Shown: in pieces, positions 1-64,000 of the stretch
Numbering within the stretch: the first letter of the stretch is position 1
Layout of the letters: each line of letters starts with the position of its first letter
Source: Desulfoplanes formicivorans
GTDB lineage: Bacteria > Desulfobacterota > Desulfovibrionia > Desulfovibrionales > Desulfomicrobiaceae
DNA: 64,000 nt
Reading direction: 5' to 3'
Assembly (NCBI RefSeq): GCF_001748225.1
Contig: NZ_BDFE01000020.1
Location: 132,138-196,137 of the forward strand
Translations under genes and position numbers: made by a program
The notes under the pieces: model-generated
Databases searched by the model: none
Told to the model about the DNA's origin: nothing
Seen by the model: only the letters and a program-made list of their open reading frames with translations

Positions 1-876
1 GGCGGGCTGACCAGGGGAAGCATCTATGCCCTGATAGCTCTGGGCTATACCATGGTATATGGTATCATCGAGTTGATCAACTTTGCCCACGGCGAAATCT
101 ACATGATAGGCGCGTTCACCGGACTCATTGTTGCCGGTGTTCTTTCCATGGCCGGGTTCAGTGGGTTGTCCCTTTTGCTCCTTGCCGTGCTTGTTGCCGT
201 GATTTACGCATCCGCCTACGGCTTTACCATCGAGAAGATCGCCTACAAGCCCTTGCGCGGAGCCACCCGGCTGGCGCCGCTCATCAGTGCCATCGGCATG
301 TCCATTTTTTTGCAGAACTACGTTCTTTTGGCCCAGACCTCAGATTTTCTGCCCTTTCCCAGCCTTATCCCCGAGTTTGCATTCATGGAGCCCTTTGCCT
401 GGTATCTGGGCTCGTCGGATCTGGTCATCATCGTGACAACCGTTGTGGTCATGATCGGCCTGACCCTGCTCATCAAGTTCACCAAGATCGGCAAGGCCAT
501 GCGGGCCACGGCCCAGAACAAGAAAATGGCCATGCTCACCGGGGTCAATGTGGACCGGATCATCTCCACGACCTTCATCATCGGCTCGGCCCTGGCAGCC
601 ATAGGCGGTGTGCTCATTGCCACGCACATTGGTCAGATCAATTTTTATATCGGGTTCATCGCCGGGATCAAGGCGTTTACGGCCGCCGTACTGGGCGGCA
701 TCGGCAGCATTCCCGGTGCCGTTCTCGGAAGTCTGGTCCTCGGATGGACGGAAAGTTTTGCCACGGGGTATATTTCCAGCGACTACGAGGACGTGTTCGC
801 TTTCTGTCTTTTGGTCCTGATCCTGATTTTCAGACCGGCCGGTATCCTGGGACGTTCCACGACCCAGAAAGTCTGA
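1..876 (+). CDS. livH: LivH, branched-chain amino acid ABC transporter permease (5' partial)
   Basis: Inner-membrane permease of the HAAT-type ABC importer for leucine, isoleucine and valine. The reading frame is open from base 1 (GLTRGSIYALIALGYTM...), so the true start lies left of the window and only about 291 residues are visible. The family landmarks are the LALGYTMVYGII segment followed by INFAHGE, and the EAA-like cytoplasmic loop around TAQNKKMAMLTGVNVDRII. Seven or eight hydrophobic segments are visible. It is followed by livM, livG and livF on the same strand with short gaps. The periplasmic binding protein (livJ/K) is not in the window and presumably lies upstream. Identity as LivH-type permease is secure; the substrate within the polar and branched amino-acid range is inferred. 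Confidence 0.95.
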   Translation, partial: GGLTRGSIYALIALGYTMVYGIIELINFAHGEIYMIGAFTGLIVAGVLSMAGFSGLSLLLLAVLVAVIYASAYGFTIEKIAYKPLRGATRLAPLISAIGMSIFLQNYVLLAQTSDFLPFPSLIPEFAFMEPFAWYLGSSDLVIIVTTVVVMIGLTLLIKFTKIGKAMRATAQNKKMAMLTGVNVDRIISTTFIIGSALAAIGGVLIATHIGQINFYIGFIAGIKAFTAAVLGGIGSIPGAVLGSLVLGWTESFATGYISSDYEDVFAFCLLVLILIFRPAGILGRSTTQKV

Positions 877-910
877 TGCGGCCTTATCGTCTAATTCCCA
901 AGGAAGAAGT

Positions 911-2104
911 ATGTCCGGCTTGAAAAAATCTCTGCTTGTAGCCGTCTGGTTCATGTTCTTGACGTTTCCCCTCCTGGTCATCCGCGTGGATACCATTGAG
1001 AGGACCATCCAGTGGCGTTGGCACAATCTGTTTTATATCGGCCTTGGCGCCTTTGTCCTGTCCTTTGCCTGGCGGTTTCTGATCGCCCGCAAGGAAGCCG
1101 GGCAGGCTGCCGAAGCCGGAGGGCAAAGCCAGGAAGGCTGGACCCATCGCATACTGACCGAGCCCAAGATCTATCGGCCCGTTGTGGTGGCCCTGTTCGC
1201 CCTGGCCGTGGTCTTTCCCTTTCTGGGTGACACCTATCAGACCAACATCATGATTTCGGCTCTCATCTATGTGGTCCTGGGCCTTGGCCTGAACATTGTT
1301 GTTGGTCTGGCAGGACTTCTGGATCTGGGCTATGTGGCCTTTTACGCTGTAGGGGCCTATTCCTACGCATTGCTCAACTACCATTTCGGCCTGGGATTCT
1401 GGACTGTCCTGCCCATTGGTGCCTGTCTGGGCGCGCTGTTCGGCATTGTCCTCGGTTTTCCGGTCCTGCGGCTTCGCGGGGATTATCTGGCCATCGTCAC
1501 CCTGGGTTTCGGGGAGATCATCCGTCTTGTTCTGGAAAACTGGAATGACTTTTCCTTTGGTCCCAGCGGGATCGCCAACATTCCCCGCCCCGGATTTTTT
1601 GACATGCATCTCTCCATGCACTCGGCCACCCTGTATATCTATTATATCATGGTGGCCATGGTCATCTTCACCATTTTCGTGGTCAACCGGCTCCAGAATT
1701 CCCGCATCGGAAGGGCCTGGCTCGCCTTGCGCGAGGACGAAATAGCGTGTCAGGCCATGGGGATTGATCGGACCAAAACCAAACTGACTGCCTTTGCCCT
1801 GGGAGCAACCTGGGCGGGCATGGTCGGGGTTGTTTTCGCGGCCAAGACGACGTTCATCAATCCGGCCAGTTTCACCTTCATGGAGTCCGCTATCATTCTG
1901 TCCGTTGTGGTCCTGGGCGGCATGGGTTCCATTGTCGGGGTCATGCTGGCCGCATTCATCCTCATCTTGCTGCCGGAATATCTGCGCGCCTTTTCCGAGT
2001 ACCGGATGCTCATATTTGGTGCGTCCATGGTTCTCATGATGGTGTTCAGACCCCAGGGACTCATTGCCAATGTGCGCAAGAAATATGCGTACAAGCACTC
2101 CTGA
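911..2104 (+). CDS. livM: LivM, branched-chain amino acid ABC transporter permease
   Basis: Second permease subunit of the importer, 397 residues. The start ATG at 911 has an AAGGAAGAAG-like ribosome site a few bases upstream. An N-terminal extension of about 100 residues carries two hydrophobic segments (about 8-25 and 35-55), a known LivM variation. The conserved core begins near residue 105 and includes GLGLNIVVGLAGLLDLGYVAF, LRGDYLAIVTLGFGEIIR and the EAA loop around LREDEIACQAMGID. The C-terminal end YRMLIFGASMVLMMVFRPQGL is typical. It sits 34 bases after livH and 38 before livG, consistent with one transcript. Confidence 0.95.
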   Translation: MSGLKKSLLVAVWFMFLTFPLLVIRVDTIERTIQWRWHNLFYIGLGAFVLSFAWRFLIARKEAGQAAEAGGQSQEGWTHRILTEPKIYRPVVVALFALAVVFPFLGDTYQTNIMISALIYVVLGLGLNIVVGLAGLLDLGYVAFYAVGAYSYALLNYHFGLGFWTVLPIGACLGALFGIVLGFPVLRLRGDYLAIVTLGFGEIIRLVLENWNDFSFGPSGIANIPRPGFFDMHLSMHSATLYIYYIMVAMVIFTIFVVNRLQNSRIGRAWLALREDEIACQAMGIDRTKTKLTAFALGATWAGMVGVVFAAKTTFINPASFTFMESAIILSVVVLGGMGSIVGVMLAAFILILLPEYLRAFSEYRMLIFGASMVLMMVFRPQGLIANVRKKYAYKHS

Positions 2105-2142
2105 GGGGTCATTTCTTTCAAATCCAACATGCATCCATACGT

Positions 2143-2943
2143 ATGAGCACTCAATCCTATCCCTTACTTGATGTATCCGGTCTGACCATGGACTTTGGCG
2201 GTCTGCGTGCCCTGAACAGCGTGGATCTTACCGTGAATCCAGGCGAAATTGTTGCCCTTATCGGCCCCAATGGTGCCGGGAAAACCACGTTTTTCAACTG
2301 TATCACCGGCATCTACAACCCAACCAGAGGCGATATCCATATTTCCCGTGATGGTAAGACTCGTCGACGGATCAACGGGATGAAGCCCAACAAGGTTACC
2401 CAGCAGGGCATGGCCCGGACCTTTCAGAATATCAGGCTGTTCCCCAACATGACGGTTTTGGAAAACGTTATTGTCGGCCGGCATTGCCGGACCCGTTCCG
2501 GGATTTTGGGGGCGGTACTGCGCAATCAGCGTACCCGGCGCGAAGAGCAGGAGAGTGTTGACAGAAGTTACGAACTTCTGGAAAAGGTCGGCCTTCATCA
2601 GGTGGCCGACGAAGTGGCCAAGAACCTGCCCTATGGTGATCAGCGCCGGCTGGAGATCGCCCGGGCCATGGCCACGGACCCCTTTCTCCTGCTTCTTGAC
2701 GAGCCGGCAGCCGGGATGAATCCTCAGGAAACCGCCTCTCTGGGCGAATTGGTTCTGCGCATCAGGGACAAGGAAAACATAGCTGTTCTTCTCATTGAGC
2801 ACGACATGAAGGTGGTCATGAGTCTTTCGGACAGGATTTATGTTGTGGAGTACGGCCAGGGCATTGCCGCGGGAACGCCCCAAGAGGTGAGCAAGAATCC
2901 CAATGTGATCAAGGCCTATCTCGGGGAGGAACACGATGCTTAA
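2143..2943 (+). CDS. livG: LivG, ABC transporter ATP-binding protein
   Basis: First of two cytoplasmic ATPases that drive the LivHM channel, 266 residues. Walker A is GPNGAGKTTFFN (about residues 41-52), and Walker B is LLLLDEPAAGMNP. The usual LSGGQ signature is replaced by LPYGDQRRLEIARAMA, which is characteristic of LivG. The H-loop lies in LLIEHDMKVVMSLSDRI. The LivG hallmark ARTFQNIRLFPNMTVLENV is present. No strong ribosome site is seen before ATG 2143. The 3' end overlaps livF by 8 bases, suggesting translational coupling. Confidence 0.95.
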   Translation: MSTQSYPLLDVSGLTMDFGGLRALNSVDLTVNPGEIVALIGPNGAGKTTFFNCITGIYNPTRGDIHISRDGKTRRRINGMKPNKVTQQGMARTFQNIRLFPNMTVLENVIVGRHCRTRSGILGAVLRNQRTRREEQESVDRSYELLEKVGLHQVADEVAKNLPYGDQRRLEIARAMATDPFLLLLDEPAAGMNPQETASLGELVLRIRDKENIAVLLIEHDMKVVMSLSDRIYVVEYGQGIAAGTPQEVSKNPNVIKAYLGEEHDA

Positions 2944-3643
2944 GATTGAGCGGATCAATACCTTTTACGGCAATATCCAGGCCCTCAAGGACGTAAGCAT
3001 CGAGATTGCCGAGGGAGAAATCATCACTCTTATCGGCGCCAATGGTGCGGGCAAGACCACCACCCTCATGTCCGTATCCGGTGTGGTTCCGCCCCGGTCG
3101 GGACAGATCCTTTTCAAGGGACAACCCATCCACAATCTCTCTCCCGACAGAATCGTTCCCCTGGGCATTTGCCAGGTTCCCGAGGGCAGGCTCATTTTTC
3201 CGTACATGACGGTCATGGAAAATCTGGATATGGGAGCGTATCTTCGGAAAGACAAGGATGGGGTGAAAAAGGATCTTGAGTATGTCTTTGATCTTTTTCC
3301 CATTCTTGCCCAGCGCAAGAATCAGGCTGGCGGAACGTTGAGCGGTGGCGAACAGCAGATGCTGGCCATTTCCAGGGCTCTGATGGCCCGGCCCAAACTT
3401 TTGCTGCTGGATGAACCTTCCCTGGGGCTCGCCCCCCTGATCATCAAGCAGATTTTCGAAATCATCCAGAAAATCAACACCGAAAACAATACCACGGTTT
3501 TTTTGGTGGAGCAGAATGCGAACCAGGCCCTCAAGGTTGCTCATCGGGGATATGTCATGGAAAACGGGACCATTACCCTGTCCGATTCCGCCCGGGCCCT
3601 GATGAACAACGAAGACGTGAAGCGGGCCTATCTCGGATTGTAA
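2936..3643 (+). CDS. livF: LivF, ABC transporter ATP-binding protein
   Basis: Second ATPase of the branched-chain amino acid importer, 235 residues, the normal LivF length. Walker A is GANGAGKTTTLM, the signature is LSGGEQQMLAISRALMARP, and Walker B is LLLLDEPSLGLAP. The LivF-specific motif VPEGRLIFPYMTVMENLDMGA is present. The start ATG 2936 lies inside the end of livG behind a GAGGAA ribosome site. It is the last gene of the operon: a strong hairpin with a T run follows 33 bases after the stop. Confidence 0.95.
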   Translation: MLKIERINTFYGNIQALKDVSIEIAEGEIITLIGANGAGKTTTLMSVSGVVPPRSGQILFKGQPIHNLSPDRIVPLGICQVPEGRLIFPYMTVMENLDMGAYLRKDKDGVKKDLEYVFDLFPILAQRKNQAGGTLSGGEQQMLAISRALMARPKLLLLDEPSLGLAPLIIKQIFEIIQKINTENNTTVFLVEQNANQALKVAHRGYVMENGTITLSDSARALMNNEDVKRAYLGL

Positions 3644-3675
3644 TGTTGGCCGGCCCGTATCCCGTTCACAGACGC

Positions 3676-3728
3676 AAACCTCTGGTGGATTCGAATGCTT
3701 TTTCGAATCTGTAGTTCCAGAGGTTTTT
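3676..3728 (+). terminator. Rho-independent terminator after livF / leader of guaB
   Basis: Arms AAACCTCTGG (3676-3685) and CCAGAGGTTT (3717-3726) pair perfectly. Nested inside is a second perfect stem, GATTCGAA and TTCGAATC (3688-3695 and 3702-3709). The outer arm runs into a T tract at 3724-3728. It ends the liv operon. It lies only 35 bases before guaB, so an attenuation role for guaB cannot be excluded. A TATAAT hexamer at 3736-3741 directly after the hairpin could be the guaB -10 box, but no convincing -35 is seen. Confidence 0.8.
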
Positions 3729-3762
3729 CATAATATATAATCAAGCATACGGAGAAAGCCCT

Positions 3763-5226
3763 ATGGAAAAGATAGTTGGAACGGGATTGACATTCGATGA
3801 TGTTCTGTTGGTCCCCCAATATTCCGAAGTGCTCCCCGACCAGGTTGACCTGGCCACCTACCTCACCCCCTCCCTCAAATTGAACATACCGCTTGTCAGC
3901 GCGGCCATGGATACGGTCACGGAGTCACGCATGGCCATCTCCCTGGCCAGGGCCGGAGGAATCGGGATTATTCACAAGAACATGCCCATTGAGCGCCAGC
4001 GTCTGGAGGTGGAAAAGGTCAAGAAATCCGAAAGCGGGATGATCGTTGACCCCATTGTTGTCCACCCCGACGATGCCGTGGGGCGTGTACTCGAGCTCAT
4101 GAGCGAGTACAGAATTTCCGGTCTGCCTGTGGTGCGGGAGGGGCAGCTGGTGGGGATCATCACCAACCGTGATGTCAGATTTGTCACCGACATGGGAACC
4201 CTGGTCAAGGAAGTCATGACCAGCGAAAATCTGGTTACCGTACCTGTGGGCATTTCCCAGGACGAGGCCAAGAGGCTGCTGCACAAGAACCGGATCGAAA
4301 AGCTGCTGGTGGTGGACGAGGACAACAAACTCAAGGGGCTTTTGACCATCAAGGATATTGAAAAGGTTCGCAAGTATCCCCATGCCTGCAAGGACCATCT
4401 CGGTCGTCTGCGGGTCGGCGCTGCCATCGGTGTCGGAAGGGATCGCGATGACCGGGCCGCTGCCCTGATAGAAGCCGGCGTCGACGTCCTGGTTCTGGAT
4501 TCGGCTCATGGTCATTCCGCCAATATCCTCAAATCCGTTGAGGCCATCAAAGCCAGGTATCCGGAGTGTCAGCTTGTGGGTGGGAACGTTGCCACCAGCG
4601 ATGGGGCCCAGGCCCTCATTGATGCCGGCGTGGACACGGTCAAGGTGGGCATTGGTCCCGGATCCATCTGCACCACACGCATGGTTGCTGGTGTGGGTGT
4701 TCCCCAGGTCACGGCCATCATGGATGCGGTGCGCGTCTGCCACCAACAGGGGAAATGCGTTATTGCGGATGGCGGGGTCAAATTTTCCGGAGACTTGGTC
4801 AAGGCCATGGCTGCGGGTGCTGATTCCGTTATGATGGGCAGCCTGTTTGCCGGAACCGATGAAAGCCCGGGTGAAGCCATCCTGTATCAGGGCCGCCGGT
4901 ACAAAATCTATCGGGGCATGGGTTCCATTGATGCCATGCGCGACGGCAGCAGTGACCGGTATTTTCAGGACAAGAAGGATACCCACAAGTTGGTGCCGGA
5001 AGGCATTGTGGGCCGGGTCCCGTACAAGGGATCGGTGATCGACAATATCGAACAGATGATTGGCGGTCTCAGGTCGGGCATGGGCTATCTCGGCTGTCCC
5101 TGCATCAAAGATCTGCAGACCAAATCGCAGTTTGTACGTATTTCGCCGGCAGGTCTGCGTGAGAGCCATGTGCACGACGTGATCATCACCAAGGAGGCTC
5201 CCAACTACAGGGTTGAATCCTACTGA
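3763..5226 (+). CDS. guaB: Inosine-5'-monophosphate dehydrogenase
   Basis: Oxidises IMP to XMP with NAD, the committed step of guanine nucleotide synthesis in the cytoplasm. Length is 487 residues, normal for bacterial GuaB. The N-terminal barrel starts [22 protein letters not shown]. Two CBS domains occupy about residues 95-205 ([27 protein letters not shown] and the following repeat). The catalytic cysteine loop is [18 protein letters not shown]. The flap and C-terminal region carry [18 protein letters not shown] 3763 has a GGAGAAAG ribosome site at a good distance. guaA follows 129 bases downstream. Confidence 0.97.
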
Positions 5227-5252
5227 GTGAAAAAGCAGGCAGGAGAGGATAC

Positions 5253-5297
5253 CAGGACCATTGCGTCTGGCGTACGCTGGTGAGCGCAATGGTCCTG
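5253..5297 (+). repeat. 13-bp inverted repeat between guaB and guaA
   Basis: CAGGACCATTGCG at 5253-5265 pairs with CGCAATGGTCCTG at 5285-5297 across a 19-base loop. No T tract follows, so it is not a standard terminator. It may be an mRNA stability or processing hairpin that sets the relative level of guaB and guaA. Function is inferred from position only. Confidence 0.6.
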
Positions 5298-5355
5298 ATC
5301 ATGGCATGAACACGCATAGAGGCGGCTTGGGCCGCCAGTATAGGACAACGTAGGT

Positions 5356-6903
5356 ATGGAACGACAAGATTCCGTCATCATTCTCGATTTTGGTTCCCAG
5401 TACACCCAGCTCATTGCGCGCAGGGTGCGTGAAGCCGGGGTGTATTCGGAAATCCACCCCTGTACCCTGGAACTGGACAAGATTCGGGAGCTTGATCCCC
5501 AGGCGATCATCCTTTCGGGTGGACCGGCATCAGTGACTGATTCCGAATCGCCGAGCATAGATCCGGAGATTTTTACCTGGGGCATTCCCGTTCTGGGCAT
5601 TTGTTACGGCATGCAGCTTACGGCCAAACTTCTGGGCGGGGAAATCGCTCCGGCCAGGGACAGGGAGTACGGCCGCTCTGAAATCGAGTTCTGCGGCAAC
5701 ACTGCCCTGTGGAAGGATCTCAATGCCGGCAAGAAACTCAATGTGTGGATGTCCCACGGCGACAAGGTGCTCACCCCGCCTCCCGGATTTTCGGTAGTGG
5801 GAAAGACCGAAACCGTGGAAGTTGCGGCCATGGCCGATGAAAACCGGCGTATCTATTGTCTGCAATTCCATCCCGAGGTCATGCATACCGAACAGGGCGA
5901 GGCCATTCTGGGCAATTTTCTCTTTCACATTGCCGGGCTCACTGCTGGCTGGTCCATGTCCTCGTTTGTGGATAGCGTCATTCCGGCATTGCGTGAGCAG
6001 ATTGGTGACGCCCAGGTGGTGTGCGGGTTGAGCGGGGGAATTGATTCCACGGTTGTTGCGGCGTTGCTGCATCAGGCCATTGGCAAGCGTCTGCACTGCA
6101 TCTTCGTGGACAACGGACTGCTCAGAAAGAACGAGGCCCAGGAAGTGATCGGGTTCCTGCGCGAGCATTTCGATCTCAACCTGATCCATGTGCAGGCGCA
6201 GGATCTTTTCCTGAACCGTTTGCAGGGAGTCAGCGATCCCGAGGAAAAACGCAAAATCATCGGCCATACCTTTATCGAGGTTTTTGACAAAGAGGCCAAG
6301 GCCATTCCCGGGGTCTCCTTTCTGGCCCAGGGGACCCTGTATCCCGATGTCATTGAGAGCGAATCCTTCAAGGGCCCTTCGGCCGTGATCAAGAGCCATC
6401 ACAATGTGGGCGGACTGCCCGAAAAGATGAACCTTGCCCTGGTTGAACCCCTGCGGGAACTTTTCAAGGACGAGGTCAGAAAGGTGGCCCAGCAGCTCGG
6501 CATGCCCGATTCCATTGTCTGGCGTCATCCCTTTCCCGGGCCCGGTCTGGCCATCAGGATCATTGGTGAGATCACCAAGGAGCGGCTGGATGTGCTCAAG
6601 GAAGCGGATGCCATTGTCACCTCGGAGCTCAAGGCCACCAATTGGTACTACAAGGTCTGGCAGGGTTTTGCCGTGTTGCTGCCCCTGAAGACGGTTGGTG
6701 TCATGGGTGACGAGCGGACCTACGAGAGCGTGATCGCCCTACGCATCGTGGACAGTGTGGACGCCATGACCGCAGACTGGTCCAGGATTCCCTCCGAAGT
6801 GCTGGCCAGGATTTCCAACCGGATCATCAATGAGGTCAAGGGTGTCAATCGTGTGGTCTTGGATATTTCTTCCAAGCCACCGAGCACCATCGAATGGGAG
6901 TAG
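5356..6903 (+). CDS. guaA: GMP synthase (glutamine-hydrolysing)
   Basis: Converts XMP to GMP using ATP and glutamine. Length is 515 residues, the standard size. The class I glutamine amidotransferase domain is N-terminal (about 8-200), with the nucleophile in GICYGMQL and the His-Glu partners in [11 protein letters not shown]. The ATP pyrophosphatase domain follows, with the P-loop [13 protein letters not shown] near residue 225. The dimerisation domain closes the protein and ends KPPSTIEWE, the conserved GuaA C terminus. With guaB it completes the IMP to GMP branch. Confidence 0.97.
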
Positions 6904-6948
6904 AAAATCCGTCCGGAAAGACTGGTTTTTTGGTCGGTATTTTTGTAC

Positions 6949-7017
6949 ACGTCAAAACCGCAGGATGTGGAGCATGCACCAATACCGGCGCAAGCGCACG
7001 GCCTGCGGTTTTGACGT
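6949..7017. repeat. 16-bp perfect inverted repeat after guaA
   Basis: ACGTCAAAACCGCAGG (6949-6964) and CCTGCGGTTTTGACGT (7002-7017) are exact reverse complements, separated by 37 bases. The second arm is followed by CTTGTTGG with no T run. It fills most of the 181-base guaA-tatB gap. It could act as a transcription or decay barrier, or be a dispersed repeat of the genome. Only one copy was noticed in this window. Confidence 0.7.
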
Positions 7018-7084
7018 CTTGTTGGCGGGAATCGTCCCCCATGGACGCATCTTCCAGAACATCCACTTCAGCAACGGTTGAATC

Positions 7085-7423
7085 ATGTTTGGAATAGGTA
7101 CTACTGAAGTTCTCATTATTCTGGTCGTGGCCCTCATTGTCATCGGCCCCAACAAACTTCCCGATGTGGCCAGGACCCTTGGCAAGGCTCTGGGAGAATT
7201 CAAGCGCATGAGCTCCGATGTCAAACGGACCATCGACCTGGAGGCTGAACGGGCCGAAGAGGCTGCCAAAACCCGGGAGGCGGAAAAAGAACTCTATGAC
7301 AAGCAAAAGAGTGCGTCTTCGAAAGCACCTGCAGCTCAGGTCGAGGTGGTGGACGAGGGTAAAGGTTCCAACGACCGGACCAAGGAAACCGCAGGCAGCG
7401 GTGTGACCGGCAAGGAGGCCTGA
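7085..7423 (+). CDS. tatB: Sec-independent protein translocase TatB (TatA/B family)
   Basis: Small single-span component of the twin-arginine translocase, which exports folded proteins. The 112-residue product starts MFGIGTTEVLIILVVALIVIG. It has a polar residue (Glu8) before the membrane span, the hinge GPNKLPD, and an amphipathic helix VARTLGKALGEFKRM. A charged, disordered tail follows. Length and tail favour TatB over TatA, but the two are hard to separate by eye. It lies 6 bases before tatC. Confidence 0.88.
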   Translation: MFGIGTTEVLIILVVALIVIGPNKLPDVARTLGKALGEFKRMSSDVKRTIDLEAERAEEAAKTREAEKELYDKQKSASSKAPAAQVEVVDEGKGSNDRTKETAGSGVTGKEA

Positions 7424-7429
7424 TCCGTC

Positions 7430-8254
7430 ATGGCTGAAGATCAAACGACCACTGCGTCATCGCCTTCCGATTCTTCTGCCGGAAAGAGCGATGAAATGAC
7501 CTTTACGGGTCACCTGGACGAACTCCGGCAGCGTCTGATCCGGTGCATCATTGCCTCGGTCATCGGTTTTCTGGGCTGTTATGCCTTTGCCGAGCGCTTG
7601 TTCAACCTTCTCATGGCTCCTCTTATCGAGGTGCTGCCTCCCAAAAGTACCCTCATCTTCACCTCCCTGCCCGAGGCCTTTTTCACCTATCTGAAAGTTG
7701 CCTTTGTGGCCGGTCTGTTTGCCGTCAGCCCCTATATCTTCTATCAGATATGGAAATTTGTGGCCCCGGGGCTTTATGATTCGGAGCGGCGTTACTTCAT
7801 CCCCATGGCCATTTTTTCCGCCCTGTTTTTTGTCAGCGGGGCCCTGTTTGGATACTTTGTGGTTTTTCCCTTTGGATTCAAGTTCTTCATGGGCTTTGCA
7901 ACGGATTTCATCCGTCCCATGCCCACCATCCGGGAATATCTCGGTTTTTCTCTGAAACTGCTCATTGCCTTTGGGGTCATTTTTGAACTGCCCCTGTTCA
8001 TTTTTTTCCTGGCCCGTCTTGGCATGGTCACGGCCCCGGGCCTGAGGAAAAAACGCAAATACGCTGTTTTGTGTTCCTTTGTTGTTTCCGCCATCCTCAC
8101 GCCACCGGACGTGGTTTCCCAGACCCTCATGGCCGGACCCCTGGTCATCTTGTATGAATTGGGCATTTGGGTGGCGCATTTTTTCGGCAAGAAAAAGAAA
8201 CAACCCCCAACCGATGAGAGCGACCTCAATGATGATGTTGCTGTTCAAAAGTAG
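7430..8254 (+). CDS. tatC: Sec-independent protein translocase TatC
   Basis: Receptor and channel subunit of the Tat system, 274 residues with six predicted membrane spans. The N-terminal signature is [20 protein letters not shown], containing the conserved HLxELRxR. The periplasmic FxxPL...P region ([13 protein letters not shown]) and the conserved Glu segment [14 protein letters not shown] are present. An N-terminal Ser/Thr-rich tail of about 20 residues and a charged C terminus are less conserved. It directly follows tatB and precedes hisB by 47 bases. Confidence 0.96.
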
Positions 8255-8301
8255 ACACCTGTTGCTGGAATCACCCTTGGCTTGACAAAGGAAATCATCT
8301 T

Positions 8302-8892
8302 ATGCGCACACGACATGCCCACCTGGAGCGGGTTACCAACGAGACTCGTATTGAAATCGATTGCACCCTTGACGGGACCGGCAAGACGTCCATCCGAACC
8401 GGGTACGGGTTTGCCGACCACATGCTCGCCCTGATGGGGTTTTGGGCCGGATTCGACCTGGAGGTCCATTGCAAGGGGGATTATCATATTGATGCCCACC
8501 ACAGTGTGGAGGATATTGGCCTTGCCTTGGGGGAGGCCTTTTGCGCGGCCCTGGAAGACAAGTCCGGCATTGCCCGGGTGGGCTGGGCCAAGGTGCCCAT
8601 GGACGAGGCCCTGAGCGAAGTGATCGTGGATATTTCCGGTCGACCCTATCTCGTGTACGAGGAACGCGATCTGCCGCCGCTTATTGCCGGTCAGGAAAAG
8701 GATCTCTGGCGTGAGTTTTTCAAGTCCTTTGCCATGAAGGCGGGCATCAATCTGCATATTCACATTTTGTACGGGATGAATGGCCATCACATGCTCGAAT
8801 CCGCATTCAAGGGGCTGGGGCTTGCCCTGCGGCAGGGTCTGGTCCGGACCGGAGATGCGGTGTTCAGTACCAAGGGGGTTTTGGACTCATGA
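8302..8892 (+). CDS. hisB: Imidazoleglycerol-phosphate dehydratase
   Basis: Dehydrates imidazole-glycerol phosphate to imidazole-acetol phosphate in histidine synthesis. The 196-residue monofunctional form is expected outside the gamma-proteobacteria. Mn-binding and catalytic motifs are visible: [32 protein letters not shown] and [21 protein letters not shown] 8302 follows an AAAGGA site. The stop overlaps the next gene's start (ATGA at 8889), so translation is probably coupled. Confidence 0.96.
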
Positions 8893-9530
8893 AGAATGTG
8901 GCACAAGTCGTTGGCGTTCTGATGGTTGTTGCCCTGGTGGCGTCATGCGCTCCCAAGGCCAGTGTCACGCCGGTTCCGGGCAATGTTCGCCTGGCTGTTG
9001 CCGGGGTTTTCCAGCCTGCCCACGGGTGGGAGCTCATGGCGGGTCATCTGCCCGAAGACATGACTGCCTTGCCTCCTGAGGCCCTTGGATTCATGGATTC
9101 GGAATTGGCTGCCCAACTGGCTGGCCGCAAGCATGCAGCTCCCTTTATTGCTCCGGGAGTTGTCAGGCAGTGTCAGGAAATCCTCTGGGGGCAGCAACGT
9201 CGGTCCCGGCCGTCGGCCTTTTCCTTCTGGATGGAGGTGGCCAAATGCGTGCCGGCAGATTACATCCTGGTGCCCTATCTTTTTCAGTGGCAGGAAAGGC
9301 AGGGAAATGACTGGAGCGTCAACCAGCCTGCAGGGGTTGTTTTTGATCTCTATCTGATCGATGTGAAAAATGAATCCGTCCGACGGGCCCATTATGAAGA
9401 GGTGCAGCATTCCCTGAGCGAGAATCTGCTTGATGCAGGAACATTCTACAAGCGCAAGGGCAAATGGGTTACTGCCGAACAGATGGCCAGGGAAGGTCTG
9501 GCAACATGTCTTGAGGAGCTCGGATTATGA
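8889..9530 (+). CDS. Predicted lipoprotein of unknown function inside the his cluster
   Basis: 213 residues. A lipoprotein signal peptide is visible: [20 protein letters not shown], with Cys20 as the predicted lipidated residue. The remainder is a soluble periplasmic domain containing VRLAVAGV near the start and [20 protein letters not shown] followed by [15 protein letters not shown]. This strand pattern resembles small lipoproteins that hold a TolB-N or CsgG-like fold, but no family is assigned. Both ends overlap neighbours by ATGA (hisB before, hisA after), so it is co-translated with histidine genes, with no obvious link to that pathway. Confidence 0.8.
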
Positions 9531-10276
9531 TCTTGTTCCCTGCAGTGGATATCAAGGATGGCCAATGCGTGCGCCTCAAACAGGGGGTCGAGGATCAGGT
9601 CACTGTGTTTGCCTCAAGCCCGGCGGCCATGGCCGAACAATGGGCCGGCATGGGGGCCGAGTGGCTACACGTCATTGATCTGGATGGGGCCTTTAGCGGA
9701 CGTCCCAAGAATTTCGATCTCATCCGAGACATGTGCTCCCGCATCAACATCCCCGTGCAGCTGGGTGGCGGGATACGCGATCTGGAGGTGGCCGGTGCCT
9801 ATCTGGATGCCGGGGTCACCCGACTGATTATCGGGACCATGGCCCTTGAAGATCCGGACCTGTTCGAACGGTTGTGCCATGCCTTTCCCGGTCAGATAGG
9901 CGTTTCCCTGGATGCCCGGGATGGTGTACTTAAAACACGGGGCTGGGTGGAGGATGCCGGAGTGCGCGTGGAGGATGTTGTTCCCAGCCTGGAGCGTTCC
10001 GGTGCCAGTTTTTTCATCTACACGGATATCGCCCGGGACGGGATGCAGTCCGGAGTGAACATCAAGGCCATGGAAGAACTGGTGGATCTGGCCTCGGTTC
10101 CCGTGCTTGCTGCTGGTGGCATTTCCACCCTCAGGGACGTTCAGGAGTTGTATCCCCTTGCCCAACGCGGTTTGCAGGGAGTCATCACCGGCAAGGCCAT
10201 TTATGCAGGAACCCTGGATGTTCGTGTGACCCTGGCCTGGCTGACTGCCCAGAGACAGGCCAACGATCCCTCGTGA
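9527..10276 (+). CDS. hisA: Phosphoribosylformimino-5-aminoimidazole carboxamide ribotide isomerase
   Basis: Isomerises ProFAR to PRFAR, the fourth step of histidine synthesis. 249 residues, a (beta/alpha)8 barrel. The first catalytic Asp is in [17 protein letters not shown] and the second in [14 protein letters not shown]. Phosphate-binding loops are [22 protein letters not shown] and [13 protein letters not shown]. The start codon overlaps the lipoprotein stop. No hisF, hisH or hisG is in the window, so the pathway is split across the genome. Confidence 0.96.
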
Positions 10277-10360
10277 CCCGATGCCAGGATTCTCTTGTCG
10301 TTACTTCGGCAGGGGCAACGTTGGGTCCATACGAACGATCGGATCGCCCAAGGAGGTTGC

Positions 10361-11845
10361 GTGCAAGAAAGCTCTCCCCTCATACGATTTTTGAAGGTCA
10401 ACACCTTTGCTTCGACCCAGAAGTTCAAACCCTTCGAGTTGAAGATGGAGGCCCACGGACTTCCGGATATCGTCATCAATGTGACCAAGTACTATTATAA
10501 CCAGGTTCTTCACGGTTCCCTGGGCAAATTGGATGAATCGGATATCGAGCCGGTTTCCCGGGAAGACATCCCCACCTATGATCAGGCGCTCGAATGCGTC
10601 GACATCGGTGAACACGCCCTGGGCAAACTGGCCATCATCAAACTCAATGGCGGGTCCGGGACCTCCATGGGCCTGGAGAAGGCCAAGAGTTTGCTGCCGG
10701 TTCGCGGGGATCGGACCTTTCTGGATATTATTGTCCGTCAGGTCCTCAGGTTGCGGGAACGAACGGGTACGGAAATCCCCCTGGTGTTCATGAACAGTTT
10801 CAGAACCCATCTGGACACCATGCTGGCCATTGAGGGGTTTGACAACGGATCCACCCGGGTTCCCCTGGCCTTTATCCAGCACAAGTCCCCCAAAGTCATG
10901 CAGGAAGATCTTTCCCCGGCCCAGTGGCCCCAGAACCCCGAACTGGAATGGAATCCGCCGGGCCATGGAGACATCTACACCTCCATGGTTACTTCGGGAA
11001 CCCTGCAAAAGCTCCTGGAGGCCGGATTCGAATACGCATTCATTGCCAATTCGGACAACCTCGGTGCGGTGGTGGACCCGGCTATTTTCGGGTTCATGGT
11101 CAAGAATGATCTGCCTTTTCTCATGGAAGTGGCCGACAGAATGCCTTCGGATAAAAAAGGCGGGCATCTGTGTCGGCTCCGGGAAAACGGCCGTCTGGCC
11201 CTGCGCGAGATTGCCCAATGTCCGGAAAAAAGCCTTAATGCGTTTCAGGATGTGAATAAGTATTGTTTCTTCAACACCAATTCCATCTGGATCAATCTGA
11301 AAGTCCTGGAAAAGGTGTTTGTCTATCACGGCATGATGCCTCTGGATCTCATCGTCAACAGCAAGCATCTTGATCCCAGAGACGAGGATTCTCCCTGGGT
11401 TTTTCAGCTTGAAACCGCCATGGGTTCGGCCATTTCCTCGTTTCGTCATGCCCAAGTTCTCCAGGTCCCACGGACGCGGTTTGCCCCGGTCAAGACCTGC
11501 AACGATATGCTTAATGTCATGTCAGACAATTTCGTGCTTTCAAAGGATGAAACCGTGGTTCCCAATCCCAAGCGAACCCTGGGGCCCATTCTCATTGATC
11601 TGGACAAGCGGTATTTCATGAGGGTGGATGATTTTCTGGCCCGGTTTCCCCATGGAGCCCCTTCCCTGCTTGCATGCACATCCCTTACCGTGGAAGGAGA
11701 TATTGTTTTTGCCAAGGACATTGTGCTTAAGGGTGACGTGGTCATCAGAAACCTGACCGAGAATCAGATCGTGGTCTACCAGGAAGAACTTGAGGACAAG
11801 CATTTCAACCTCTGTTTCCAGTCCAGGTACGTGACTACCTTCTGA
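10361..11845 (+). CDS. UTP--glucose-1-phosphate uridylyltransferase, UGP2 (eukaryote-like) type
   Basis: Makes UDP-glucose from UTP and glucose 1-phosphate for glycan and lipopolysaccharide precursors. I chose the GTG start at 10361 because AGGAGG lies 4-9 bases upstream; this gives 494 residues. The signature nucleotide loop is LAIIKLNGGSGTSMGLEKAKSLLPVR. Other family motifs are LVFMNSFRTH, FIQHKSPKV, PGHGDIYTSM and FIANSDNLGAVVD. A C-terminal left-handed beta-helix-like stretch ends the protein. This is the large UGP2 family and not the short GalU family usual in proteobacteria. It may also accept other sugars, which cannot be read from sequence. Confidence 0.9.
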   Translation: MQESSPLIRFLKVNTFASTQKFKPFELKMEAHGLPDIVINVTKYYYNQVLHGSLGKLDESDIEPVSREDIPTYDQALECVDIGEHALGKLAIIKLNGGSGTSMGLEKAKSLLPVRGDRTFLDIIVRQVLRLRERTGTEIPLVFMNSFRTHLDTMLAIEGFDNGSTRVPLAFIQHKSPKVMQEDLSPAQWPQNPELEWNPPGHGDIYTSMVTSGTLQKLLEAGFEYAFIANSDNLGAVVDPAIFGFMVKNDLPFLMEVADRMPSDKKGGHLCRLRENGRLALREIAQCPEKSLNAFQDVNKYCFFNTNSIWINLKVLEKVFVYHGMMPLDLIVNSKHLDPRDEDSPWVFQLETAMGSAISSFRHAQVLQVPRTRFAPVKTCNDMLNVMSDNFVLSKDETVVPNPKRTLGPILIDLDKRYFMRVDDFLARFPHGAPSLLACTSLTVEGDIVFAKDIVLKGDVVIRNLTENQIVVYQEELEDKHFNLCFQSRYVTTF

Positions 11846-11871
11846 TACCTGCTGGTTGGCACTCCTCAAAC

Positions 11872-11904
11872 ACAAAAAGCCCCGCATTATGCGGGGCTTT
11901 TTGT
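11872..11904. terminator. Bidirectional terminator between the UDP-glucose pyrophosphorylase and lon-like genes
   Basis: ACAAAAAGCCCCGCA pairs with TGCGGGGCTTTTTGT around a 3-base loop. The A tract on one side and T tract on the other make it work for both converging transcripts. Confidence 0.92.
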
Positions 11905-11925
11905 ATATCCTGTTTTTAACGCTGG

Positions 11926-14379
11926 TCATGATTTCCCGGGAGGTGTTGTGTCCTCTGACGTACCGAATTTCTTGAGTCCCTCGGCCAGGACCGTCAGCTT
12001 GGCGTCCACAGCATGATTGATACTCCCCTGAGGATACCTGCCGTCAGCCTGGCGTGTGCCCGGATCGGTGCCCGTGAGAATGCGCATGCCCTCGTCCACG
12101 TTGGAAACCGCCCAGATGTGAAAGGTTCCCTTTGCAACGGCCTCGACCACTTCATGGCGGAGCATGAGGTCCTTGACGTTGCTTTGGGGGATGATGACGC
12201 CCTGTTCGCCGGTTAAGCCCATGTGCTTGCAACAGGAATAGAACCCCTCGATTTTCTGGTTCACGCCACCTATGGCCTGGATTTCCCCCTTCTGGTTGAC
12301 GGATCCGGTGACCGCGATTCCCTGTTTGATGGGAATATCGGCCAGACTTGACAAGAGGGCGTACACCTCGGTGGAGGAGGCACTGTCGCCGTCCACGCCG
12401 GAATAGCTCTGTTCAAAGGCAATGGACGCGCTCATGGCCAGGGGTTTGTCCTGGGCGTATTTGTCCCGCAGATATCCGGACAAGATGAGCACGCCTTTGT
12501 TGTGGGTGGCTCCTGAAAGATCGGCTTCCCGCTCGATATTGATGATCCCGGCCTTGCCCATGGAGGTGGTCGCTGTAATGCGGCTCGGCTTGCCGAACAT
12601 GTAATCCCCGAGGGCGTACACGGCCAAACCGTTGACCTGACCCACCACGGCACCCTGGGTATCAATCATGATCGATCCGCGATTGATCATCTCCTGGATT
12701 TTTTCCTCGATGAGGTTGGATCGGGTGATCCGGGCCTCAATGGCCTGATGAACATGCTTGTCCGTGATCTTGTCGGCCTTGTCCTGGGTGGCGAAATAAT
12801 CCGCTTCCAGAATGAGATCACCCAGCAGGGGAAAGGTGGTGGCGATTTTTTCCTGCCGCCCGGCCATGCGCACGGCCTGCTCCACCAGGGCGCCCACGCC
12901 CATGCGGCCAAAGGGCTTGAGACCGTGTTTGTCGGTCTGGCTGCGCACAAAGGCCGCCAGGGAAAGAATCGACTCCTCTGTCTTGTCCATGCTCTGGTCA
13001 AAATCCGCCCTGACCTTGAAGATCTTGGCCGTGTCTTCGTCATAGGCCCGAAGCAGCGAGTATACGTACCTGTTGGAAAGAACGATCACCTTCACGTCCA
13101 TGTCAATGGGTTCGGGTTTGAGTCCGGTGGTCGTGAAGAGATAAAAGGGATCATAGGTTTCGATTTCCATTTTCCGGCTTTTGAGGGCCCGCTTGAGGGC
13201 GGGCCAGACTCCCGGCTCCATGAGGGCGTCCATGAGATTGACGATGAGATACCCGCCGTTGGCCTTGATAAAGGATCCCGCCTTGATCTTGCTGAAATCC
13301 GTGCGCCACATGCCGCTTCGGTCCACGATACGTTCAATGGACCCGAACAGATTGCGATAGGTGGGATAGTTTTCCACAATGACCGGCACCCCCTTTTGAT
13401 CCGTGTGATCCGTCAGCACGTTGACCGTATACTGGGTGAAGGGATCGCCCACGGGCATCATGGCCTGGGCCATCATGGATTCCTTGGAGGGTGCCTGGAA
13501 GATGCGCATGTTTTCAAGCATGTCCTCGATCATGTCCGATAGATGGGTCGCAAGAATGTCGGAATCATAGGATGCCGTCAGATTGTCGATGTGTTCGCGG
13601 ACAAGATTGGTGAACATGACATGATCAATCTGTTTGTTCTTTTCATAAATTTCCTTTTGCAGCGCCCGGATATCCCTGAACGTGGCATCAATCTGCTGAC
13701 GTATTTCCTGGTAGTTGTGCTTGAGCTTGGCCAATTCGTCCTTGGGAAAGCGGCCCTTTTCCACCATTTGTTCCACCTTGGCCAAGGGCATGGGCTCGCC
13801 GTCCACCAGCGGCATGACATCGGGTGGCTGGCCCTGTCTTCCCTGGATGGTCACCAGTGCGAAACCGGCTTCCTTGACCTTTTTTTCCAGGGCCATGAAA
13901 AAGCTGGTTGTCTTTTTTTCATAGGCGTCGCTGATTTCGGTTTTCCGGTTGATGTATTCCTGGCTTTCGAAGAGTTGCGGAACTTCCTTTTTCAGGGTCT
14001 CGATGAGATCGTGCATGTCCTTTTTGAGCTGCTGACCCTTGCCTGGAGGAAGACGGAGCAGGACAGGTGCTTCGGGATGTTTGAAATTGTGCAGATAGCA
14101 GAGATCATCAGGCACGCTGGTTTGTTTGGCAGCCACCTCCTCCACCAGTTGCCGGACGGTTTCGGTGCGTCCGGTGCCTGCCTGACCGGTGACAAAAATG
14201 TTGTAGCCGTCACGGCGCATGCCAATGCCGAAGTGCAGGGCCTCAATGGCCCTGTCCTGGCCGAGAATGGTGGTGAGGGGATCGATTTCACTGGTATCGT
14301 CAAAGGGTAGGTCGGCCGGATCCATGCGCCATCTGAGCTGGGCAACAGGTATCTTGTACGTGGTATCGTGTTCACTCAT
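11926..14379 (-). CDS. Lon-like ATP-dependent protease (LonB/AAA_32 type, peptidase S16)
   Basis: Cytoplasmic AAA+ protease, 817 residues from ATG 14379, which has an AAGGAGAA site upstream. The P-loop is VTGQAGTGRTET, with Arg where Lys is usual; I believe GTGRT is normal for this COG1067 group. A long coiled-coil insert (about residues 140-260) carries charged repeats. The S16 protease domain has the Ser of the Ser-Lys dyad in GVDGDSASSTEVYALLSSL and the Lys within GGVNQKIEGFY. It lacks the N-terminal LAN domain of classical Lon. It is downstream of hsp20 on the same strand, 66 bases apart, pointing to a protein quality-control operon. Confidence 0.92.
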   Translation of the reverse strand: MSEHDTTYKIPVAQLRWRMDPADLPFDDTSEIDPLTTILGQDRAIEALHFGIGMRRDGYNIFVTGQAGTGRTETVRQLVEEVAAKQTSVPDDLCYLHNFKHPEAPVLLRLPPGKGQQLKKDMHDLIETLKKEVPQLFESQEYINRKTEISDAYEKKTTSFFMALEKKVKEAGFALVTIQGRQGQPPDVMPLVDGEPMPLAKVEQMVEKGRFPKDELAKLKHNYQEIRQQIDATFRDIRALQKEIYEKNKQIDHVMFTNLVREHIDNLTASYDSDILATHLSDMIEDMLENMRIFQAPSKESMMAQAMMPVGDPFTQYTVNVLTDHTDQKGVPVIVENYPTYRNLFGSIERIVDRSGMWRTDFSKIKAGSFIKANGGYLIVNLMDALMEPGVWPALKRALKSRKMEIETYDPFYLFTTTGLKPEPIDMDVKVIVLSNRYVYSLLRAYDEDTAKIFKVRADFDQSMDKTEESILSLAAFVRSQTDKHGLKPFGRMGVGALVEQAVRMAGRQEKIATTFPLLGDLILEADYFATQDKADKITDKHVHQAIEARITRSNLIEEKIQEMINRGSIMIDTQGAVVGQVNGLAVYALGDYMFGKPSRITATTSMGKAGIINIEREADLSGATHNKGVLILSGYLRDKYAQDKPLAMSASIAFEQSYSGVDGDSASSTEVYALLSSLADIPIKQGIAVTGSVNQKGEIQAIGGVNQKIEGFYSCCKHMGLTGEQGVIIPQSNVKDLMLRHEVVEAVAKGTFHIWAVSNVDEGMRILTGTDPGTRQADGRYPQGSINHAVDAKLTVLAEGLKKFGTSEDTTPPGKS

Positions 14380-14445
14380 GGCAGTTCTCCTTGGCAAAAA
14401 GTCGTTCCTTGTGGTCCCGAGGGGTGCCTTTCAGATGCTGATCGT

Positions 14446-14877
14446 TCATGACGGAATGATCACCTGGATTCTGCGTGGTTTGGGCATTGATTTCTTGGGC
14501 AGGGTGATGATCAGGGTTCCTTCCCGATAGATCGCTTTGATGCCTTGTTCCTGGATGTGGCCGGGAAGGCTGACCCGAAAGGAAAAGCTCTGGGTTGTGG
14601 GACCGTGCGGGCCCGCAGGCGATATCTCCTGATTTCCCTGAATGATCAGATCGTGATTGATGATGGTCACCTCAAGGCTGCGGGTACACAGGGCGGGGAT
14701 ATCCATTTTGACGAAGAAGGACGTCTTGTTTTCAAAGGTGATGAGCTTGGGGTCGCCTGTCCGCATGTCGTGGGGGAAGGGGTGGCTGAAGTCCCGCATG
14801 AAGCAGGACAGCAACTCGTCCATGTCCTGTTTGATCTTCTGAAGTTCTTGATTTTTCCATAGGATCAGGTCAGACAT
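14446..14877 (-). CDS. Hsp20/alpha-crystallin family small heat-shock protein
   Basis: ATP-independent chaperone that holds unfolded proteins. I start at ATG 14877 because GGAGGCACG lies just upstream; this gives 143 residues. The N-terminal region MSDLILWKNQELQKIKQDMDELL is helical. The alpha-crystallin domain follows, with FFVKMDIPAL, VTIINHDLIIQGNQE and the conserved end of the fold in GIKAIYREGTLIITLPK. Substrates released by such chaperones could be degraded by the adjacent Lon-like protease (inference from operon order). Confidence 0.9.
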   Translation of the reverse strand: MSDLILWKNQELQKIKQDMDELLSCFMRDFSHPFPHDMRTGDPKLITFENKTSFFVKMDIPALCTRSLEVTIINHDLIIQGNQEISPAGPHGPTTQSFSFRVSLPGHIQEQGIKAIYREGTLIITLPKKSMPKPRRIQVIIPS

Positions 14878-15011
14878 ATCGTGCCTCCGGAAAAGATGGG
14901 TCGATGGTGGATGGTCGATCGTTCTTTTCCCGTACACCCTGTTTGGACTGTTGACCATGATTTTTTGTTCCTGCAGGACCATCCTGCCTGTCATCAAGAG
15001 AGACCCGCCCC

Positions 15012-15893
15012 ATGCTCACCCCGGTTCCTTCTGTTTTTACGGACCGTTTTGTCGGTGCCCACATGTCCATTTCCGGAGGACTGGAACGGGCCTTTGAGCG
15101 TATCCGCCATATCGGGGGGACCGCCTTGCAGATCTTTTCCCGCAATCAGCGGCAGTGGAAGATTCCCCCTTTGGATGCCGGCACCTTGAGTGCGTTTTCC
15201 CGGCAATGGAAAATCTGGGGCCCCTATCCGGTGTTTGTCCACGACTCCTATCTGATCAATCTGGCAGGCACGGATGCGGTCAAGGTGGGACGATCCGTTG
15301 ACGGATTTGCCGTGGAACTTTCCCGGGCCGAGGCCCTCGGGGTATCCGGCCTTATCACGCATCCCGGGTCCCATTTGGGGGCAGGGGTGCGCAAGGGATT
15401 GGCAAACTATGTGCGGAATCTGGATCGGGCCTTTGAGCAGAGCCAGACCCGTCAGGTAACCGTGCTTGTGGAGACAACAGCCGGGCAGGGCACCAATTTG
15501 GGCTCCCGATTTGAAGAATTGACCGCCATTCTGGAGGGTTCGGCCTATACAAACCGGTTGGGAGTGTGTTTTGATACCTGCCATGTGTTTGCGGCAGGCT
15601 ATGATCTGACCACCCCGGCAGGCCATGAAGCCACCTTTGAGAAGTTGGATAAATTGATCGGTCTGGATCGCATCGGGTGCTTTCACATGAATGATTCCGC
15701 GTTTCCCTGCGGGTCGAAACGGGACCGCCATGCCCATGTGGGCCAGGGGCATATAGGGCTGCAGGGGTTCTCCCTGCTCATGCGCGATGCAAGGTTTCTG
15801 AAGGTGCCCATGATTTTGGAAACCCCCAAGGACAAAGCTGGGGGCATGGATCGGGTCAATCTGGCCTTGTTGAAAGAATGGGCAGAGGGTTAA
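15012..15893 (+). CDS. nfo: Endonuclease IV (AP endonuclease)
   Basis: Cleaves DNA at abasic sites and removes blocked 3' ends in base excision repair. 293 residues, three-zinc TIM barrel. Metal-binding motifs are visible in order: GAHMSISGGLERAF, VLVETTAGQGTNLGSRFEEL, LGVCFDTCHVFAAGYDL, CFHMNDSAFPCGSKRDRHAHVGQGHIG and MILETPKD. Start ATG 15012 is about 15 residues before the first motif and has only a weak GAGAGACC ribosome site. It is divergent from hsp20. Confidence 0.95.
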   Translation: MLTPVPSVFTDRFVGAHMSISGGLERAFERIRHIGGTALQIFSRNQRQWKIPPLDAGTLSAFSRQWKIWGPYPVFVHDSYLINLAGTDAVKVGRSVDGFAVELSRAEALGVSGLITHPGSHLGAGVRKGLANYVRNLDRAFEQSQTRQVTVLVETTAGQGTNLGSRFEELTAILEGSAYTNRLGVCFDTCHVFAAGYDLTTPAGHEATFEKLDKLIGLDRIGCFHMNDSAFPCGSKRDRHAHVGQGHIGLQGFSLLMRDARFLKVPMILETPKDKAGGMDRVNLALLKEWAEG

Positions 15894-16267
15894 TTCCTGT
15901 TTGAGTAAAATTTTGGTTTGATTATTGCTGATTTTATTGATCGTCGGTAGTGTTTTCTCTGCATATTGCTTGATCCAAAGGCGTTGGTTTGACTATGGTT
16001 GTGCCGCCGGATCTCTCTATCCTGCATACGGTGCTGTTTTTTCATTGTGGCGGCCAAGGGCAGGCGTATCCTTCAGGAAACAAACATGCCCGTAAACCAG
16101 GTCTTACTAAAATGAATGACCGTTATGAACATTTGATAACGGAATTGAAAATAACCTTGTATGAGAATGAACATTTTTGTATCGCCCGCCGCCTTGGAGC
16201 CAAGAGTCGTGTTTGCAGGTGATGGTTCCACATATCCCCTCATGTCCATTTCCTACCCGGAGGAATC
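15894..16267 (+). promoter_or_regulatory. Chemoreceptor upstream region with a 7-bp dyad
   Basis: This 374-base stretch holds no convincing gene. It is more AT-rich than its neighbours. CCGTTAT (16120-16126) and ATAACGG (16136-16142) form an inverted repeat with a 9-base spacer, a possible regulator site about 125 bases before the receptor start. A GGAGG ribosome site lies just before ATG 16268. Confidence 0.4.
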
Positions 16268-18718
16268 ATGCGTTTGAATTTTTATCAGAAGATCATCACG
16301 GGAATCGTGTCGGCAATGATAGTTTTGGTCATTGGAATATGCACCCTCAACTATCTGCAGTCCAAAGAGACCCTGTATACCTTGGGTAAGGGATCGTTGA
16401 ACACGGTATCTAGAACGCTCTCCAATTTTTTGGCCATGCAAAATCAGGCTTTGCAAAAGCATTTCAATGGCCCCTTGGCCACCATGCTCAGTGATATCGA
16501 GAGTGAGGGGGGGATTTTCGTCAACAAGGAACAGCTCATGGAGGTGACGGTTCGGAATCAGAGCACCCTTGAATCCGAAACCATGTCCATCCCCACATTG
16601 TATGTTGGCCTGAGCAAGGGGTATGAGTCCACCCAACTGGTGGACAAGATTGATGCTGTTTCCTCCACGGCAGCAAGTGTTTTTCAGGTTGTTCCCGGAA
16701 AGCTTATTCGGGTGAGTACGACCATTAAAAACGATCAGGGCAAGCGGATTGTTGGCACATATATCCCTTCTACAAGTCCGGTTTATCAAACGGTGATGCA
16801 AGGCAACGATTATCGGGGCATGACCGATATTTCCGGGGAAAAGTATCTCGCCCTGTATCATCCGGTGCTTGATCAGGACGGGAAGGTGGTGGCTGTTCTT
16901 TTTGTGGGCACCAAAGTGCTGACTCCGGAATTCGAGCGCTTTTTTGCTTCCATCAATGTGGCCGGCAAGGGGCATGCCTTTTTGATGGATGAGCAGGGCC
17001 AACTGCTTCTCCATTCGGACAGGGAGAAGGTGAGGCGTTCGTTGCCTGCGGCCATCTGGGATGACATCCGGGGACACGAGGAAAGGGATCTGCAATACAA
17101 GGTAGACGGGGTGTTGTGGTCCGCGCATGCGCGCCAGTTTGAACCCTGGGGCTGGTATGTGGGTGTTGCCCTGGACGAGGGAAGCATGCTTGCCGGAATG
17201 GATGCCAAGGCTCTGGTGACCGGGATTATTGTAGTCATCGCTTCGACGATCCTGTTTACCATCATTATCATGGTCATGCTTCGCTTCTTGATGCGTCCCC
17301 TGCTGTCCCTGGCTGAAACGGCCAAGAAAATTGCTGCAGGAGATCTTGACGCCCGAACCGAGTACGATCGCAAGGACGCCATTGGCGATACCACCCAGGC
17401 GGTGAACGTCATGGCCGTGGAGATCAAGAAGAAGCTGGGCTTTGCAGCCGGAGTTCTCGAAGGGATCACCTTGCCGGCCGCTGTCATTGATCATCGCAAC
17501 CAGTTTACCTTTATCAATCAGGCCATGATCGACATTCTGGGTACGGATCTGACCAGAGAGGATTGTCTGGGTAAATCTTCCGGCGAGGTGGTCAACCATG
17601 GTAGGGGCGGGGAAACCCTTGCCGAACGCAGCCTCAAGTCAAGGGAACAGATCAACGAGGAAATCGTGTACACCACCCCGCATGGAGTACAAAAAAACGT
17701 TTCCATCTCGGCAACCCCGGTATTTGATCTGGATGGTAATCTGCTGGGAGTGCTTTCGTTGTGGGTGGATCTTACGGAAATTCGTGCCCAGCAGAAGCAG
17801 ATTGAAGAGCAGAATAGGAATATTGCCGAGGTGGCCAGAAAAACGGAAGGCGTGGCCGAACAGGTTTCCACAGCGGCCGAAGAATTGGCCGCCCAGGTTG
17901 AGGAGTCCAGCCGGGGTGCTGATCAGCAGCTTTCCCAGGCCGAAGAGACCCAGGTGGCCATTGAGCAGTTGAGCACCACAGCCATTGACGTGGCCCGCAA
18001 TGCGTCCATTGCGGCCAATCTGGCTGAGGAAACAAAAGCCAACGCCCAGGAAGGGGCTGTGGTTGTCACCGAAATGGTGGAGCTCATAGAGACCGTTGCC
18101 CGGGTTTCCGGGGAAATGCAGCAGGACATGGAGGAATTGGGCAAGCAGGCGCAGGGAATCGGCGATATTTTGGGTGTGATCACGGATATTGCCGACCAGA
18201 CCAATCTGCTTGCGCTTAATGCGGCCATTGAGGCTGCTCGTGCAGGCGATGCCGGACGGGGATTTGCCGTGGTGGCCGACGAGGTCCGCAAGTTGGCGGA
18301 AAAAACTATGGTTGCCACCAAGGAAGTCAGTTCGACCATTGGGTCCATTCAGAAAAGTGCCCAGGCCTCCATTGAAGCGACCAGAAGATCCGGGAAGCTG
18401 ATTGAACAGACAACGGGATTAGCCGACCGTTCGGGTAAATCTCTGGAGTCAATGGTCGACAAAATTCAGGAAAACGCTGATCAGGTCATGCGTATTGCCG
18501 CGGCTGCCGAGGAACAATCTGCCGCCAATGAGGAAATCCGCGAAGCCATGCACTCCATCCGACGCATTTCCGAGGAAACAGCCAATGCCATGACTGAATC
18601 GGCCCGTGCCATCACCGAATTGGCCCAGCTGTCCCTGGAACTCAAGGCAGGTATGCAGGGTATGGTGGCGGGAGAGCGTTCCCGATCGGATGAAGAGTTG
18701 GCGGTCACCGAGGAGTAG
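16268..18718 (+). CDS. Methyl-accepting chemotaxis protein with Cache, HAMP, PAS and signalling domains
   Basis: Membrane chemoreceptor, 816 residues. A first span (about 8-28) anchors a periplasmic region of about 290 residues that reads as a Cache (single-Cache-like) sensor, with [20 protein letters not shown], then [17 protein letters not shown] and [11 protein letters not shown]. The second span is about 318-340. HAMP follows, and then a PAS domain (about 395-500) containing [20 protein letters not shown]. The cytoplasmic signalling hairpin has the near-invariant [20 protein letters not shown], followed by [18 protein letters not shown]. No CheR-binding pentapeptide is seen at the end (DEELAVTEE). 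The ligand is unknown; Cache domains often bind small carboxylates or amino acids. Confidence 0.95.
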
Positions 18719-18763
18719 GGCGGGCATGCCCCTCTCCTCAGACAGCTGATAGATGCACGATGC

Positions 18764-18798
18764 ACAAAGGCCCCGGATGATCCGGGGCCTTTGTTTTG
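18764..18798 (+). terminator. Rho-independent terminator after the chemoreceptor gene
   Basis: ACAAAGGCCCCGGA and TCCGGGGCCTTTGT form a 14-bp perfect stem with a 3-base loop, followed by T-rich sequence at 18792-18797. Confidence 0.9.
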
Positions 18799-18958
18799 GT
18801 TCCTGCGGTTGGAAATACTGTGGGTGTTTCGTGATTTCTGTCCCTTCTGACCAGAGCATGAAGGGACTCTGTCATGTAATCTGTTCTGGTGCCGGGAAAG
18901 GATCCTGCATCTTGAAGGGCATGCAGACTTGTCCCGGAAGATTTCTGGTGCTCATTGG

Positions 18959-19393
18959 TTAGTTGGTAGAAGTAGCGGACGCAGCGGCTTCCTGCAAATC
19001 TTTGGACAGGACGCTGCGCACCGCGTCGGCAAATTTGTCCAGTTCCTTTGCATGCAGATGGGCTTCAATATCTTTGGCCGACTCGATGTCGGCAAAGGAA
19101 CAATGCAGGGTACACAGGAGATTCACGGAAATGGCCTTGCCGTTTTGTTCAACAATGGACAGGATATTCGAGGTCTTGAATCGCTGTTTCATGTCTCTGG
19201 GGAACAACCCCATGTGCAGCAGTTCCTTTTTGGGGAAGAACAGATACCGGATGGCCATGACCTGGTTGGAAAAGGCCTGATTCTGGAAACCCGCATCCAG
19301 ATCAAGACCCTGCTCACGGGAGGTGGATATCATGGCAAAGATGTCGGCAGCTATGCTTTGGGCATAGGACATGGTTTCACTGGGAGATTCCAT
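18959..19393 (-). CDS. Hypothetical protein, 144 residues
   Basis: Not recognised. The product MESPSETMSYAQSIAADIFA... is acidic-neutral, without signal peptide or membrane span. It has a mixed alpha/beta pattern, for example NQVMAIRYLFFPKKELLHMGLF followed by FKTSNILSIVEQNGKAISVNLLC. Codon-like composition favours this strand over the overlapping plus-strand frame, whose product is Gly/His-rich and unprotein-like. A GAGGATAG stretch upstream of ATG 19393 can serve as ribosome site. It is convergent with the chemoreceptor gene and divergent from the crotonase gene. Confidence 0.6.
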   Translation of the reverse strand: MESPSETMSYAQSIAADIFAMISTSREQGLDLDAGFQNQAFSNQVMAIRYLFFPKKELLHMGLFPRDMKQRFKTSNILSIVEQNGKAISVNLLCTLHCSFADIESAKDIEAHLHAKELDKFADAVRSVLSKDLQEAAASATSTN

Positions 19394-19588
19394 GGGTCGC
19401 TATCCTCGCTTGGGGTAAGAAAAAAGATGGCGGAAAGCATTGCATCCATCGTCGATGCGCTGCATAAGAACAGTAAGCAGAAAGGGACATTGTCCTTGAT
19501 TGGCCTGCAGGTCAAGTGATACGCAGGTATGCAGGCATCCATCCCTGTGGATGAGCCCTGGACCGTGGCAACAAGGAGGTTCGTCTTC

Positions 19589-20359
19589 ATGCCCGTGACC
19601 GATTACACCCGCGATTCTGAGTATTTTTCAGCATCTCAGCAAGGGGATGTTGTTACCTTTCGTTTCAAGCAAAACCGTTTGATGCATGCCTCCCTGTTCG
19701 AGGCCAAGAATGCAGTCCTTGGGTATCTCGAGGAGGTGTCCCGGGCCGACGCGGTCAAGGTTGTCATCATCATGGGCAATGCTGGTCATGATGATTGCGA
19801 TCAATACCGTTCGGTCTGTTCCATGATCCGTTCCGGTGAACTGCCGGAAACAGCGATTCTGCGCATGTTCAGGGCGGTTGATCAGCTCATGCTCACTCTG
19901 GTGGGTTCTTCGACCATGTTCGTGGGGGTGAGCGCCGGGGAAACCGTTCCCCTGCTTTTGAGCGTCAATCTTGCCTGCGATTACCGGATAGCCGGCCAGT
20001 CCCTGAGGGTTCGCCATCTCTATCAGGATGAGGGCCTGCTTCCCAAGGGCGGCCTCCCCTTTTTCTTTGGCCGTCGCGTGGGCAGGAGCAAGGCGCTGGA
20101 ATGGCTGGTTCTCAAGGATCGCATCAGCGCCCGGGATTGTCTGGACCTGGGTCTGGTGGACCGGGTTGTACCTGATGAGCTTCTTGAATCAACGGCGCAG
20201 GATATTGTCCGAACCTTGTCCAGGTACCCCAAGCCCCTTTTGGCCCGGTTCAAGCGATTGCTCAATCGCTCCCTTGAAGGGCTGCCCGAGTATCTGGAAG
20301 AGGAAAACAGGGAATTGTGCTTTGTTTTGGAAAATGCAAACTGCTTGGGGGGGGCATGA
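19589..20359 (+). CDS. Enoyl-CoA hydratase/isomerase (crotonase) family protein, divergent
   Basis: 256 residues from ATG 19589, placed by the AAGGAGG site at 19573-19579. The crotonase fold is recognisable: VTFRFKQNRLMHASLFEAK, then VKVVIIMGNAG, then the central VNLACDYRIAG and LLPKGGLPFFFGRRVG. The C-terminal LDLGLVDRVVPDELLESTAQ and YPKPLLARFKRLL also fit. The first oxyanion-hole region is degenerate (GNAGHDDCDQYRS in place of a clear F-x-A-G-A-D), so a hydratase reaction is doubtful. Its stop overlaps the start of the histidine kinase (ATGA at 20356), so it may be a signalling partner. Function is unknown. Confidence 0.7.
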   Translation: MPVTDYTRDSEYFSASQQGDVVTFRFKQNRLMHASLFEAKNAVLGYLEEVSRADAVKVVIIMGNAGHDDCDQYRSVCSMIRSGELPETAILRMFRAVDQLMLTLVGSSTMFVGVSAGETVPLLLSVNLACDYRIAGQSLRVRHLYQDEGLLPKGGLPFFFGRRVGRSKALEWLVLKDRISARDCLDLGLVDRVVPDELLESTAQDIVRTLSRYPKPLLARFKRLLNRSLEGLPEYLEEENRELCFVLENANCLGGA

Positions 20360-21594
20360 GGCATACGTCAGACCATTTGGAAGAAGGCGTGGATGTTGGC
20401 GAACAGACCCTGCCAACGGCCTGTTCGTCGGTGTCCCGGGCGGGTCATGGTGATCTTCTGCGGTTCAGCAAGATCCTTGATCTCAGCCATGATCTTCTGA
20501 TTCTGGCCGAGTGCAGCAATGGACGGATTGTGGATGGCAACCGAACGGCCTGCACCCGTCTGGGCTATGAGTATGACCAGCTCACGCGGTTGCACCTTGA
20601 TCGCATCCTTTCTTCCCGGGTCATGGAACGGGTGCGGGGAATGCTGACACTCCAGGGTGCAGAGTTCGCCGAGATCACGGGGGAATTGATCACCTCTTTT
20701 GGAGAAGGCATTCCCGGGGAGATTGTTCTGCAACGGATGTTACGGGAAGATGCCTGTTACCTGGCTGTCGTGATCAGGGATAGTGGTCGGCTGATGCGGG
20801 TCCAGGAAGACAAGCTGCGTCTTGAGCAGCAGCTTTTGGAGGCCCGGCGCATGGAAACCATCATAACCTTTGCCGGAGGACTTGCTCACGATTTCAACAA
20901 TCTGCTTCAGATTGTCTCGGGAAATATTCAGATCCTCGGCCTGAAGAACAGGGATGCGAATCTCAAACGGCATATTCAGGCCATTGAGCAGGCCACCCTC
21001 ACGGCGAGCCAGCTGGTACAGCGACTGCGGACCATCAGTCGGAAGGGTGAGCGCAGCAAACACCTGGTTCATCTCAATGATGTCATCCGGGAGGTCTTAC
21101 GTCTGCGCAAACAGCATATTCCGGAAAAGGTCGTCGTGGACCTCCAGCTGGATTCTTCGTTGCCCGGGATTCTGGCAGATGGTGTGCACATGGAGCAGCT
21201 TTTCTTCAATCTGCTGCAAAATGCCCTTGATGCCCTGGATGGTCAGGGACGCATACACGTGGCCACGTGTTTGCAAGAGCTGTCTTCTGAGGATGCGCAC
21301 GCGTATGGTGATTTGAAACCCGGGCCGTACGTCCGGTTCTCCTTTGCCGACACCGGCCAGGGCATGGTCGAAGAGGTGCGAACCAGAATTTTCGAGCCCT
21401 TTTTCACGACCAAAAAGGCGGGTGAGGGTACAGGTCTGGGGCTTTCCACGGTATACGCCATTGTCCGGGATCACGAAGGACATGTTACCTGCCGTTCGGT
21501 ACCCGGACAGGGGACAACGTTCAGGTTTCTTTTTCCGGCTGTCCCGGAGGCAGCCGTCCCGCAAGAGCATAGGGGCATGGATAGTCAGGCATGA
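20356..21594 (+). CDS. PAS-domain sensor histidine kinase
   Basis: 412 residues, cytoplasmic: no membrane span or signal peptide. A PAS domain occupies about 40-150 ([26 protein letters not shown]...). The phosphoacceptor box is [20 protein letters not shown], of the NtrB-like type with HDFNN. The ATPase domain has N box [13 protein letters not shown]1 FADTGQGM, the F box and G2 [13 protein letters not shown]. Start ATG 20356 overlaps the crotonase-family stop. No response regulator is adjacent, so it is an orphan in this window. Confidence 0.9.
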
Positions 21595-21895
21595 ACGTCC
21601 TTTGGCCGGGGACGTTTTCGAATGGTGGGCTGCACAGTGACCAGAAGGTTCGGATGTCCGGTGGTCAATGAGAGTGATGGGATTTTTGGCGACACCACAA
21701 GGGGCGGAGGGTGGCCCATCGCACTGACGGCAGGGGGGGCCATCCAGATCCTGTCAGCAATGTGCACCATTACGGGGCTACGGCGTGGCGCTGACCGCCT
21801 TCTGCCGATGCTGTCAGAGGGAGTTCCTGACCGGTCTTTCCTGAAGCATGTGCAAAGGACTGCGGATCCATGAACAGCCAGACAAGGAGGGCACT
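21595..21895 (+). other. Intergenic region without a supported gene
   Basis: About 300 bases. Short open frames exist on both strands, but none has a ribosome site or a protein-like composition. Only the AAGGAGGG site just before the azoreductase ATG stands out. Confidence 0.5.
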
Positions 21896-22522
21896 ATGAC
21901 CAAAATCATGTATATCAAGGCATCACCTCGAGGGAACCGTTCTCACGCCACCCATGTGGCCGATTTTTTTGTGGAGGAATGTCTTCGGATCAACCCGGAA
22001 ACCGAGGTGCTGGTCCGGGACCTCTTTACCATGGATCTGCCTCTGCTGGACGGGGCCATGCTTGAGGCCAAGTACAATATCATGCACGGTCGAGAACACA
22101 CCTCCGAGCAGCGTGATCGCTGGAGGGCCGTGGAACGGGTGATCGAAGATTTCAAGAGCGCCAACCGGTATGTTTTTGCTGTTCCCATGTGGAATTTTTC
22201 CATCCCCTATCATTTGAAGCATTTTCTTGATGTGATTTCTCAACCGACCTATACCTTCAATGCCGGACCCCAGGGGTACGAAGGCCTTCTCAAGGACAAG
22301 AAGGCATTTGTGGCCTATGCCCGTGGCGGAGAGTATCCCGCTGGCACCCCGCACGAGGCCTTTAATTTCCAGGCCCCGTATCTCGAATTCATGCTCGGAT
22401 TTATGGGCATTACCGATGTGGTTACCGTTGCCGTGGAACCGACCCTTGGGGATATGGCTCTTCGGGATGCGGCCCGGGACAAAGCCCTGCAAACAGCCCG
22501 CAAGGTTGCCGCGGATTTTTGA
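21896..22522 (+). CDS. azoR: FMN-dependent NADH-azoreductase / flavodoxin-fold quinone reductase
   Basis: Two-electron reduction of quinones and azo compounds with FMN and NADH in the cytoplasm. The product is 208 residues from ATG 21896, preceded by AAGGAGGG. The flavodoxin-like start is MTKIMYIKASPRGNRSHAT, the FMN phosphate loop of AzoR. FAVPMWNFSIPYHLKHFLD is the AzoR signature, and FVAYARGGEY binds the isoalloxazine ring. Length matches the family. It is monocistronic: a strong terminator follows. Confidence 0.92.
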   Translation: MTKIMYIKASPRGNRSHATHVADFFVEECLRINPETEVLVRDLFTMDLPLLDGAMLEAKYNIMHGREHTSEQRDRWRAVERVIEDFKSANRYVFAVPMWNFSIPYHLKHFLDVISQPTYTFNAGPQGYEGLLKDKKAFVAYARGGEYPAGTPHEAFNFQAPYLEFMLGFMGITDVVTVAVEPTLGDMALRDAARDKALQTARKVAADF

Positions 22523-22547
22523 AGGTTCTGCCCCTTGTGCCTGTTGT

Positions 22548-22597
22548 GCGCGTCGCATGGACATCTGTTGTGAATGTCCATGCGACGCGCTGTTTTT
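22548..22597 (+). terminator. Rho-independent terminator after azoR
   Basis: GCGCGTCGCATGGACAT (22548-22564) and ATGTCCATGCGACGCGC (22574-22590) form a perfect 17-bp stem with a 9-base loop. TTTTT follows at 22593-22597. Confidence 0.95.
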
Positions 22598-22688
22598 GGG
22601 CCCCTTTTTCTTGGAGGGCGGGCCTGACCGCTTTGCACGGTCTTGCTGGAACACCTCTTTTACCCCCCTGTTTGCTTGCGGATTTTGC

Positions 22689-22757
22689 TTGACCCTGGTG
22701 GGGTTCAAGAATATGAAGATATTTCAATATCAGCATATCTTGATATAGATATTTCAA
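22689..22757 (+). promoter_or_regulatory. Promoter and operator cluster of the SahR-type regulator
   Basis: TTGACC (22689-22694) and TATGAA (22712-22717) are spaced by 17 bases, a sigma-70-like promoter. Overlapping the likely start are two dyads: GATAT-TTCA-ATATC (22718-22731) and ATATC-TT-GATAT (22735-22746). AGATATTTCAA also occurs as a direct repeat at 22717-22727 and 22747-22757, 30 bases apart, about three helical turns. This is the layout expected for an ArsR-family repressor blocking its own promoter. Function is inferred. Confidence 0.65.
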
Positions 22758-22769
22758 CATTCATGAATC

Positions 22770-23687
22770 ATGGACATTCTTGCCTGCTGTAAAGCTTTTG
22801 CCGACATGACCAGGGCCCGGCTGGTCAACGTGCTCCACCACTATGAACTCAATGTGGGGGAGCTTGTTTCCGTTATGGGCATGGGCCAGTCCCGCATTTC
22901 TCGGCATTTGAAGATCCTGACCGCCTGCGGATTGCTTGTTTCCCGGCGGGACGGGTTGTGCATGTTTTACCGGACGGCTTCTGAAGGTCCGGCCGGCACG
23001 TTTTTGCAGTGTGTGCTGCCCCTCATGGAGCAGGAGCAGGAAGAGGTGTTGGGCGGCGATCTGGTTCAGGCTGCCGAGGTGGTCCGGGACCGGATCAACA
23101 GGACCCGCCATTTTTTCGACTCCATTGCTGTTTCCTGGGATCGGCTGAGTAACGAGGTGTTCGGGGAAATGGATATTGTCCATGAGGTCCTGAGCCGGAT
23201 TCCCCGGTGCACGACCATTGCCGATCTCGGGTGCGGTTCCGGGAGCCTGCTGACAGGTCTGGGACAAAAAGCCGATACGGTCATCGGGGTGGATTGTTCG
23301 TCCAAGATGCTCGAACTGGCCGAGCAGCGGGTGTTTTCCCACGGCGGGGTCAGCCTGCGCATAGGCGAGCTGGAGCACCTGCCTCTTCGGGACGGGGAAA
23401 CGGATTTTGTGGTCATGTCCATGGTCTTGCATCATATCATCCATCCCGAGGCCGCTATTGGTGAAGCTGCCCGGATTCTGGAAAAAGGGGGCGGCCTGTT
23501 GCTTGTGGACTTCAAACGGCACGCCAACGAATCCATGCGCACCGAGTACGGTGACCGCTGGCTCGGGTTTGCCGACGAAGACGTGCACGCCTGGCTGGAT
23601 CGCGCGGGGTTTGTGGTCTCTGCCCTGGATGCCTTTCCCGTGAACAAGGGGCTGGTGATCAACATGTTCCAGGCCAAAAAGGTGTAG
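22770..23687 (+). CDS. sahR: SahR-like transcriptional regulator: ArsR HTH fused to a SAM-dependent methyltransferase domain
   Basis: 305 residues. The N-terminal ArsR winged helix (about 1-85) has MDILACCKAFADMTRARLVNVL, then GELVSVMGMGQSRISRHLKIL and a GLLVSRRDGLCMFYR wing. The C-terminal class I methyltransferase domain (about 110-305) has motif I IADLGCGSGSLLTGLG and DFVVMSMVLHHI. From memory of the literature, SahR of Desulfovibrio has this fusion, binds S-adenosylhomocysteine and represses methionine-cycle genes. The next genes here are ahcY and metK, which supports that role. The family match and context are good; the effector is inferred. Confidence 0.82.
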   Translation: MDILACCKAFADMTRARLVNVLHHYELNVGELVSVMGMGQSRISRHLKILTACGLLVSRRDGLCMFYRTASEGPAGTFLQCVLPLMEQEQEEVLGGDLVQAAEVVRDRINRTRHFFDSIAVSWDRLSNEVFGEMDIVHEVLSRIPRCTTIADLGCGSGSLLTGLGQKADTVIGVDCSSKMLELAEQRVFSHGGVSLRIGELEHLPLRDGETDFVVMSMVLHHIIHPEAAIGEAARILEKGGGLLLVDFKRHANESMRTEYGDRWLGFADEDVHAWLDRAGFVVSALDAFPVNKGLVINMFQAKKV

Positions 23688-23916
23688 GCCCTTTGAGGCT
23701 GCAGGCAACAACAGGGAATGTTTTCCTGGTTGGCGGCCTTCATGCCTGAAGGGGCTGATCCTGCAATGTGACATAACGGTATTTTTTCCACGAGTGAAAC
23801 CGGTTTTATACCCAATGGCCCGCAGGTGAAGGAGAAAACGTGCGGTGCCCCGAGGGGACAGGTTTTTCGCGTACAGCTTCAGACATCAAACATACAACTA
23901 TTCAAGGAGAATCGAG

Positions 23917-25338
23917 ATGGTACAACCATATGAAGGCACGCTGCAGTACAAGGTGGCGGATATTGCCCTGGCCGAATGGGGACGCAAGGAAATGGATCTG
24001 TCACAAAAGGAAATGCCCGGGCTCATGGCCCTTCGGGAAAAATACGGCAAGGACAAGCCCCTGGCCGGATTTCGGGTGACAGGTAGTCTGCACATGACCA
24101 TTCAGACGGCCATGCTCATCGAAACCTTGCATGCCCTGGGCGCGGATATCCGGTGGGCTTCCTGCAATATTTTTTCAACCCAGGACCATGCAGCCGCTGC
24201 CGTGGCCAAGGAAGGGCTGGCCAAGGTTTTTGCCTGGAAGGGCGAGTCCCTTGAAGAGTATTGGTGGTGTACGGAACAGGCCCTTACCTGGCCCGATGGA
24301 TCAGGTCCCCATCTGATCGTTGATGACGGCGGCGATGCCACCCTGCTTGTGCATCAGGGCGTCAAGGTGGAAAAGAATCCTTCCCTTGTGGAAAAGACCT
24401 ACGAGGTCAGGGAGTTCCAGATCATCATGGATCGTCTTGCCCACAGCCTGAAGGTCGATCCCGGCAAGTGGACCCGCATTGCCAAGGAAATCCGCGGGGT
24501 TTCCGAAGAGACGACCACGGGTGTACATCGTCTGTATCACATGGAAAAGAATGGGGAGCTTTTGTTTCCGGCCTATAATGTCAACGATTCCGTTACCAAG
24601 TCCAAATTCGATAATTTGTACGGGTGCAGGGAGTCCCTGGCCGATGGGATCAAACGGGCCACGGATGTCATGGTTGCCGGCAAGATTACCGTGGTCTGCG
24701 GATACGGTGATGTGGGCAAGGGGTGTGCCCAGGCCATGCGCGGACTCGGTTCCCGGGTGCTGATCACTGAAATCGATCCCATCTGCGCCCTGCAGGCAGC
24801 CATGGAAGGGTTCGAGGTGGTAACCATGAACGAGGCCGCGCCTTTGGGAGACATCTTTGTCACGGCCACGGGCAATTATCATGTCATCCGGGGCGAGCAC
24901 ATGGAAATGATGAAAGATGAGGCCATTGTCTGTAATATCGGTCACTTTGATAGCGAGATTGAAATGAGCTATCTGGAAAACAGTGATGTGTGCACCAAAG
25001 AGGAAATCAAGCCCCAGGTGGACAAGTGGACCCTCAAATCCGGTCGGTCCATTATTGTCCTGGCCGAGGGCCGGCTGGTCAATCTCGGATGCGCCACGGG
25101 TCATCCCAGCTTTGTCATGAGCAACAGCTTCACCAACCAGGTTCTGGCCCAGCTTGATCTGGCAGCCCATCGCTACGAGCCCAAGGTCATGGTTCTGCCC
25201 AAAATTCTGGACGAGGAAGTGGCCCGGCTTCATCTAGACCGGCTCGGAGTCAAACTGGACAAGCTGACCAAGGAACAGGCCGAATATATTGGTGTGCCCG
25301 TGGAAGGACCGTACAAACCGGACTATTATCGCTATTAA
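23917..25338 (+). CDS. ahcY: Adenosylhomocysteinase
   Basis: Hydrolyses S-adenosylhomocysteine to adenosine and homocysteine, recycling the product of methyl transfer. 473 residues from ATG 23917, behind TCAAGGAGAA. NAD-binding Rossmann motif is [16 protein letters not shown]. The substrate region shows [34 protein letters not shown] and [14 protein letters not shown]. The C-terminal KPDYYRY, with the conserved Lys and Tyr that reach the neighbouring subunit's NAD, is intact. The 229-base leader after sahR contains no SAH riboswitch core that I can recognise, so control by SahR is more likely. Confidence 0.97.
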
Positions 25339-25452
25339 GGCGATTGCCGGTGGTACTGGCTGCGCCTCTGGGGAACGTATCGGGTTTCCACGGGGGTGCT
25401 CAGATCAGCCACCACCTTCAACTTCAAACCTCGCATTGCAAGCCACATTTCA

Positions 25453-26145
25453 ATGACCACAACACAACCAAAACGCAAGCGCTCCTTTTTGAAGGGCATT
25501 CAGGCCTTTTTCAAGGCCAATCTCATCGCGGGGCTGCTCTTTTTGACCCCCCTGGTGGCCACGTTCTTCTTCCTGCGCATGCTTATCCAGTGGATGGACA
25601 GGATTTTGCTTGTCATCCCCCAAGGGTATCGGCCCGAAGATGTGCTTCCCTTTCCGATTCCCGGCCTCGGACTGATCATCATCGTCCTGTTGCTCCTGAT
25701 TACCGGCATGCTTGTGCGCAATTATCTGGGTCGCCGTCTGGTGGCCATGTGGAATTATATCATTGCCCATATCCCTCTTGTGAACAAGTTCTACGTTTCG
25801 GTGCAGCAACTGGTGGAAACGGTCGCCAACGGGGGGACCAAGGATTTCAAACGGGTCGTTCTGGTGGAGTTCCCCCGGACCGGCGTGTATTCCCTGGCCT
25901 ATGTCACCGGAGTTGCCGTGGGCGAACTGCAGGAAAAGACGCATAAGAAGGTTATCAACCTGTACGTCCCGACAACGCCCAATCCCACCTCGGGCTACTA
26001 TCTCATTGTTGACGAAAACGAGGTCATCGAGCTGGACATGAGTGTTGAGGATTCGTTCAAACTTCTTATCTCCGGAGGGATTATCAATCCGGATAATGGC
26101 AAGAACCATTCAAAAAATCTCAAGGGCCGTCGCGCCAGAAACTAG
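25453..26145 (+). CDS. DUF502 family inner-membrane protein
   Basis: 230 residues from ATG 25453; a start 19 codons upstream is possible and neither has a clear ribosome site. Two membrane spans are visible: about 20-42 ([20 protein letters not shown]) and about 68-92 ([18 protein letters not shown]). The conserved DUF502 motifs P-L-V-A-T and [14 protein letters not shown] are followed by a soluble C-terminal half with [19 protein letters not shown] and [13 protein letters not shown]. The family has no established function. It lies between ahcY and metK on the same strand, so co-transcription is likely; the reason is unknown. Confidence 0.85.
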
Positions 26146-26161
26146 TGAGGACACAAGAACC

Positions 26162-27331
26162 ATGATCATGACCACAGACCGCTATCTGTTTACATCCGAA
26201 TCCGTGACCGAAGGCCATCCGGACAAGATTGCCGATCAGATCTCCGATGCCATTCTGGATTCTCTGCTGGATCAGGACCCCAACTCCCGCGTGGCCTGCG
26301 AAACCCTGGTGACCACGGGCATGGCTTTTATTGCCGGTGAAATCAGCACCAGTGCGTATGCCGATTTTCCTTCCATCGTCCGGGACACCATCCGGGAGAT
26401 CGGGTACACGGGGTCGGATATGGGGTTTGATGCGGACACCTGTGCCGTTGTCTCCTCGGTGGACAAGCAGTCTGCCGATATCGCACAGGGCGTGGACCGC
26501 AAGGCCCCCGAAGAGCAGGGAGCCGGTGATCAGGGAATGATGTTCGGGTTTGCCACCAATGAGACCAAAACCCTCATGCCCGCACCCATCTATTATGCCC
26601 ACAAACTGTCCAGACGTCTTGCCTATGTGCGCAAGAACAATATCCTCGATTTCCTCCGTCCCGACGGCAAAACGCAGGTTTCCGTGGAATACGCCGGGGG
26701 CAAACCCGTGCACATCGACAACGTGGTGGTGGCCTGTCAGCACAATGAGAATATCGCTTATGCCGATCTTGCCGATGCCGTGCGCGAAGAGGTCATTCTG
26801 AAAAGTCTTCCCGAAGATCTGCTGGATGATGCCACCCGGATTTTCATCAATACCACCGGCCGGTTTGTGACTGGTGGTCCGGTGGCCGACTGCGGTCTGA
26901 CCGGTCGGAAGATCATCCAGGACACTTACGGCGGCATGGGCAACCATGGCGGCGGGGCTTTCTCCGGCAAGGATCCGTCCAAGGTGGACCGGTCTGGTGC
27001 ATACATGGCCCGGTACATTGCCAAGAACGTGGTTGCCGCAGGCCTTGCACCCACATGCGAGGTGCAGATTGCCTATGCCATTGGCGTTGCCGATCCCGTG
27101 TCGGTTCTGGTGACCACTGGCGGCAAGGGCGAGGTTTCGGACGAGGCCTTGAGCAAGGCCGTGCGCGAAGTTTTTGACCTGCGTCCCTATTACATCGTCA
27201 AGCAGCTTGATCTGCTCAGGCCCATCTACAAGAATACGGCATGCTATGGTCATTTCGGTCGTGAGCGGGTGGAATTTTCCTGGGAAAAGACCGACCGCAT
27301 TGAAGACCTGAAAACCGCGGTCAAGCTGTAG
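26162..27331 (+). CDS. metK: S-adenosylmethionine synthetase
   Basis: Makes S-adenosylmethionine from ATP and methionine. 389 residues, standard length. The first signature is [25 protein letters not shown], the ATP loop is [12 protein letters not shown] and the P-loop-like motif is [19 protein letters not shown]. Start at ATG 26162, with a second in-frame ATG at 26168 equally possible. With ahcY and sahR it forms a methionine-cycle cluster covering SAM synthesis and SAH removal. Confidence 0.97.
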
Positions 27332-27357
27332 ATCATACCGGTACACGGTTGACTCGA

Positions 27358-27396
27358 CACCCCGCTCGTCTGCAAGGATGAGCGGGGTATTTTTTT
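27358..27396 (+). terminator. Rho-independent terminator after metK
   Basis: CCCCGCTC and GAGCGGGG pair around a 13-base loop, followed by seven T residues at 27390-27396. Confidence 0.9.
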
Positions 27397-27574
27397 GAAA
27401 AAAAAAAGGGTTTGAAGGCTGGACTGATAGCCGCAACCGGCATCATGACCAAAAACAGTGCGTCATGTCTTGTGTCCCCATTTGCATCCTCTTTTTTACC
27501 CTTGACTTCATGGACGTGTATGCTATCCGTTTTGCAACTCGAGTTTGAAATCTCTAACAAAGATTGAGGATTTC

Positions 27575-28159
27575 ATGGTGCCTGCAGCCAAGAAGGATTC
27601 GGACAATCGGCCTCTTACTCCGGCCATGGAAGATTACCTGGAAGCCATCTATCAGATCGGTCAGGAAAAGAAGATCGTCCGTGTGAAGGATATCGCCGTC
27701 AAGATGGACGTGAAGATGCCCACCGTGACCAGCATGCTCAAAAATCTCGGGGGGCGTGGTTACATCAACTACGAAAAATACGGGTACGTTGATCTGACCG
27801 GGGAAGGCATTTCCGTGGGCAGGGAGATCTGCCGCAAGCACGGGGTCCTGTACCATTTTCTCAAGGATATCCTGAATGTTGACCCCAAGACCGCTGACGA
27901 AGAGGCCTGCAAGATGGAGCATACCCTGTGCAGCTCCACCCTGGATCGGCTGGTCAAGTTCATGGAATTCATCCAGGCGTGTCCCCGGACAGGAGAGGGC
28001 TGGCTGGAATATTTTGAAGAGTTCATCAGGGACGGACGAACGCATGCAAAGTGTGCCAGGTGCACAGAGGATTTCACCCTCGAGTTCAAGGAACGGGTCG
28101 AGTCCCTGAGGGGACAGAAGGAGGAACCCGACAACGATTCCAGGGACATCCAGGTTTGA
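27575..28159 (+). CDS. DtxR/MntR-family metal-dependent transcriptional regulator
   Basis: 194 residues from ATG 27575, with GAGGA at 27566-27570; a TTG start 10 codons upstream is less likely. The winged helix (about 10-75) is typical: LTPAMEDYLEAIYQIGQEKKIVRVKDIA then MPTVTSMLKNLGGRGYINYEKYG. The metal-binding dimerisation domain follows, with HGVLYHFLKDILNVDP, EEACKMEH and the second Cys/His pair. A Cys-rich tail (HAKCARCTEDF) is unusual and could add a metal or redox site. It is close to the Feo locus at 31 kb, so iron or manganese sensing is plausible but unproven. Confidence 0.88.
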   Translation: MVPAAKKDSDNRPLTPAMEDYLEAIYQIGQEKKIVRVKDIAVKMDVKMPTVTSMLKNLGGRGYINYEKYGYVDLTGEGISVGREICRKHGVLYHFLKDILNVDPKTADEEACKMEHTLCSSTLDRLVKFMEFIQACPRTGEGWLEYFEEFIRDGRTHAKCARCTEDFTLEFKERVESLRGQKEEPDNDSRDIQV

Positions 28160-28204
28160 TACAGGGATTCGCGTTGTTTTACATCTGATAGCTGTTTGAA
28201 CGGG

Positions 28205-28226
28205 CATGCGGCCCTTAAGCCGCATG
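28205..28226. repeat. 8-bp inverted repeat after the DtxR gene
   Basis: CATGCGGC and GCCGCATG are separated by 6 bases. It precedes the larger hairpin at 28252-28283 and has no T run of its own. Confidence 0.5.
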
Positions 28227-28251
28227 AGCCGTGCAACTCGTTTGCAAATAC

Positions 28252-28283
28252 ATATCCGGTACAGGGTAACCTGTGCCGGATAT
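28252..28283. terminator. Hairpin terminator between converging DtxR and SLC13 genes
   Basis: ATATCCGGTACAGG pairs with CCTGTGCCGGATAT, one mismatch-free stem except a G-U type pair, across a 4-base GTAA loop. TTGTTT follows. A-rich sequence on the other side makes it usable for the minus-strand gene. Confidence 0.75.
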
Positions 28284-28369
28284 TTGTTTGTGGGGTTGCA
28301 GGGACGGTTTGGTTCAAGGGAGAAGAACAGGGTGGTCTTTTCCTGGGGAGTGTTGGGAGGTCAGTCCGC

Positions 28370-30214
28370 TCACGGATTCCCCCACAAGGGCACGCTCAGC
28401 AGCAAAGAAAGGGTTGCCCACATGATCAGGACCAGGGGAATGCCCACTTTCAGAAATTCCCCAAAGGTATATTCGCCGGCGTTCATGACAAGGAGGTTGG
28501 TCTTGTAGGCCATGGGAGTGGCAAAGCTCATGTTGGCTCCGAACAGGACGGCCAGGATGAAGGGTTCCGGGGGCAACCCCATCTGGCTGGCTATGGATGC
28601 GGCAATGGGTGTTCCTATGACTGCCGTGGCGTTGTTGGAAATGATGTTGGTGAAGATGGCCATGAGCATCATCAACGCGCTGGTAACCACGGCCGGAGAC
28701 GCGTTTCCGAAGATACTCACAAAGAGTGCTCCAAGATATGCGGCCCCGCCGGTGGTGAGCATGGCCGTTCCCAGGGCCAGGCTGGTCACGACAATGAGAA
28801 TGACCTGGGCACTGAGGGCGCGGGTTGCATCCCGCCAGCCAAGACAGCCGGTCATGATCATGAGCAGGGTACCGCACATGGCACTGATGGCGATGGGCAG
28901 GATATCCAGGGCCGAAATCGCGACAATGCCAATCATGATTCCCATGGCAATGGGTGCCTTGCGGGAATACGGGAGATCAACAATCGCATCCAGCACCATG
29001 ACGTCCTTGGTGGTTTTGATGGCGGCAATTCTGTCTCGGGGGCCCTGAACGAGAAGGATGTCCCCTGATTGCAGCCTGATGGTCTCAATCTTGTCCCGGG
29101 AACGCTGGAAGCGTTTTCCGGATCGATGCAGGGCAAGGGGCATCAATCCGTAGCGGTCCACAAAACCAGCGCTGTCCAGGGTGGTTGCGGCGAGTCGGGA
29201 ACCGGGAAAAATGGCGATTTCCGCGATTTGCTGATCGTCATCATGCAGGGGGTTATCGTCGTCAATGGGGGTGTCTTCTGATCCGGCCGGAAACAGGGTG
29301 CCCTGGAGGATTGTTTCGAATTCCTTGAGATTCTCCGGAGTATCGTCAATGACGAGATGATCGCCGGCCTGGAGGATGACGTCGGGCAGGAGCATGATGC
29401 CATTTCCCTCTCCCCGCTCCAAGGCAATGACGTGCATTTTGCCGTCGGTCAGGGACAGGGCCTTGGATAACGGTTTTCCCACAACCGGGCTGTCCTGGGT
29501 GATGGCCAGATGCGCCGTGAAGATGCGCGCCGAAGAGTCGCTGATGGCGAGTTTACGCTGGGGAAGAAGGCGGGGTGCGATGAGCCAGAGGTAGGCAATG
29601 CCGACACTGCCTGCCAGCGAGGCCGGAACGACAAAGTCGAACATGTTGAATTTTTCAAGGCCCATTTCAGCGGCCACCGCCACCACAAGGAGGTTGGTGG
29701 ACGTGCCTATGGTCGTGGTGGTTCCGCCAAGGAGAGTTGAAAATCCCATGGGCATGAGAATGGGGGCCGGGGAGGTGCCGGTTTTCAGGGAAACACTGAC
29801 AAGGACAGGAAGCAGGAGAACCACCACCGGAACGTTGTTGATGAACGCGCTGATGACCGCCCCGAGCAGCAGGGTCAGCAGAAGGGAGCCTTTTGGACTT
29901 TTGCGCCAGAGTTTCGCCAGGAACCTGCCGATGGGTTCCAGGGCTCCGGTGCGCAATATGCCGTGTCCGGCAATCATCAGCGAACAGACAGCGATCAAGG
30001 CTTCATTGCCAAAGCCGGTGAAGAAGTCGACGGCATGCAGGGTTTTTCCCTGGGCATGAAAGGGAAAAAGTTCGAACCCCACGGCAAGGGCCACGAGAAC
30101 GAACAGGCTTGAGGACTCCAGGGAGATGTTTTTCCGGCTGAAAAGCACAAGGGCCACGGCCGTCAGGGCCAGCACCGCCATGGCGTGCAGGTTGGGGGGT
30201 GGGGGAAATGGCAT
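28370..30214 (-). CDS. SLC13-type anion/Na+ transporter with two RCK_C (TrkA-C) domains
   Basis: Inner-membrane carrier, 614 residues. ATG 30214 has AAGGAGGG nearby. Ten or more spans occur in two blocks (about 8-200 and 415-614). Between them lie two cytoplasmic TrkA-C domains, about 215-300 (SPVVGKPLSKALSLTDGKMHVIALERG) and 315-400 (AATTLDSAGFVDRYGLMPLALHRSG). The signature TLLGGTTTTIGTSTNLLV in block one and TNIISNNATAVIGTPIA in block two are typical of SLC13/DASS carriers. Relatives of this layout move sulfate or dicarboxylates. Sulfate would fit a sulfate reducer, but substrate is not shown by the sequence. Confidence 0.85.
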   Translation of the reverse strand: MPFPPPPNLHAMAVLALTAVALVLFSRKNISLESSSLFVLVALAVGFELFPFHAQGKTLHAVDFFTGFGNEALIAVCSLMIAGHGILRTGALEPIGRFLAKLWRKSPKGSLLLTLLLGAVISAFINNVPVVVLLLPVLVSVSLKTGTSPAPILMPMGFSTLLGGTTTTIGTSTNLLVVAVAAEMGLEKFNMFDFVVPASLAGSVGIAYLWLIAPRLLPQRKLAISDSSARIFTAHLAITQDSPVVGKPLSKALSLTDGKMHVIALERGEGNGIMLLPDVILQAGDHLVIDDTPENLKEFETILQGTLFPAGSEDTPIDDDNPLHDDDQQIAEIAIFPGSRLAATTLDSAGFVDRYGLMPLALHRSGKRFQRSRDKIETIRLQSGDILLVQGPRDRIAAIKTTKDVMVLDAIVDLPYSRKAPIAMGIMIGIVAISALDILPIAISAMCGTLLMIMTGCLGWRDATRALSAQVILIVVTSLALGTAMLTTGGAAYLGALFVSIFGNASPAVVTSALMMLMAIFTNIISNNATAVIGTPIAASIASQMGLPPEPFILAVLFGANMSFATPMAYKTNLLVMNAGEYTFGEFLKVGIPLVLIMWATLSLLLSVPLWGNP

Positions 30215-30954
30215 CTTGCAGGCCCTCCTTGGCTGAAAACCTTGAGATGGTTGCTGCCAACGGATTGTTCAATTCTGCCTTTTGCCAGTCTGCCCTATCC
30301 TGTCAAAAAAAGTCCAGCCTCTTTTCCATGGGCACCGTGCTGTTGTGTCCACGCTGTTCGTTTGAGAGCAGGGTGTATTCCCATGAACAGCAGGCAGGGA
30401 GTACCGGAGTTACGAAAGTGAGCTGCTTGTGTTCCGTGTTTGGAGTTGATGGACATGGTACCGGTACCTTTGACTGAGAGCTCGTTCATTACTTCTACCG
30501 TTGCAAGGTATTCGGCCGTGTGCATATGAACTCATGTATTGGAGTTCTGAGCGGTTGGCTGGTCTGGAAAAAAATGGCGTTTTCTGGAAAACCGAATGGA
30601 TGCCCTTATGGGGTTTGCTGTGTGCCAGATTGCGTTCTCTGGTCGTTTGGAGAGGGTACGTTCTGTCAATTCATGTCAAACCAGTTTGAATTGTCTAATT
30701 TGGCTTGACATCTCTATTTCTCTAATATAGGCGTCTAACTTCAAACGGCATTTATAAGTTTGTGAGTAGCTATCGTGCTGAAAACTATGGCCCCACACAT
30801 GCTGGCTGATTGAGTTTCCCGAAATCTTCATACACCCATTGGGATGTAGAAGCGTTTGGTGGGTCTACATCCATATCAAAGGGGACATGCATGAATATGG
30901 AGTGCGATACATACCAAGCGGAAAGAGTATGTATGAAAATATGGAGACATCGTG
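30215..30954 (+). other. 740-base region upstream of the Feo operon
   Basis: No convincing gene: short frames here lack ribosome sites and protein-like composition. The right part is AT-rich and holds the dyads and promoter described at 30667-30731. The 230 bases between that promoter and feoA could be a long leader. Confidence 0.5.
30667..30731 (+). promoter_or_regulatory. Probable feo promoter with overlapping dyads
   Basis: TTGACA (30705-30710) is followed by TATAGG (30726-30731) at a short 15-base spacing. Upstream and overlapping are CAATTCA/TGAATTG (30667-30673 and 30687-30693), an inner TCAAA/TTTGA (30676-30680 and 30685-30689), and TGTCAAACCAG against TTGGCTTGACA (30674-30684 and 30700-30710, imperfect). 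Overlapping dyads before an iron-uptake operon suggest a Fur or DtxR-type operator. It does not match the classical Fur 19-mer closely. Confidence 0.45.
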
Positions 30955-31242
30955 ATGCAAAGACATTGTTGTTGTAAATGTGCGAGGAAGAATCACGTAC
31001 CAGGAGGCAAAGGCCTCTTCTTCCCTCTGGCAATAGCGGTGATTGGCGATCATGTACGTGTTGCAGCCATCAGGGGAGGAACGAGCTGCAAGGAACGTTT
31101 GTTCAGTATGGGAATTCAGCTTGAAGATGTTGTCCAGGTTGTTCAGTCCCGCCCAAATGGAGCGGTCCTGATTGCCAAGGGCGAAAACCGTTTGATGTTG
31201 GGAGGTGGTATGGCCCAGAAAATATTTGTCATTAAGGAGTGA
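30955..31242 (+). CDS. FeoA-domain protein with a Cys-rich N terminus
   Basis: 95 residues from ATG 30955 (GGAGA site upstream; a GTG one codon earlier is possible). Residues 1-12 read MQRHCCCKCARK, a cluster of four Cys and one His. A FeoA SH3-like domain follows from about residue 26: LAIAVIGDHVRVAAIRGG, CKERLFSMGIQLEDVVQVV and the closing LIAKGENRLMLGGGMAQKIFV. It is the first gene of the feo operon, 4 bases before the second feoA. FeoA proteins are small cytosolic partners of FeoB. The Cys cluster could bind iron or an Fe-S cluster, which is inference. Confidence 0.85.
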   Translation: MQRHCCCKCARKNHVPGGKGLFFPLAIAVIGDHVRVAAIRGGTSCKERLFSMGIQLEDVVQVVQSRPNGAVLIAKGENRLMLGGGMAQKIFVIKE

Positions 31243-31246
31243 TATT

Positions 31247-31486
31247 ATGGGAAAGACACTTGCTGACTTGGGGGTGGGAACGCGTGCCCGGGTGGTTGGT
31301 TTTGACAGAGGATCCAGGGACTATCGGAAGAAACTGCTGGCCATGGGGTTGATCAAGGGAACGGAGTTTATGGTCCACCGGGTGGCACCCATGGGTGATC
31401 CCATTGAGATTGAGGTAAGGGGTTATAATTTGAGCCTGCGAAAACATGAAGCCGTAACGCTGACAGTGGAGGGTGTGTCATCATGA
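31247..31486 (+). CDS. feoA: FeoA ferrous iron transport protein
   Basis: 79-residue classical FeoA: MGKTLADLGVGTRARVVGF, KLLAMGLIKGTEFMVHRVAPMGDPIEIEVRGYNLSLRKHEA, the standard SH3-like pattern. ATG 31247 follows AAGGAGTGATATT. Its stop overlaps feoB by 4 bases, so translation is coupled. Confidence 0.95.
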   Translation: MGKTLADLGVGTRARVVGFDRGSRDYRKKLLAMGLIKGTEFMVHRVAPMGDPIEIEVRGYNLSLRKHEAVTLTVEGVSS

Positions 31487-33825
31487 GTGATTTTACCATA
31501 GGTGTAGTCGGCAATCCCAATTGCGGAAAGACTACCCTTTTCAATGCCTTGACCGGAGCAAAACAACGCATTGGCAATTGGCCGGGGGTAACGGTTGACA
31601 GAAAAACCGGGGTGTACACCCATAACAACCACACCATTGATGTGGTTGATACCCCCGGCATCTATTCCCTTTCTGCCTCCTCTGTGGATGAGGAAGTGGC
31701 ACGAGATTATGTTCTTTCCAAAGAGGCGGATCTCATCGTCAATATTGTGGATGCCTCCAATCTGGAGAGAAACCTCTATTTGACCAGCCAACTCATGGAA
31801 ATGCGGGTTCCCCTTCTTGTTGCCCTGAACATGATGGACATTGCCGAGGACAGGCTCATCAAGATTGATGTTGAGGGGTTGTCTCGCCAGTTGGGCTGCC
31901 CGGTGATCCCCATGGTTCTTCCCAAGGGTCGGGGGGTTGTGGAACTCAAGGATGCCATTGATGCGGAAGTTACCAAACCCAGGACCACTCCTGCGGCATC
32001 TGTCACCCATGCGGTTGAAGTTGAGGAGGGCGTGTTGGAACTCCTGCCTCTGGTGGAGCAGACTGCAGGGGCAAAAGGCTGGGATCCCAAGTGGATGGCC
32101 GTCAAGATACTTGAAAGGGATGAGCAAATCATGGCGGCCGCTTCTGAGGATGCTGTCAGCAGGGCACTGGAGTTACAGCGTAGTATTGAAGACAAAACAG
32201 AAGACGATCTGGATATTCTGATCGCTTCTGCCCATTACGGATTTATCAACTGGCTGACCAGGGATACGGTGAGCAAGAAAGGGGAGATCCAGGCATCTGT
32301 CTCGGATAAAATAGATGGGGTTGTTCTCAACCGGGTTTTCGGTATCCCCATTTTTCTTTTGGCCATGTACCTGATGTTCATGTTCACCATTAACCTGGGT
32401 GGAGCCTTTATTGATTTTTTTGATCAATTGGCCGGAGCCCTTTTTGTGGATGGGTTGGGGAATCTGCTTGCCTCGGTGGGCGTACCTGTATGGCTGAAAA
32501 CCATACTGGCCAACGGTGTTGGGGGCGGTATTCAGACCATGGCCACCTTTATTCCGCCCATTGGGTTCATGTTTCTTTTTCTCTCTTTTCTCGAAGATTC
32601 CGGGTACATGGCACGAGCAGCCTTTGTGATGGATCGTTTCATGCGGGTTATCGGTCTTCCCGGGAAATCCTTCATCCCCATGCTGGTGGGATTTGGTTGT
32701 AATGTTCCGGCCATCATGGCCACCAGAACCCTGGAAAACCAACGTGACCGGACACTGACCATCATGATGAACCCGTTCATGTCCTGCGGCGCCAGACTGC
32801 CGGTTTATGCCCTGTTTGCTGCAGCCTTTTTCCCTTCGGGCGGCCAGAATCTGGTTTTTCTCCTCTATCTCATCGGCATAGCCTTTGCGGTTCTTACGGG
32901 ACTTATCCTGAAGAACACCTTGCTCAAGGGAGAGATCACACCTTTTGTCATGGAGTTGCCCCCGTATCATGTACCCACAGTCAAGGCTGTTCTTCTGCGG
33001 ACCTACGACCGGCTGCAAACCTTTTTGTTCAAGGCTGGCAGGGTGTTGATACCAGTCATTGTTGTGCTGGCATTTTTGAATTCTCTGGGTGTGGACGGAA
33101 CCTTTGGGAATGAAGATACGCCCAATTCAGCCCTTTCTTCCGTGAGCAGAACCATAACACCGGCCTTGTATCCCATGGGGGTAACCGATGAGAACTGGCC
33201 GGCAACAGTGGGCATATTTACCGGTATCTTTGCCAAGGAAGCCGTTGTTGGCACCCTGAATTCCCTGTACAACGGGATGGATGTTGCAGCAGCCGGCGAA
33301 GCCAATGGGGGGGAAGAGGCCGAAGATGATCCCGGCTTCTGGGATGCCATTGGTGCTTCCTTTGCCACCATTCCTGCCAATCTTTCGGATCTGGCCGGGA
33401 CGGTCCTGGACCCCCTGGGGCTGTCCATAGGCGACGTGTCCGATAAAGAGGCGGTTGCCCAGGAAATGGAGGTCAGCGTGGGCACCTTTGGCTCCATGGT
33501 GACCCTGTTTGGCTCCAAAGTGGCCGCTTTTGCCTACCTGCTCTTCATTCTGCTTTATTTTCCGTGCAGTGCAGCCATTGCCGCCGTGTACCGGGAAACA
33601 AACCTCAACTGGACGCTGTTTTCAGGCTTCTGGACCACGTTTCTGGCCTACTTTGCCGCCACAATGTTTTACCAGGTGGCAACCTTTGCCAGCCACCCCG
33701 CGCATTCCCTGATGTGGATCGTGGGTGACCTGTTGGCTCTGGGAATTGTTGTGGCCATCATGAAAGCCCTGGGTGCCAGGGACAAATGTGTTGTTTCTCC
33801 CTTCAGGGCCGCTGCAAAAGCTTAA
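31483..33825 (+). CDS. feoB: FeoB ferrous iron transporter
   Basis: Inner-membrane Fe(II) importer with an N-terminal G protein, 780 residues. G1 is GNPNCGKTTLFN (about 9-20). The switch region is QRIGNWPGVTVDRKTG, G3 is VDTPGIYSL and G4 is NMMD. The helical GDI domain runs to about 280. The membrane part has the Gate motifs NGVGGGIQTMATFIPPIGFMF and the second copy near NWPATVGIFTGIFAKEAVVG; the conserved Cys in GFGCNVPAIMATRT is present. It sits in feoA-feoA-feoB-feoC order. Confidence 0.97.
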   Translation: MSDFTIGVVGNPNCGKTTLFNALTGAKQRIGNWPGVTVDRKTGVYTHNNHTIDVVDTPGIYSLSASSVDEEVARDYVLSKEADLIVNIVDASNLERNLYLTSQLMEMRVPLLVALNMMDIAEDRLIKIDVEGLSRQLGCPVIPMVLPKGRGVVELKDAIDAEVTKPRTTPAASVTHAVEVEEGVLELLPLVEQTAGAKGWDPKWMAVKILERDEQIMAAASEDAVSRALELQRSIEDKTEDDLDILIASAHYGFINWLTRDTVSKKGEIQASVSDKIDGVVLNRVFGIPIFLLAMYLMFMFTINLGGAFIDFFDQLAGALFVDGLGNLLASVGVPVWLKTILANGVGGGIQTMATFIPPIGFMFLFLSFLEDSGYMARAAFVMDRFMRVIGLPGKSFIPMLVGFGCNVPAIMATRTLENQRDRTLTIMMNPFMSCGARLPVYALFAAAFFPSGGQNLVFLLYLIGIAFAVLTGLILKNTLLKGEITPFVMELPPYHVPTVKAVLLRTYDRLQTFLFKAGRVLIPVIVVLAFLNSLGVDGTFGNEDTPNSALSSVSRTITPALYPMGVTDENWPATVGIFTGIFAKEAVVGTLNSLYNGMDVAAAGEANGGEEAEDDPGFWDAIGASFATIPANLSDLAGTVLDPLGLSIGDVSDKEAVAQEMEVSVGTFGSMVTLFGSKVAAFAYLLFILLYFPCSAAIAAVYRETNLNWTLFSGFWTTFLAYFAATMFYQVATFASHPAHSLMWIVGDLLALGIVVAIMKALGARDKCVVSPFRAAAKA

Positions 33826-33893
33826 TTCCGTTATATGACAAGAGCGGGCATGAGGCTTACGCCCTTGTTTCCCTTTTATTAAAGGATATCACC

Positions 33894-34115
33894 ATGACTC
33901 CTATTGAAATCCGAAAATATCTTCAGGAAAGAAAACTGGCCACATTGCACGATATTGCCCTCCATTTCAGGATGCCGGCACAAGCTATTATTCCCATGCT
34001 TGAATTATGGGTGGACAAGGGTAAGGTCAGAAAGCATTCGGGGAAACTGGGATGTGCAAAAGGATGCTGCAAGTGTGATCCTGCCACCATAGAGACCTAT
34101 GAATGGCTCTCTTGA
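33894..34115 (+). CDS. FeoC-like winged-helix protein
   Basis: 73 residues from ATG 33894, 69 bases after feoB, with AAAGGA upstream. The helix-turn-helix part is MTPIEIRKYLQERKLATLHDIALHFRMPAQAIIPMLELWVDKGKVRKH. The C-terminal GCAKGCCKCDP supplies four Cys, as in FeoC proteins that hold an Fe-S cluster and tune FeoB turnover. Position and architecture fit FeoC; sequence similarity is short. Confidence 0.85.
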   Translation: MTPIEIRKYLQERKLATLHDIALHFRMPAQAIIPMLELWVDKGKVRKHSGKLGCAKGCCKCDPATIETYEWLS

Positions 34116-34404
34116 ATCTCCTGCATGTCTGGGACGTCATTTCCCCACGTGATGCTGGAGAGAATCGGATCTGACAGGTGAGGCAGGATGCTGGTTGAAC
34201 GAACCAAATTTTTTTCATCTGCGAGTTAGATCTATAAAACAAAAACCGTTTTGCGTGGTTTTGAAACCGGTTTGATTCATCTCCCCGGATGCAAGCGGTT
34301 GTGAGACCATGAGGATGCATACCTGGTGGCTGCGGCCAGCTCCGGGAAATAACGACATCTGTTTATGGCCCCTGGGCGTATGCACCAAGGGCAGGGAGAA
34401 GAGC

Positions 34405-34569
34405 ATGAAACTGGAAAAAAGTCGTCAGGAATTGGATTGGCTCAAGGTTATCAAAGGGAGACAATGCGGTTATCTCAATTGTCGCTCCAGGTTGGGCAAA
34501 AGTTCTGTTTCCGGGGAAATAGACCGCATGCTTCGATCCAGAGATGGGGGCCCCAAGGAACAGTCATGA
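34405..34569 (+). CDS. Possible small protein, 54 residues
   Basis: Open frame from ATG 34405 behind an AGGGAGAAG site: MKLEKSRQELDWLKVIKGRQ and a basic remainder. Not recognised. It is supported by the ribosome site and by sitting in line with the feo genes; a chance frame is quite possible. The preceding 289 bases (34116-34404) show nothing I can name. Confidence 0.3.
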   Translation: MKLEKSRQELDWLKVIKGRQCGYLNCRSRLGKSSVSGEIDRMLRSRDGGPKEQS

Positions 34570-34646
34570 CCCGTGTCATGTTTCTGTACTCTCCGAAAAG
34601 CCATAATGCATTGCATGAAACAGATAATTTTCAAGGAGCATCTGCA

Positions 34647-35036
34647 ATGAGTTCGATGTTTTCCATTGCGCATCGCACCCGTCACGGTAATGTGCATATC
34701 AGCCCCCAAGGGGTTTTTGATGGGAATTGCGCCCGGGAATTGATCCATCTCATTGGTCATCTGTACAAGGGAACCGGACGGATTTTTATTGATACCCACC
34801 GGATTGATACCTTGTGCCCTTTGGCATGCCATACCTTCAAAACCAGTATGGATCTGAAGACCATGGGCCCGGGCAGGTTGTATTTCAAAGGGCCCAATGG
34901 GTTCAAATTGGCTCCCCATGGAAGTCGGGTCCTTGTGGTTTCCCGGGATGCGAAAAAAAACAAACGTTTCAAAAAGATCAGAACCATGGTGTGCAGGACA
35001 TGCCCGAAGAACATGGCTGGTGCCATGGAGGAATGA
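34647..35036 (+). CDS. STAS-like protein with a C-terminal CxxC, downstream of feo
   Basis: 129 residues from ATG 34647, preceded by AAGGAGCA. The core GNVHISPQGVFDGNCARELI followed by GTGRIFIDTHRIDTLCPLA has the strand-helix rhythm of STAS (anti-anti-sigma-like) domains. The tail is basic and contains MVCRTCPKN. There is no signal peptide or membrane span. Its stop overlaps the start of the next Cys-rich gene. I believe small genes of this shape occur near feo genes in other Desulfovibrio relatives, but this is recollection; a role in iron handling is inferred from position. Confidence 0.6.
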   Translation: MSSMFSIAHRTRHGNVHISPQGVFDGNCARELIHLIGHLYKGTGRIFIDTHRIDTLCPLACHTFKTSMDLKTMGPGRLYFKGPNGFKLAPHGSRVLVVSRDAKKNKRFKKIRTMVCRTCPKNMAGAMEE

Positions 35037-35344
35037 TGAGCAGGTTTGATGATCAATGGATCCGTGTGGAGATGCGAGCGGATGTGCTGCAGGATCTCAT
35101 GGCCAAGAGTCAGGCATGTGCTGCGGATTTTCGCTGCCTGGATGCCAGGAGCAAGGAATCTCTTTGGCGTTTGTGTCTGGATAGTTGCAGGACATGCAGG
35201 TGTCCCAAAAGAAACGCAAGGGGCTCATACTCCACCTGCGGGAACACCAGATGCAACATCAAGCATTTTTTAACCAAATGGGGTTCTGCCGAGAACAAGG
35301 AGGGGGCTCAGGGTGGTTTTTCGTGGAGCAATACAGACAAATGA
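35036..35344 (+). CDS. Small Cys-rich protein downstream of feo
   Basis: 102 residues from ATG 35036 (GGAGG at 35028-35032; ATG 35033 is also possible). The start overlaps the previous stop (TGA at 35034-35036). The middle carries eight Cys in a short span, including LCLDSCRTCRCPKRN and STCGNTRCN. The arrangement suggests a metal or Fe-S binding module. No family is recognised. A second frame (35185-35415) overlaps its 3' half but has a poorer start. Confidence 0.5.
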   Translation: MSRFDDQWIRVEMRADVLQDLMAKSQACAADFRCLDARSKESLWRLCLDSCRTCRCPKRNARGSYSTCGNTRCNIKHFLTKWGSAENKEGAQGGFSWSNTDK

Positions 35345-35377
35345 TTTTTGGCCAGCTCATGGCCGGCAAGGTAGTGC

Positions 35378-36064
35378 ATGATGACAATGAATCTTCAGCC
35401 TGCAAACAGGCTTGACTGTCAAAATCTTCAGGACTTCAGGGATTGTCCCGCCATAAATGCCTGTTCAGGCATGGTGCACGATTTTGCCGAGTCCCTTGGG
35501 CTGGCTCTGGATGCCCGGGATGAAAATACCCATGACCATTCCAGACAGGTGGCCGAAACGGCCCTACTGCTGGTCAAGGGGCTGGGATTGGACAGATCCA
35601 GGGCCGAACTCATCCATGTTGCCGGTCATTTGCATGATATTGGTAAGATGGGATTGCCCGACAGTATTTTGAAAAAGCAAGGGGCCCTCAACGATGAAGA
35701 GTGGCGAATCATGAAGACCCATCCGGTCATTGGGGCCCGAATCGTTGCCCCCATTAAGGTATTCCAGGGAAAAAACAGCATTCAGGCCATCATCCTTCAC
35801 CATCACGAACGGTACGACGGCAAGGGCTATCCCTGTGGCATCCGTGGGGACAAGGTTCCCCTGGGTGCCCGGGTTATTGCCGTGGCCGAGGCACTGTCTG
35901 CCATGATCCAGAATCGTCCGTATCGTCAGGGCATGACTTTTGAGGATGCCGCTATAGAAATTTTTAATAATACGGGAAAGCAGCTCTGCCCCATTGTAGT
36001 CAATGCCTTTGCCAGAAATATGGAGAAAATACATGATTATTATGCGCCTAAAAATATGACTTGA
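35378..36064 (+). CDS. HD-GYP domain protein (putative c-di-GMP phosphodiesterase)
   Basis: 228 residues with ATG codons at 35378, 35381 and 35387; the exact start is uncertain. The HD motif is GHLHDIGKMGLPD (H86-D87), the HHE segment is ILHHHERYDGKGYP (141-152), and the GYP triplet is intact. There is no receiver or sensor domain, so it is a near-minimal HD-GYP enzyme. It would hydrolyse cyclic di-GMP in the cytoplasm. An iron ligand from the HD-GYP site is known in the family, an interesting link to the feo neighbours, but this is inference. Confidence 0.88.
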   Translation: MMTMNLQPANRLDCQNLQDFRDCPAINACSGMVHDFAESLGLALDARDENTHDHSRQVAETALLLVKGLGLDRSRAELIHVAGHLHDIGKMGLPDSILKKQGALNDEEWRIMKTHPVIGARIVAPIKVFQGKNSIQAIILHHHERYDGKGYPCGIRGDKVPLGARVIAVAEALSAMIQNRPYRQGMTFEDAAIEIFNNTGKQLCPIVVNAFARNMEKIHDYYAPKNMT

Positions 36065-36405
36065 GATGTATTTATTCCATAAGATGGCTTATTTTATCTA
36101 TCTGTAATAATGGTATTTTGTAAATGCAAATAATAGGAAGATATATTAAGGAGTGTATCCGAAAAACAGTATTCTATTTTTGTCGGATGCATCATTTATA
36201 GATAATGTTACTATCACGTTGATAGTGCTGCCTTACAGGTTACGATATAAGGCGAAACAAGTGAAGGCACGACCAAAATCATATGATACGATATTGGTCG
36301 TGCCTTTTTGGTTGCAATATTTTGGATTCTTTAAATAATGTATTTCGAGGCATTGTTGTTCAAAAATTTCAACAAACCATAATTAGCAAAAGGAGAGAAA
36401 ATCCA
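36065..36405 (+). other. AT-rich intergenic region with dyads
   Basis: Strongly AT-rich compared with flanking genes. It contains an imperfect hairpin near 36156-36189 (TATCCGAAAAACAG against TTTTTGTCGGAT), a perfect ACTATCA/TGATAGT dyad (36210-36216 and 36220-36226), and the terminator at 36264-36309. No gene is supported. The dyads could be operators for the downstream genes. Confidence 0.5.
36264..36309 (+). terminator. Rho-independent terminator
   Basis: AAGGCACGACCAA (36264-36276) and TTGGTCGTGCCTT (36294-36306) are perfect complements, with TTTTT at 36305-36309. It lies 200 bases after the HD-GYP gene. Confidence 0.9.
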
Positions 36406-36562
36406 ATGAAAAAAATGCATGATGTTCGTATGTGTGATGATGTGCGGAATAGTATGCCTGGCACTTGCTTTCGCCGGATGGGTGGATACCAATGACCTGA
36501 TGCAGGAGATTCAGGCCATCAAGAACCGGATGCAGGAATTGGAGATGAGTAGTCTTCCCTAG
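36406..36562 (+). pseudogene. Broken secreted-protein gene fragment with a frame break in an A7 run
   Basis: AAAGGAGAGAAAATCC precedes ATG 36406, a strong start. Read as is, the frame closes after 29 poor-quality codons. The seven A residues at 36409-36415 hold the problem: with six, the frame would give MKKCMMFVCVMMCGIVCLA followed by LAFAGWVDTNDL, a good signal peptide, then MQEIQAIKNRMQELE, a heptad-like segment, and stop at 36560-36562. Such signal peptide plus short coiled coil starts many outer-membrane porins. Nothing porin-like follows the stop. It is therefore a truncated remnant, or a very small secreted peptide controlled by slippage. Confidence 0.5.
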
Positions 36563-36777
36563 GGGATCATTGGGGAAGATATGCATTCAAGTACCCTAGA
36601 AAGACACCCGTTGACCGTCATATAGATCCAGGGCATATTCTCCGCTCTGACTTCCTGGAATCGTTGGGTAATTGCGAGTTGACGATTTGTCGTCCTGATG
36701 CTGATGAGCATTCCGCATTAACAGAAACAAGGCAACCTTTGTCTTTGCATTATATTTTCAAGAGGTGTGTCTTTTCC

Positions 36778-37449
36778 ATGAGAATATTTTTTTTGAGGCC
36801 GATTTGCTTGTCCTTTTGTACAATCTGCTTGGCCCCGCTTTTGAAAATCAGGGAGGACAAGGTATGCCTGTCGGTCCTGGCCTGTCTGTTTTGGGGAATG
36901 CCCTGTCCGGTTTCAGCCCATCCTCATGTGTATGTGGACGCCCGGGTGGATGTAATATTTGACGATGCGGGCCTGTCCGGTTTCAGGGTTACCTGGGTTT
37001 TTGATGAGATGTTCAGCAACATGATTGCCTTTGATTTTGATACCAACGGCAATGGCCGCTTCGATGCCGGGGAGGTGGAAGGGGTCAGGAAGGGGGCCTT
37101 TTCCAATCTTCGGGAATTCGGGTATTTCACCCGCATCCGCATCGGGGGGAAACCCTTTGCCGTGCAATTTGTAAAGGATTTTTCCGCTACCCTTCATGAT
37201 GGGGTCATGACCTATGCTTTTTTTATTCCCTGTCATGTGCGGGCTGCGGCTACTGTCAAGAAGATTCGGCTCTCCATGTACGATGACACATATTATACGG
37301 ACATAGCCCTTGCTTCGGACCCGGTGAAGATGGTGGGGGCGGAGCGGTTTGGTGCTGACTGGGAGGTCAAGGAGAACCCGGCCGACGCCTTTTATTACGG
37401 TCAGATTTTTCCCGAGGACATTATTATCACCTTCAAGGAACGCCCATGA
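36778..37449 (+). CDS. DUF1007 family periplasmic protein
   Basis: 223 residues from ATG 36778. An unusually long N-terminal region (about 50 residues, with hydrophobic stretches) ends in a cleavage-like VSA before HPHVYVDARVDV. That HPHV start is the mature N terminus of DUF1007 proteins. Other motifs are GFRVTWVFDEMFSNM, DTNGNGRFDAGEV (EF-hand-like) and the beta-rich FGADWEVKENP. The family accompanies NicO/RcnA metal transporters, and here the next gene is one, with a 4-base overlap. The role is probably periplasmic metal binding or delivery; the exact start is uncertain. Confidence 0.82.
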   Translation: MRIFFLRPICLSFCTICLAPLLKIREDKVCLSVLACLFWGMPCPVSAHPHVYVDARVDVIFDDAGLSGFRVTWVFDEMFSNMIAFDFDTNGNGRFDAGEVEGVRKGAFSNLREFGYFTRIRIGGKPFAVQFVKDFSATLHDGVMTYAFFIPCHVRAAATVKKIRLSMYDDTYYTDIALASDPVKMVGAERFGADWEVKENPADAFYYGQIFPEDIIITFKERP

Positions 37450-38342
37450 TCAGATTGTTCCTGGCGATTTTCCTTTTTCTGCTACTTGTGGGTGGTGCTG
37501 TCCCTGCCGGTGCAGGCAATCCCTTTCAGGGGGGGGAGCAAGGAACGGTTGTACGCCAATCCACAGAGAATTCCCCGGCCGCTGGTTTTTTTGTGCGCAT
37601 CGCCCAATACCAGCAGGAACTCAGGCAACGACTCGGCGGGTTGATCCGTGAGGCCCGGCAGGGGATCTCCCTGCGTCCTTTGATGCTCATTCTTGTGTTC
37701 GCTTTTGCCTATGGGATGGTGCACGCGGCCGGTCCGGGCCATGGCAAGGCCGTGGCCATGACCTATATTCTGTCCCAGAACGCCTCCATCGGCGGAGGCA
37801 TCCTTTTCGGTGTGTCCATCGCCCTGATTCATGGTTTTTCAGGGGCGATTTGCGTGCTGGGGCTGCACTACATCCTTGAACAAAGTGTCAGCGGGACCCT
37901 GGCTTCAGTAACCAGGACAACGCAGCTGGTCAGCTTCGGACTTATTACCCTGCTTGGAGTATGGATCGTATGTTCTCATCTGCGGGAATGCTTCCAACAA
38001 GTGGACGGGACCCACGGTAAAGACATGAAAAAGGGGAAGACGCGACTTCTGCCCTGGGCCTTGTCCGTGGGCATGGTTCCCTGTCCCGGGGTGGTCATGG
38101 TCATGCTTTTTTGTTTGTCTATGGGGGTATTTTCTTTGGGCCTCATGGCAGCCCTTGCCATTTCCCTGGGCATGGCCGTTACCATTTCACTGGTGGTGAT
38201 CTGCGTGGTTCTGGGGCGCACTGCGTGTGTAGGCAGCTTTTCGGCTCAGAGAGCCCGGCGGCTGGAACAGATCTTGGGAATGACTTCGGGGCTGGCTGTG
38301 GCCGTGTTGGGGTTTGTCTTTTTCCGGGCAGCCATGGTCTGA
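37446..38342 (+). CDS. NicO/RcnA-type nickel/cobalt transporter
   Basis: Inner-membrane metal efflux or transport protein, 298 residues. A signal-like first span (about 3-22) is followed by a periplasmic loop. The family motif HAAGPGHGKAVAMTYIL is near residue 95, with GVSIALIHGFSGAI following. PCPGVVMVMLFCL in the second half is also conserved. Six or seven spans are expected. It is coupled to the DUF1007 gene. Substrate is nickel or cobalt in characterised relatives; iron or manganese is possible given the neighbourhood. Confidence 0.88.
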   Translation: MIRLFLAIFLFLLLVGGAVPAGAGNPFQGGEQGTVVRQSTENSPAAGFFVRIAQYQQELRQRLGGLIREARQGISLRPLMLILVFAFAYGMVHAAGPGHGKAVAMTYILSQNASIGGGILFGVSIALIHGFSGAICVLGLHYILEQSVSGTLASVTRTTQLVSFGLITLLGVWIVCSHLRECFQQVDGTHGKDMKKGKTRLLPWALSVGMVPCPGVVMVMLFCLSMGVFSLGLMAALAISLGMAVTISLVVICVVLGRTACVGSFSAQRARRLEQILGMTSGLAVAVLGFVFFRAAMV

Positions 38343-38443
38343 GGGCTGGGGGAATCCGCCCTTGTGTATAATAAGACCGTGGGATGGAGAGAAAGATGTG
38401 CAGGGTGGCGCTGGGCAGGACACAGGGGCCAAAAGGGGCAGGC

Positions 38444-40216
38444 TTATAGTTCCTTGTTTTTCAACCCCTGGGGCACATATTTTTTAACCACCATGGGCAG
38501 GAAAGCAAGAAGCACAAGAAGTCCTATGCCGGCAAGGCATTGGGTAGACCATTTGCCCTGGAGCAGATCAAACAGGGAACTGGACAAAAGGATGTAGGCC
38601 ACGCATCCGGGCAGCATGCAGATAAATGAGGTGAAAAAATAGGTGGAAAATTTGATCCTGGTGAGCCCGAGGGCATAGCTGAGCAGATTAAAGGGGAAAA
38701 GGGGCACAAGGCGGGTAAAAGCCACTATTTTCCATCCGTGCTGTTCTGTCTGCTGTTTGAGTTTCAGAAAACACGGGTTGGTCATTTTTTTTTCCACCCA
38801 GTCCGAGGCCACATACCTGGCCACCAGAAAGGCCAGACAGGCACCGGTTGTGGCACCGGTAATGCCGTAGACAACGCCCCATACCGGGCCGAAGATCACG
38901 CCGCCGGCAATGATGAACGGCGCTCCAGGCAGAAAAAAAGCCGGAGCAAGGGTGACCAGAAGAATAAAGGCCGCCGGAGCAAGGATTCCGAATTCCCCCA
39001 CAAGGCGATGGATGTTTTCCTGGGTGGCCAGTCCATCCACCCCGGCTATCCTTGCGCCCACAATGCCTGCAACAATGAACAGCAGCACAAGGAGCCTGGC
39101 CGGACTGATTCCTGACCTGGTGCAGGTATTGACCGGAAGTTCCTTTTCCAGGACGTCTTTCCGGTTGGAGCTGGTCAGCCTGGATTTGAGCCAGAGGCGT
39201 GCGAGATAGGTAAAGGGAGATACCGTGCTTTTCACCCGGTTGTTCATGGTTTGCTGCGGCTCAAAAAGAAGATCCAGCACATGGCTTGTGTTCATGGATT
39301 TTCCCAGAAATTCGCAACACCCGGCACAATAGGTAATCACCTTCCGGTTACCGGCCTCGGCTTTTCTCCTGCTCTGCCAGTTCAAGGCCAATGGGGGGGC
39401 AACCGGATACACCGTGCCTCCCTGGCCGCAGCAGATGGTTTTTTCACCGGAGTGGGGCATCTCATGGATTTCAAGGCCGGTTTTTCTAACCAACTGGCGC
39501 ACGCTGGCGTGGATGTCCTGGTTGCATCGGGTGCCGCAGGGGTCATGGATGGTCACCTGGCCGGTCAACACCCTGTCATCGGGCCAGGTTTCGGCCATGA
39601 GATCATAGGCTGAGCGAACGGCCAGTTTCTGTGCATAGGTTGCAAATATGCGGTAACAGTTGGGGCAGGCCGTGATGACTCCCTGGACCCCGTGTTGCTC
39701 CAGAAATTGTTCCTGGGATGAAAAATTTGATTGGAAGAAGGCTTTGCGGCCCAGATCGTGGGAGGGTTTGGCGCAGCAGTCCAGAACAATGCCCAGATTG
39801 GGCACCCGGGTTTTCAGCCATGCATAGACCTGCAGGGTTCTTTTGGCCCGGGTGCCGGCAAGGGCACATCCGGGCCAAAAGACCTGGGTACAATTCTTGG
39901 GTATGGTGTACAGGGAAAAACGTTTGGAGAGTCCTCTTTGTTCGTAGGCCATGATTTGTTTGTGCTCTGCGAACACCTTCTGGTTCTCTTCAAACACCAT
40001 TTGCCGCATGTGCAGAAATATCCCGGCCGGGTTGAGTCCCTTGGGACAGGTTGCAGCACAAAGGCCACAGAGGCTGCATTGAAAGGCGATCTCTTTGTCA
40101 AGAGATCCTTCCAGGACCTGCCGGACAATGTCCCCGGGATTGCCGTATTGTTGCAGAAAGAGGCAATTTTTGACGCAAAGATTGCATCCGGCACAGTCAT
40201 GGGCAAATGTTTCCAT
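38444..40216 (-). CDS. CCG-domain iron-sulfur protein fused to a TVP38/TMEM64 membrane domain
   Basis: 590 residues from ATG 40216; a TTG at 40234 with AGGA upstream is also possible. The N-terminal half (about 1-340) resembles GlpC/GlcF/HdrD-type proteins: two 4Fe-4S motifs, CAGCNLCVKNC and CSLCGLCAATCPKG, then two CCG modules (LDCCAKPSHDLG and ICCGQGGT). The C-terminal half (about 375-590) is a TVP38 (VTT) membrane domain with FFLPGAPFIIAGGVIFGPVWG and FTRLVPLFPFNLLSYALGLT. The fusion joins disulfide-type redox chemistry to a transport-like membrane domain. It directly follows the selenocysteine rhodanese on the same strand. Confidence 0.85.
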   Translation of the reverse strand: METFAHDCAGCNLCVKNCLFLQQYGNPGDIVRQVLEGSLDKEIAFQCSLCGLCAATCPKGLNPAGIFLHMRQMVFEENQKVFAEHKQIMAYEQRGLSKRFSLYTIPKNCTQVFWPGCALAGTRAKRTLQVYAWLKTRVPNLGIVLDCCAKPSHDLGRKAFFQSNFSSQEQFLEQHGVQGVITACPNCYRIFATYAQKLAVRSAYDLMAETWPDDRVLTGQVTIHDPCGTRCNQDIHASVRQLVRKTGLEIHEMPHSGEKTICCGQGGTVYPVAPPLALNWQSRRKAEAGNRKVITYCAGCCEFLGKSMNTSHVLDLLFEPQQTMNNRVKSTVSPFTYLARLWLKSRLTSSNRKDVLEKELPVNTCTRSGISPARLLVLLFIVAGIVGARIAGVDGLATQENIHRLVGEFGILAPAAFILLVTLAPAFFLPGAPFIIAGGVIFGPVWGVVYGITGATTGACLAFLVARYVASDWVEKKMTNPCFLKLKQQTEQHGWKIVAFTRLVPLFPFNLLSYALGLTRIKFSTYFFTSFICMLPGCVAYILLSSSLFDLLQGKWSTQCLAGIGLLVLLAFLPMVVKKYVPQGLKNKEL

Positions 40217-40242
40217 GGATTTTCGGGCAGACAAGAGGGGTC

Positions 40243-41220
40243 CTATTGGGGCTGATATTCCCCGGTTTCCATCGGCATGTTGGGATCTGCAGCCCACTCG
40301 TAAATGGATGCTTCGTAGTTTCTGACGTGCTCAAAGCCAACTGCTCTGAGGATCATGGATGTGAATCCAGATCTGATACCCATAGTTCAGTAGAGGACAA
40401 AATCATCTTCCGGGTGGATGCCCACCCCGGCCATGATCTGCTTGATCTCCTGGGCGGATTTGACGCCAGCATCAGGGGTGAGAAGTGCGGTCCATTCCAG
40501 CCATTTTGACCCTGCAATATGACCGCCCCTGGCCTCTCCCCTGGAGGTGTCCTCACCGGTATACTCCTTCAGGGATCTGACATCCACAATCTTGAGGGTG
40601 TCCAGGTTGTCATAAACATAGGCCTGGTCGGCCTGAAAGGATGTGTCGTAATCCTTGAGCACCAGTCCTGTGGCAGGGACCGGGGTGGTGCGGGTGGTGG
40701 AGAGGGGGTAGCCCTTTTGTTTCCACATGGCCAGCCCACCGTATAACAGCCGGGCATTTTCAAAGCCAGCCAGTTTCATCTGCCAGACGGCCCGGCCGCC
40801 GCCACCTGGGCCTTTGAAAATATCGGAATAGGCCACCACTGTTTTGGTATTGTCCACGCCCAGGGATTCAAGTTTTGCTTTAAGTTTTTCCTTGGGCAGA
40901 ATGGTTCCCCATCCCTTGTCGCCGGGTTTTCCGGTACAATCCGACAACCCCTTGAATCCAATGCTGATGGCTCCTGGAATATGTCCCTTGGCATAGCCTC
41001 TGGGATGGCTGGCATCCAGAATGACAATATCCTTGGAACCCAGTTTGGCGTAAAGCTCGTCCGGAGTGATAAAAATATCTCCCTGGGTCACAAATTCGGG
41101 AATTTCCACCGGGCCCGTTTGGTGGGGGGCATTGGAATCTCCCCATTTGGTTTTGGCCATAAAGGCCAGGAGTGCGGCAATGGCAACTCCTGCAATGAGC
41201 ATACACGTTTTTTTCTTCAA
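40243..41220 (-). CDS. Exported two-domain rhodanese (thiosulfate sulfurtransferase), predicted selenoprotein with in-frame TGA at codon 278
   Basis: Translation from TTG 41220 (AAAAGGAGG upstream) gives a signal/anchor (about 1-24), then rhodanese domain 1 (about 50-165, ILDASHPRGYAKGHIPGA, with Asp in place of Cys in AYSDIFKGPGGGGRAVWQ) and domain 2. The frame meets TGA at 40387-40389 after PEDDFVLY. Reading on gives TMGIRSGFTSMILRAVGFEH and then VRNYEASIYEWAADPNM, ending at TAG 40243-40245 (325 residues). In Cys homologues the catalytic loop is YCxxGxRS, so TGA occupies exactly the nucleophile position. Selenocysteine insertion is the simplest reading. A sequencing error or nonsense mutation is the alternative, but the downstream 47 codons stay conserved. 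Sulfur or selenium transfer in the periplasm is inferred. Confidence 0.85.
40351..40373 (-). promoter_or_regulatory. Candidate bacterial SECIS hairpin downstream of the TGA
   Basis: On the minus strand, 13 bases after the TGA, GATC-TGGAT-TCAC-ATCCA-T-GATC folds into a 9-bp stem with one bulged U and a 4-base loop. The loop starts 22 bases after the TGA, inside the range usual for bacterial SECIS elements (about 16-37). The bulged U fits; the loop UCAC lacks the G often found at its first positions, unless the top pairs open. The fold is predicted by eye. Confidence 0.5.
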
Positions 41221-41231
41221 AATGCCTCCTT

Positions 41232-41924
41232 TTAACTCTGAGTCTGAATCTTTTCTGTTTTGGGTCGGCTTGTTATTTTTTTCAATAAAATGGTCAAGAT
41301 GCTCAGGGCGAAGAGTATCAAAAGCCCCATGACAAATTTCTGGGTGCCGCCCACAAGCATTTCCCCTGCATAGGAATAGATCAGCGTGGCCGGAAGCTGT
41401 CCCAGTCCGGTGGCCCAGAAAAAGGGCCAGAAGCTCATGGACGTGAGACCTGCGGCATAGCTGACAATATCAAAGGAGATAAAGGGCAGCAGGCGGGCAA
41501 TGAGGATGGTGTACTGCCCATATTGTTTGAAAAAATCATCAATGCCCTCCAGGGCCAGCTTGGAGGTCATCCGTTCGACAAATCCTCTGCCAAGCCATTT
41601 GGCCAGGAAAAAGCAGAGGGCTGCACCGGCCATGGCGCTGGACCAGGAGAGGATGGCTCCCTTGATCCATCCGAACAGTGCCGCATTGGCAAAAGTAATC
41701 AAAAAGGCGGGCAAAGGGGCGATAACTGACTGGAAAAGCATGAGGCAAAAGGAGATCACAGGTGCCCAGATGCCGAAAGAAACAATGTAGCCCTTTATAT
41801 AGGCCACATCGTACATGCCAAAGAGGAAAAACAGCTGTTCAATGGTATCCCGAACGGGTTTGATGAGAAAACAGGCAAGAATGACAACCACAAGGCCACA
41901 AAGGGCTATGCGCATTTTTTTCAA
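41232..41924 (-). CDS. TVP38/TMEM64 (VTT domain) family membrane protein
   Basis: 230 residues. I start at TTG 41924 because AAGGAG lies 7 bases upstream; ATG 41915 is three codons inside. Six hydrophobic spans are visible. The VTT core has FQSVIAPLPAFLITFANAALFGW, then FFLAKWLGRGFVERM and IARLLPFISFDIVSYAAGLT. It is the first gene of the minus-strand operon; its stop lies 11 bases before the rhodanese start. The family is widely conserved and its transported molecule is not established. Confidence 0.9.
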   Translation of the reverse strand: MKKMRIALCGLVVVILACFLIKPVRDTIEQLFFLFGMYDVAYIKGYIVSFGIWAPVISFCLMLFQSVIAPLPAFLITFANAALFGWIKGAILSWSSAMAGAALCFFLAKWLGRGFVERMTSKLALEGIDDFFKQYGQYTILIARLLPFISFDIVSYAAGLTSMSFWPFFWATGLGQLPATLIYSYAGEMLVGGTQKFVMGLLILFALSILTILLKKITSRPKTEKIQTQS

Positions 41925-41938
41925 CAAAAGACTCCTTT

Positions 41939-41959
41939 TACAATTGGTTGCAAATTGTA
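41939..41959. promoter_or_regulatory. Palindromic operator candidate upstream of the TVP38 operon
   Basis: TACAATT (41939-41945) and AATTGTA (41953-41959) form a perfect 7-bp dyad with 7-base spacer, ending just before the AAGGAG site of the TVP38 gene. Such a site could repress the operon. The regulator is unknown. Confidence 0.5.
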
Positions 41960-42164
41960 GTCGTCTATTGAGGTTACAGGTTTTTTGTCCAGTTGATAAT
42001 TTCCATTGAAAACGCAGAAACGTATCGAGAATGTCGATAGCATGGGGTCGGTCCTGAACCGGTTTGTCCCGACTGCACCTGCCTTGCCGCCAGACGAGGA
42101 AAAAGGGGTCTGCAAATGGGCTTGCTTCAGTGAGTTGCGAAACATATCGGTTTCCCATGTGATT

Positions 42165-42242
42165 ACAAATTTGTGTCAAACAAGACGGCTGTACCAGATA
42201 TACGGGGTTGGCTGGTCCGTTGATTTTACAATTTGGTGTAAA
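42165..42242. promoter_or_regulatory. Two further palindromes in the divergent intergenic region
   Basis: ACAAATTTGT (42165-42174) is a perfect 10-bp palindrome. TTTACA-N6-TGTAAA (42225-42230 and 42237-42242) is a second dyad. Both share ACAA/TTGT elements with the dyad at 41939-41959. They lie between the TVP38 operon and the ABC transporter genes. Confidence 0.45.
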
Positions 42243-42788
42243 GTGTCCGGATGTTAAGTGTCTGTTGGTAGGAAAGCCAGTTTCAAAATTTTGAAGGGAA
42301 GGATGAATCGGTCTTTGGCTTGCGTTTTGCCTGTTGTTTTATTACGTTATAACCTTTTCGCCCATTCTTCCGGCCCTTGGAGTCATGCATCTGGACAACA
42401 TGATGATTTTCAAGGATAAAATCATCCTGGTTGCTGCAATGTACGGAATTGTGAAAGACATTGGGGAGGCGTTTCTCCCCGTGCAGGGCAGGGTCCATCT
42501 GTTCCGGCCAACAGGGACCATCTTTTGACCGGCCATGACGCATATCGCCGGGCTTCACGGGCTTGTGCTCGGGGTGTGCTCCATGGGGAGAGATGACCAC
42601 TGGTTTGCCTCCCTGTCTTGCACAATCCGGGCGCAACCAGAGCTGATAACAATGGTTTTCGGATGAATAGCCCGTGTGAAAGGTGATTGGCCGTGTCCCA
42701 TGGTTGGGTCGGAATGGTTGTTGCTTTGGTTCGTGGCTTGGCAGATCGTTTTTTCTCACCATGTTACCCCTCTCCCAAGGAGACGATA
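42243..42788 (+). other. Intergenic region before the ABC transporter operon
   Basis: About 545 bases without a supported gene. A perfect 14-bp palindrome, TTCAAAATTTTGAA, lies at 42282-42295. Open frames on both strands around 42283-42762 have no ribosome site and no recognisable family. An AAGGAGACGATA ribosome site precedes ATG 42789. Confidence 0.45.
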
Positions 42789-43760
42789 ATGAAAAAAATG
42801 CTCACCGCCGTTATGGCCGTTTGTTTGCTGGCTCTGCTTGCCGGACCGGCCTGGAGTGACGTGGAGCTCAAGGTGGCCCACGCAACCTGGGTTGGCTACG
42901 GCCCCCTGTATATTGCCAAGGAAAAGGGATTTTTTGCCCAACAGGGGCTGGACGTCCACCTGTTGATTATCGAGGACGAATCCCAGTACGCAGCAGCCAT
43001 GGCCTCGGGAAATATCGACGGCCTGGGCAATGTTCTGGATCGGGAGATCATCCACTTTGCCAAGGGGACCCCGGAAGTGGTCCTCTTTGCCATGGATGAG
43101 AGCACGGGAGGCGACGGCATTGTGGCTTCCCAAGAGATCAAAAGCCTGGAAGACCTCAAGGGAAAGAGCGTGGGGCTGGACAAGTCGTCCACATCGTACT
43201 TCTTCTTTTTGACCGCCTTGCAGAAGGCCGGGGTTCCTGAGGACAGTGTGACCATTCATGAAATGGGTGCCAGTGACGCAGGAGCCGCCTTTGTTGCCGG
43301 ACGTCTGGATGCCGCAGTGACATGGGAGCCCTGGCTGGCCAATGCAGGACAGCGTGAGGGCGGTCACGTTCTCGTCTCCAGCAGAGATCTTCCCAGCACC
43401 ATTCTGGACGTCTTTGTCCTGAGAAAGGACGTGCTGGACGCCCATCCCGAAGTGGGCCTCAAGCTGACCACCGCCTGGAACAAGGCTGTTGCCTGGTATG
43501 AGGAGCACCCCCAGGAGGGGATCGCCATCATGGCCAAGGCCATGGGCGTGAGCAGCGAGGAAATGGCTGACATGGCCTCGGGCGTAACCTTTTTCAATGC
43601 CGCGAAAAACAGAACGTTTTTTGATAAAACCAGTGAGAACAACATCTACGAGGTAGCAGCCAGGGCTGGAAAATTCTGGCAGGAGAAGAAAATCATCACC
43701 AGTCCTGTGGCCATTGATGAGCTGATCACCTCGCAATTTGTCAATCAGGCTGCGCAGTAA
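42789..43760 (+). CDS. ABC transporter substrate-binding protein, SsuA/TauA/NrtA (NMT1-like) family
   Basis: Periplasmic binding protein, 323 residues from ATG 42789. Signal peptide is about 1-23 (MKKMLTAVMAVCLLALLAG...AWSD). The mature start VELKVAHATWVGYGPLYIAKEKGFF is typical of the nitrate/sulfonate/taurine group. Later motifs are LKGKSVGLDKSSTSYFFFLTAL, FVAGRLDAAVTWEPWL and LRKDVLDAHPEVGLKLT. Ligand is not readable. Its position opposite a sulfurtransferase operon makes a sulfur-containing anion or organosulfur compound plausible (inference). Confidence 0.9.
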   Translation: MKKMLTAVMAVCLLALLAGPAWSDVELKVAHATWVGYGPLYIAKEKGFFAQQGLDVHLLIIEDESQYAAAMASGNIDGLGNVLDREIIHFAKGTPEVVLFAMDESTGGDGIVASQEIKSLEDLKGKSVGLDKSSTSYFFFLTALQKAGVPEDSVTIHEMGASDAGAAFVAGRLDAAVTWEPWLANAGQREGGHVLVSSRDLPSTILDVFVLRKDVLDAHPEVGLKLTTAWNKAVAWYEEHPQEGIAIMAKAMGVSSEEMADMASGVTFFNAAKNRTFFDKTSENNIYEVAARAGKFWQEKKIITSPVAIDELITSQFVNQAAQ

Positions 43761-44554
43761 TGGCTCGGTCCATGGTTCATGTGGTGCGATGGGTCACAGG
43801 GCCCGTCGCCCTTTCTCTTCTTTCTTTCGGGATGATCCTTGCCCTATGGGCGGGTCTCTCCTGGACGGGCATGGTCAAACCCCTTTTTCTACCCCGGCCC
43901 GAAGCCGTGCTTTCGGCCTTTGTTGCCATGCACCGGGAGGGCATTCTGTGGTCGTACACGTGGGCATCCACCTACAGGGTCATGGTGGGCTGGTCCCTGG
44001 CGGTTGTGGCGGCCCTTCCCCTGGGGGTGCTCATTGCCTCCTCCAAACGGGCCGCAGGTTTTTTGTCCCCCCTGTTCGAGTTCTCCAGATACCTTCCTGT
44101 TGTCGCCCTGGTTCCCCTCACCCTGCTTTACTTTGGTATCGGGGATGGTCAGAAGTTCATGGTCATCTTTCTGGGTACTTTTTTTCAACTCGTCCTCATG
44201 GTGGCGGACTCCGTGGCCAATGTTCCCAGGGATCTCATCAGGGCATCGGCTACCCTGGGAGCGAACACCTGGCAGACGTACAGGCTGGTTCTCCTTCCGG
44301 GGGCTCTTCCCGGCATCATGGATGATCTGCGCATCACCATCGGCTGGGCATGGACCTACCTTGTGGTGGCTGAACTCATCGCGGCCAACTCAGGACTCGG
44401 GTACATGATCCTGCGGGCCCAGAGGTTTCTGGCCATTGACCGGATATTTGCCGGGCTCATCATCATTGGCCTGCTGGGGTTGGGCACCGACTATCTGTTC
44501 AAATGGCTTACCCGGGTGAGCGTTCCATGGTCTGAAAAAACGGCAGGGAGATAA
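43760..44554 (+). CDS. ABC transporter permease, SsuC/TauC family
   Basis: 264 residues, six spans. ATG 43760 overlaps the stop of the binding-protein gene (TAA 43758-43760). The EAA loop is [42 protein letters not shown], the diagnostic permease motif. The C-terminal [21 protein letters not shown] is also typical. It forms the channel for the importer encoded by the flanking genes. Confidence 0.93.
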
Positions 44555-44556
44555 GG

Positions 44557-45312
44557 ATGCTCGAGATTGTCAATCTGACCAAGACCTATGGGACAGGGGA
44601 GAATACGGTCACAGCCGTGGACAAGGTGAACATGCACGTGGCCAAGGGCGAGCTGGCTGTGGTGGTTGGTCCCAGCGGGTGCGGCAAATCGACCCTGCTC
44701 AATATTGTTGCCGGACTTGAGCCGCGCACATCCGGTGAGGCCCGGATCATGGGCAGGGATATCCAGGGACCAGGAGCCGACCGGGGCATGGTGTTTCAGT
44801 CTTACACGCTGTTTCCCTGGCTCACTGTGCAGCAGAATGTGGAGTTCGGCCTGCGCATCAAAAAAATGCCTGCTGCACAACGGGCGGAAATCGCCCGCCA
44901 TTATGTGAAGCTGGTTGGTCTTGAAGGCAGGGAAAAGGCTCTTCCCAAAGAACTCTCGGGCGGGATGAAGCAGCGGGTGGCCATTGCCCGTGTTCTTGCC
45001 AACAAGCCCGAGATGCTGCTCATGGACGAACCCTTTGGAGCCCTGGACGCCCAGACGCGATTACTTTGTCAGGACCTCCTGCTGGACGTCTGGCGTGACG
45101 AGCGGCCCACTATCCTCTTTATCACCCACGACATTGACGAGGCCATCCTTCTGGCGGACACGGTATCCATCATGTCCCGCAGACCCGGAAGGATCATCGA
45201 GAAGATTCCCATTCCCATTGAGAGACCGCGCAACCACAGAACCATGCTTGAAAAGGAATTCACGGACATGAAAAAAACCATCATGGAAACCCTGTGGCAT
45301 GAAATCGGATGA
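44557..45312 (+). CDS. ABC transporter ATP-binding protein, SsuB/TauB family
   Basis: 251 residues, 2 bases after the permease stop. Walker A is [12 protein letters not shown], the Q-loop is [18 protein letters not shown], the signature is [16 protein letters not shown], Walker B is [16 protein letters not shown], and the H-loop is [15 protein letters not shown]. All catalytic elements are intact. It is the last gene of the transporter operon; no clear terminator was found in the 190 bases that follow. Confidence 0.95.
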
Positions 45313-45502
45313 CCTGAAACCGGCAGGATCATCAGATCGTATCTGACGGATGCCCGTGGGATCGCCTGGCACGCCAACCGGGTCTGCTGGTTGCCATCGT
45401 CCTTGTCGTCCGGTGCGATGGCTGGGACATGTCCCAGGTTAACGCAGGTCAGCCGGGCGCGGATTATAGCCGTGATGCGGGATGATTGGCATACGGATGG
45501 GA

Positions 45503-47029
45503 TTATTGCTGTTTTGTGGAGAGCTCCCTGTTTTGGGCGTCCATGGCCGCAATAATTGCCTGTTCCTCGTTGAAAATGGTGGTGTACAGGATATAATATT
45601 TGTTGATGTTGCTCACGTAACGGACGGTCTCCCGCCCAATGGTCTTGAGCACGGCCAGTTCCACGTTGCGAAACCAGCGGTTGGGATCAAGGCCCATGCG
45701 CTTTGCCTCCTGGCGGGCCTTGCGGATGTTGCCCGGCCCGGCATTGTAGGCGGCCAGGGCAAACCGGATCTGGTCCCTGGGACGGATGGACGGGTCATCA
45801 AAGTATTGGGTGCGCAAAAAGTGCAGGTACTTGACCCCGGCGTGAACATTGTTGTCCAGTTTGCGGACATTTTTGATGTTGATGTTCTTGTCGGCTGCCG
45901 TGGACGGGCGGATCTGCAAAAGACCCACTGCCCCGGCATGACTGGTCTTGGTGTTGTCCAGCCCTGATTCCTGAAAGGCCATGGCCAGGATGAGCAGCCA
46001 GTCGAATCCGTATTTGTCAGCGTATTTCTGGATGACCTTTTTATATTTCTTGAGTTTGTCCCAGTTGGCCAGTTCCCTGGGGTTCTTGAGTCCCTTGGAA
46101 GGCGCATAATACCGTTCAAAGTAGATGTTTCCCAGGCGGGTGCCCTGTTTGTGGGACTGGAGAAAGGTATTCAGGCTGGCCAGAAGTTGCGGGCTGTTTT
46201 TGCGCACCATCCAGGCGATCTGGCCCCCGGTTCTGACGGCCAGATCGTTCACCACAATGTTGGGCAATGCTTTGGACCAGGCCTGGGCGATGTGTTCGTC
46301 GGCCACGGTGACAGGAATGGCCCCGGCATTGACCATTTCAAGAATGCTCTCGGTTTCAATGTGCTCGTCCATGGCCTTGATACGCACCGGGGCGAGATCC
46401 TTTTCTTCCAGCATCTGATTCAGCCGAATCAGACTTTCATGATAACTGCTGCTTTGGCGCACATAAATTGTCTGTCCGGCCAGATCCTCAAGGGTTTGAG
46501 GCGTTAATCCTTGTTTGTGGGTGACAATGACCTCTCGTACATCGGTCAGGTAGGGGATGGTGAAGTCCACCCGTTTGGCCCGCTTGGGCGTGATGGTCAG
46601 TCCGGCAGCTGCAATGTCTCCATATCCCTGTTCCAGCTTGGGTATGAGCTCGTCCCGTTCAACCGGAATGTACTCGAGAACGATCCGCAATCCCTTGGAT
46701 TTGTAGCGGCTGTTCAGGAATTGCTGATACTTGTTGAGCAGGGCGTATTCAAAGCCCACCAGATGACCCTGATCCAGAAAGAAATTGGTCCGGTTTATGG
46801 TTGTCAGCACCCGGATGTACTTGCGTTTCAAAAGTCCGGGAAGATCGTCGGTGTAGGATTGGGCAAGATGGGCGGCCAGGGGGTGGAGAGGGGCTGTCTC
46901 CGTGTCCTGGGAAGACTGCTTGTCAGGAGAAAGTGCCTGTCTCACAAGGAAAATGGCCACGACAACCAGGAGGATACACACCAGCAGGCAGATGAGCCTG
47001 GATGTAAAACGTTTCGGGATCATGGTCAT
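45503..47029 (-). CDS. MltF-like membrane-bound lytic murein transglycosylase
   Basis: 508 residues. An N-terminal anchor (about 11-30) is followed by a bacterial extracellular solute-binding (SBP_bac_3) domain, about 65-310, with RVLTTINRTNFFLDQGHLVGFEYALLNKY and AAAGLTITPKRAKRVDFTIPY. The C-terminal SLT domain has the catalytic Glu in MAFQESGLDNTKTSHAGAVG, then LLQIRPSTA and AAYNAGPGNI. This two-domain layout is that of MltF, which cleaves peptidoglycan and senses muropeptides. It converges with the ABC operon. Confidence 0.92.
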   Translation of the reverse strand: MTMIPKRFTSRLICLLVCILLVVVAIFLVRQALSPDKQSSQDTETAPLHPLAAHLAQSYTDDLPGLLKRKYIRVLTTINRTNFFLDQGHLVGFEYALLNKYQQFLNSRYKSKGLRIVLEYIPVERDELIPKLEQGYGDIAAAGLTITPKRAKRVDFTIPYLTDVREVIVTHKQGLTPQTLEDLAGQTIYVRQSSSYHESLIRLNQMLEEKDLAPVRIKAMDEHIETESILEMVNAGAIPVTVADEHIAQAWSKALPNIVVNDLAVRTGGQIAWMVRKNSPQLLASLNTFLQSHKQGTRLGNIYFERYYAPSKGLKNPRELANWDKLKKYKKVIQKYADKYGFDWLLILAMAFQESGLDNTKTSHAGAVGLLQIRPSTAADKNINIKNVRKLDNNVHAGVKYLHFLRTQYFDDPSIRPRDQIRFALAAYNAGPGNIRKARQEAKRMGLDPNRWFRNVELAVLKTIGRETVRYVSNINKYYILYTTIFNEEQAIIAAMDAQNRELSTKQQ

Positions 47030-47336
47030 CTGGAAAAAGTCGATATCTGGTTGATAGGAGTATGCTGGATAGCCGAAGAAAGACCATTTTCGTAGCCGAG
47101 GTAGCTAGCAGATGCAATACATGTGAGGCGGGTATTCCTTGGTGTCAGGGGATGTATTCACAAAGGGAAGGGCCAATTACCTGTTTGGGAAGCATGCAAC
47201 AGGCGTGGCTTGCAGGATTCGGTGTTGTGTCCCCACCGTGGATTGGTGAGCGGGCAGAGGCGATGGGTATTATGTGTAGTAGTTCAGACTTGATCAGCAT
47301 CCGGAAAATTTCTCCGGCATCCCCGGCATTCCGTCC
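47030..47336 (-). other. Intergenic region without a supported gene
   Basis: About 307 bases between the MltF-like gene and the toxin gene. Both neighbouring genes run on the minus strand. I see no terminator, promoter or repeat that I can defend. Confidence 0.45.
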
Positions 47337-47846
47337 CTAATCCTTACCCAGTATTTTTTTGAGATCTTTAAGTAGCAAAAAAAGATGATATGGATCTGTC
47401 GGGCTAGGCTCAAAGTCCCAAGAGGCATACCACTTCCGTGCCGATTCATCCTTGGCATGTACCAACAAGGCTCGAATCCCAGCGATATCGGCAGCCTGAA
47501 CTGTGCGTAACAACGCATCTTTCAGCAAAGCCCGTCCAAGTCCCAATCTTTGGTGATCAGTATCCACTGCCAAACGAGCCAAAATCATTACCGGAACAGG
47601 ATGACGAGCTAGGCCTTTCAAAACTCGAGGCGGTGCGACTTCATGAACAACGCTTCCAACAGCCAAGCTATAATATCCAACCACAACATTTTCACGACAG
47701 CACACATAAGTTTGAGCACTGTTTGCCTTCTGGTTTACCAGTGCATGCCGTTGTAAAAACAGATTAAGTGCTGTCTGACCGCAATCAAAACCATTAACAT
47801 TATCCGAGGCCGAGAGCTTCCGTACCGGTTCGTATGCGATTGTCAT
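47337..47846 (-). CDS. GNAT acetyltransferase toxin of a type II toxin-antitoxin pair
   Basis: 169 residues. The acetyl-CoA motif is ILARLAVDTDHQRLGLGRALLKDAL (R/Q-x-x-G-x-G). Other marks are NGFDCGQTALNLFLQRHAL and GYYSLAVGSVVHE, as in TacT/AtaT-type toxins that acetylate aminoacyl-tRNA. The C-terminal KWYASWDFEPSPTDPYHLFLLLKDL is also typical. ATG 47846 overlaps the antitoxin stop by 4 bases. Target tRNA is unknown. Confidence 0.88.
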   Translation of the reverse strand: MTIAYEPVRKLSASDNVNGFDCGQTALNLFLQRHALVNQKANSAQTYVCCRENVVVGYYSLAVGSVVHEVAPPRVLKGLARHPVPVMILARLAVDTDHQRLGLGRALLKDALLRTVQAADIAGIRALLVHAKDESARKWYASWDFEPSPTDPYHLFLLLKDLKKILGKD

Positions 47847-48121
47847 TCAAGCAGTCCTGGTGTGGTGAGCAGGTCTTTAAGACGCGGTTTGTCTTGAACA
47901 GGACGATCCAATGCCTGCTCAAATGCTGCCCACTGCTTGTCATCCAAGACAAAAAGTCTTCGATCGGCAAGAGTCTGATTAGCTGCAGTGATTCCGGCAT
48001 CCAACAAAAATTCACTGACATTTTTATGACTGACTCGAGCGGCCTCTTGCAAGAGCAACTTAACGGCACTGCTCGTCCGGACATCAATTCTCTCATTCTT
48101 CGTAGGTCTTAGCGCAGGCAT
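47843..48121 (-). CDS. DUF1778 (TacA-like) antitoxin
   Basis: 92 residues: a ribbon-helix-helix N terminus (NERIDVRTSSAVKLLLQEAARVSHKNVSEFLLDAGI) and a flexible acidic tail that would wrap the toxin. ATG 48121 has GAGGAGGCGAG upstream. DUF1778-GNAT is a standard pair, with antitoxin first as seen here. Codon use is more AT-rich than in neighbouring core genes, consistent with horizontal arrival. Confidence 0.9.
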   Translation of the reverse strand: MPALRPTKNERIDVRTSSAVKLLLQEAARVSHKNVSEFLLDAGITAANQTLADRRLFVLDDKQWAAFEQALDRPVQDKPRLKDLLTTPGLLE

Positions 48122-48152
48122 ACTCGCCTCCTCTTTTTGTATGTACCCTCGT

Positions 48153-48175
48153 TATATAGTGTCCGGATAATGTCC
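48153..48175 (-). promoter_or_regulatory. Toxin-antitoxin promoter with 11-bp spaced operator repeats
   Basis: Upstream of the antitoxin, ATAGTGTCC (48156-48164) and ATAATGTCC (48167-48175) are direct repeats one helical turn apart. On the minus strand they lie just before a TATATA -10-like box (48153-48158). This matches autoregulation by a ribbon-helix-helix antitoxin. Confidence 0.55.
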
Positions 48176-48301
48176 TGACAAGTCTTTTTTGGCTCATCCG
48201 GTAAAAGCGTATTTTTGGTCCTGCTATAGACTTGAGAAGTCGGAGTTAAGTCACCTTGCGTTCAAAATGGGCCACAGATGGTCCACAAAACAAAAGATCG
48301 C

Positions 48302-48350
48302 AAAAAAGGACTTGGAGAGATTCATTGAGAATCTTCTCCAAGTCCTTTTT
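48302..48350 (-). terminator. Terminator of tRNA-Leu
   Basis: AAGGACTTGGAGA (48306-48318) and TCTCCAAGTCCTT (48335-48347) are complementary, with an inner GATTC/GAATC stem. On the minus strand it is followed by six T (A run at 48302-48307). Confidence 0.9.
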
Positions 48351-48356
48351 ACCTGC

Positions 48357-48443
48357 TGGTACCCGGGACGGGAGTTGAACCCGTACAGCCTTGCGACCGA
48401 GGGATTTTAAGTCCCTTGCGTCTACCAATTCCGCCACCCGGGC
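48357..48443 (-). tRNA. tRNA-Leu (anticodon UAA)
   Basis: The minus strand reads GCCCGGG...CCCGGGTACCA with a 7-bp acceptor stem (one G-U). The D-arm contains GGCGGAATTGGTAGACGC, typical of class II tRNA-Leu. The anticodon stem-loop GGGACTTAAAATCCC gives UAA. A variable arm (TCGGTCGCAAGGCT region) is present, followed by GGGTTCAACTCCC as the T-arm. CCA is encoded (48357-48359). Confidence 0.96.
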
Positions 48444-48575
48444 ATGAGGTGCTGTTCATAGCCGGGTTGGAATCAAGCGTCAATGAGCACGGTTCATGAG
48501 ACCTGAAAAAAAGGGGCAGCAGGCAACCGGACCCCATCGCGGCCATTTTCTTTGTCGGGGTATTTTGTTAGGCCC

Positions 48576-48974
48576 ATGGCCGATTCAAAACATTTGGTGG
48601 TTTTTGCCTGCAATGGAATAAACAAGGAACAGGTTATGAGTATGTTGCGCAGTGAGATTTTGGCTTTGGATGCAAGGGCCTTGCTGGACATGGTGGCGGA
48701 GAAGTTCGGTGTCAGGCTGGCGGGTCTTGAAGATGTCGGCAATCTGGGCGAGGCATGGAAGATTGTGGAAAAGCTTGATCACATGGGTTGGGCCGTGGAT
48801 ATCCGGAACATGAAGGGCCGCAAGACAGTGGACGCCCTGGGGTTTCAGGATGGCGGACCGGTGACGGTGTTTGCCCGGTATGGAGAAGATCCTGATTTTT
48901 CCAGTGTGTGTGAAGGGATTTGCAAGACCGGATTGATCATTCTGGAGGAGACCAAGACATCGGCCATGCAGTAG
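48576..48974 (+). CDS. Hypothetical protein, 132 residues
   Basis: From ATG 48576: MADSKHLVVFACNGINKEQV. It looks cytosolic, with alternating helix and strand segments such as LDARALLDMVAEKFGVRLAGL and DHMGWAVDIRNMKGRKTVDALG, and a C-terminal DFSSVCEGICKTGLIIL. No family recognised. It is a single gene between tRNA-Leu and the 50-bp palindrome. Confidence 0.6.
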   Translation: MADSKHLVVFACNGINKEQVMSMLRSEILALDARALLDMVAEKFGVRLAGLEDVGNLGEAWKIVEKLDHMGWAVDIRNMKGRKTVDALGFQDGGPVTVFARYGEDPDFSSVCEGICKTGLIILEETKTSAMQ

Positions 48975-48986
48975 AAAAGGGTTGTG

Positions 48987-49036
48987 CATGCATCAAGGGG
49001 CCGATTCACGTGGGTGAACCGGCCCCTTGATGCATG
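48987..49036. repeat. 17-bp perfect inverted repeat with nested stem, between converging genes
   Basis: CATGCATCAAGGGGCCG (48987-49003) and CGGCCCCTTGATGCATG (49020-49036) pair exactly. The 16-base loop holds TTCAC and GTGAA, extending the cruciform. There is no T run on either side. It may still end transcription of the converging genes. Confidence 0.75.
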
Positions 49037-49055
49037 GTGACGTATCGGCCTTTAT

Positions 49056-50036
49056 TCAGCTCAGGCCGAGATAGGTGAGCAGATCCCCCACAAAGGAATG
49101 GGGGACGTACACTCCCGTGTATCGGCCCAGTATCTCCCAGAGGGTGGCAACACTTCCCACCAGGAAGGTCCAGGCAAACAGGCCGCTTGCCAGGATCATT
49201 CCCTTGAAACGCAGGGGCGTGGCGGTTTTCATGATCACCACCCAGATGATGATGCACACAATCAGGCTCAGTTCCCGAAGGGCCAGGGCAGCCCACAGAG
49301 AGGTCATGTCCGGAGTTTGGATGGCCGGGGCAACCAGGGCCGCTATCCAGGCACAGGTGGCGAGGTCGGCCACCACGGGAAACAGGGCCCATTTGGCACA
49401 TACGGGCAGAGCGAATTTGTAGTAATCCCGTCCGAAATCGTCACGGTAGCGCCTGATGAGCAGATACAGGGATCCGAGCACGGCCGTCAGGGTGATGGCC
49501 ATGAACGCCCATTGCACACCAATGGGCCAGAACAGGGAATGGGCCGGGGGAATGGCTGGAAGGATCTGGCCGGAGGTGGTCACAAACAGGTTCCTGACCA
49601 TCAGGGCCGGAACCCAGAACAGGGGCTTGATGAGCACAAAGCCCACAAGGCCCATGATGATGTGGATGGGTTTTTTGTCTTTTTTGAGTTGTTTCCAGGT
49701 GGTGAAATAGGCGATGAGCAAACCCGTTCCCACAAGACCGAGTCCCAGGGTGGACAGGAGAAACCGGGCCAGGGGGTTCGTGAGAGCCAGGCTTTCAGGA
49801 TGGGTGTGCCAGAGAACTGCTCCTCCTGCCACACATCCGAGCCATATTCCCGTGTGGATCAGGACGCCAAGACGGGCCATTTGCTGGGCCAGTTTGTCCA
49901 GGAAAATCCGTTTGGTCATTCTGCCTGCCATTTCGCAGACAAGAGCGATAAAGGGGCATCCCCAGAATCCTGCAAACAGCAGCAGGAGCATAGCAGCAAG
50001 GGCGGCCTGGGAAAACAGGAGATGATGGGCAATCAT
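49056..50036 (-). CDS. Polytopic inner-membrane protein of unknown function
   Basis: 326 residues with about nine hydrophobic segments. The start MIAHHLLFSQAALAAMLLLL leads to FIALVCEMAGRMTKR, QQMARLGVLIHTGIWLGCV and a later AHSLFWPIGVQWAFMAITL. The His residues within or next to spans (HH4-5, LIHTG, AHS) recall haem- or quinone-binding respiratory membrane subunits, but I cannot assign a family. No partner redox gene is next to it. Confidence 0.65.
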   Translation of the reverse strand: MIAHHLLFSQAALAAMLLLLFAGFWGCPFIALVCEMAGRMTKRIFLDKLAQQMARLGVLIHTGIWLGCVAGGAVLWHTHPESLALTNPLARFLLSTLGLGLVGTGLLIAYFTTWKQLKKDKKPIHIIMGLVGFVLIKPLFWVPALMVRNLFVTTSGQILPAIPPAHSLFWPIGVQWAFMAITLTAVLGSLYLLIRRYRDDFGRDYYKFALPVCAKWALFPVVADLATCAWIAALVAPAIQTPDMTSLWAALALRELSLIVCIIIWVVIMKTATPLRFKGMILASGLFAWTFLVGSVATLWEILGRYTGVYVPHSFVGDLLTYLGLS

Positions 50037-50271
50037 GAAAAAAGCTCCTCAAAACAGAAAGATATATGCAAGGGAAAAAGTGCGGAAGCACGCATGCGCT
50101 CTTCTTCCCCCGTGGTCAAAGGGGGACGTGACCGGCACGTCACGGATGGTGTTCGTTGCGTCTAGTGCCTGAAAATGAGGGTTTTATCAAGGATGGGGCC
50201 TGGGCGATTCCTTGAAAGTTTGGTCGTATTGGCATAGGAAAATCTGAACTTTCAATAAGTGGAGATGACGT

Positions 50272-51024
50272 ATGCGAGGATTGTGTCAAACGGCAATGGC
50301 ATTGGTCATGGTGACCCTCTTGTGGGGGTGTACCGGCATGCAGGATCGATCACGTTCCACCCTGCTGGAACAACGACTCCAGCAGATTGAATCCAGACAG
50401 GAGGAGTCCCGCACAATGAGCGAGCAACTCCGGCAGGACAATGCCCTTCTGGCCGAACGCGTGGATACGCTGAGTCTGGAAGTGGTTGACCTGTCCATGG
50501 AGCTTCAGCGGTTGCAGGCAGCCACGGCCCATGGCCGATCTCTAGGGCCGGAACCTTCTGCCAAGCCAGCGTCTTTGCCTGTCCCCAAGGAGGCTCCCGA
50601 TATCAAGAAGCGTGCGGAAAAATCTGCGCCCATCACGCCGGCAGACAAGGTGGCCGCCGATGAAACGTATCAGAAAGGCCTTGGTCTTGTGCGGGGCGGC
50701 AAACCGGTTCAGGGCCGGCATATCCTTGTTGGTTTTATCCGGAAGTATCCCCACCATGCCCTTGTTCCCAATGCCCATTACTGGATCGGCGAATCCTATG
50801 TTGATCAAAAAATCTACAGTGATGCCATCCTGGCCTTTAAACAGGTGCCCGAGCATTTTCCCCAACACCCCAAGGCCCCGGATGCCCTTTTGAAGATTGC
50901 CAGCTGTTACCAGTTTCTGGGAGACAAGCCCAACGCTTCGTTTTACCTGGGCATCCTGGTTAAAAAATATCCGGATGCTCCAGCCACCAAGCTTGCCAGA
51001 GAGCGGTTTGCCGATCTTTTGTAG
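50272..51024 (+). CDS. CpoB/YbgF-like lipoprotein with coiled coil and TPR
   Basis: 250 residues. Lipobox LLWGC puts the lipidated Cys near residue 20. A trimerising coiled coil (about 30-90: LEQRLQQIESRQEESRTMSE) is followed by a Pro-rich linker and three TPR-like repeats (ADETYQKGLGLVRGGKPVQG, then SYVDQKIYSDAILAFKQVP). This is the layout of CpoB (YbgF) of the Tol-Pal system, which coordinates cell-wall synthesis with outer-membrane constriction. tol and pal genes are not in the window. dprA follows 11 bases later. Confidence 0.82.
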   Translation: MRGLCQTAMALVMVTLLWGCTGMQDRSRSTLLEQRLQQIESRQEESRTMSEQLRQDNALLAERVDTLSLEVVDLSMELQRLQAATAHGRSLGPEPSAKPASLPVPKEAPDIKKRAEKSAPITPADKVAADETYQKGLGLVRGGKPVQGRHILVGFIRKYPHHALVPNAHYWIGESYVDQKIYSDAILAFKQVPEHFPQHPKAPDALLKIASCYQFLGDKPNASFYLGILVKKYPDAPATKLARERFADLL

Positions 51025-51035
51025 GCGGGTGTTCC

Positions 51036-52211
51036 ATGACGACCACCAACCGTTGGCCCTTGTCCCTTTCGGATGATGCTGCCCGGGTGCATGCGGAATA
51101 CAGATCCTGTCTGGCCATCCGTCACACCAGGGGAATCGGGCCCCGTACCTGGAAGGGGCTGCTGGATCACTATGGTTCGGCTTGTGCCGCGGTGGAGCAT
51201 GTCCAGGCATGGAAGGACGAGGGTTTGGCAACCCTTGCCCAGATGCAGGCCTTTGAACGGGAAACCTGGAAGAACGAAGCTGCCTGCGAGGAAACCCAGG
51301 TCTGCCAGGCGGGCATGTCCTATGTGCTCTACACTCAGGGCGCCTATCCCGAGCGTCTGCGGGAGATTCCTGATCCGCCCATCCTGCTCTATACCCTTGG
51401 TGATATTGCGGTACTTGGCCGTCCCTGTCTGGCTGTTGTTGGCTCACGCCAATGCACGTCCTATGCCCGGCGTATGGCCGCCCGGTTGTGTTCGGATATT
51501 GCCCGGGCCGGCCTGACCCTTGTTTCCGGTTTTGCCCAAGGCGTGGATCGCATTGCCCATGAAACCGGTTGCCGGGAACACGGCTCGACCATTGCTGTTC
51601 TGGGAACAGGGCTGGACATTGTCTATCCTGCCTCCAACCGCGATATCTGGGAGCCGGTGGCTTCTTCCGGGCTCATTGTTTCGGAGTTCCCACCTAAGAC
51701 GTTGCCCGAGGCAAAACATTTTCCCTACCGCAATCGGATTATCAGCGGCCTTTCCCTGGGCGTGCTTGTTGTGCAGGCAGCAGCCAAAAGCGGGAGCCTG
51801 ATAACGGCCCGTTGTGCCATGGAGCAGAATCGTGAAGTCTTTGCTGTTCCCGGGCCTGTTGGAAGCGGGTATGAGGGATGTCATGAACTCATCCAGAGTG
51901 GCGCCAAACTGGTGCAGGAGTATGATGATATTCTCGAAGAACTGGCCCCCCTTCTTCAGGGGATTGGACAGGATCCCCGTCCTGCTCCCTCAAGGGAGGA
52001 GCCCTGGGAGTCCGCATGGCCGGACGCTTCCCTGGATGAGCAACAACGACAGGTTGTTTGTTGTTTGAAAAAACACGGAAAACTGCATATCGATGCCTTG
52101 ACGCAGCTGCTTGGATGGGAGAGCAACAAGGTAAGCCAGACCCTGGTCATGCTTGAGGTTCTTGGACGACTTGAACAACATCCCGGCAAGCTCTATTCCC
52201 TGTTGCCATGA
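51036..52211 (+). CDS. dprA: DNA processing protein DprA
   Basis: Loads RecA on incoming single-stranded DNA in transformation. 391 residues. The Rossmann-like DNA_processg_A core has VGSRQCTSYARRMAARL, then LVSGFAQGVDRIAHETG, TIAVLGTGLDIVYP, VSEFPP and FPYRNRIISGLSLGVLVVQAAAKSGSLITA. A C-terminal winged helix (about 325-391) has QVVCCLKKHGKLHIDALTQL. The N-terminal SAM/HhH-like region is present (RHTRGIGPRTWKGLLDHYG). Confidence 0.95.
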   Translation: MTTTNRWPLSLSDDAARVHAEYRSCLAIRHTRGIGPRTWKGLLDHYGSACAAVEHVQAWKDEGLATLAQMQAFERETWKNEAACEETQVCQAGMSYVLYTQGAYPERLREIPDPPILLYTLGDIAVLGRPCLAVVGSRQCTSYARRMAARLCSDIARAGLTLVSGFAQGVDRIAHETGCREHGSTIAVLGTGLDIVYPASNRDIWEPVASSGLIVSEFPPKTLPEAKHFPYRNRIISGLSLGVLVVQAAAKSGSLITARCAMEQNREVFAVPGPVGSGYEGCHELIQSGAKLVQEYDDILEELAPLLQGIGQDPRPAPSREEPWESAWPDASLDEQQRQVVCCLKKHGKLHIDALTQLLGWESNKVSQTLVMLEVLGRLEQHPGKLYSLLP

Positions 52212-52275
52212 TCCCGGGAAGTCATGGCAACAGCAACACCTTTCATATTCACGATTGACGAGCGGATTGAACGCC

Positions 52276-52632
52276 ATGCAAAAAATACCCTTGCCCTTGG
52301 CTGAACCGGACATGGTTCTTGAAAAGCCTGTTACGCGGGAAAACGGCATGATCCTGGTGGGACAGGGAACCGTGCTCACCGAATCCCTTATTGCCCGATT
52401 GAAGAACATGGGCATTGCTTCCGTTGTGGTGCAGGGACACCCCCTGGATCTTGATACCGGTGGAGGGGGAACCTCCATGGGCCGACGGGGGGAACGTCTG
52501 GAACATCTGTTCCGACATGTTGACCAGGATCCGTTCATGCATGGCATCCGGTTGTTTTTGAACGATTATTTTACCCGCAAAGGGGCTTTGGAAGGTATGG
52601 CTCCCCAGGCAGACGACGGCAGGGAGGGGTGA
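52276..52632 (+). CDS. Small protein coupled to the HDOD gene
   Basis: 118 residues from ATG 52276. The segment MVLEKPVTRENGMILVGQGT, followed by VLTESLIARLKNMGIASVVVQG, resembles the short beta/alpha module found N-terminal to many HD-GYP and HDOD proteins. Here it stands as a separate gene. Its stop (TGA 52630-52632) overlaps the next ATG. Probably a partner of the HDOD protein in signalling; the function is not known. Confidence 0.65.
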   Translation: MQKIPLPLAEPDMVLEKPVTRENGMILVGQGTVLTESLIARLKNMGIASVVVQGHPLDLDTGGGGTSMGRRGERLEHLFRHVDQDPFMHGIRLFLNDYFTRKGALEGMAPQADDGREG

Positions 52633-53459
52633 TGGAAGATCTGCGAACCGAGTACAAGGGGAAGCTTCTTGCGGTCAAGGATCTGCCCACCCTGCCGACT
52701 GTTCTGGCCAAGGTTTCCAAGCTTGTGGAAGATCCCAATTCGTCCACCGAGCAGATCGCCCGGCTCATTTCCATGGATCAGGTCCTTTCGGCCAAGGTGC
52801 TCAAGATGGTCAACTCCCCCATCTATGGATTCCCGGGACGTATCGGCACCATTCAGCATGCCCTGGTGCTTCTGGGGTTCAACGTCATCAAGGGAATCAT
52901 CATCAGCACCTCGGTTTTCGACATGATGGAAGAAAGCATGAAGGGGCTGTGGGACCACAGCATGGGGTGCGCTCTGGCCTGTTCTGCCGTGGCCAGACAT
53001 GTGGGATTCAAGGACCCCGAGGAATATGCCGTTGCCGGATTGCTGCATGATATCGGCAAGGTGCTGGCCGTGGTGCAGCTGCCCGAATGCAAGGACGAAA
53101 TTGTCAATGCCGTCAGGGAGAACGATCTGAGCTATATCCAGGCCGAAAACAAGGTTCTGGGTTTCGGCCATGATCGGATCAATCTCTGGATGGCCGGGCA
53201 CTGGAATCTTCCCCTGAGGCTCAAGGAAGGGCTGGCCTATCACCACAAACCGTCATTGGCCAAGCATTATCCCGATGTTGCCCAGGTGGTCCATGTGGGC
53301 GATTTTCTGACCCGGGTGTTTGAAATCGGTTCCGGAGGGGATGATCAGGTAAGTCTGCTTGACCGGGAGGTTCTGCTCAAGCTCGGGATCGATTTTCCCC
53401 TGCTGGAGAAGATTCTTGATGCGTTGGTGGAGGAGTTTGAGGAACTGGCTGTTTTCTGA
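52632..53459 (+). CDS. HDOD domain signal transduction protein
   Basis: 275 residues. The HDOD core has LLAVKDLPTLPTVLAKVSKLVEDP, then LISMDQVLSAKVLKMVNSP and the vestigial HD segment AGLLHDIGKVLAV. The protein is cytosolic. HDOD proteins are adaptors in c-di-GMP and stress signalling and usually lack hydrolase activity. Start ATG 52632 overlaps the previous stop; a GTG one codon upstream is possible. Confidence 0.88.
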   Translation: MEDLRTEYKGKLLAVKDLPTLPTVLAKVSKLVEDPNSSTEQIARLISMDQVLSAKVLKMVNSPIYGFPGRIGTIQHALVLLGFNVIKGIIISTSVFDMMEESMKGLWDHSMGCALACSAVARHVGFKDPEEYAVAGLLHDIGKVLAVVQLPECKDEIVNAVRENDLSYIQAENKVLGFGHDRINLWMAGHWNLPLRLKEGLAYHHKPSLAKHYPDVAQVVHVGDFLTRVFEIGSGGDDQVSLLDREVLLKLGIDFPLLEKILDALVEEFEELAVF

Positions 53460-53557
53460 TCCTTCATCTGACCGCGCAGGCAAGTCCTGGTCGGGCGAAC
53501 AGGTTGGTCTGCCATGAGAAGCTATGTGCGGGTTGGGCGAAGCACTGGGGGAACCAT

Positions 53558-54493
53558 ATGGTCCTGTCGAGGAAACAACATTTTTTTCTGATCAGCCAAT
53601 CCCAGGAACTTCGGGAGATTCTGGGGGCCTTGTGGCCCCAGGATGAGGTTTTCTGGACCTTTTTTTCCCGGGGAGCCGAGGCCCTGGAACATCTTTTCCA
53701 CTGTCCCCCGGATCTTCTGGTGGTGGACAATCATCTGCCTGATTTCAGGGGTGAGGATCTGGTTCGGCTGATTAAGAGCGAAAATGTCTATCGTCAGGTG
53801 CCCGTGGTCCTCTGTCTGGAACCCTCGGATCTTCCCCTGCCTGTTGCCCGGGTGGAGATTGATGATTTTCTGGTTCGTCCTCTTCAGGGAGATGTGGTCA
53901 AGAGTCGGTTGGATCTGGCGGTGGTGCGCGCTTCCCGGGAACTGGATGCCAGCCCCCTGACCAAGCTGCCCGGCAATACCTCCATTATTCACAAGATCCA
54001 GACCCTTATTGACGCCAGGGAGCAGTTTGCCCTCATTTATGCGGATCTGGACCATTTCAAGTCGTTCAACGACAAGTACGGTTTTTCCCGGGGGGACGAG
54101 GTGCTCATGATGACCGCCCGGGTGATCGTGAACACCATCCGCGGACTTGCCCGCATGCATTCCTTTGTGGGGCATGTGGGCGGGGATGATTTTGTGTGCA
54201 CCCTGCCTGCCGACAAGGCCGAACCGGCGTGCAAGGCTCTGATCGAAAACTTTGATTCCATTGTGCCCCATTTTTATGACCGCGAGGACAGAATGCGCGG
54301 ATCCATCGTGTCCAAGAACAGACAGGGGCACGAGCAGACCTTCCCCCTCATGGCCCTGTCTTTGGCCGTGGTCTTTAATTTCAATTGCAAATTGACCCAT
54401 TATGGGCAGGCCTCCCAGATCGCCATGAATCTGAAAAAAGAGGCCAAGAAGAATCCCGCGAGCAGCTATGTCCTTGACAGACGATGTGCCTGA
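53558..54493 (+). CDS. Response-regulator-like protein with degenerate GGDEF domain
   Basis: 311 residues from ATG 53558. The N-terminal receiver-like domain (about 8-120) has the phosphoacceptor region PDLLVVDNHLPDFRGEDLVRLIK. The GGDEF domain (about 135-300) has LTKLPGNTSII, the metal motif ALIYADLDHFKSFNDKYGF and RGDEVL. The active loop is GGDDF, not GG(D/E)EF, so cyclase activity is uncertain. Its last 26 bases overlap xerC, which begins before its stop. Confidence 0.85.
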   Translation: MVLSRKQHFFLISQSQELREILGALWPQDEVFWTFFSRGAEALEHLFHCPPDLLVVDNHLPDFRGEDLVRLIKSENVYRQVPVVLCLEPSDLPLPVARVEIDDFLVRPLQGDVVKSRLDLAVVRASRELDASPLTKLPGNTSIIHKIQTLIDAREQFALIYADLDHFKSFNDKYGFSRGDEVLMMTARVIVNTIRGLARMHSFVGHVGGDDFVCTLPADKAEPACKALIENFDSIVPHFYDREDRMRGSIVSKNRQGHEQTFPLMALSLAVVFNFNCKLTHYGQASQIAMNLKKEAKKNPASSYVLDRRCA

Positions 54494-55394
54494 ACTGGTC
54501 CGCACCTATCTGGATCATCTGCGTTATGAACGTGGATACAGTCTGGCAACGGTCGAAGGCTATGCCCGTGATCTTGTCCAGTTCCACACGGTGCTGCAGG
54601 CCCAGGGGCTGGATCTCGGACAGCCTGCTGACATCGGTACCCGGCAGGTTCATGCCTATCTGGTGGAGTTGCATCGCAGGGGCTTGGCCAAAAGTTCCGT
54701 GGCCAGGAAACTTTCCAGCCTGCGGGGCTATTTCAGGTATCTGATCGTGCGCAAGCTCATTGCCCACGATCCGTGCGAGGGCGTGCACAATCCCAAGCAG
54801 CTCAAGCCCCAGCCCACCTTCCTCAACGTGGATCAGGCCATAAGTCTCATGCAGGCCAGGGTACAGGAGGGCCCTCAAGGGGTGCGGGATCAGGCCTTGG
54901 TGGAACTGCTGTATGGTTCGGGACTGCGTATCAGCGAGGCATTGGGCCTTGATGTGGGTGATATTGATCCCGGACGTCTGTTCATCAAGGTTGCGGGCAA
55001 GGGAGGCAAGGAACGCATTGTTCCCCTGACAGCCGTCTCGCTTGAGCGCATCAACGCCTATCTTCAGGTCCGGTCCGCCCTTGCCCCGTCTCCCGGGGAA
55101 AAGGCCCTGTTTCTGGGCCAGCGCGGCAAACGGCTTTCCCGTCGTCAGGCCGCGCGGATCATCAAATCCCTGTGCGTGGCTGCCGGTCTTCCCCAATCCG
55201 TGTCTCCTCACGCCCTGCGCCACAGTTTTGCCTCGCATCTTCTGGCTTCAGGGGCGGATCTGCGCAGTGTGCAGAAACTTCTGGGCCATTCCCGTCTCGG
55301 CACCACCCAGCGCTACACCCATCTTCAGCTGGAACAGCTCATGCGCATTTATGATCAGGCCCACCCCCGCGCATCTTCCCGCAAAAAGGAATAA
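54468..55394 (+). CDS. xerC: Tyrosine recombinase XerC/XerD
   Basis: Resolves chromosome dimers at dif, 308 residues. N-terminal SAM-like domain (about 5-90: VRTYLDHLRYERGYSLATVEGYARDL). The catalytic set is visible: Arg in YGSGLRISEALGL, HxxR in PHALRHSFASHLL, second His in LGHSRLGTTQRYTH, and the nucleophile Tyr in that same motif. XerC and XerD are not separable by eye. The frame starts inside the GGDEF gene. Normal length argues for a housekeeping recombinase, not a phage integrase. Confidence 0.92.
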   Translation: MSLTDDVPELVRTYLDHLRYERGYSLATVEGYARDLVQFHTVLQAQGLDLGQPADIGTRQVHAYLVELHRRGLAKSSVARKLSSLRGYFRYLIVRKLIAHDPCEGVHNPKQLKPQPTFLNVDQAISLMQARVQEGPQGVRDQALVELLYGSGLRISEALGLDVGDIDPGRLFIKVAGKGGKERIVPLTAVSLERINAYLQVRSALAPSPGEKALFLGQRGKRLSRRQAARIIKSLCVAAGLPQSVSPHALRHSFASHLLASGADLRSVQKLLGHSRLGTTQRYTHLQLEQLMRIYDQAHPRASSRKKE

Positions 55395-55465
55395 CCCGGC
55401 CTGAGGCCGGGGTTGCAAAAAGCAGGAGGGAAACAAAGGGTGCGGGGGTCGCCCCTTGGCAGCCG

Positions 55466-55888
55466 TTACCACGCCATCTTGTTGTCATCCTGGTCAGTCC
55501 GCTGTCTCCAGCCTCTGTTTTCCCGTTCATTCATGCTTTCTATTTTCCACACCTGTCCCAGGGTCATGATCAGATCACCCAGATCGCTTTGTTTTCTGGC
55601 CACAAAGAGATTGTTATCATGGGCAAATCCGTTTTCATCGTCAAATGTGTGCACAATGATGGGTTGGTGGGGACGGTGCTGGCGAATGGCCGCAATGGCC
55701 TGGTGGATATCCATGTCGGCCAGCTCGCGGTCAATGATGATGGGATCACCACTCGCGGTGGTAGGGAGTTCTTCCAGGAATTCCTTGCCATTTTTGAAGG
55801 ACCGGACACCATAGCCCATGGTTTGGAGTTCTCGGGAAATGAATTGGCGAACGTGTTTGTTCCGTTCGACGAGGATGACGGCTTTCAT
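55466..55888 (-). CDS. Orphan single-domain response regulator-like protein
   Basis: 140 residues from ATG 55888: MKAVILVERNKHVRQFISRELQTMGYGV, a receiver fold. The phosphoacceptor strand is SGDPIIIDRELADMDIHQAIAAI and the Lys/Thr side is less clear (IIVHTFDDENG). The acidic triad near the N terminus is weakened (ERN where DD is usual), so phosphorylation may be lost. It lacks an output domain and lies beside a sigma-54 two-component pair, but is transcribed in a separate block. Confidence 0.65.
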   Translation of the reverse strand: MKAVILVERNKHVRQFISRELQTMGYGVRSFKNGKEFLEELPTTASGDPIIIDRELADMDIHQAIAAIRQHRPHQPIIVHTFDDENGFAHDNNLFVARKQSDLGDLIMTLGQVWKIESMNERENRGWRQRTDQDDNKMAW

Positions 55889-56098
55889 GCACAGCTCCGC
55901 AAGGGGGGAAGTATCTTTCCCAAGGCAATGACCGTGCCATGAACAACCGGCAATGGACTTCACGGCTGAAGATTAGGATAGTCCATCATGTCGGAGGGTT
56001 GAGATGGAGGACCCCCGAAGGGAACAGCTTCGTTGTGTTGGTTTTCTTAACACAATGTAAAAAAGGCAGGGATGTATGACCGCAGGAGGTGCTGTGCC

Positions 56099-57538
56099 TC
56101 ACGGGGCGCTGTCGGCCTTGACCACCGTCTGAGTGGTGATGTTCAGCTTGTCGATCTTGGCCAGTAGGGTGGGGCGGGAGATGCCCAGATACTTGGCTGT
56201 TTTGGAATGATTGCCCTGGCAGATTTTGAGGGCTTCTCCAATGATGATGGCGGACAGGGTGTTCATCATGTCCGAATAGGGCGTTGCCGAGGCGTCCTTG
56301 ATGGAGAAGAGGGTTTGCCGTGCCCATGCATGGATATCCATGAAATGGGAATCCGATGTTTCCTGGCAGGGCGTTGCCAGGGCCTTGGCGATTTCCTCTC
56401 CGGTCAGTGGACAGCCCCGATTGAAGATGAGGGCCTTTTGAATGGTGTTGGAAAGTTCGCGAACGTTTCCCGGCCATTCATATTGTTGCAGGGCCTCCAC
56501 GGCCTCCCTGGTGATGCCGGGATGCTGCATGTTCATGGACAGGGCAAAGTGGTGCAAAAAGTATTCGGCCAGCAGGGCAATGTCCTGGCCCCGGTCGCGC
56601 AGGGGAGGAAGATGCAGGGTGACCACCTTGAGACGGTAGTACAGGTCTTCCCGGAAGAGTCCCTTGGCCAGGGAGGCTTCAAGGTCCCTGTTGGTCGCGG
56701 CAATGACCCGAACATCCACGGGAATGGGATGCCTGCCGCCCAGCCGTTCTATACTCCGTTCCTGGAGCAGGCGCAGAATCTTGGCCTGAATGGACATGGG
56801 CATGTCCCCGATTTCGTCAAGAAAAACAGTGCCGCCGTTAGCCTGTTCGATTTTGCCCACCTTTCTGGTGGTTGCGCCGGTAAAAGCCCCTTTTTCATAG
56901 CCGAACAGTTCGCTTTCAAGCAGGGTTTCGGGGATGGCCACGCAATTGATGATGAGAAAGGGGCGTTCGTTGCGCAGACTGTGCTGATAGATGGCTCTGG
57001 CCGCGAGTTCCTTGCCCGTGCCTGATTCACCGCGGATGAGTACGGTGGCATCGGTTGAAGCCACCCGGCCTATGGCCTTGTACACGTCCTGCATGGGTTT
57101 GCTGCGGCCGATGATGGTATCGCCCTGGGCGCTTGCCTCCGGGGTTCCGTCCAGACGGACCTTGGAGCGCATGAATCGTCCCGCTTCAAGTCCCTTCTTG
57201 ATCAGTTCCAGGATGTCCGGGATGTCAAAGGGCTTGATGATGTAGTCGAAAGCACCGAGTTTGGTCGCCTCAATGGCCGTATCCATGGTGCCGAAGGCGG
57301 TCATGATGATCACCGGAAGCTTGGCGTCGAGCTTCTGGATTTCCTTGAACCCTTCCAGTCCGGTCATGCCCGGGAGTCTGAAATCCATGATCACCAGGTC
57401 AGGGTGATTTGTCCTGACGGATTCGATCCCTGCTTCGGCTGACGGCGCCGTGAGCACGTCATACCCCTCTTGCTGCAAAATGCGTTCAAAGCTCTGCCTC
57501 AGTTGGGGATCATCATCCACGACCAGTATCTTTTGCAT
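56099..57538 (-). CDS. Sigma-54-dependent two-component response regulator (NtrC family)
   Basis: 479 residues from ATG 57538. The receiver (about 1-120) has ILVVDDDPQLRQSFERIL and the phosphoacceptor in DLVIMDFRLPGMTGLEGF. The AAA+ domain (about 145-380) has Walker A GESGTGKELAARAIYQ, the GAFTGA loop (YEKGAFTGATTRKVGKIEQ) and Walker B GGTVFLDEIGDM. A Fis-type HTH ends the protein (NHSKTAKYLGISRPTLLAKI). GAFTGA shows it activates sigma-54 RNA polymerase. The sensor kinase is immediately upstream, 10 bases away. Confidence 0.95.
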   Translation of the reverse strand: MQKILVVDDDPQLRQSFERILQQEGYDVLTAPSAEAGIESVRTNHPDLVIMDFRLPGMTGLEGFKEIQKLDAKLPVIIMTAFGTMDTAIEATKLGAFDYIIKPFDIPDILELIKKGLEAGRFMRSKVRLDGTPEASAQGDTIIGRSKPMQDVYKAIGRVASTDATVLIRGESGTGKELAARAIYQHSLRNERPFLIINCVAIPETLLESELFGYEKGAFTGATTRKVGKIEQANGGTVFLDEIGDMPMSIQAKILRLLQERSIERLGGRHPIPVDVRVIAATNRDLEASLAKGLFREDLYYRLKVVTLHLPPLRDRGQDIALLAEYFLHHFALSMNMQHPGITREAVEALQQYEWPGNVRELSNTIQKALIFNRGCPLTGEEIAKALATPCQETSDSHFMDIHAWARQTLFSIKDASATPYSDMMNTLSAIIIGEALKICQGNHSKTAKYLGISRPTLLAKIDKLNITTQTVVKADSAP

Positions 57539-57548
57539 GCTGCGTTTC

Positions 57549-59018
57549 CTATTGCCTGCTGCAGGGCAGGGTGATGGTAAACGTGGTTCCCTGATGGGGT
57601 GTTGAAGCGGCACTGATCCAACCGCCATGGTCTTCTATGATCCGTTTGGCGATACTCAGTCCCAATCCGGTACCCTCTTCCTTGGAACTGAAAAAGGGCT
57701 GAAAGATCTTTTCGCTGACTTCCTTGGGGATGCCCGGACCGTTATCCGCCAAGGTGATGACAATGACGTGTCCCAGGGGTTCCACAACCCCCTGTTTGGC
57801 ACTGATGGTTATGGTTCCGCCGGTGTTCATGGCGTCACAGGCATTCTCCAGAAGGTTGACCAGCACTTCCTTGATTTGGTCCTGGTCGAGCATCAGTCGG
57901 GGAAGATTCTGGGCGATGTCCGTGGTGATGGTAATGCCGTAGGATTCAAGGCGGTGTTTCATGAGCTGCAGGGCCAGGGTGATGATGCCGCGTACTTCGG
58001 TGGGCTGGGGCTTGAGCTTGGGACGGCGGGAAAATTCGAGAAAGTTGCTCAGGATGGTGTCGATGTGGCGGATTTCCTCGGAGATGACCTCGAAGTCCTC
58101 GCTTTGAACATCATTGAGATCCAGGGAGCGCTGGAGAGAAAACAAGCGCATCTTGACCGAGGTCAGGGGGTTGCGCACGCTGTGAGCCACGCCCGCCCCC
58201 AATTTGCCGATGGTGGCCAGTTTTTCGGTCTGCTGAAGATGTTCGCGACTGGCTTCGAGCTGTGATCTGGTCAGATTGGCGTCCCGAATGAGCCGTTTGA
58301 CGCGTCTGCGCAGTTGGATGATTTCGTTTTTACTGCCGGGAAAGGATTCGGTCAGCGTCTTTTGCAGAGACACGACCAGCTCATGAACAGGAGCAAGAAC
58401 CCGGTTGAAGATGATGAACGCCAGAATGCCCGCCAGGATGATGCCGACCAGGAACAGGGAACCGCTGATGACGTTGAGCCGGTGTTTCTGTTGGGCCACC
58501 TGGGCAAAATGTTCGTTGATGCTGGCCTTGTAGATACGCTTGTATTGGGAACACAGGTCCACAATGTTGAAAAACTGGTTGCGCACGGACCAGTGCAGTT
58601 TGGCTCCCTGATCGCGTTTCCCGTCCTTGTACAGCTGGATGACCTGGGCCCGCGCCAATGCGTAGTCAAGATACTTGGACTCGATGGTGTCCAGAATTTC
58701 CCGGGATGCATAGTTCTGGCTGGTCTGTCTGGCCTTTTGCAGCCAGCTCTGGAAGGAGTCGTTGTATTGCTCGAGTTTATCCAGCCAGTGCGGTGTTCCC
58801 TGGAGAAAGTAATAGGTCACGAACCCTTTTTGCATCACAAGGGCGGTCTGCAATTCCTCGGCGGCCTGCAGGGCGGTGATATCCTCGTTCACCACCTCGG
58901 AAAACAGCCTGTCAATGTGGTAGAGATGCCAGACCGTGACCAGAAAGGTGGCCAGCAGGCAGCAGGCCAGACCGATGATCAGAATGCGGAATTTGACGCG
59001 CAGGCTCAGGAGCTCCAT
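57549..59018 (-). CDS. Membrane sensor histidine kinase
   Basis: 489 residues. First span about 10-32, a periplasmic region of about 150 residues rich in helices (four-helix-bundle-like: LEQYNDSFQSWLQKARQTSQ), and a second span about 185-205. The phosphoacceptor box is GAGVAHSVRNPLTSVKMRLFSL. The ATPase domain has N box VNLLENACDAMNTGG, G1 LADNGPGIP, and G2 GTGLGLSIAKRIIEDHGG. It pairs with the sigma-54 regulator, which is downstream. The helical sensor and signal are unknown. Confidence 0.93.
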   Translation of the reverse strand: MELLSLRVKFRILIIGLACCLLATFLVTVWHLYHIDRLFSEVVNEDITALQAAEELQTALVMQKGFVTYYFLQGTPHWLDKLEQYNDSFQSWLQKARQTSQNYASREILDTIESKYLDYALARAQVIQLYKDGKRDQGAKLHWSVRNQFFNIVDLCSQYKRIYKASINEHFAQVAQQKHRLNVISGSLFLVGIILAGILAFIIFNRVLAPVHELVVSLQKTLTESFPGSKNEIIQLRRRVKRLIRDANLTRSQLEASREHLQQTEKLATIGKLGAGVAHSVRNPLTSVKMRLFSLQRSLDLNDVQSEDFEVISEEIRHIDTILSNFLEFSRRPKLKPQPTEVRGIITLALQLMKHRLESYGITITTDIAQNLPRLMLDQDQIKEVLVNLLENACDAMNTGGTITISAKQGVVEPLGHVIVITLADNGPGIPKEVSEKIFQPFFSSKEEGTGLGLSIAKRIIEDHGGWISAASTPHQGTTFTITLPCSRQ

Positions 59019-59162
59019 GGGAATCCGCCGGGTTCAGGATTGAGGTTCAGAAAGGAGCAAAAAGTACGTTGTTCATGGCCATACTGTATGGTGACGTGGG
59101 CAGTCCATCATTTGTATCTGATGGTGCACGTGCGTTGTATCGGGTGGTACGTGATGTTGTGG

Positions 59163-59194
59163 GCGGTCCGGCAGGTGAACCCCTGCCGGACCGC
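59163..59194. terminator. Hairpin between the nhaD-type gene and the kinase gene
   Basis: GCGGTCCGGCAGG (59163-59175) and CCTGCCGGACCGC (59182-59194) form a 13-bp GC-rich stem with a 6-base loop. It lies downstream of the minus-strand antiporter. The T run is weak, so termination is probable, not certain. Confidence 0.65.
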
Positions 59195-59275
59195 TTGCCT
59201 TTTCAATGCATCTGGCGCGGCCTAAATTGCTGGAATGTCATGTTGTTCCGGTACGTCCGGCGCGCTTTCCAGGGC

Positions 59276-60613
59276 TTACCAGCCCAGGACATAATACCTG
59301 ACATAGACATAGATCATGGACAGAAAAACGGTCAGAATCATGACCGGAAGACCGTATTTCAGAAACTCCATGAAGGTAATCTTGTGTCCGGCCTTTTCGC
59401 TCATGCCCACGACAATGACGTTGGCCGATGCGCCGATGGGGGATCCGTTGCCGCCAAGGCAGGCACCCAGTGCCAGGGCCCACCACACGGGCATCATGGC
59501 CATGTGTTGGATGTGTTCGGGCGAGGCCGTACCCGGGGCAACGTTGTAGACCTTGTGGATCATGTCGATGAGCAGGGGGTTCATGGTGGCCACGAACGGG
59601 ATGTTATCCACAATGGCCGAGGCAATGGCCGAGAACCAGAGCATGACCATGGCAAGCAGAGTCATGTCGTCGGGTTTGGGGTTGGTGATGGCGATCATGG
59701 CCTTGGACATGTCCTCGACCAGACCGACTTTGACGATGCCGCCAATGATGATGAACAGACCGATGAAGAAGAAAATGGTCGGCCATTCCACTTCGGCCAG
59801 GATGCCGTGGGGTTCTTCCCCGGAGATGAGCAGCAGGGTGGCCGCGCCCATGAGGGCGACACTGGCGGGTTCATAATGGAAAAAGCCGTGGAGCATGAAC
59901 CCGAGGATGGTGGCTCCCAGGACGACCAGGCTTTTTTTGAGCAGCAGGGGGTCTTTGATCTGTTCCTTCTCGTTCAGGGACATGACCCGTTTCTTGAGTT
60001 CTTCGCGCACGTGGAGCCGCTTGCCAAACAGCAGTTTCCACACAAGCATCCAGATGACGAAAATGATCACAATGGCCGGGGTCAGGTGGACGATGAAATC
60101 CATGAAATTGAGCCCTGCCTTGGAGGCGATCATGATGTTCGGGGGATCACCGATCAGGGTGGCCGTGCCACCGATGTTCGAGGCCAGGGCCTCGGTGATC
60201 AGGTAGGGAACGGGGTTGATTTCCAGCTGATCGGCAATGAGCAGGGTGACCGGGGCAAGAAGAAGCACGGTGGTCACGTTGTCCAGAAAGGCCGAGCCAA
60301 TGGCCGTGATGATGGCGAATATGGTCATTATCCTGAAGGGTTCGCCCTTGGCGATCTTGGCACATTTGATGGCAACGTACTGGAATACGCCTGTTTTGGT
60401 CATGATATTGATGATGACCATCATGGAGATGAGCAGGAAGATGACGTTCCAGTCGACACCCAGGTCGATGTCGTGAAAGGCTTCGTGCTGGAGAAGAACC
60501 TTGGTGATCAGGGTCAGGGCCGCACCAAAGAGGGCAACCTTGGTCTTGTGGATTTTTTCGGAAATGATGACCGCATAGGCCACCAGAAAAATGGTTGTAG
60601 CTGTCCAGAACAT
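59276..60613 (-). CDS. ArsB/NhaD-type sodium/proton antiporter family protein
   Basis: 445 residues, about 11-12 spans. The N-terminal half has DWNVIFLLISMMVIINIMTKTG, then AFLDNVTTVLLLAPVTLL and the signature LASNIGGTATLIGDPPNIMIAS. The C-terminal half has AIASAIVDNIPFVATMNPL and LGACLGGNGSPIGASANVIVVG, the second inverted repeat. This is the ion transporter superfamily; close relatives include NhaD and the melanocyte P-protein group. Na+/H+ exchange is the leading guess; the ion is not proven. It is followed by a CBS-domain gene on the same strand upstream. Confidence 0.9.
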   Translation of the reverse strand: MFWTATTIFLVAYAVIISEKIHKTKVALFGAALTLITKVLLQHEAFHDIDLGVDWNVIFLLISMMVIINIMTKTGVFQYVAIKCAKIAKGEPFRIMTIFAIITAIGSAFLDNVTTVLLLAPVTLLIADQLEINPVPYLITEALASNIGGTATLIGDPPNIMIASKAGLNFMDFIVHLTPAIVIIFVIWMLVWKLLFGKRLHVREELKKRVMSLNEKEQIKDPLLLKKSLVVLGATILGFMLHGFFHYEPASVALMGAATLLLISGEEPHGILAEVEWPTIFFFIGLFIIIGGIVKVGLVEDMSKAMIAITNPKPDDMTLLAMVMLWFSAIASAIVDNIPFVATMNPLLIDMIHKVYNVAPGTASPEHIQHMAMMPVWWALALGACLGGNGSPIGASANVIVVGMSEKAGHKITFMEFLKYGLPVMILTVFLSMIYVYVRYYVLGW

Positions 60614-60747
60614 GGGAAACTCCGTATATGTATGTAAAACATGTCATATCTTTCGGATGACTGATGTGCGTGGGACCATGGGAATCCCTGCCGATTACAG
60701 CCATCGGAAACGAGACAGAGAGAACAATGAGAAAACGGACAAGACGG

Positions 60748-61239
60748 TTACATCTTGGAAAGATCGATGAGTTCGATGTCGTCGTGTTCGAACTGCAGAC
60801 AGCTGTTGACCAGGTGCAGCAGAATATCTCTTCGGGTGATCTCGCCAAGCAGCCTGCCCTGGTCGTCGAGCACGGGCAACGTGTTGAAACCCTTTTCAAC
60901 GATCAGTGCATCGGCTTCGAGGAGCTGGTGGTGGGGGCGCAGGGAAACGACATCAGTGACCATGATGTCTCTGGCTTTTTTGTCTTTGGTTTTTTCAACC
61001 TGTTTTTTCAGAAAATCGGCACCATCGGTAATGGACCGGGCAAGATCCGCGTTCATGTACGAGGGCATGATCTCCTTGAGCAGATCCACTGCAGAAACAA
61101 TGCCCAGCAGTTTGCGGTTATCGTCCACAATGTACACTTGTCGTGGCATGGGAGACGCGATCTTGCACAGCAGACTTTTGTAGTCGCATTCCGGCTTGGC
61201 AAGAATCAGTTTGGTCTTCATGCATTTTGAAACGTCCAT
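60748..61239 (-). CDS. CBS-domain pair protein
   Basis: 163 residues from ATG 61239, preceded by AGAGAGGTAAG. Two CBS domains fill the protein: the first with VYIVDDNRKLLGIVSAVDLLK, the second starting ARDIMVTDVVSLRPHHQLLE and containing FNTLPVLDDQGRLLGEITRRDIL. Such pairs sense adenine nucleotides. It lies upstream of the NhaD-type antiporter in the same orientation, 134 bases apart, and may gate or regulate that transporter (inference). Confidence 0.88.
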   Translation of the reverse strand: MDVSKCMKTKLILAKPECDYKSLLCKIASPMPRQVYIVDDNRKLLGIVSAVDLLKEIMPSYMNADLARSITDGADFLKKQVEKTKDKKARDIMVTDVVSLRPHHQLLEADALIVEKGFNTLPVLDDQGRLLGEITRRDILLHLVNSCLQFEHDDIELIDLSKM

Positions 61240-61446
61240 GCTTACCTCTCTTTTTCCATTGTTGTACGTGCAACTCTCTACGCTGGTCCCCTCGGGGCCA
61301 GATCGTTTGAGAAGGAACAACATGTCCCTTCCTGTAGTTGACCCAAATAAATGCTTAGTTATTACGAAATCAAAGTCTGACTGGCAATAACAAATATCAG
61401 GATCTTGCCGCTTTCCGGCATCGTGTACGGGCACCACATTGAGCCA

Positions 61447-61485
61447 AACCAAAAGGGGCTACGATGATCGTAGCCCCTTTTGGTT
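61447..61485. terminator. Bidirectional-type terminator
   Basis: AACCAAAAGGGGCTACGA (61447-61464) and TCGTAGCCCCTTTTGGTT (61468-61485) form an 18-bp stem with a 3-base loop. A-rich and T-rich arms bracket the GC core. It lies after the DUF4434 gene on the minus strand. Confidence 0.88.
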
Positions 61486-61569
61486 GATGGGGAAGGCCGG
61501 AGGTGTGCCAAAGGGCCTTGATCCTCGTCAGGAAGAAGAATGGAAAGAAATTCGGGCCTGGCGTCTGTT

Positions 61570-62562
61570 TTACAGAACCTTGGAAAACTGCATGAAGTTT
61601 TCCAGCAGTTTCTCGGCTTGAGGGCCGCCGTACTGGCTCATATATTCCATAACGCTGAACAGGATGACCCCGTCAGGGGCGTAGGGCAGTTCGGCTTTCA
61701 ACTGGCGCCGGATGCGGTCCGGCGAAGCAGGGACAGCTGAGAACTGTTCGCCGTCCTGCTGGTCGAACAATTCGAGAACGGGTTGGACCGTACACGGGAC
61801 GTCCGTCAGGGCCGTCTGCAGGGCCTTGAGATAGATCGGGACTTCATCCACCTCTAGTTTGTGGGCGCCCACGCCGTCCTGAAACAGGATGCGCGACAGG
61901 GACGTGCGCTCAGCCACTTCCCGCCAGAACGCGGCGTTTTTTTCCGGGGACGCCCAGGCATTGGAAAAGCCGGAAATGGAAACAGGGCCGGGCGCCACGG
62001 TCTGCAATTCCGCATATATGTTATTAATAAAGGAACACAGGATATCCTTGAAGGCTGGGGTGAGCCAGGTCCGGTCATCAATTTCCTGGGAGATATACCA
62101 TCCTGAGAACGCCGGGCTGGCCTTCAGAATCGGGGCCACACGGGCCAGGGCTTCCCTGGTTCCTTTTTGCACGCGTTTGAGATGTACTTTCATCAGATGG
62201 GGTTTGGACCGGATGCGTTCCCAGAAGGAACTCAGGAACACGTTGCCGATGGTCACGTGCATGTTCCGCCGGGCGGCATGGACAAGGATATTTTCGATCA
62301 GCTCCGGTGTGTAGCCGCAGGGTTGGTCGCAGTATGCATAGGAGTCACTGTAGTCGATCCACTGGACGATGACTTCACGAATATGCAACTGTTCATACGT
62401 ATCAAATAATGTGTCCCAGTCGGTTTTGTCCCATTGTTCCATGGCGTTGGACGGTTGGAGAAAGGTGCCTCCGACACGGGTTGCCCCGGCATGGACGGGG
62501 AGCGTCCACATGAGGGTCATGACAGTCAGAAAAAGGCACATGCGTATACGGTTCATGATCAT
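61570..62562 (-). CDS. DUF4434 family protein, putative periplasmic glycoside hydrolase
   Basis: 330 residues. Signal peptide about 1-26 (MIMNRIRMCLFLTVMTLMW...VHA). The DUF4434 TIM-barrel start is VGGTFLQPSNAMEQWDKTDW, then IREVIVQWIDYSDSYAY. Acidic residues sit in GWYISQEIDDRTW and VILFSVMEYMSQYGG, suggesting a glycosidase active site; catalysis is not shown. It is 8 bases downstream of the TPR/beta-barrel gene, so they are one operon. Together they recall hydrolase plus export porin pairs of exopolysaccharide systems such as Pel and PNAG. Confidence 0.75.
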   Translation of the reverse strand: MIMNRIRMCLFLTVMTLMWTLPVHAGATRVGGTFLQPSNAMEQWDKTDWDTLFDTYEQLHIREVIVQWIDYSDSYAYCDQPCGYTPELIENILVHAARRNMHVTIGNVFLSSFWERIRSKPHLMKVHLKRVQKGTREALARVAPILKASPAFSGWYISQEIDDRTWLTPAFKDILCSFINNIYAELQTVAPGPVSISGFSNAWASPEKNAAFWREVAERTSLSRILFQDGVGAHKLEVDEVPIYLKALQTALTDVPCTVQPVLELFDQQDGEQFSAVPASPDRIRRQLKAELPYAPDGVILFSVMEYMSQYGGPQAEKLLENFMQFSKVL

Positions 62563-62570
62563 GGGCAGCC

Positions 62571-64000
62571 TTAAAAAGAAATGTTGAGATTGAGGGAAAG
62601 GCCGGAGATTCTGCTGTCGTCACCGGAGAGGTACTGACCGTAATTGTATCTGACGAGACATTCCCATTCCCTTTGGTAGGACACACGGGCGTTTTCACCT
62701 TCCAGCCACCGGATGGACAGGGCGGGACCGCCCTTGATGTGGTCGGTTTCCTCCGTGTCCGGGGAAGTGTGCTGGTAGGTGACGAAAAGGTGCGGGGTAA
62801 TGAGCCATTGGTCATCGATATTCCACGTATGTCCCTGGCGGCCATGAATCGTCAGTGCCGTGCGCCTGGTATCTTCAACATACTGGTCCACCTCTCCGTA
62901 AACAAAGGTGTGGTTCCAATGCTTTTCTGCAGCCCGCATGGACCAGCCATTGTTCCATGAACCCATGAGCCTCAGCAGGGTGTTGTTTTCTGCCTGGTTG
63001 CCTATCTTGAAGAGTTTTTCCGCTCCAACAGCGATGTTGGCAAAGCTGAACGGTTTGTAGCGAATCCCCAACGCACCCTGGAGCGTATCAGATTGCATGT
63101 TCAGGGACTCATCTTTCTTGGTGCCGAGGCTGGCACGCCCGATGATCTGGAATATCTTGCCGTTTCTGAAACCAAAGGATTCGGGAATGTAGCCGACTTC
63201 GACTCCGGCCGAGTTGTCCAGCACGCCCACGCGGCTTCCTTGCCCGTCTGTGGTTGTTGTGGATTCGTCAGCAGAGTAGGAGAAGAAGCCTGTAACGTCC
63301 CAGCGGTTGCTCAGATTCCGTATCTCCTCTTTGAAGTCATAGATCTTTTTTCTCAGAGACTGCGGAGTCTGGTCCGGATAAAAGGGTTCGTTGTTGATGG
63401 ACTGTTCGAACCATGTGATGGCGTCGGCGTTTTCATACAGACGTTTATTGATGTATGCCAGGTCTTCCGCCAGATTGATGTAGTCAGGGTCGCGGTTTAC
63501 CAGATCTTTGAAAATGGTGGCTGCCTGTTTCAGATCCCCGTTGTTGTAATGGGCGTAGCCCAAGGATACTGCGTAGATGTCGTAGTTGTCCATGGTATAC
63601 GCTTTGTGGAAGGAGGCGATGGCCTCATCCAGGCGGGCGCTTTGTTCCTGGGTCTGGCCCAGTTGATAGACCCGTTCTGAATCCGGATCCAGTTCGATGG
63701 ATTTCTTCAACAACATTTCCGCCTGTGCCAGATCGTTTTTGTCTTTGGCTATTCTCCCCAGTTCTTCGTAGTATTGCGCTCTGTCCCGGATTGTCAGGTT
63801 GGCGGGTACAACAGCCTGGAGGGTGGTTTTTGCTGCATCAGGATCACCGCTCAGGCGCTGAGCTCTGCCCAGTTTGAGCAGCCGGTCCTGGCGCGGGGAA
63901 ATATCCAGGGCTTTTTGATAGTTTTCGATTGCTTGGGCATAGCTCTCTTGGCTCATGTACAGGTAGGCCAACTGGTCGTACATGGCTGCAACGTCCTGTT
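62571..64000 (-). CDS. TPR protein with C-terminal outer-membrane beta-barrel, NfrA/PgaA-like (5' partial)
   Basis: The frame is open through base 64000, so the N terminus is outside. About 476 residues are visible. TPR repeats occupy the first 220 (YMSQESYAQAIENYQKALDI, then QYYEELGRIAKDKNDLAQA and YALKKS-like helices). From about residue 230 the sequence becomes beta-rich with alternating aromatic residues (GFFSYSADE, WNHTFVYGEVDQYV, GPALSIRWLEGEN), ending LNLNISF with a terminal Phe as outer-membrane barrels do. TPR plus barrel is the layout of PgaA, BcsC, PelB and NfrA exporters. Its partner DUF4434 gene follows. Confidence 0.8.
   Translation of the reverse strand, partial: QDVAAMYDQLAYLYMSQESYAQAIENYQKALDISPRQDRLLKLGRAQRLSGDPDAAKTTLQAVVPANLTIRDRAQYYEELGRIAKDKNDLAQAEMLLKKSIELDPDSERVYQLGQTQEQSARLDEAIASFHKAYTMDNYDIYAVSLGYAHYNNGDLKQAATIFKDLVNRDPDYINLAEDLAYINKRLYENADAITWFEQSINNEPFYPDQTPQSLRKKIYDFKEEIRNLSNRWDVTGFFSYSADESTTTTDGQGSRVGVLDNSAGVEVGYIPESFGFRNGKIFQIIGRASLGTKKDESLNMQSDTLQGALGIRYKPFSFANIAVGAEKLFKIGNQAENNTLLRLMGSWNNGWSMRAAEKHWNHTFVYGEVDQYVEDTRRTALTIHGRQGHTWNIDDQWLITPHLFVTYQHTSPDTEETDHIKGGPALSIRWLEGENARVSYQREWECLVRYNYGQYLSGDDSRISGLSLNLNISF

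Follow-up and report, generated by a model that had tools for sequence, protein, structure and literature searches.

What does a gene set that combines two TVP38 domains, a predicted selenoprotein rhodanese and a CCG iron-sulfur protein do in the sulfate-reducer-type bacterium Desulfoplanes formicivorans, and does the ABC importer encoded next to it belong to the same system? The window, which is the whole 64,000-nucleotide stretch of DNA that was analysed, carries three genes on the minus strand. They encode a YdjZ-like TVP38 protein (TVP38a), a tandem rhodanese and a fusion of a CCG protein with a second TVP38 domain (TVP38b), and they are divergent from an SsuABC-type importer on the plus strand (Table 1). 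TVP38/VTT proteins are relatives of the eukaryotic TMEM41B and VMP1. Pfam matches bear out the parts list of an earlier sequence-only reading (two TVP38 domains, rhodanese, CCG iron-sulfur protein, divergent SsuABC-type importer), including its statement that two parts are fused, as Fer4_17/Fer4_8, CCG and VTT_dom lie in one protein. Between TVP38a and the importer there is a stretch of about 0.86 kb in which no gene is convincing. A promoter and terminator scan gave results near chance level. By its sequence, the trio looks like a variant of an E. coli gene set that is already known but uncharacterised.

Table 1. Features of the minus-strand trio and the neighbouring importer, in window positions.
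Feature	Position	Strand	Match or remark
CCG-TVP38b fusion, 590 aa	38444..40216	-	Pfam Fer4_17/Fer4_8 + CCG + VTT_dom
Tandem-domain rhodanese, predicted selenoprotein, 325 aa	40243..41220	-	two Pfam Rhodanese stretches, E 4.7e-30
Hairpin, candidate bacterial SECIS	40351..40373	-	9 pairs, one bulged U; begins 13 nt past TGA
In-frame TGA (predicted Sec codon), FVLY-U-TMGIRSG	40387..40389	-	catalytic-Cys position, second rhodanese domain
TVP38a, VTT-domain membrane protein, 230 aa, YdjZ-like	41232..41924	-	VTT_dom, E 1.9e-28
Perfect palindrome ACAATT-N7-AATTGT	41940..41958	.	just before TVP38a ribosome-binding site
15-nt site TTATCAACTGGACAA, candidate regulator-binding	41985..41999	-	60 nt before TVP38a start
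SsuA/NMT1-type substrate-binding protein	42789..43760	+	NMT1 (Pfam)
SsuC/TauC-type permease	43760..44554	+	BPD_transp_1 (Pfam)
SsuB/TauB/SaoA-type ATPase	44557..45312	+	ABC_tran (Pfam)

The rhodanese frame continues through the TGA to a TAG at 40245-40243. The predicted read-through is beyond chance, because the TGA is invariant at the same codon in the rhodanese genes of five genomes, the 47 codons that follow it differ from those of L253 mostly at third positions (6, 4 and 20 differences at codon positions 1, 2 and 3), nine homologues all have their catalytic Cys at the aligned position, and the genome has a tRNA-Sec (82.4 bits) as well as homologues of SelA, SelB and SelD on contig C17. Across five sequences 95.6% of the cells of the candidate SECIS hairpin are paired, with one compensatory pair. 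The hairpin was dropped as standalone proof of Sec, since 96 of 500 shuffles were as good and folding z-scores were near zero. Rhodanese relatives that adjoin CCG/TVP38 genes carry a plain Cys in place of Sec, which makes the predicted Sec a catalytic residue and leaves a selenium substrate unsupported; selenium uptake as a deduction from this residue was dropped, as the Cys versions occur in the same setting. Predicted selenoprotein rhodaneses with a UxxG motif, in PF00581/COG2897 forms, have been tabulated and likewise have Sec at the catalytic Cys of the rhodanese domain; apart from family and motif nothing is listed in those tables, and a TVP38 operon is not mentioned (PMC13188914, PMC9312934). 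A single hydrophobic segment at the N terminus suggests that the rhodanese is exported or membrane-anchored.

ATG 40216 is the most likely start of the fusion, in preference to GTG 40297, which overlaps the rhodanese. It consists of a 4Fe-4S dicluster and two CCG motifs (HdrC/HdrB-like), followed by the VTT domain at about residues 370-590. The Fe-S half resembles EtfD, LutA and HdrB, with HdrB/HdrC similarity, and the fusion has 19 Fe-S-type Cys that are invariant in 11/11 sequences. The dicluster and CCG motifs are shared with the CCG proteins HdrD/HdrBC, DsrK, EtfD and LutA; unlike these, the fusion is tied to a VTT membrane domain, and no heme or quinone module was recognised in it. The VTT half has no conserved Cys pair in the alignments, and its C538, invariant in 11 alignment rows, is replaced by T or V in part of another alignment. 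No Asp or Glu was found around the first re-entrant helix (stretches APLPAFLITFANAALFG and FLPGAPFIIAGGVIFGP, read by eye; the helix is structurally unplaced, the predicted structure having a pLDDT under 50 in the VTT half), and acidic residues in that helix are a criterion for UndP-flippase DedA proteins of COG0586 (PMC10127716). Fusions of COG0398 DedA/TVP38 proteins to pyridine nucleotide-disulfide oxidoreductase and of COG0586 DedA proteins to rhodanese follow the same principle, a VTT domain joined to a thiol or sulfur enzyme, and the CCG-TVP38 fusion is not mentioned alongside them (PMC10127716, PMC12893004). The open-access literature searched yielded no paper on this kind of fusion or on the present seleno-rhodanese operon.

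The TVP38a start is a TTG preceded by AAAGGAG. The 15-nt site upstream of it also occurs at rhodanese/CCG-TVP38 clusters of other Desulfobacterales. Exact copies are found in L126, L127 and L262, and copies with one mismatch in L166, L173, L179, L253 and L261. In all, clusters of nine genomes have the site (4 exact and 5 one-mismatch), and permuted patterns give 0.00 and 0.55. The 151 loci scanned were mostly cluster loci, so the location of the site is no evidence by itself, and it is the count against permuted patterns that matters. A search for a regulon in the genome itself covered the window and contigs C15 and C17 (1.19 of 3.0 Mb); it gave no second exact copy, and just one copy with one mismatch, at C15:75033. 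The candidate protein-bound sequence is TTATCAANTGGACAA. The relatives' upstream regions did not show the palindrome, which has a one-mismatch copy at 42228-42246 in the window.

The three genes occur together in five genomes, this one and four others with Sec cassettes, and the position of the TGA codon is the same in all. Of 81 loci examined, 80 have TVP38 and CCG joined in a single order, and L255, L258 and L120 have the reverse-order fusion beside rhodanese genes. Among the best 80 of 266 stretches, 25 have a tandem rhodanese no more than 5 kb from the fusion, 32 have YdjY and 12 have ArsS at that range, and 60 have at least one of these; 26 of these 80 loci have less than 8 kb of flank, and the neighbour profiles were built from members of like loci, window proteins included. 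At the control importer loci, rhodanese or YdjY occurs in 0/20. The fusion tree (80 rows, L202 left out) places the window fusion with only L126 and L127 (support 100). The rhodanese label changes at least eight times on this tree, with five changes forced by starred branches, and the association has therefore recurred. These comparisons support TVP38, CCG and rhodanese as a conserved association among the matches listed. The clusters of Desulfobacterota and Nitrospirota among the best 80 of 266 have the same fusion, often adjoining rhodanese or YdjY.

The E. coli gene order (NC_000913.3, b1750-b1757) was confirmed as ydjX-ydjY-ydjZ-ynjA-B-C-D-E, and selD lies 6.2 kb beyond ynjE, near as the earlier reading had it. 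The parallel drawn there with ydjXYZ-ynjBCDE is stronger than claimed for the trio and fails for the importer. TVP38a is 55% identical to YdjZ (207 aa, 215 bits; YdjX 69 bits), and its counterparts in the other Sec cassettes are 52-57% identical to YdjZ in three and 40% in L254. TVP38b scores higher against YdjX (32%, 100 bits) than against YdjZ (76 bits), with a smaller margin in relatives (87 vs 81 in L126). The rhodanese is 30% identical to YnjE over 274 aa, and other solved rhodaneses score above YnjE (75 bits), 1e0c with 125. Both sets have a YdjZ-type TVP38, a second TVP38, a tandem-type rhodanese and an iron-sulfur or ferredoxin-like partner. Unlike the E. coli set, the trio lacks YdjY (NF040466, no match in the genome) and has the fused HdrD-like Fe-S module in its place; its rhodanese has predicted Sec where E. 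coli has Cys, and YnjE is longer (435 aa). The Pfam scan of 10 ORFs at and near the operon gave no CMD-family match that would point to a YnjA-like protein. The importer is unrelated to YnjBC and is not conserved with the operon. SsuA and SsuC give no significant match with YnjB or YnjC, in agreement with the earlier remark that the transporter family differs, and only the ATPase matches YnjD, as ABC ATPases do. FNR activates ydjXYZ-ynjABCD in E. coli, and ynjE as well (PMC3688515), which fits an anaerobic redox role. No assigned function for ydjXYZ was found in the open-access literature searched.

We tentatively read the trio as one unit, an envelope sulfane-sulfur or thiol-redox module of the ydjXYZ-ynjE kind and not a sulfur or selenium ABC import system (probability about 0.35). 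The presumably exported tandem rhodanese would sit at the outer face of the inner membrane and hold sulfane sulfur (or another soft thiophile) on its catalytic Sec as a Se-S adduct. The TVP38 pair, YdjZ-type and fused, would be the membrane step and may move a small thiol, a persulfide or a lipid-bound species; we infer transport rather than lipid scrambling, together with its direction and substrate. The HdrD-like module of TVP38b, on the cytoplasmic side, would reduce or open a disulfide, persulfide or trisulfide. Sulfur transfer with disulfide reduction, as the sequence-only reading proposed, is still plausible, and the import step is the part given up. Published accounts of rhodanese together with Hdr-like proteins in sulfur oxidisers support this module. 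Several observations count against it. The VTT half offers no conserved Cys pair as a route for sulfur or electrons across the membrane. At 17 of 81 fusions, rhodanese, YdjY and ArsS are all absent inside 5 kb, in part owing to short contigs. VTT proteins of the subfamily have been discussed as kin of lipid-handling eukaryotic proteins (PMC10127716). Nor would a pure sulfur relay account for the glycosyltransferases and the ArsS encoded in larger clusters of the same family.

These larger clusters are the starting point of a possible, though doubtful, alternative. TVP38 would scramble or flip a lipid or a polyprenyl-linked sugar, the rhodanese and HdrD-like parts would modify this envelope glycoconjugate, a sugar or lipid bearing sulfur or arsenic, and the window trio would be a reduced form of such clusters. 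They encode a cellulose-synthase-like, a polyprenyl-phosphate-hexose-synthase-like and TIGR04283/TIGR04282 glycosyltransferases, a predicted outer-membrane protein and an orphan protein of 460-485 aa. ArsS (TIGR04167), near 12 of 80 fusions (best 80 of 266), adjoins some of them together with an arsenosugar-associated peroxidase (L060). The 15-nt site precedes glycosyltransferase genes in L173, L179, L261 and L262, and an NCBIfam rhodanese subfamily is named rhoda_near_glyco. However, glycosyltransferases, ArsS or outer-membrane proteins, present in many Desulfobacterota and Nitrospirota lineages, are not found beside the window operon or the four other Sec cassettes, and E. coli ydjXYZ-ynjE has no glycosyltransferase. 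The best ArsS match in the genome scores 39.7 bits (cut-off 300), and on this ground membership of the window in an arsenosugar cluster was rejected.

It appears unlikely that the trio is a DsbD-like relay, in which HdrD-like electrons would pass via TVP38b to a periplasmic thiol partner, either rhodanese or the Cys-motif protein YdjY depending on lineage. Near the fusion a tandem rhodanese occurs in 26, YdjY in 33 and both in none of 81 loci (hypergeometric 2.4e-8, uncorrected for kinship), but this exclusivity is not significant on independent tree pairs and was dropped as proof. Single-domain rhodaneses co-occur with YdjY in 10 of 81, and the lack of a conserved Cys pair and the substitutions at C538 also speak against such a relay. 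Quite improbable is metalloid handling, in which the trio would form thiol or selenol adducts to detoxify or traffic oxyanions of As, Se or Te. ArsS adjoins a subset of fusions, and a DedA protein has been linked to selenite resistance (via PMC3836016, PMC10127716). The rhodanese matches ExtH of a selenite/tellurite reduction cluster, but weakly (36 bits, far below the cut-off of 200); no cytochromes or ExtI were recognised among the neighbours scanned, and ArsS is below cut-off in the genome itself.

The importer is probably an independent module and an unrelated neighbour, judged by comparative gene content. Among the 297 genomes of the order, 26 besides this one have an SsuA orthologue; 0/20 importer loci carry rhodanese or TVP38, the importer is absent beside the operon in four of five Sec-cassette genomes, and neither of two whole operon genomes searched has SsuA. 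In the one same-genus genome (77% complete) the importer lies beside other genes, and there is no rhodanese match. The curated cut-offs are missed throughout (SsuA_fam 158.7 vs 163.5; SaoX 82.7 vs 300; TauC 153.7 vs 342; SaoA 251.4 vs 360), and the SsuA-type protein is below every NCBIfam cut-off. The partnership of importer and trio in uptake of a sulfur or selenium compound, as first proposed, is thus highly improbable: it draws on their divergent arrangement and on SsuB/SsuC-type matches no farther than 5 kb from the fusion at 3 of 80 loci (L151, L188 and L199; best 80 of 266). In L151 and L188 the SsuABC-type genes are divergent from rhodanese-CCG-TVP38, and the SsuA profile scores below 50 bits there. 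The standalone importer loci (20/20) and the two searched operon genomes without SsuA count against the partnership, and the importer was rejected as a part of the system.

TVP38-type proteins (COG0398) are widespread and their bacterial role is obscure. The conserved trio, in which TVP38 is tied to a predicted sulfur-transfer selenoenzyme and to an Hdr-type reductase, gives a concrete biochemical hypothesis; the domains are fused in either order, and the upstream site is shared. In its most specific form, which we hold to be a long shot, TVP38/VTT would be the membrane step of a sulfane-sulfur (persulfide) relay, loaded by a periplasmic selenosulfurtransferase and unloaded by the fused Hdr-type reductase, and ydjXYZ-ynjE of E. 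coli would be this machine too, its partners in the periplasm being YdjY and YnjE. The hypothesis is testable in E. coli K-12, which has an FNR-activated ydjXYZ-ynjE set (PMC3688515).

The genes for TVP38a, a tandem rhodanese and a CCG-TVP38b fusion lie in one row, with gaps of 11 nt (TVP38a/rhodanese) and 26 nt (rhodanese/fusion), and SsuABC-type importer genes diverge from them, the start codons being about 0.86 kb apart. The sequence-only reading had described this gene content correctly. None of the three importer proteins reaches an NCBIfam Ssu, Tau or Sao cut-off. Of the readings of the trio, a membrane-linked sulfane-sulfur or thiol-redox module is the best supported; the trio's parts, selenocysteine codon, conservation and fusions are established at the level of sequence. 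DUF1007 and NicO-type nickel/cobalt transporter genes lie on the opposite strand just past the operon end.

Positions of the features discussed (in the window unless a locus or contig is named)
Feature	Position	Strand	Remarks
Trio in one row	41924-38444	minus	
TVP38a	first of three from 41924	minus	230 aa
Tandem rhodanese		minus	325 aa; TGA is codon 278
CCG-TVP38b fusion	ends 38444	minus	590 aa
SsuA/NMT1-type binding protein, permease, ATPase	42789-45312	plus	
DUF1007 protein, then NicO-type transporter	36664-38342		
Palindrome ACAATT-N7-AATTGT	41940-41958		perfect; 5' of TVP38a ribosome-binding site
Near copy of palindrome	42228-42246		288 nt off
15-nt site before TVP38a	window, L126, L127, L253		
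15-nt site before fusion	L166		
15-nt site before rhodanese genes, or between these and divergent glycosyltransferase	L173, L261, L262		
15-nt site before glycosyltransferase	L179		
15-nt site, one mismatch	C15:75033 (own genome, in L267)		
Reversed fusions	L255:5853-7886; L258:10386-12296; L120:6633-8504		
Extended fusion	L058:9004-11499		
341-aa proteins	L254:3284-4309; L258:13476-14501		

The trio resembles part of the E. coli ydjXYZ-ynjABCD and ynjE set (NC_000913.3). Identities are 55% for TVP38a against YdjZ (215 bits), 32% for TVP38b against YdjX (100 bits) and 30% for the rhodanese against YnjE. SsuA and SsuC do not match YnjB and YnjC, and YdjY is absent from the D. formicivorans genome, whereas the E. 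coli set has ydjY. E. coli selD starts 6.2 kb past ynjE, and direct FNR activation is listed for both ydjXYZ-ynjABCD and ynjE (PMC3688515).

In an alignment with nine homologs including YnjE, the rhodanese TGA matches the invariant catalytic cysteine of the second rhodanese domain, and TGA occupies this site in all five cassette genomes. Coding character is kept 3' of the TGA (6, 4 and 20 differences from L253 at codon positions 1, 2 and 3 over 47 codons), and the genome has tRNA-Sec and SelA, SelB and SelD homologs. A hairpin with a bulged U 3' of the TGA, with one compensatory change, is by itself weak evidence for selenocysteine. Reviews (PMC13188914, PMC9312934) list UxxG-motif rhodanese selenoproteins. 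A different type of rhodanese with a TGA, 34-36% identical to this one, occurs at L106-L110 (genomes G504, G303, G584, G432 and G404), in a cluster where MoaD/ThiS-like, ThiF/HesA-like and JAMM-like genes were recognized by eye.

Within the class (297 genomes), 6 other genomes have rhodanese relatives, no more than 28-30% identical and without the TGA, and none was found in one same-genus genome (77% complete). In the family of BB40 (the L126 genome), 26 of 86 genomes have rhodanese matches at E 1e-20, four with an internal TGA (72, 71, 68 and 56% identity). TVP38a adjoins the rhodanese in all four, and CCG-TVP38b is next in L126, L127 and L253 and divergent in L254. Proteins of 341 aa with closely similar N-termini and no Pfam match occur near the trio in two genomes.

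The 15-nt site TTATCAA-N-TGGACAA lies 60 nt 5' of TVP38a in the window, 71 nt in L126 and 66 nt in L127. Among 151 loci (2.31 Mb) there are four exact and five one-mismatch copies, in nine rhodanese/CCG-TVP38-type clusters; 60 permuted patterns gave means of 0.00 exact and 0.55 one-mismatch copies (maxima 0 and 4). This sharing above the permuted controls suggests that one regulator, acting through the candidate site, is common to the cassette and the larger clusters. No further exact copy is present in 1.19 Mb of the D. formicivorans genome, and the one-mismatch copy in the table is the sole one on the two other contigs scanned. Those contigs (1.19 Mb) also hold no perfect copy of the palindrome near TVP38a.

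CCG and TVP38 share a single frame at 80 of 81 loci, the window counted, the others being the best 80 of 266 stretches from a search of named genomes. All 19 Fe-S-type cysteines are invariant in 11 sequences, and profile and fold searches of the Fe-S half find HdrC/HdrB, and also EtfD and LutA; structure prediction of the VTT half gave a poor model. Three fusions are reversed, with TVP38 before CCG, and rhodanese genes adjoin them. The CCG-TVP38 fusion in L058 carries about 200 extra residues of membrane-spanning appearance with no BLAST match to TVP38. Within 5 kb of the fusion lie a tandem rhodanese (25/80), YdjY (32/80), ArsS (12/80) or any of the three (60/80). Once the window is added and the YdjY threshold lowered, tandem rhodanese (26/81) and YdjY (33/81) never occur together within 5 kb (0/81), and a single-domain rhodanese co-occurs with YdjY at 10 of 81 loci. 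The rhodanese label needs eight changes on the fusion tree, five of them forced. Over independent pairs of the tree the exclusivity is not significant, and clade structure explains part of it in L126-L205.

The main rival to a sulfur or thiol-redox function is lipid or glycan handling by the trio, because of the glycosyltransferase and ArsS neighborhoods of the fusion clusters. NCBIfam identifies arsenosugar clusters among them, for example L060, where ArsS (412 bits, cut-off 300), YdjY (146, cut-off 50), TIGR04169, TIGR04282 and TIGR04283 all exceed their cut-offs; further clusters hold cellulose-synthase-like and polyprenyl-phosphate-type glycosyltransferases.

A pathway joining importer and trio is disfavored. 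The importer is an independent module, shared widely and adjacent to the cassette here by chance, because 27 of the order's 297 genomes, D. formicivorans included, carry an SsuA ortholog (58-79% at best match in the others), no rhodanese or TVP38 was found at 20 SsuA loci examined, and whole-genome SsuA searches at E 1e-10 found no match in two cassette genomes, BB40 and Glo_11. The lone CCG match at those 20 loci is weak (L231, 42 bits), and none of the flanks of L126, L127, L253 and L254, those of L127 and L254 being short, has an SsuABC-type match. Against independence count two Desulfobulbaceae loci, L151 and L188, where SsuABC-type genes of low similarity (SsuA profile scores 35 and 41 bits) diverge from rhodanese-CCG-TVP38. 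Of the proposed joint sulfur or selenium uptake, the YdjXZ/YnjE-like trio stands, and the importer partnership and selenium uptake do not.

For the membrane-linked sulfane-sulfur or thiol-redox module, we infer topology, direction and substrate: the rhodanese would lie on the outer side of the membrane, the TVP38 proteins would provide the membrane step, and the HdrD-like part of the fusion would lie on the inner side.

Follow-up and report, generated by a model that had tools for sequence, protein, structure and literature searches.

We found that a two-domain rhodanese gene of Desulfoplanes formicivorans has an in-frame TGA at the codon of its catalytic cysteine and that this codon is very probably read as selenocysteine (Sec). 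The gene lies in the 64,000-nucleotide stretch of genomic DNA that was analysed (the window). A Sec rhodanese had been predicted in a preliminary description of the stretch, and the prediction is supported by the alignment of the Cys column, by the Sec genes of the genome, by a conserved hairpin and by the TGA of the homologues. At the level of sequence, the recoding signals, the position in the active site, the conservation of the operon and the single-nucleophile architecture are evident. The features are listed in Table 1.

Table 1. Features of the rhodanese locus in the window
Feature	Position	Strand	Remarks
Predicted two-domain rhodanese selenoprotein gene	40243..41220	-	TTG start 41218-41220, TAG stop 40243-40245; 325 residues
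In-frame TGA, codon 278	40387..40389	-	Catalytic Cys position; predicted selenocysteine
SECIS-like hairpin GAUC-UGGAU-(UCAC)-AUCCA-[U]-GAUC	40351..40373	-	13 nt after UGA; 15 of 15 copies compared
Stretch 3' of UGA, more conserved across phyla at nucleotide level and at silent sites	40330..40386	-	Comparative
N-terminal hydrophobic segment, signal anchor	41155..41212	-	Residues ~4-21; sequence and model
VTT/DedA/TVP38-type membrane protein gene	41232..41924	-	Likely TTG start 41922-41924; just upstream
Two 4Fe-4S clusters and CCG (cysteine-rich, Hdr-like) domain fused to VTT domain	38444..40216	-	Downstream gene

Reading frame and active site

Translation of the window showed that the TGA is the sole interruption of the reverse-strand frame 41220-40243. 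Beyond it the frame reads TMGIRSGFTSMILRAVGFEHVRNYEASIYEWAADPNMPMETGEYQPQ up to the TAG, and the TTG start is preceded by a good Shine-Dalgarno sequence, AAAGGAGGCATT. An open extension of 47 codons past the TGA has a probability of about 10% by chance and is weak evidence by itself. The extension corresponds to the conserved C-terminal part of a rhodanese domain. Pfam PF00581 matched the read-through protein at 4.7e-30 in two stretches (two rhodanese domains), and homology spans the TGA in rhodaneses of the PDB as well as in 13 other full-length genomic homologues, all with TGA at this position. A changed genetic code was ruled out: TGA is the ordinary stop of many window genes and terminates 28 of the 54 ORFs of at least 150 aa, so the code is not changed.

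The proposal that the TGA falls exactly at the catalytic Cys was confirmed, the Cys column aligning with homologues and with solved rhodaneses. In alignments with PDB entries, residue 278 matched the active-site loop Cys of 1e0c, 1uar and 8k55 (the aligned loops are THCQTHHRSG in 1e0c and YCRIAERSS in 1uar). An AlphaFold2 model (mean pLDDT 83) placed it in a loop between strand 274-277 and helix 282-293, within a block of pLDDT 92, and the folds nearest to the model in a Foldseek search were thiosulfate sulfurtransferases. By Pfam, PDB alignments and the model, the protein has two rhodanese domains with the nucleophile in the CxxGxR loop of the C-terminal domain, Sec taking the place of Cys. 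Its loop, U-T-M-G-I-R-S, contains no second Cys. The motif GIRSGFTS, described earlier as following the TGA directly, is present, but T-M comes first. The statement that the substitution by TGA affects the nucleophile alone is slightly off: Met at +2 (ATG, 40381-40383) is invariant in all Sec copies of the clade to which the window gene belongs (clade B; UTMG), and at this position A, K, V or G occurs in the Cys homologues of Bacillota. The Met may relate to the SECIS, to reinitiation or to catalysis.

RhdA of Azotobacter vinelandii (1e0c), a thiosulfate sulfurtransferase, shares with the window protein the fold (Foldseek E 4.6e-23), the two domains and the position of the nucleophile, at 31% identity across the aligned region. 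It has Cys in the loop CQTHHR and an aligned chain without signal segment, whereas the window protein has UTMGIR, with predicted Sec, and a hydrophobic N-terminal anchor. Most Bacillota orthologues have a lipoprotein signal with a lipobox Cys instead of such an anchor. In three of them (L031, L041 and L043) the lipobox Cys is the only Cys in the protein; some others have Cys at ~72 and ~95. No NCBIfam model matched the window protein above its cut-off. The scores were 88 bits against a curated cut-off of 250 for NF008557 (3-mercaptopyruvate sulfurtransferase) and 36 against 200 for NF040901 (ExtH selenite/tellurite rhodanese).

Evidence for recoding of the UGA

Homologues were sought in GTDB genomes. 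The 17 near copies that reach codon 278 comprise 14 full-length genes, the window gene included, L034 (a truncated duplicate), L052 (frameshifted) and L087; all 17 have TGA at this codon and none has Cys. The 13 full-length homologues are 52-61% identical to the window gene and come mostly from Desulfotomaculia/Desulfosporosinus. The only other close copy, L089, ends before codon 278. A true stop in relatives had been named in the preliminary description as evidence against recoding; neither a true stop nor a Cys occurs here in any close homologue. More distant homologues (~40% identity) read YCTxGIRS, that is, Cys. Among these, Clostridia proteins paired with VTT (L024, L025/L033 and L048; 39-43% identical to the window protein) have the same gene pair and, where the N terminus was read, a lipoprotein signal, but unlike the window gene they have the loop CTxGIRS and no TGA. 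The duplicate L034 (D. metallidurans, G303:C5) is partial and retains the TGA half of the gene; it and L089 (G815:C42) show signs of local rearrangement.

These comparisons bear on the simplest alternative, a nonsense mutation or a misread TGC or TGT, by which the gene would be dead or encode a Cys enzyme. One substitution (TGC or TGT to TGA) would suffice, Cys homologues are widespread, and a few damaged copies are known (the truncated L089 and the frameshifted L052). However, 14 full-length genes from two phyla, assembled independently, share this TGA, their remaining frame is intact and conserved, and Cys is found in no close copy. Conservation refutes the reading of the window rhodanese as a pseudogene, and we consider mutation or sequencing error extremely improbable.

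The genome has the genes for Sec insertion that the preliminary description had listed for a search: selA (617 bits), selB (410 bits), tRNA-Sec (82 bits) and selD (333 bits). selB was present in 18 of 18 Sec-form genomes tested and in 28 of 30 tested genomes overall, the two exceptions being Cys-only. Most Cys-form genomes carry selB as well; its presence is therefore not specific and amounts to consistency, not proof. The selD gene of the window organism (L018, C17:78963-79883) has one in-frame TGA itself, and the selenophosphate synthetase of this organism is probably a selenoprotein, too.

A bacterial SECIS element had been suggested just downstream of the UGA, and all 15 copies examined have a conserved hairpin there. 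Nucleotide identity between the window and the other genes was 0.63 in the 60 nt before the TGA, 0.855 in the 60 nt from the TGA and 0.75 in the next 60. Third-base agreement in synonymous codons (14 orthologues) was 73% for +1 to +20, compared with 50% upstream and 57% farther down. The pattern GAUC-[U/G]GG[A/U/C]U-loop-...-GAUC was common to the folds of all 15 sequences. Over the nine pairs of the hairpin, 88% of the 135 pair cells were standard, against 19-43% in controls with sliding partner columns; one pair changed on both sides in a compensatory manner (A-U to U-A), and in the individual folds of four divergent copies the register of the upper stem was shifted by one base. The observed folding energies lay within the lowest 0-5% of synonymous recodings in 14 of 14 cases (lowest 1.6% for the window).

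A typical bacterial SECIS has a guanosine in a small apical loop (PMC1088965). When the upper stem is paired to its top, the apical loops found here (UCAC, AUGC and AUAU) do not have the guanosine position of the typical element; a conserved GG is present in the upper stem instead. Taken by itself, the 57-nt stretch of the window was no more stable than dinucleotide shuffles (z -0.46). Because the single-sequence fold was not significant and the apical loop of the window lacks G, we call the hairpin only SECIS-like. RNAalifold, applied to 63 columns, favoured a different, nearly invariant 3' helix that is also compatible with coding constraint, and the upstream hairpin was therefore tested separately. 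An Rfam scan of the window returned one tRNA only and no SECIS family, which is uninformative for the hairpin.

The invariant Met 280 raises a second alternative, namely that the UGA is a regulated true stop, yielding a 277-residue product, and that reinitiation at an ATG two codons past the UGA produces the C-terminal 45 residues. All Sec copies of the clade have this in-frame ATG, 3 nt beyond the TGA, and Met is absent from the Bacillota Cys forms. Yet the ATG has no Shine-Dalgarno sequence, neither fragment would contain the nucleophile, the Cys homologues are single chains, and a second Sec clade (below) has S, not M, at +2. Moreover, selABCD and a suitably placed hairpin account for the same facts, and we regard reinitiation as highly improbable.

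Origin of the gene and its neighbours

Among 297 genomes of its class, only the window genome gave a match at 1e-30, and no other match among 395 sampled genomes of the phylum exceeded 38% identity. The tree placed the window gene within an otherwise Bacillota clade of Sec genes (support 100/99). This nesting makes horizontal transfer likely; the gene pair was probably acquired horizontally from, or is shared with, Bacillota related to Desulfotomaculia/Desulfosporosinus. No relative was found on viral contigs, and among the plasmid matches listed identity reached only ~30-33%.

A second Sec clade (L075, L079, L080, L082 and L084) was found in five genomes (G623, G422, G703, G551 and G523) from two genera of one family (f13) of the window's phylum. 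Its members are two-domain rhodaneses whose TGA aligns with that of the window gene and is followed by a hairpin of 5-7 bp with an AGUUUG loop. They differ from the window protein in sequence (30-32% identical), in their loop (U[QH]SGVRS) and in their position in the tree, where their neighbours are L078 (Cys, same genus) and L081 (Ser at the site). A tree with all Sec rows in one clade was rejected (p-AU 8.7e-6), and on this phylogenetic evidence Sec has arisen, or been retained, at least twice among two-domain rhodaneses.

The VTT gene lies 11 bases upstream of the rhodanese gene. A VTT homologue (roughly 47-68% identical) adjoins 14 of 14 clade-B Sec genes and most of the Cys relatives. The fusion protein encoded downstream resembles NF045663 (diclust_near_Sec), far below the cut-off; Clostridium sp. 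CS001 (L024) has a separate FeS-CCG gene after its rhodanese-VTT pair.

In Bacillota the pair has as recurrent neighbours a C-GCAxxG-C-C (seleno)protein and TIGR04283 and TIGR04282 glycosyltransferases, and it is also near either ArsS with an AhpD-like partner or a BioB-like radical SAM protein. Together with VTT and rhodanese, this cluster (L023, L025 and L054-L060) looks like one pathway. It also has a conserved membrane protein (family F05), and at one locus the Sec rhodanese is directly followed by another gene of the rhodanese family, which is longer (472 aa; L055:5310-6728, G357). None of these Bacillota families (C-GCAxxG-C-C, TIGR04283, TIGR04282, ArsS/BioB-like) is found beside the window gene. 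ArsS (TIGR04167) had no match above cut-off in the window genome, and, judged by this marker, the arsenosugar link is therefore not extended to that genome. Defence-system models gave no match.

Proposed chemistry and relation to known Sec rhodaneses

From these data, we infer Sec incorporation, export, substrate, direction of transfer and a partnership with, and role for, the VTT protein. Sec would be inserted at UGA 278 by SelB and tRNA-Sec, helped by the downstream hairpin, and would serve as the catalytic nucleophile of a two-domain (TST/COG2897-type) rhodanese. The protein would be moved across the membrane, by its signal anchor in the window organism and as a lipoprotein in most orthologues, and would work beside the VTT membrane protein encoded in its operon. 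The selenolate may attack a donor of sulfane sulfur (or selenium), for example thiosulfate or polysulfide, to form an enzyme Se-S (selenenyl-sulfide) intermediate, from which sulfur would be handed to a thiol or another external acceptor. This cycle, in which the selenenyl-sulfide on Sec is passed to an external acceptor, is the simplest and most likely one. In L031, L041 and L043, which have no Cys besides that of the lipobox, release must use an external acceptor; judging from their sequences, the mature proteins cannot form an intramolecular Se-S bridge with a resolving Cys, unless the lipid-modified N-terminal Cys is misassigned. We also infer the lifestyle of the organism, a presumed sulfate reducer, and the Se-S chemistry. 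To the sulfurtransferase chemistry itself we give reasonable but not strong confidence. The literature searched yielded no enzymatic evidence that any Sec rhodanese transfers sulfur.

A different activity on the same scaffold, that of a Sec-dependent thiol oxidoreductase or peroxidase, would be in line with the redox function of most characterised Sec enzymes; the FeS-CCG protein downstream resembles an electron-transfer or disulfide-reductase partner, and the Cys residues at ~72 and ~95 of some orthologues might take part. On the other hand, the UTMG loop has no resolving Cys, three orthologues have the lipobox Cys only, and the loop U-x-x-G-x-R fits rhodaneses. We therefore think such an activity unlikely. 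Equally doubtful, in our judgement, is a rhodanese that handles selenium (selenite, perselenide or organoselenium/arsenic chemistry), in which Sec would favour Se or As species over S. It agrees with the weak similarity to ExtH, a protein of a selenite/tellurite operon (2.9e-9, below the cut-off), with the location of the Bacillota copies among families named for arsenosugar biosynthesis (C-GCAxxG-C-C, TIGR04283, TIGR04282 and ArsS/BioB-like radical SAM) and, as far as the citing account goes, with a link between a DedA protein and selenite resistance (Ledgham 2005, as cited in PMC10127716). But the window genome has neither ArsS above cut-off nor those families beside the gene, and the Cys homologues have the same VTT pairing.

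Sec-containing rhodanese-related sulfurtransferases were predicted in 2005 from three COG2897 sequences of the Sargasso Sea (PMC1088965), and Sec rhodanese-type sulfurtransferases were predicted again in 2008 (PMC2398784). Current lists contain five rhodanese selenoprotein forms, one of which is COG2897/UxxG (PMC9312934, PMC13188914), and a marine deltaproteobacterium has a rhodanese-like domain among its predicted selenoproteins (PMC8318568). The COG2897/SseA-type sulfurtransferase (PMC1088965; 'rhodanese form 4, UxxG' in PMC13188914) resembles the window protein in its two domains, Sec for Cys, UxxG and downstream hairpin. By motif and domain layout only, as tabulated in PMC13188914 and PMC9312934, UTMG in a two-domain COG2897-type protein fits form 4. 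The window clade differs in that its proteins are predicted to be exported or lipoproteins, are VTT-paired and are found in anaerobic Bacillota; this comparison with form 4 (reference MCY3690685.1) is by motif and description. TsoB (NF045694) and the rhodanese-related (seleno)protein NF041203 likewise combine a rhodanese domain with Sec, but have a different architecture or Sec site (UxxxxU, CxU; PMC13188914); the window protein scored 29.8 bits against a cut-off of 115 for NF041203 and did not match NF045694. The literature searched did not mention export, a constant VTT partner, the spread in anaerobic Bacillota or a second origin of Sec; the selenoprotein-neighbourhood study PMC12013261 lay outside its scope. 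Sec rhodaneses as such were thus already predicted, and the secreted lineage, the VTT partner and the repeated Sec swap are useful additions.

Ordinary gene callers end the gene at codon 277 and lose the active site; as no NCBIfam model scores above cut-off, the relatives are likely mis-annotated, too. We tentatively suggest that the exported Sec rhodanese and its dedicated VTT/DedA protein, with the FeS-CCG/VTT partner of some genomes, might form an undescribed membrane module that moves S, Se or an intermediate of organo-chalcogen/arsenic type at or across the membrane and is linked, in Bacillota, with the C-GCAxxG-C-C/ArsS/TIGR04283-TIGR04282 cluster, in an enzyme family that went from Cys to Sec at least twice. 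A Sec sulfurtransferase acting outside the cytoplasm, with Cys counterparts in nature and only one nucleophile in several of its orthologues, would be a clean system for asking why selenium is worth its cost to an enzyme that need only carry sulfane sulfur. That Sec occurs in two separate clades means that the swap was repeated or repeatedly kept, and the constant VTT neighbour may offer a handle on the function of DedA/TVP38-type proteins.
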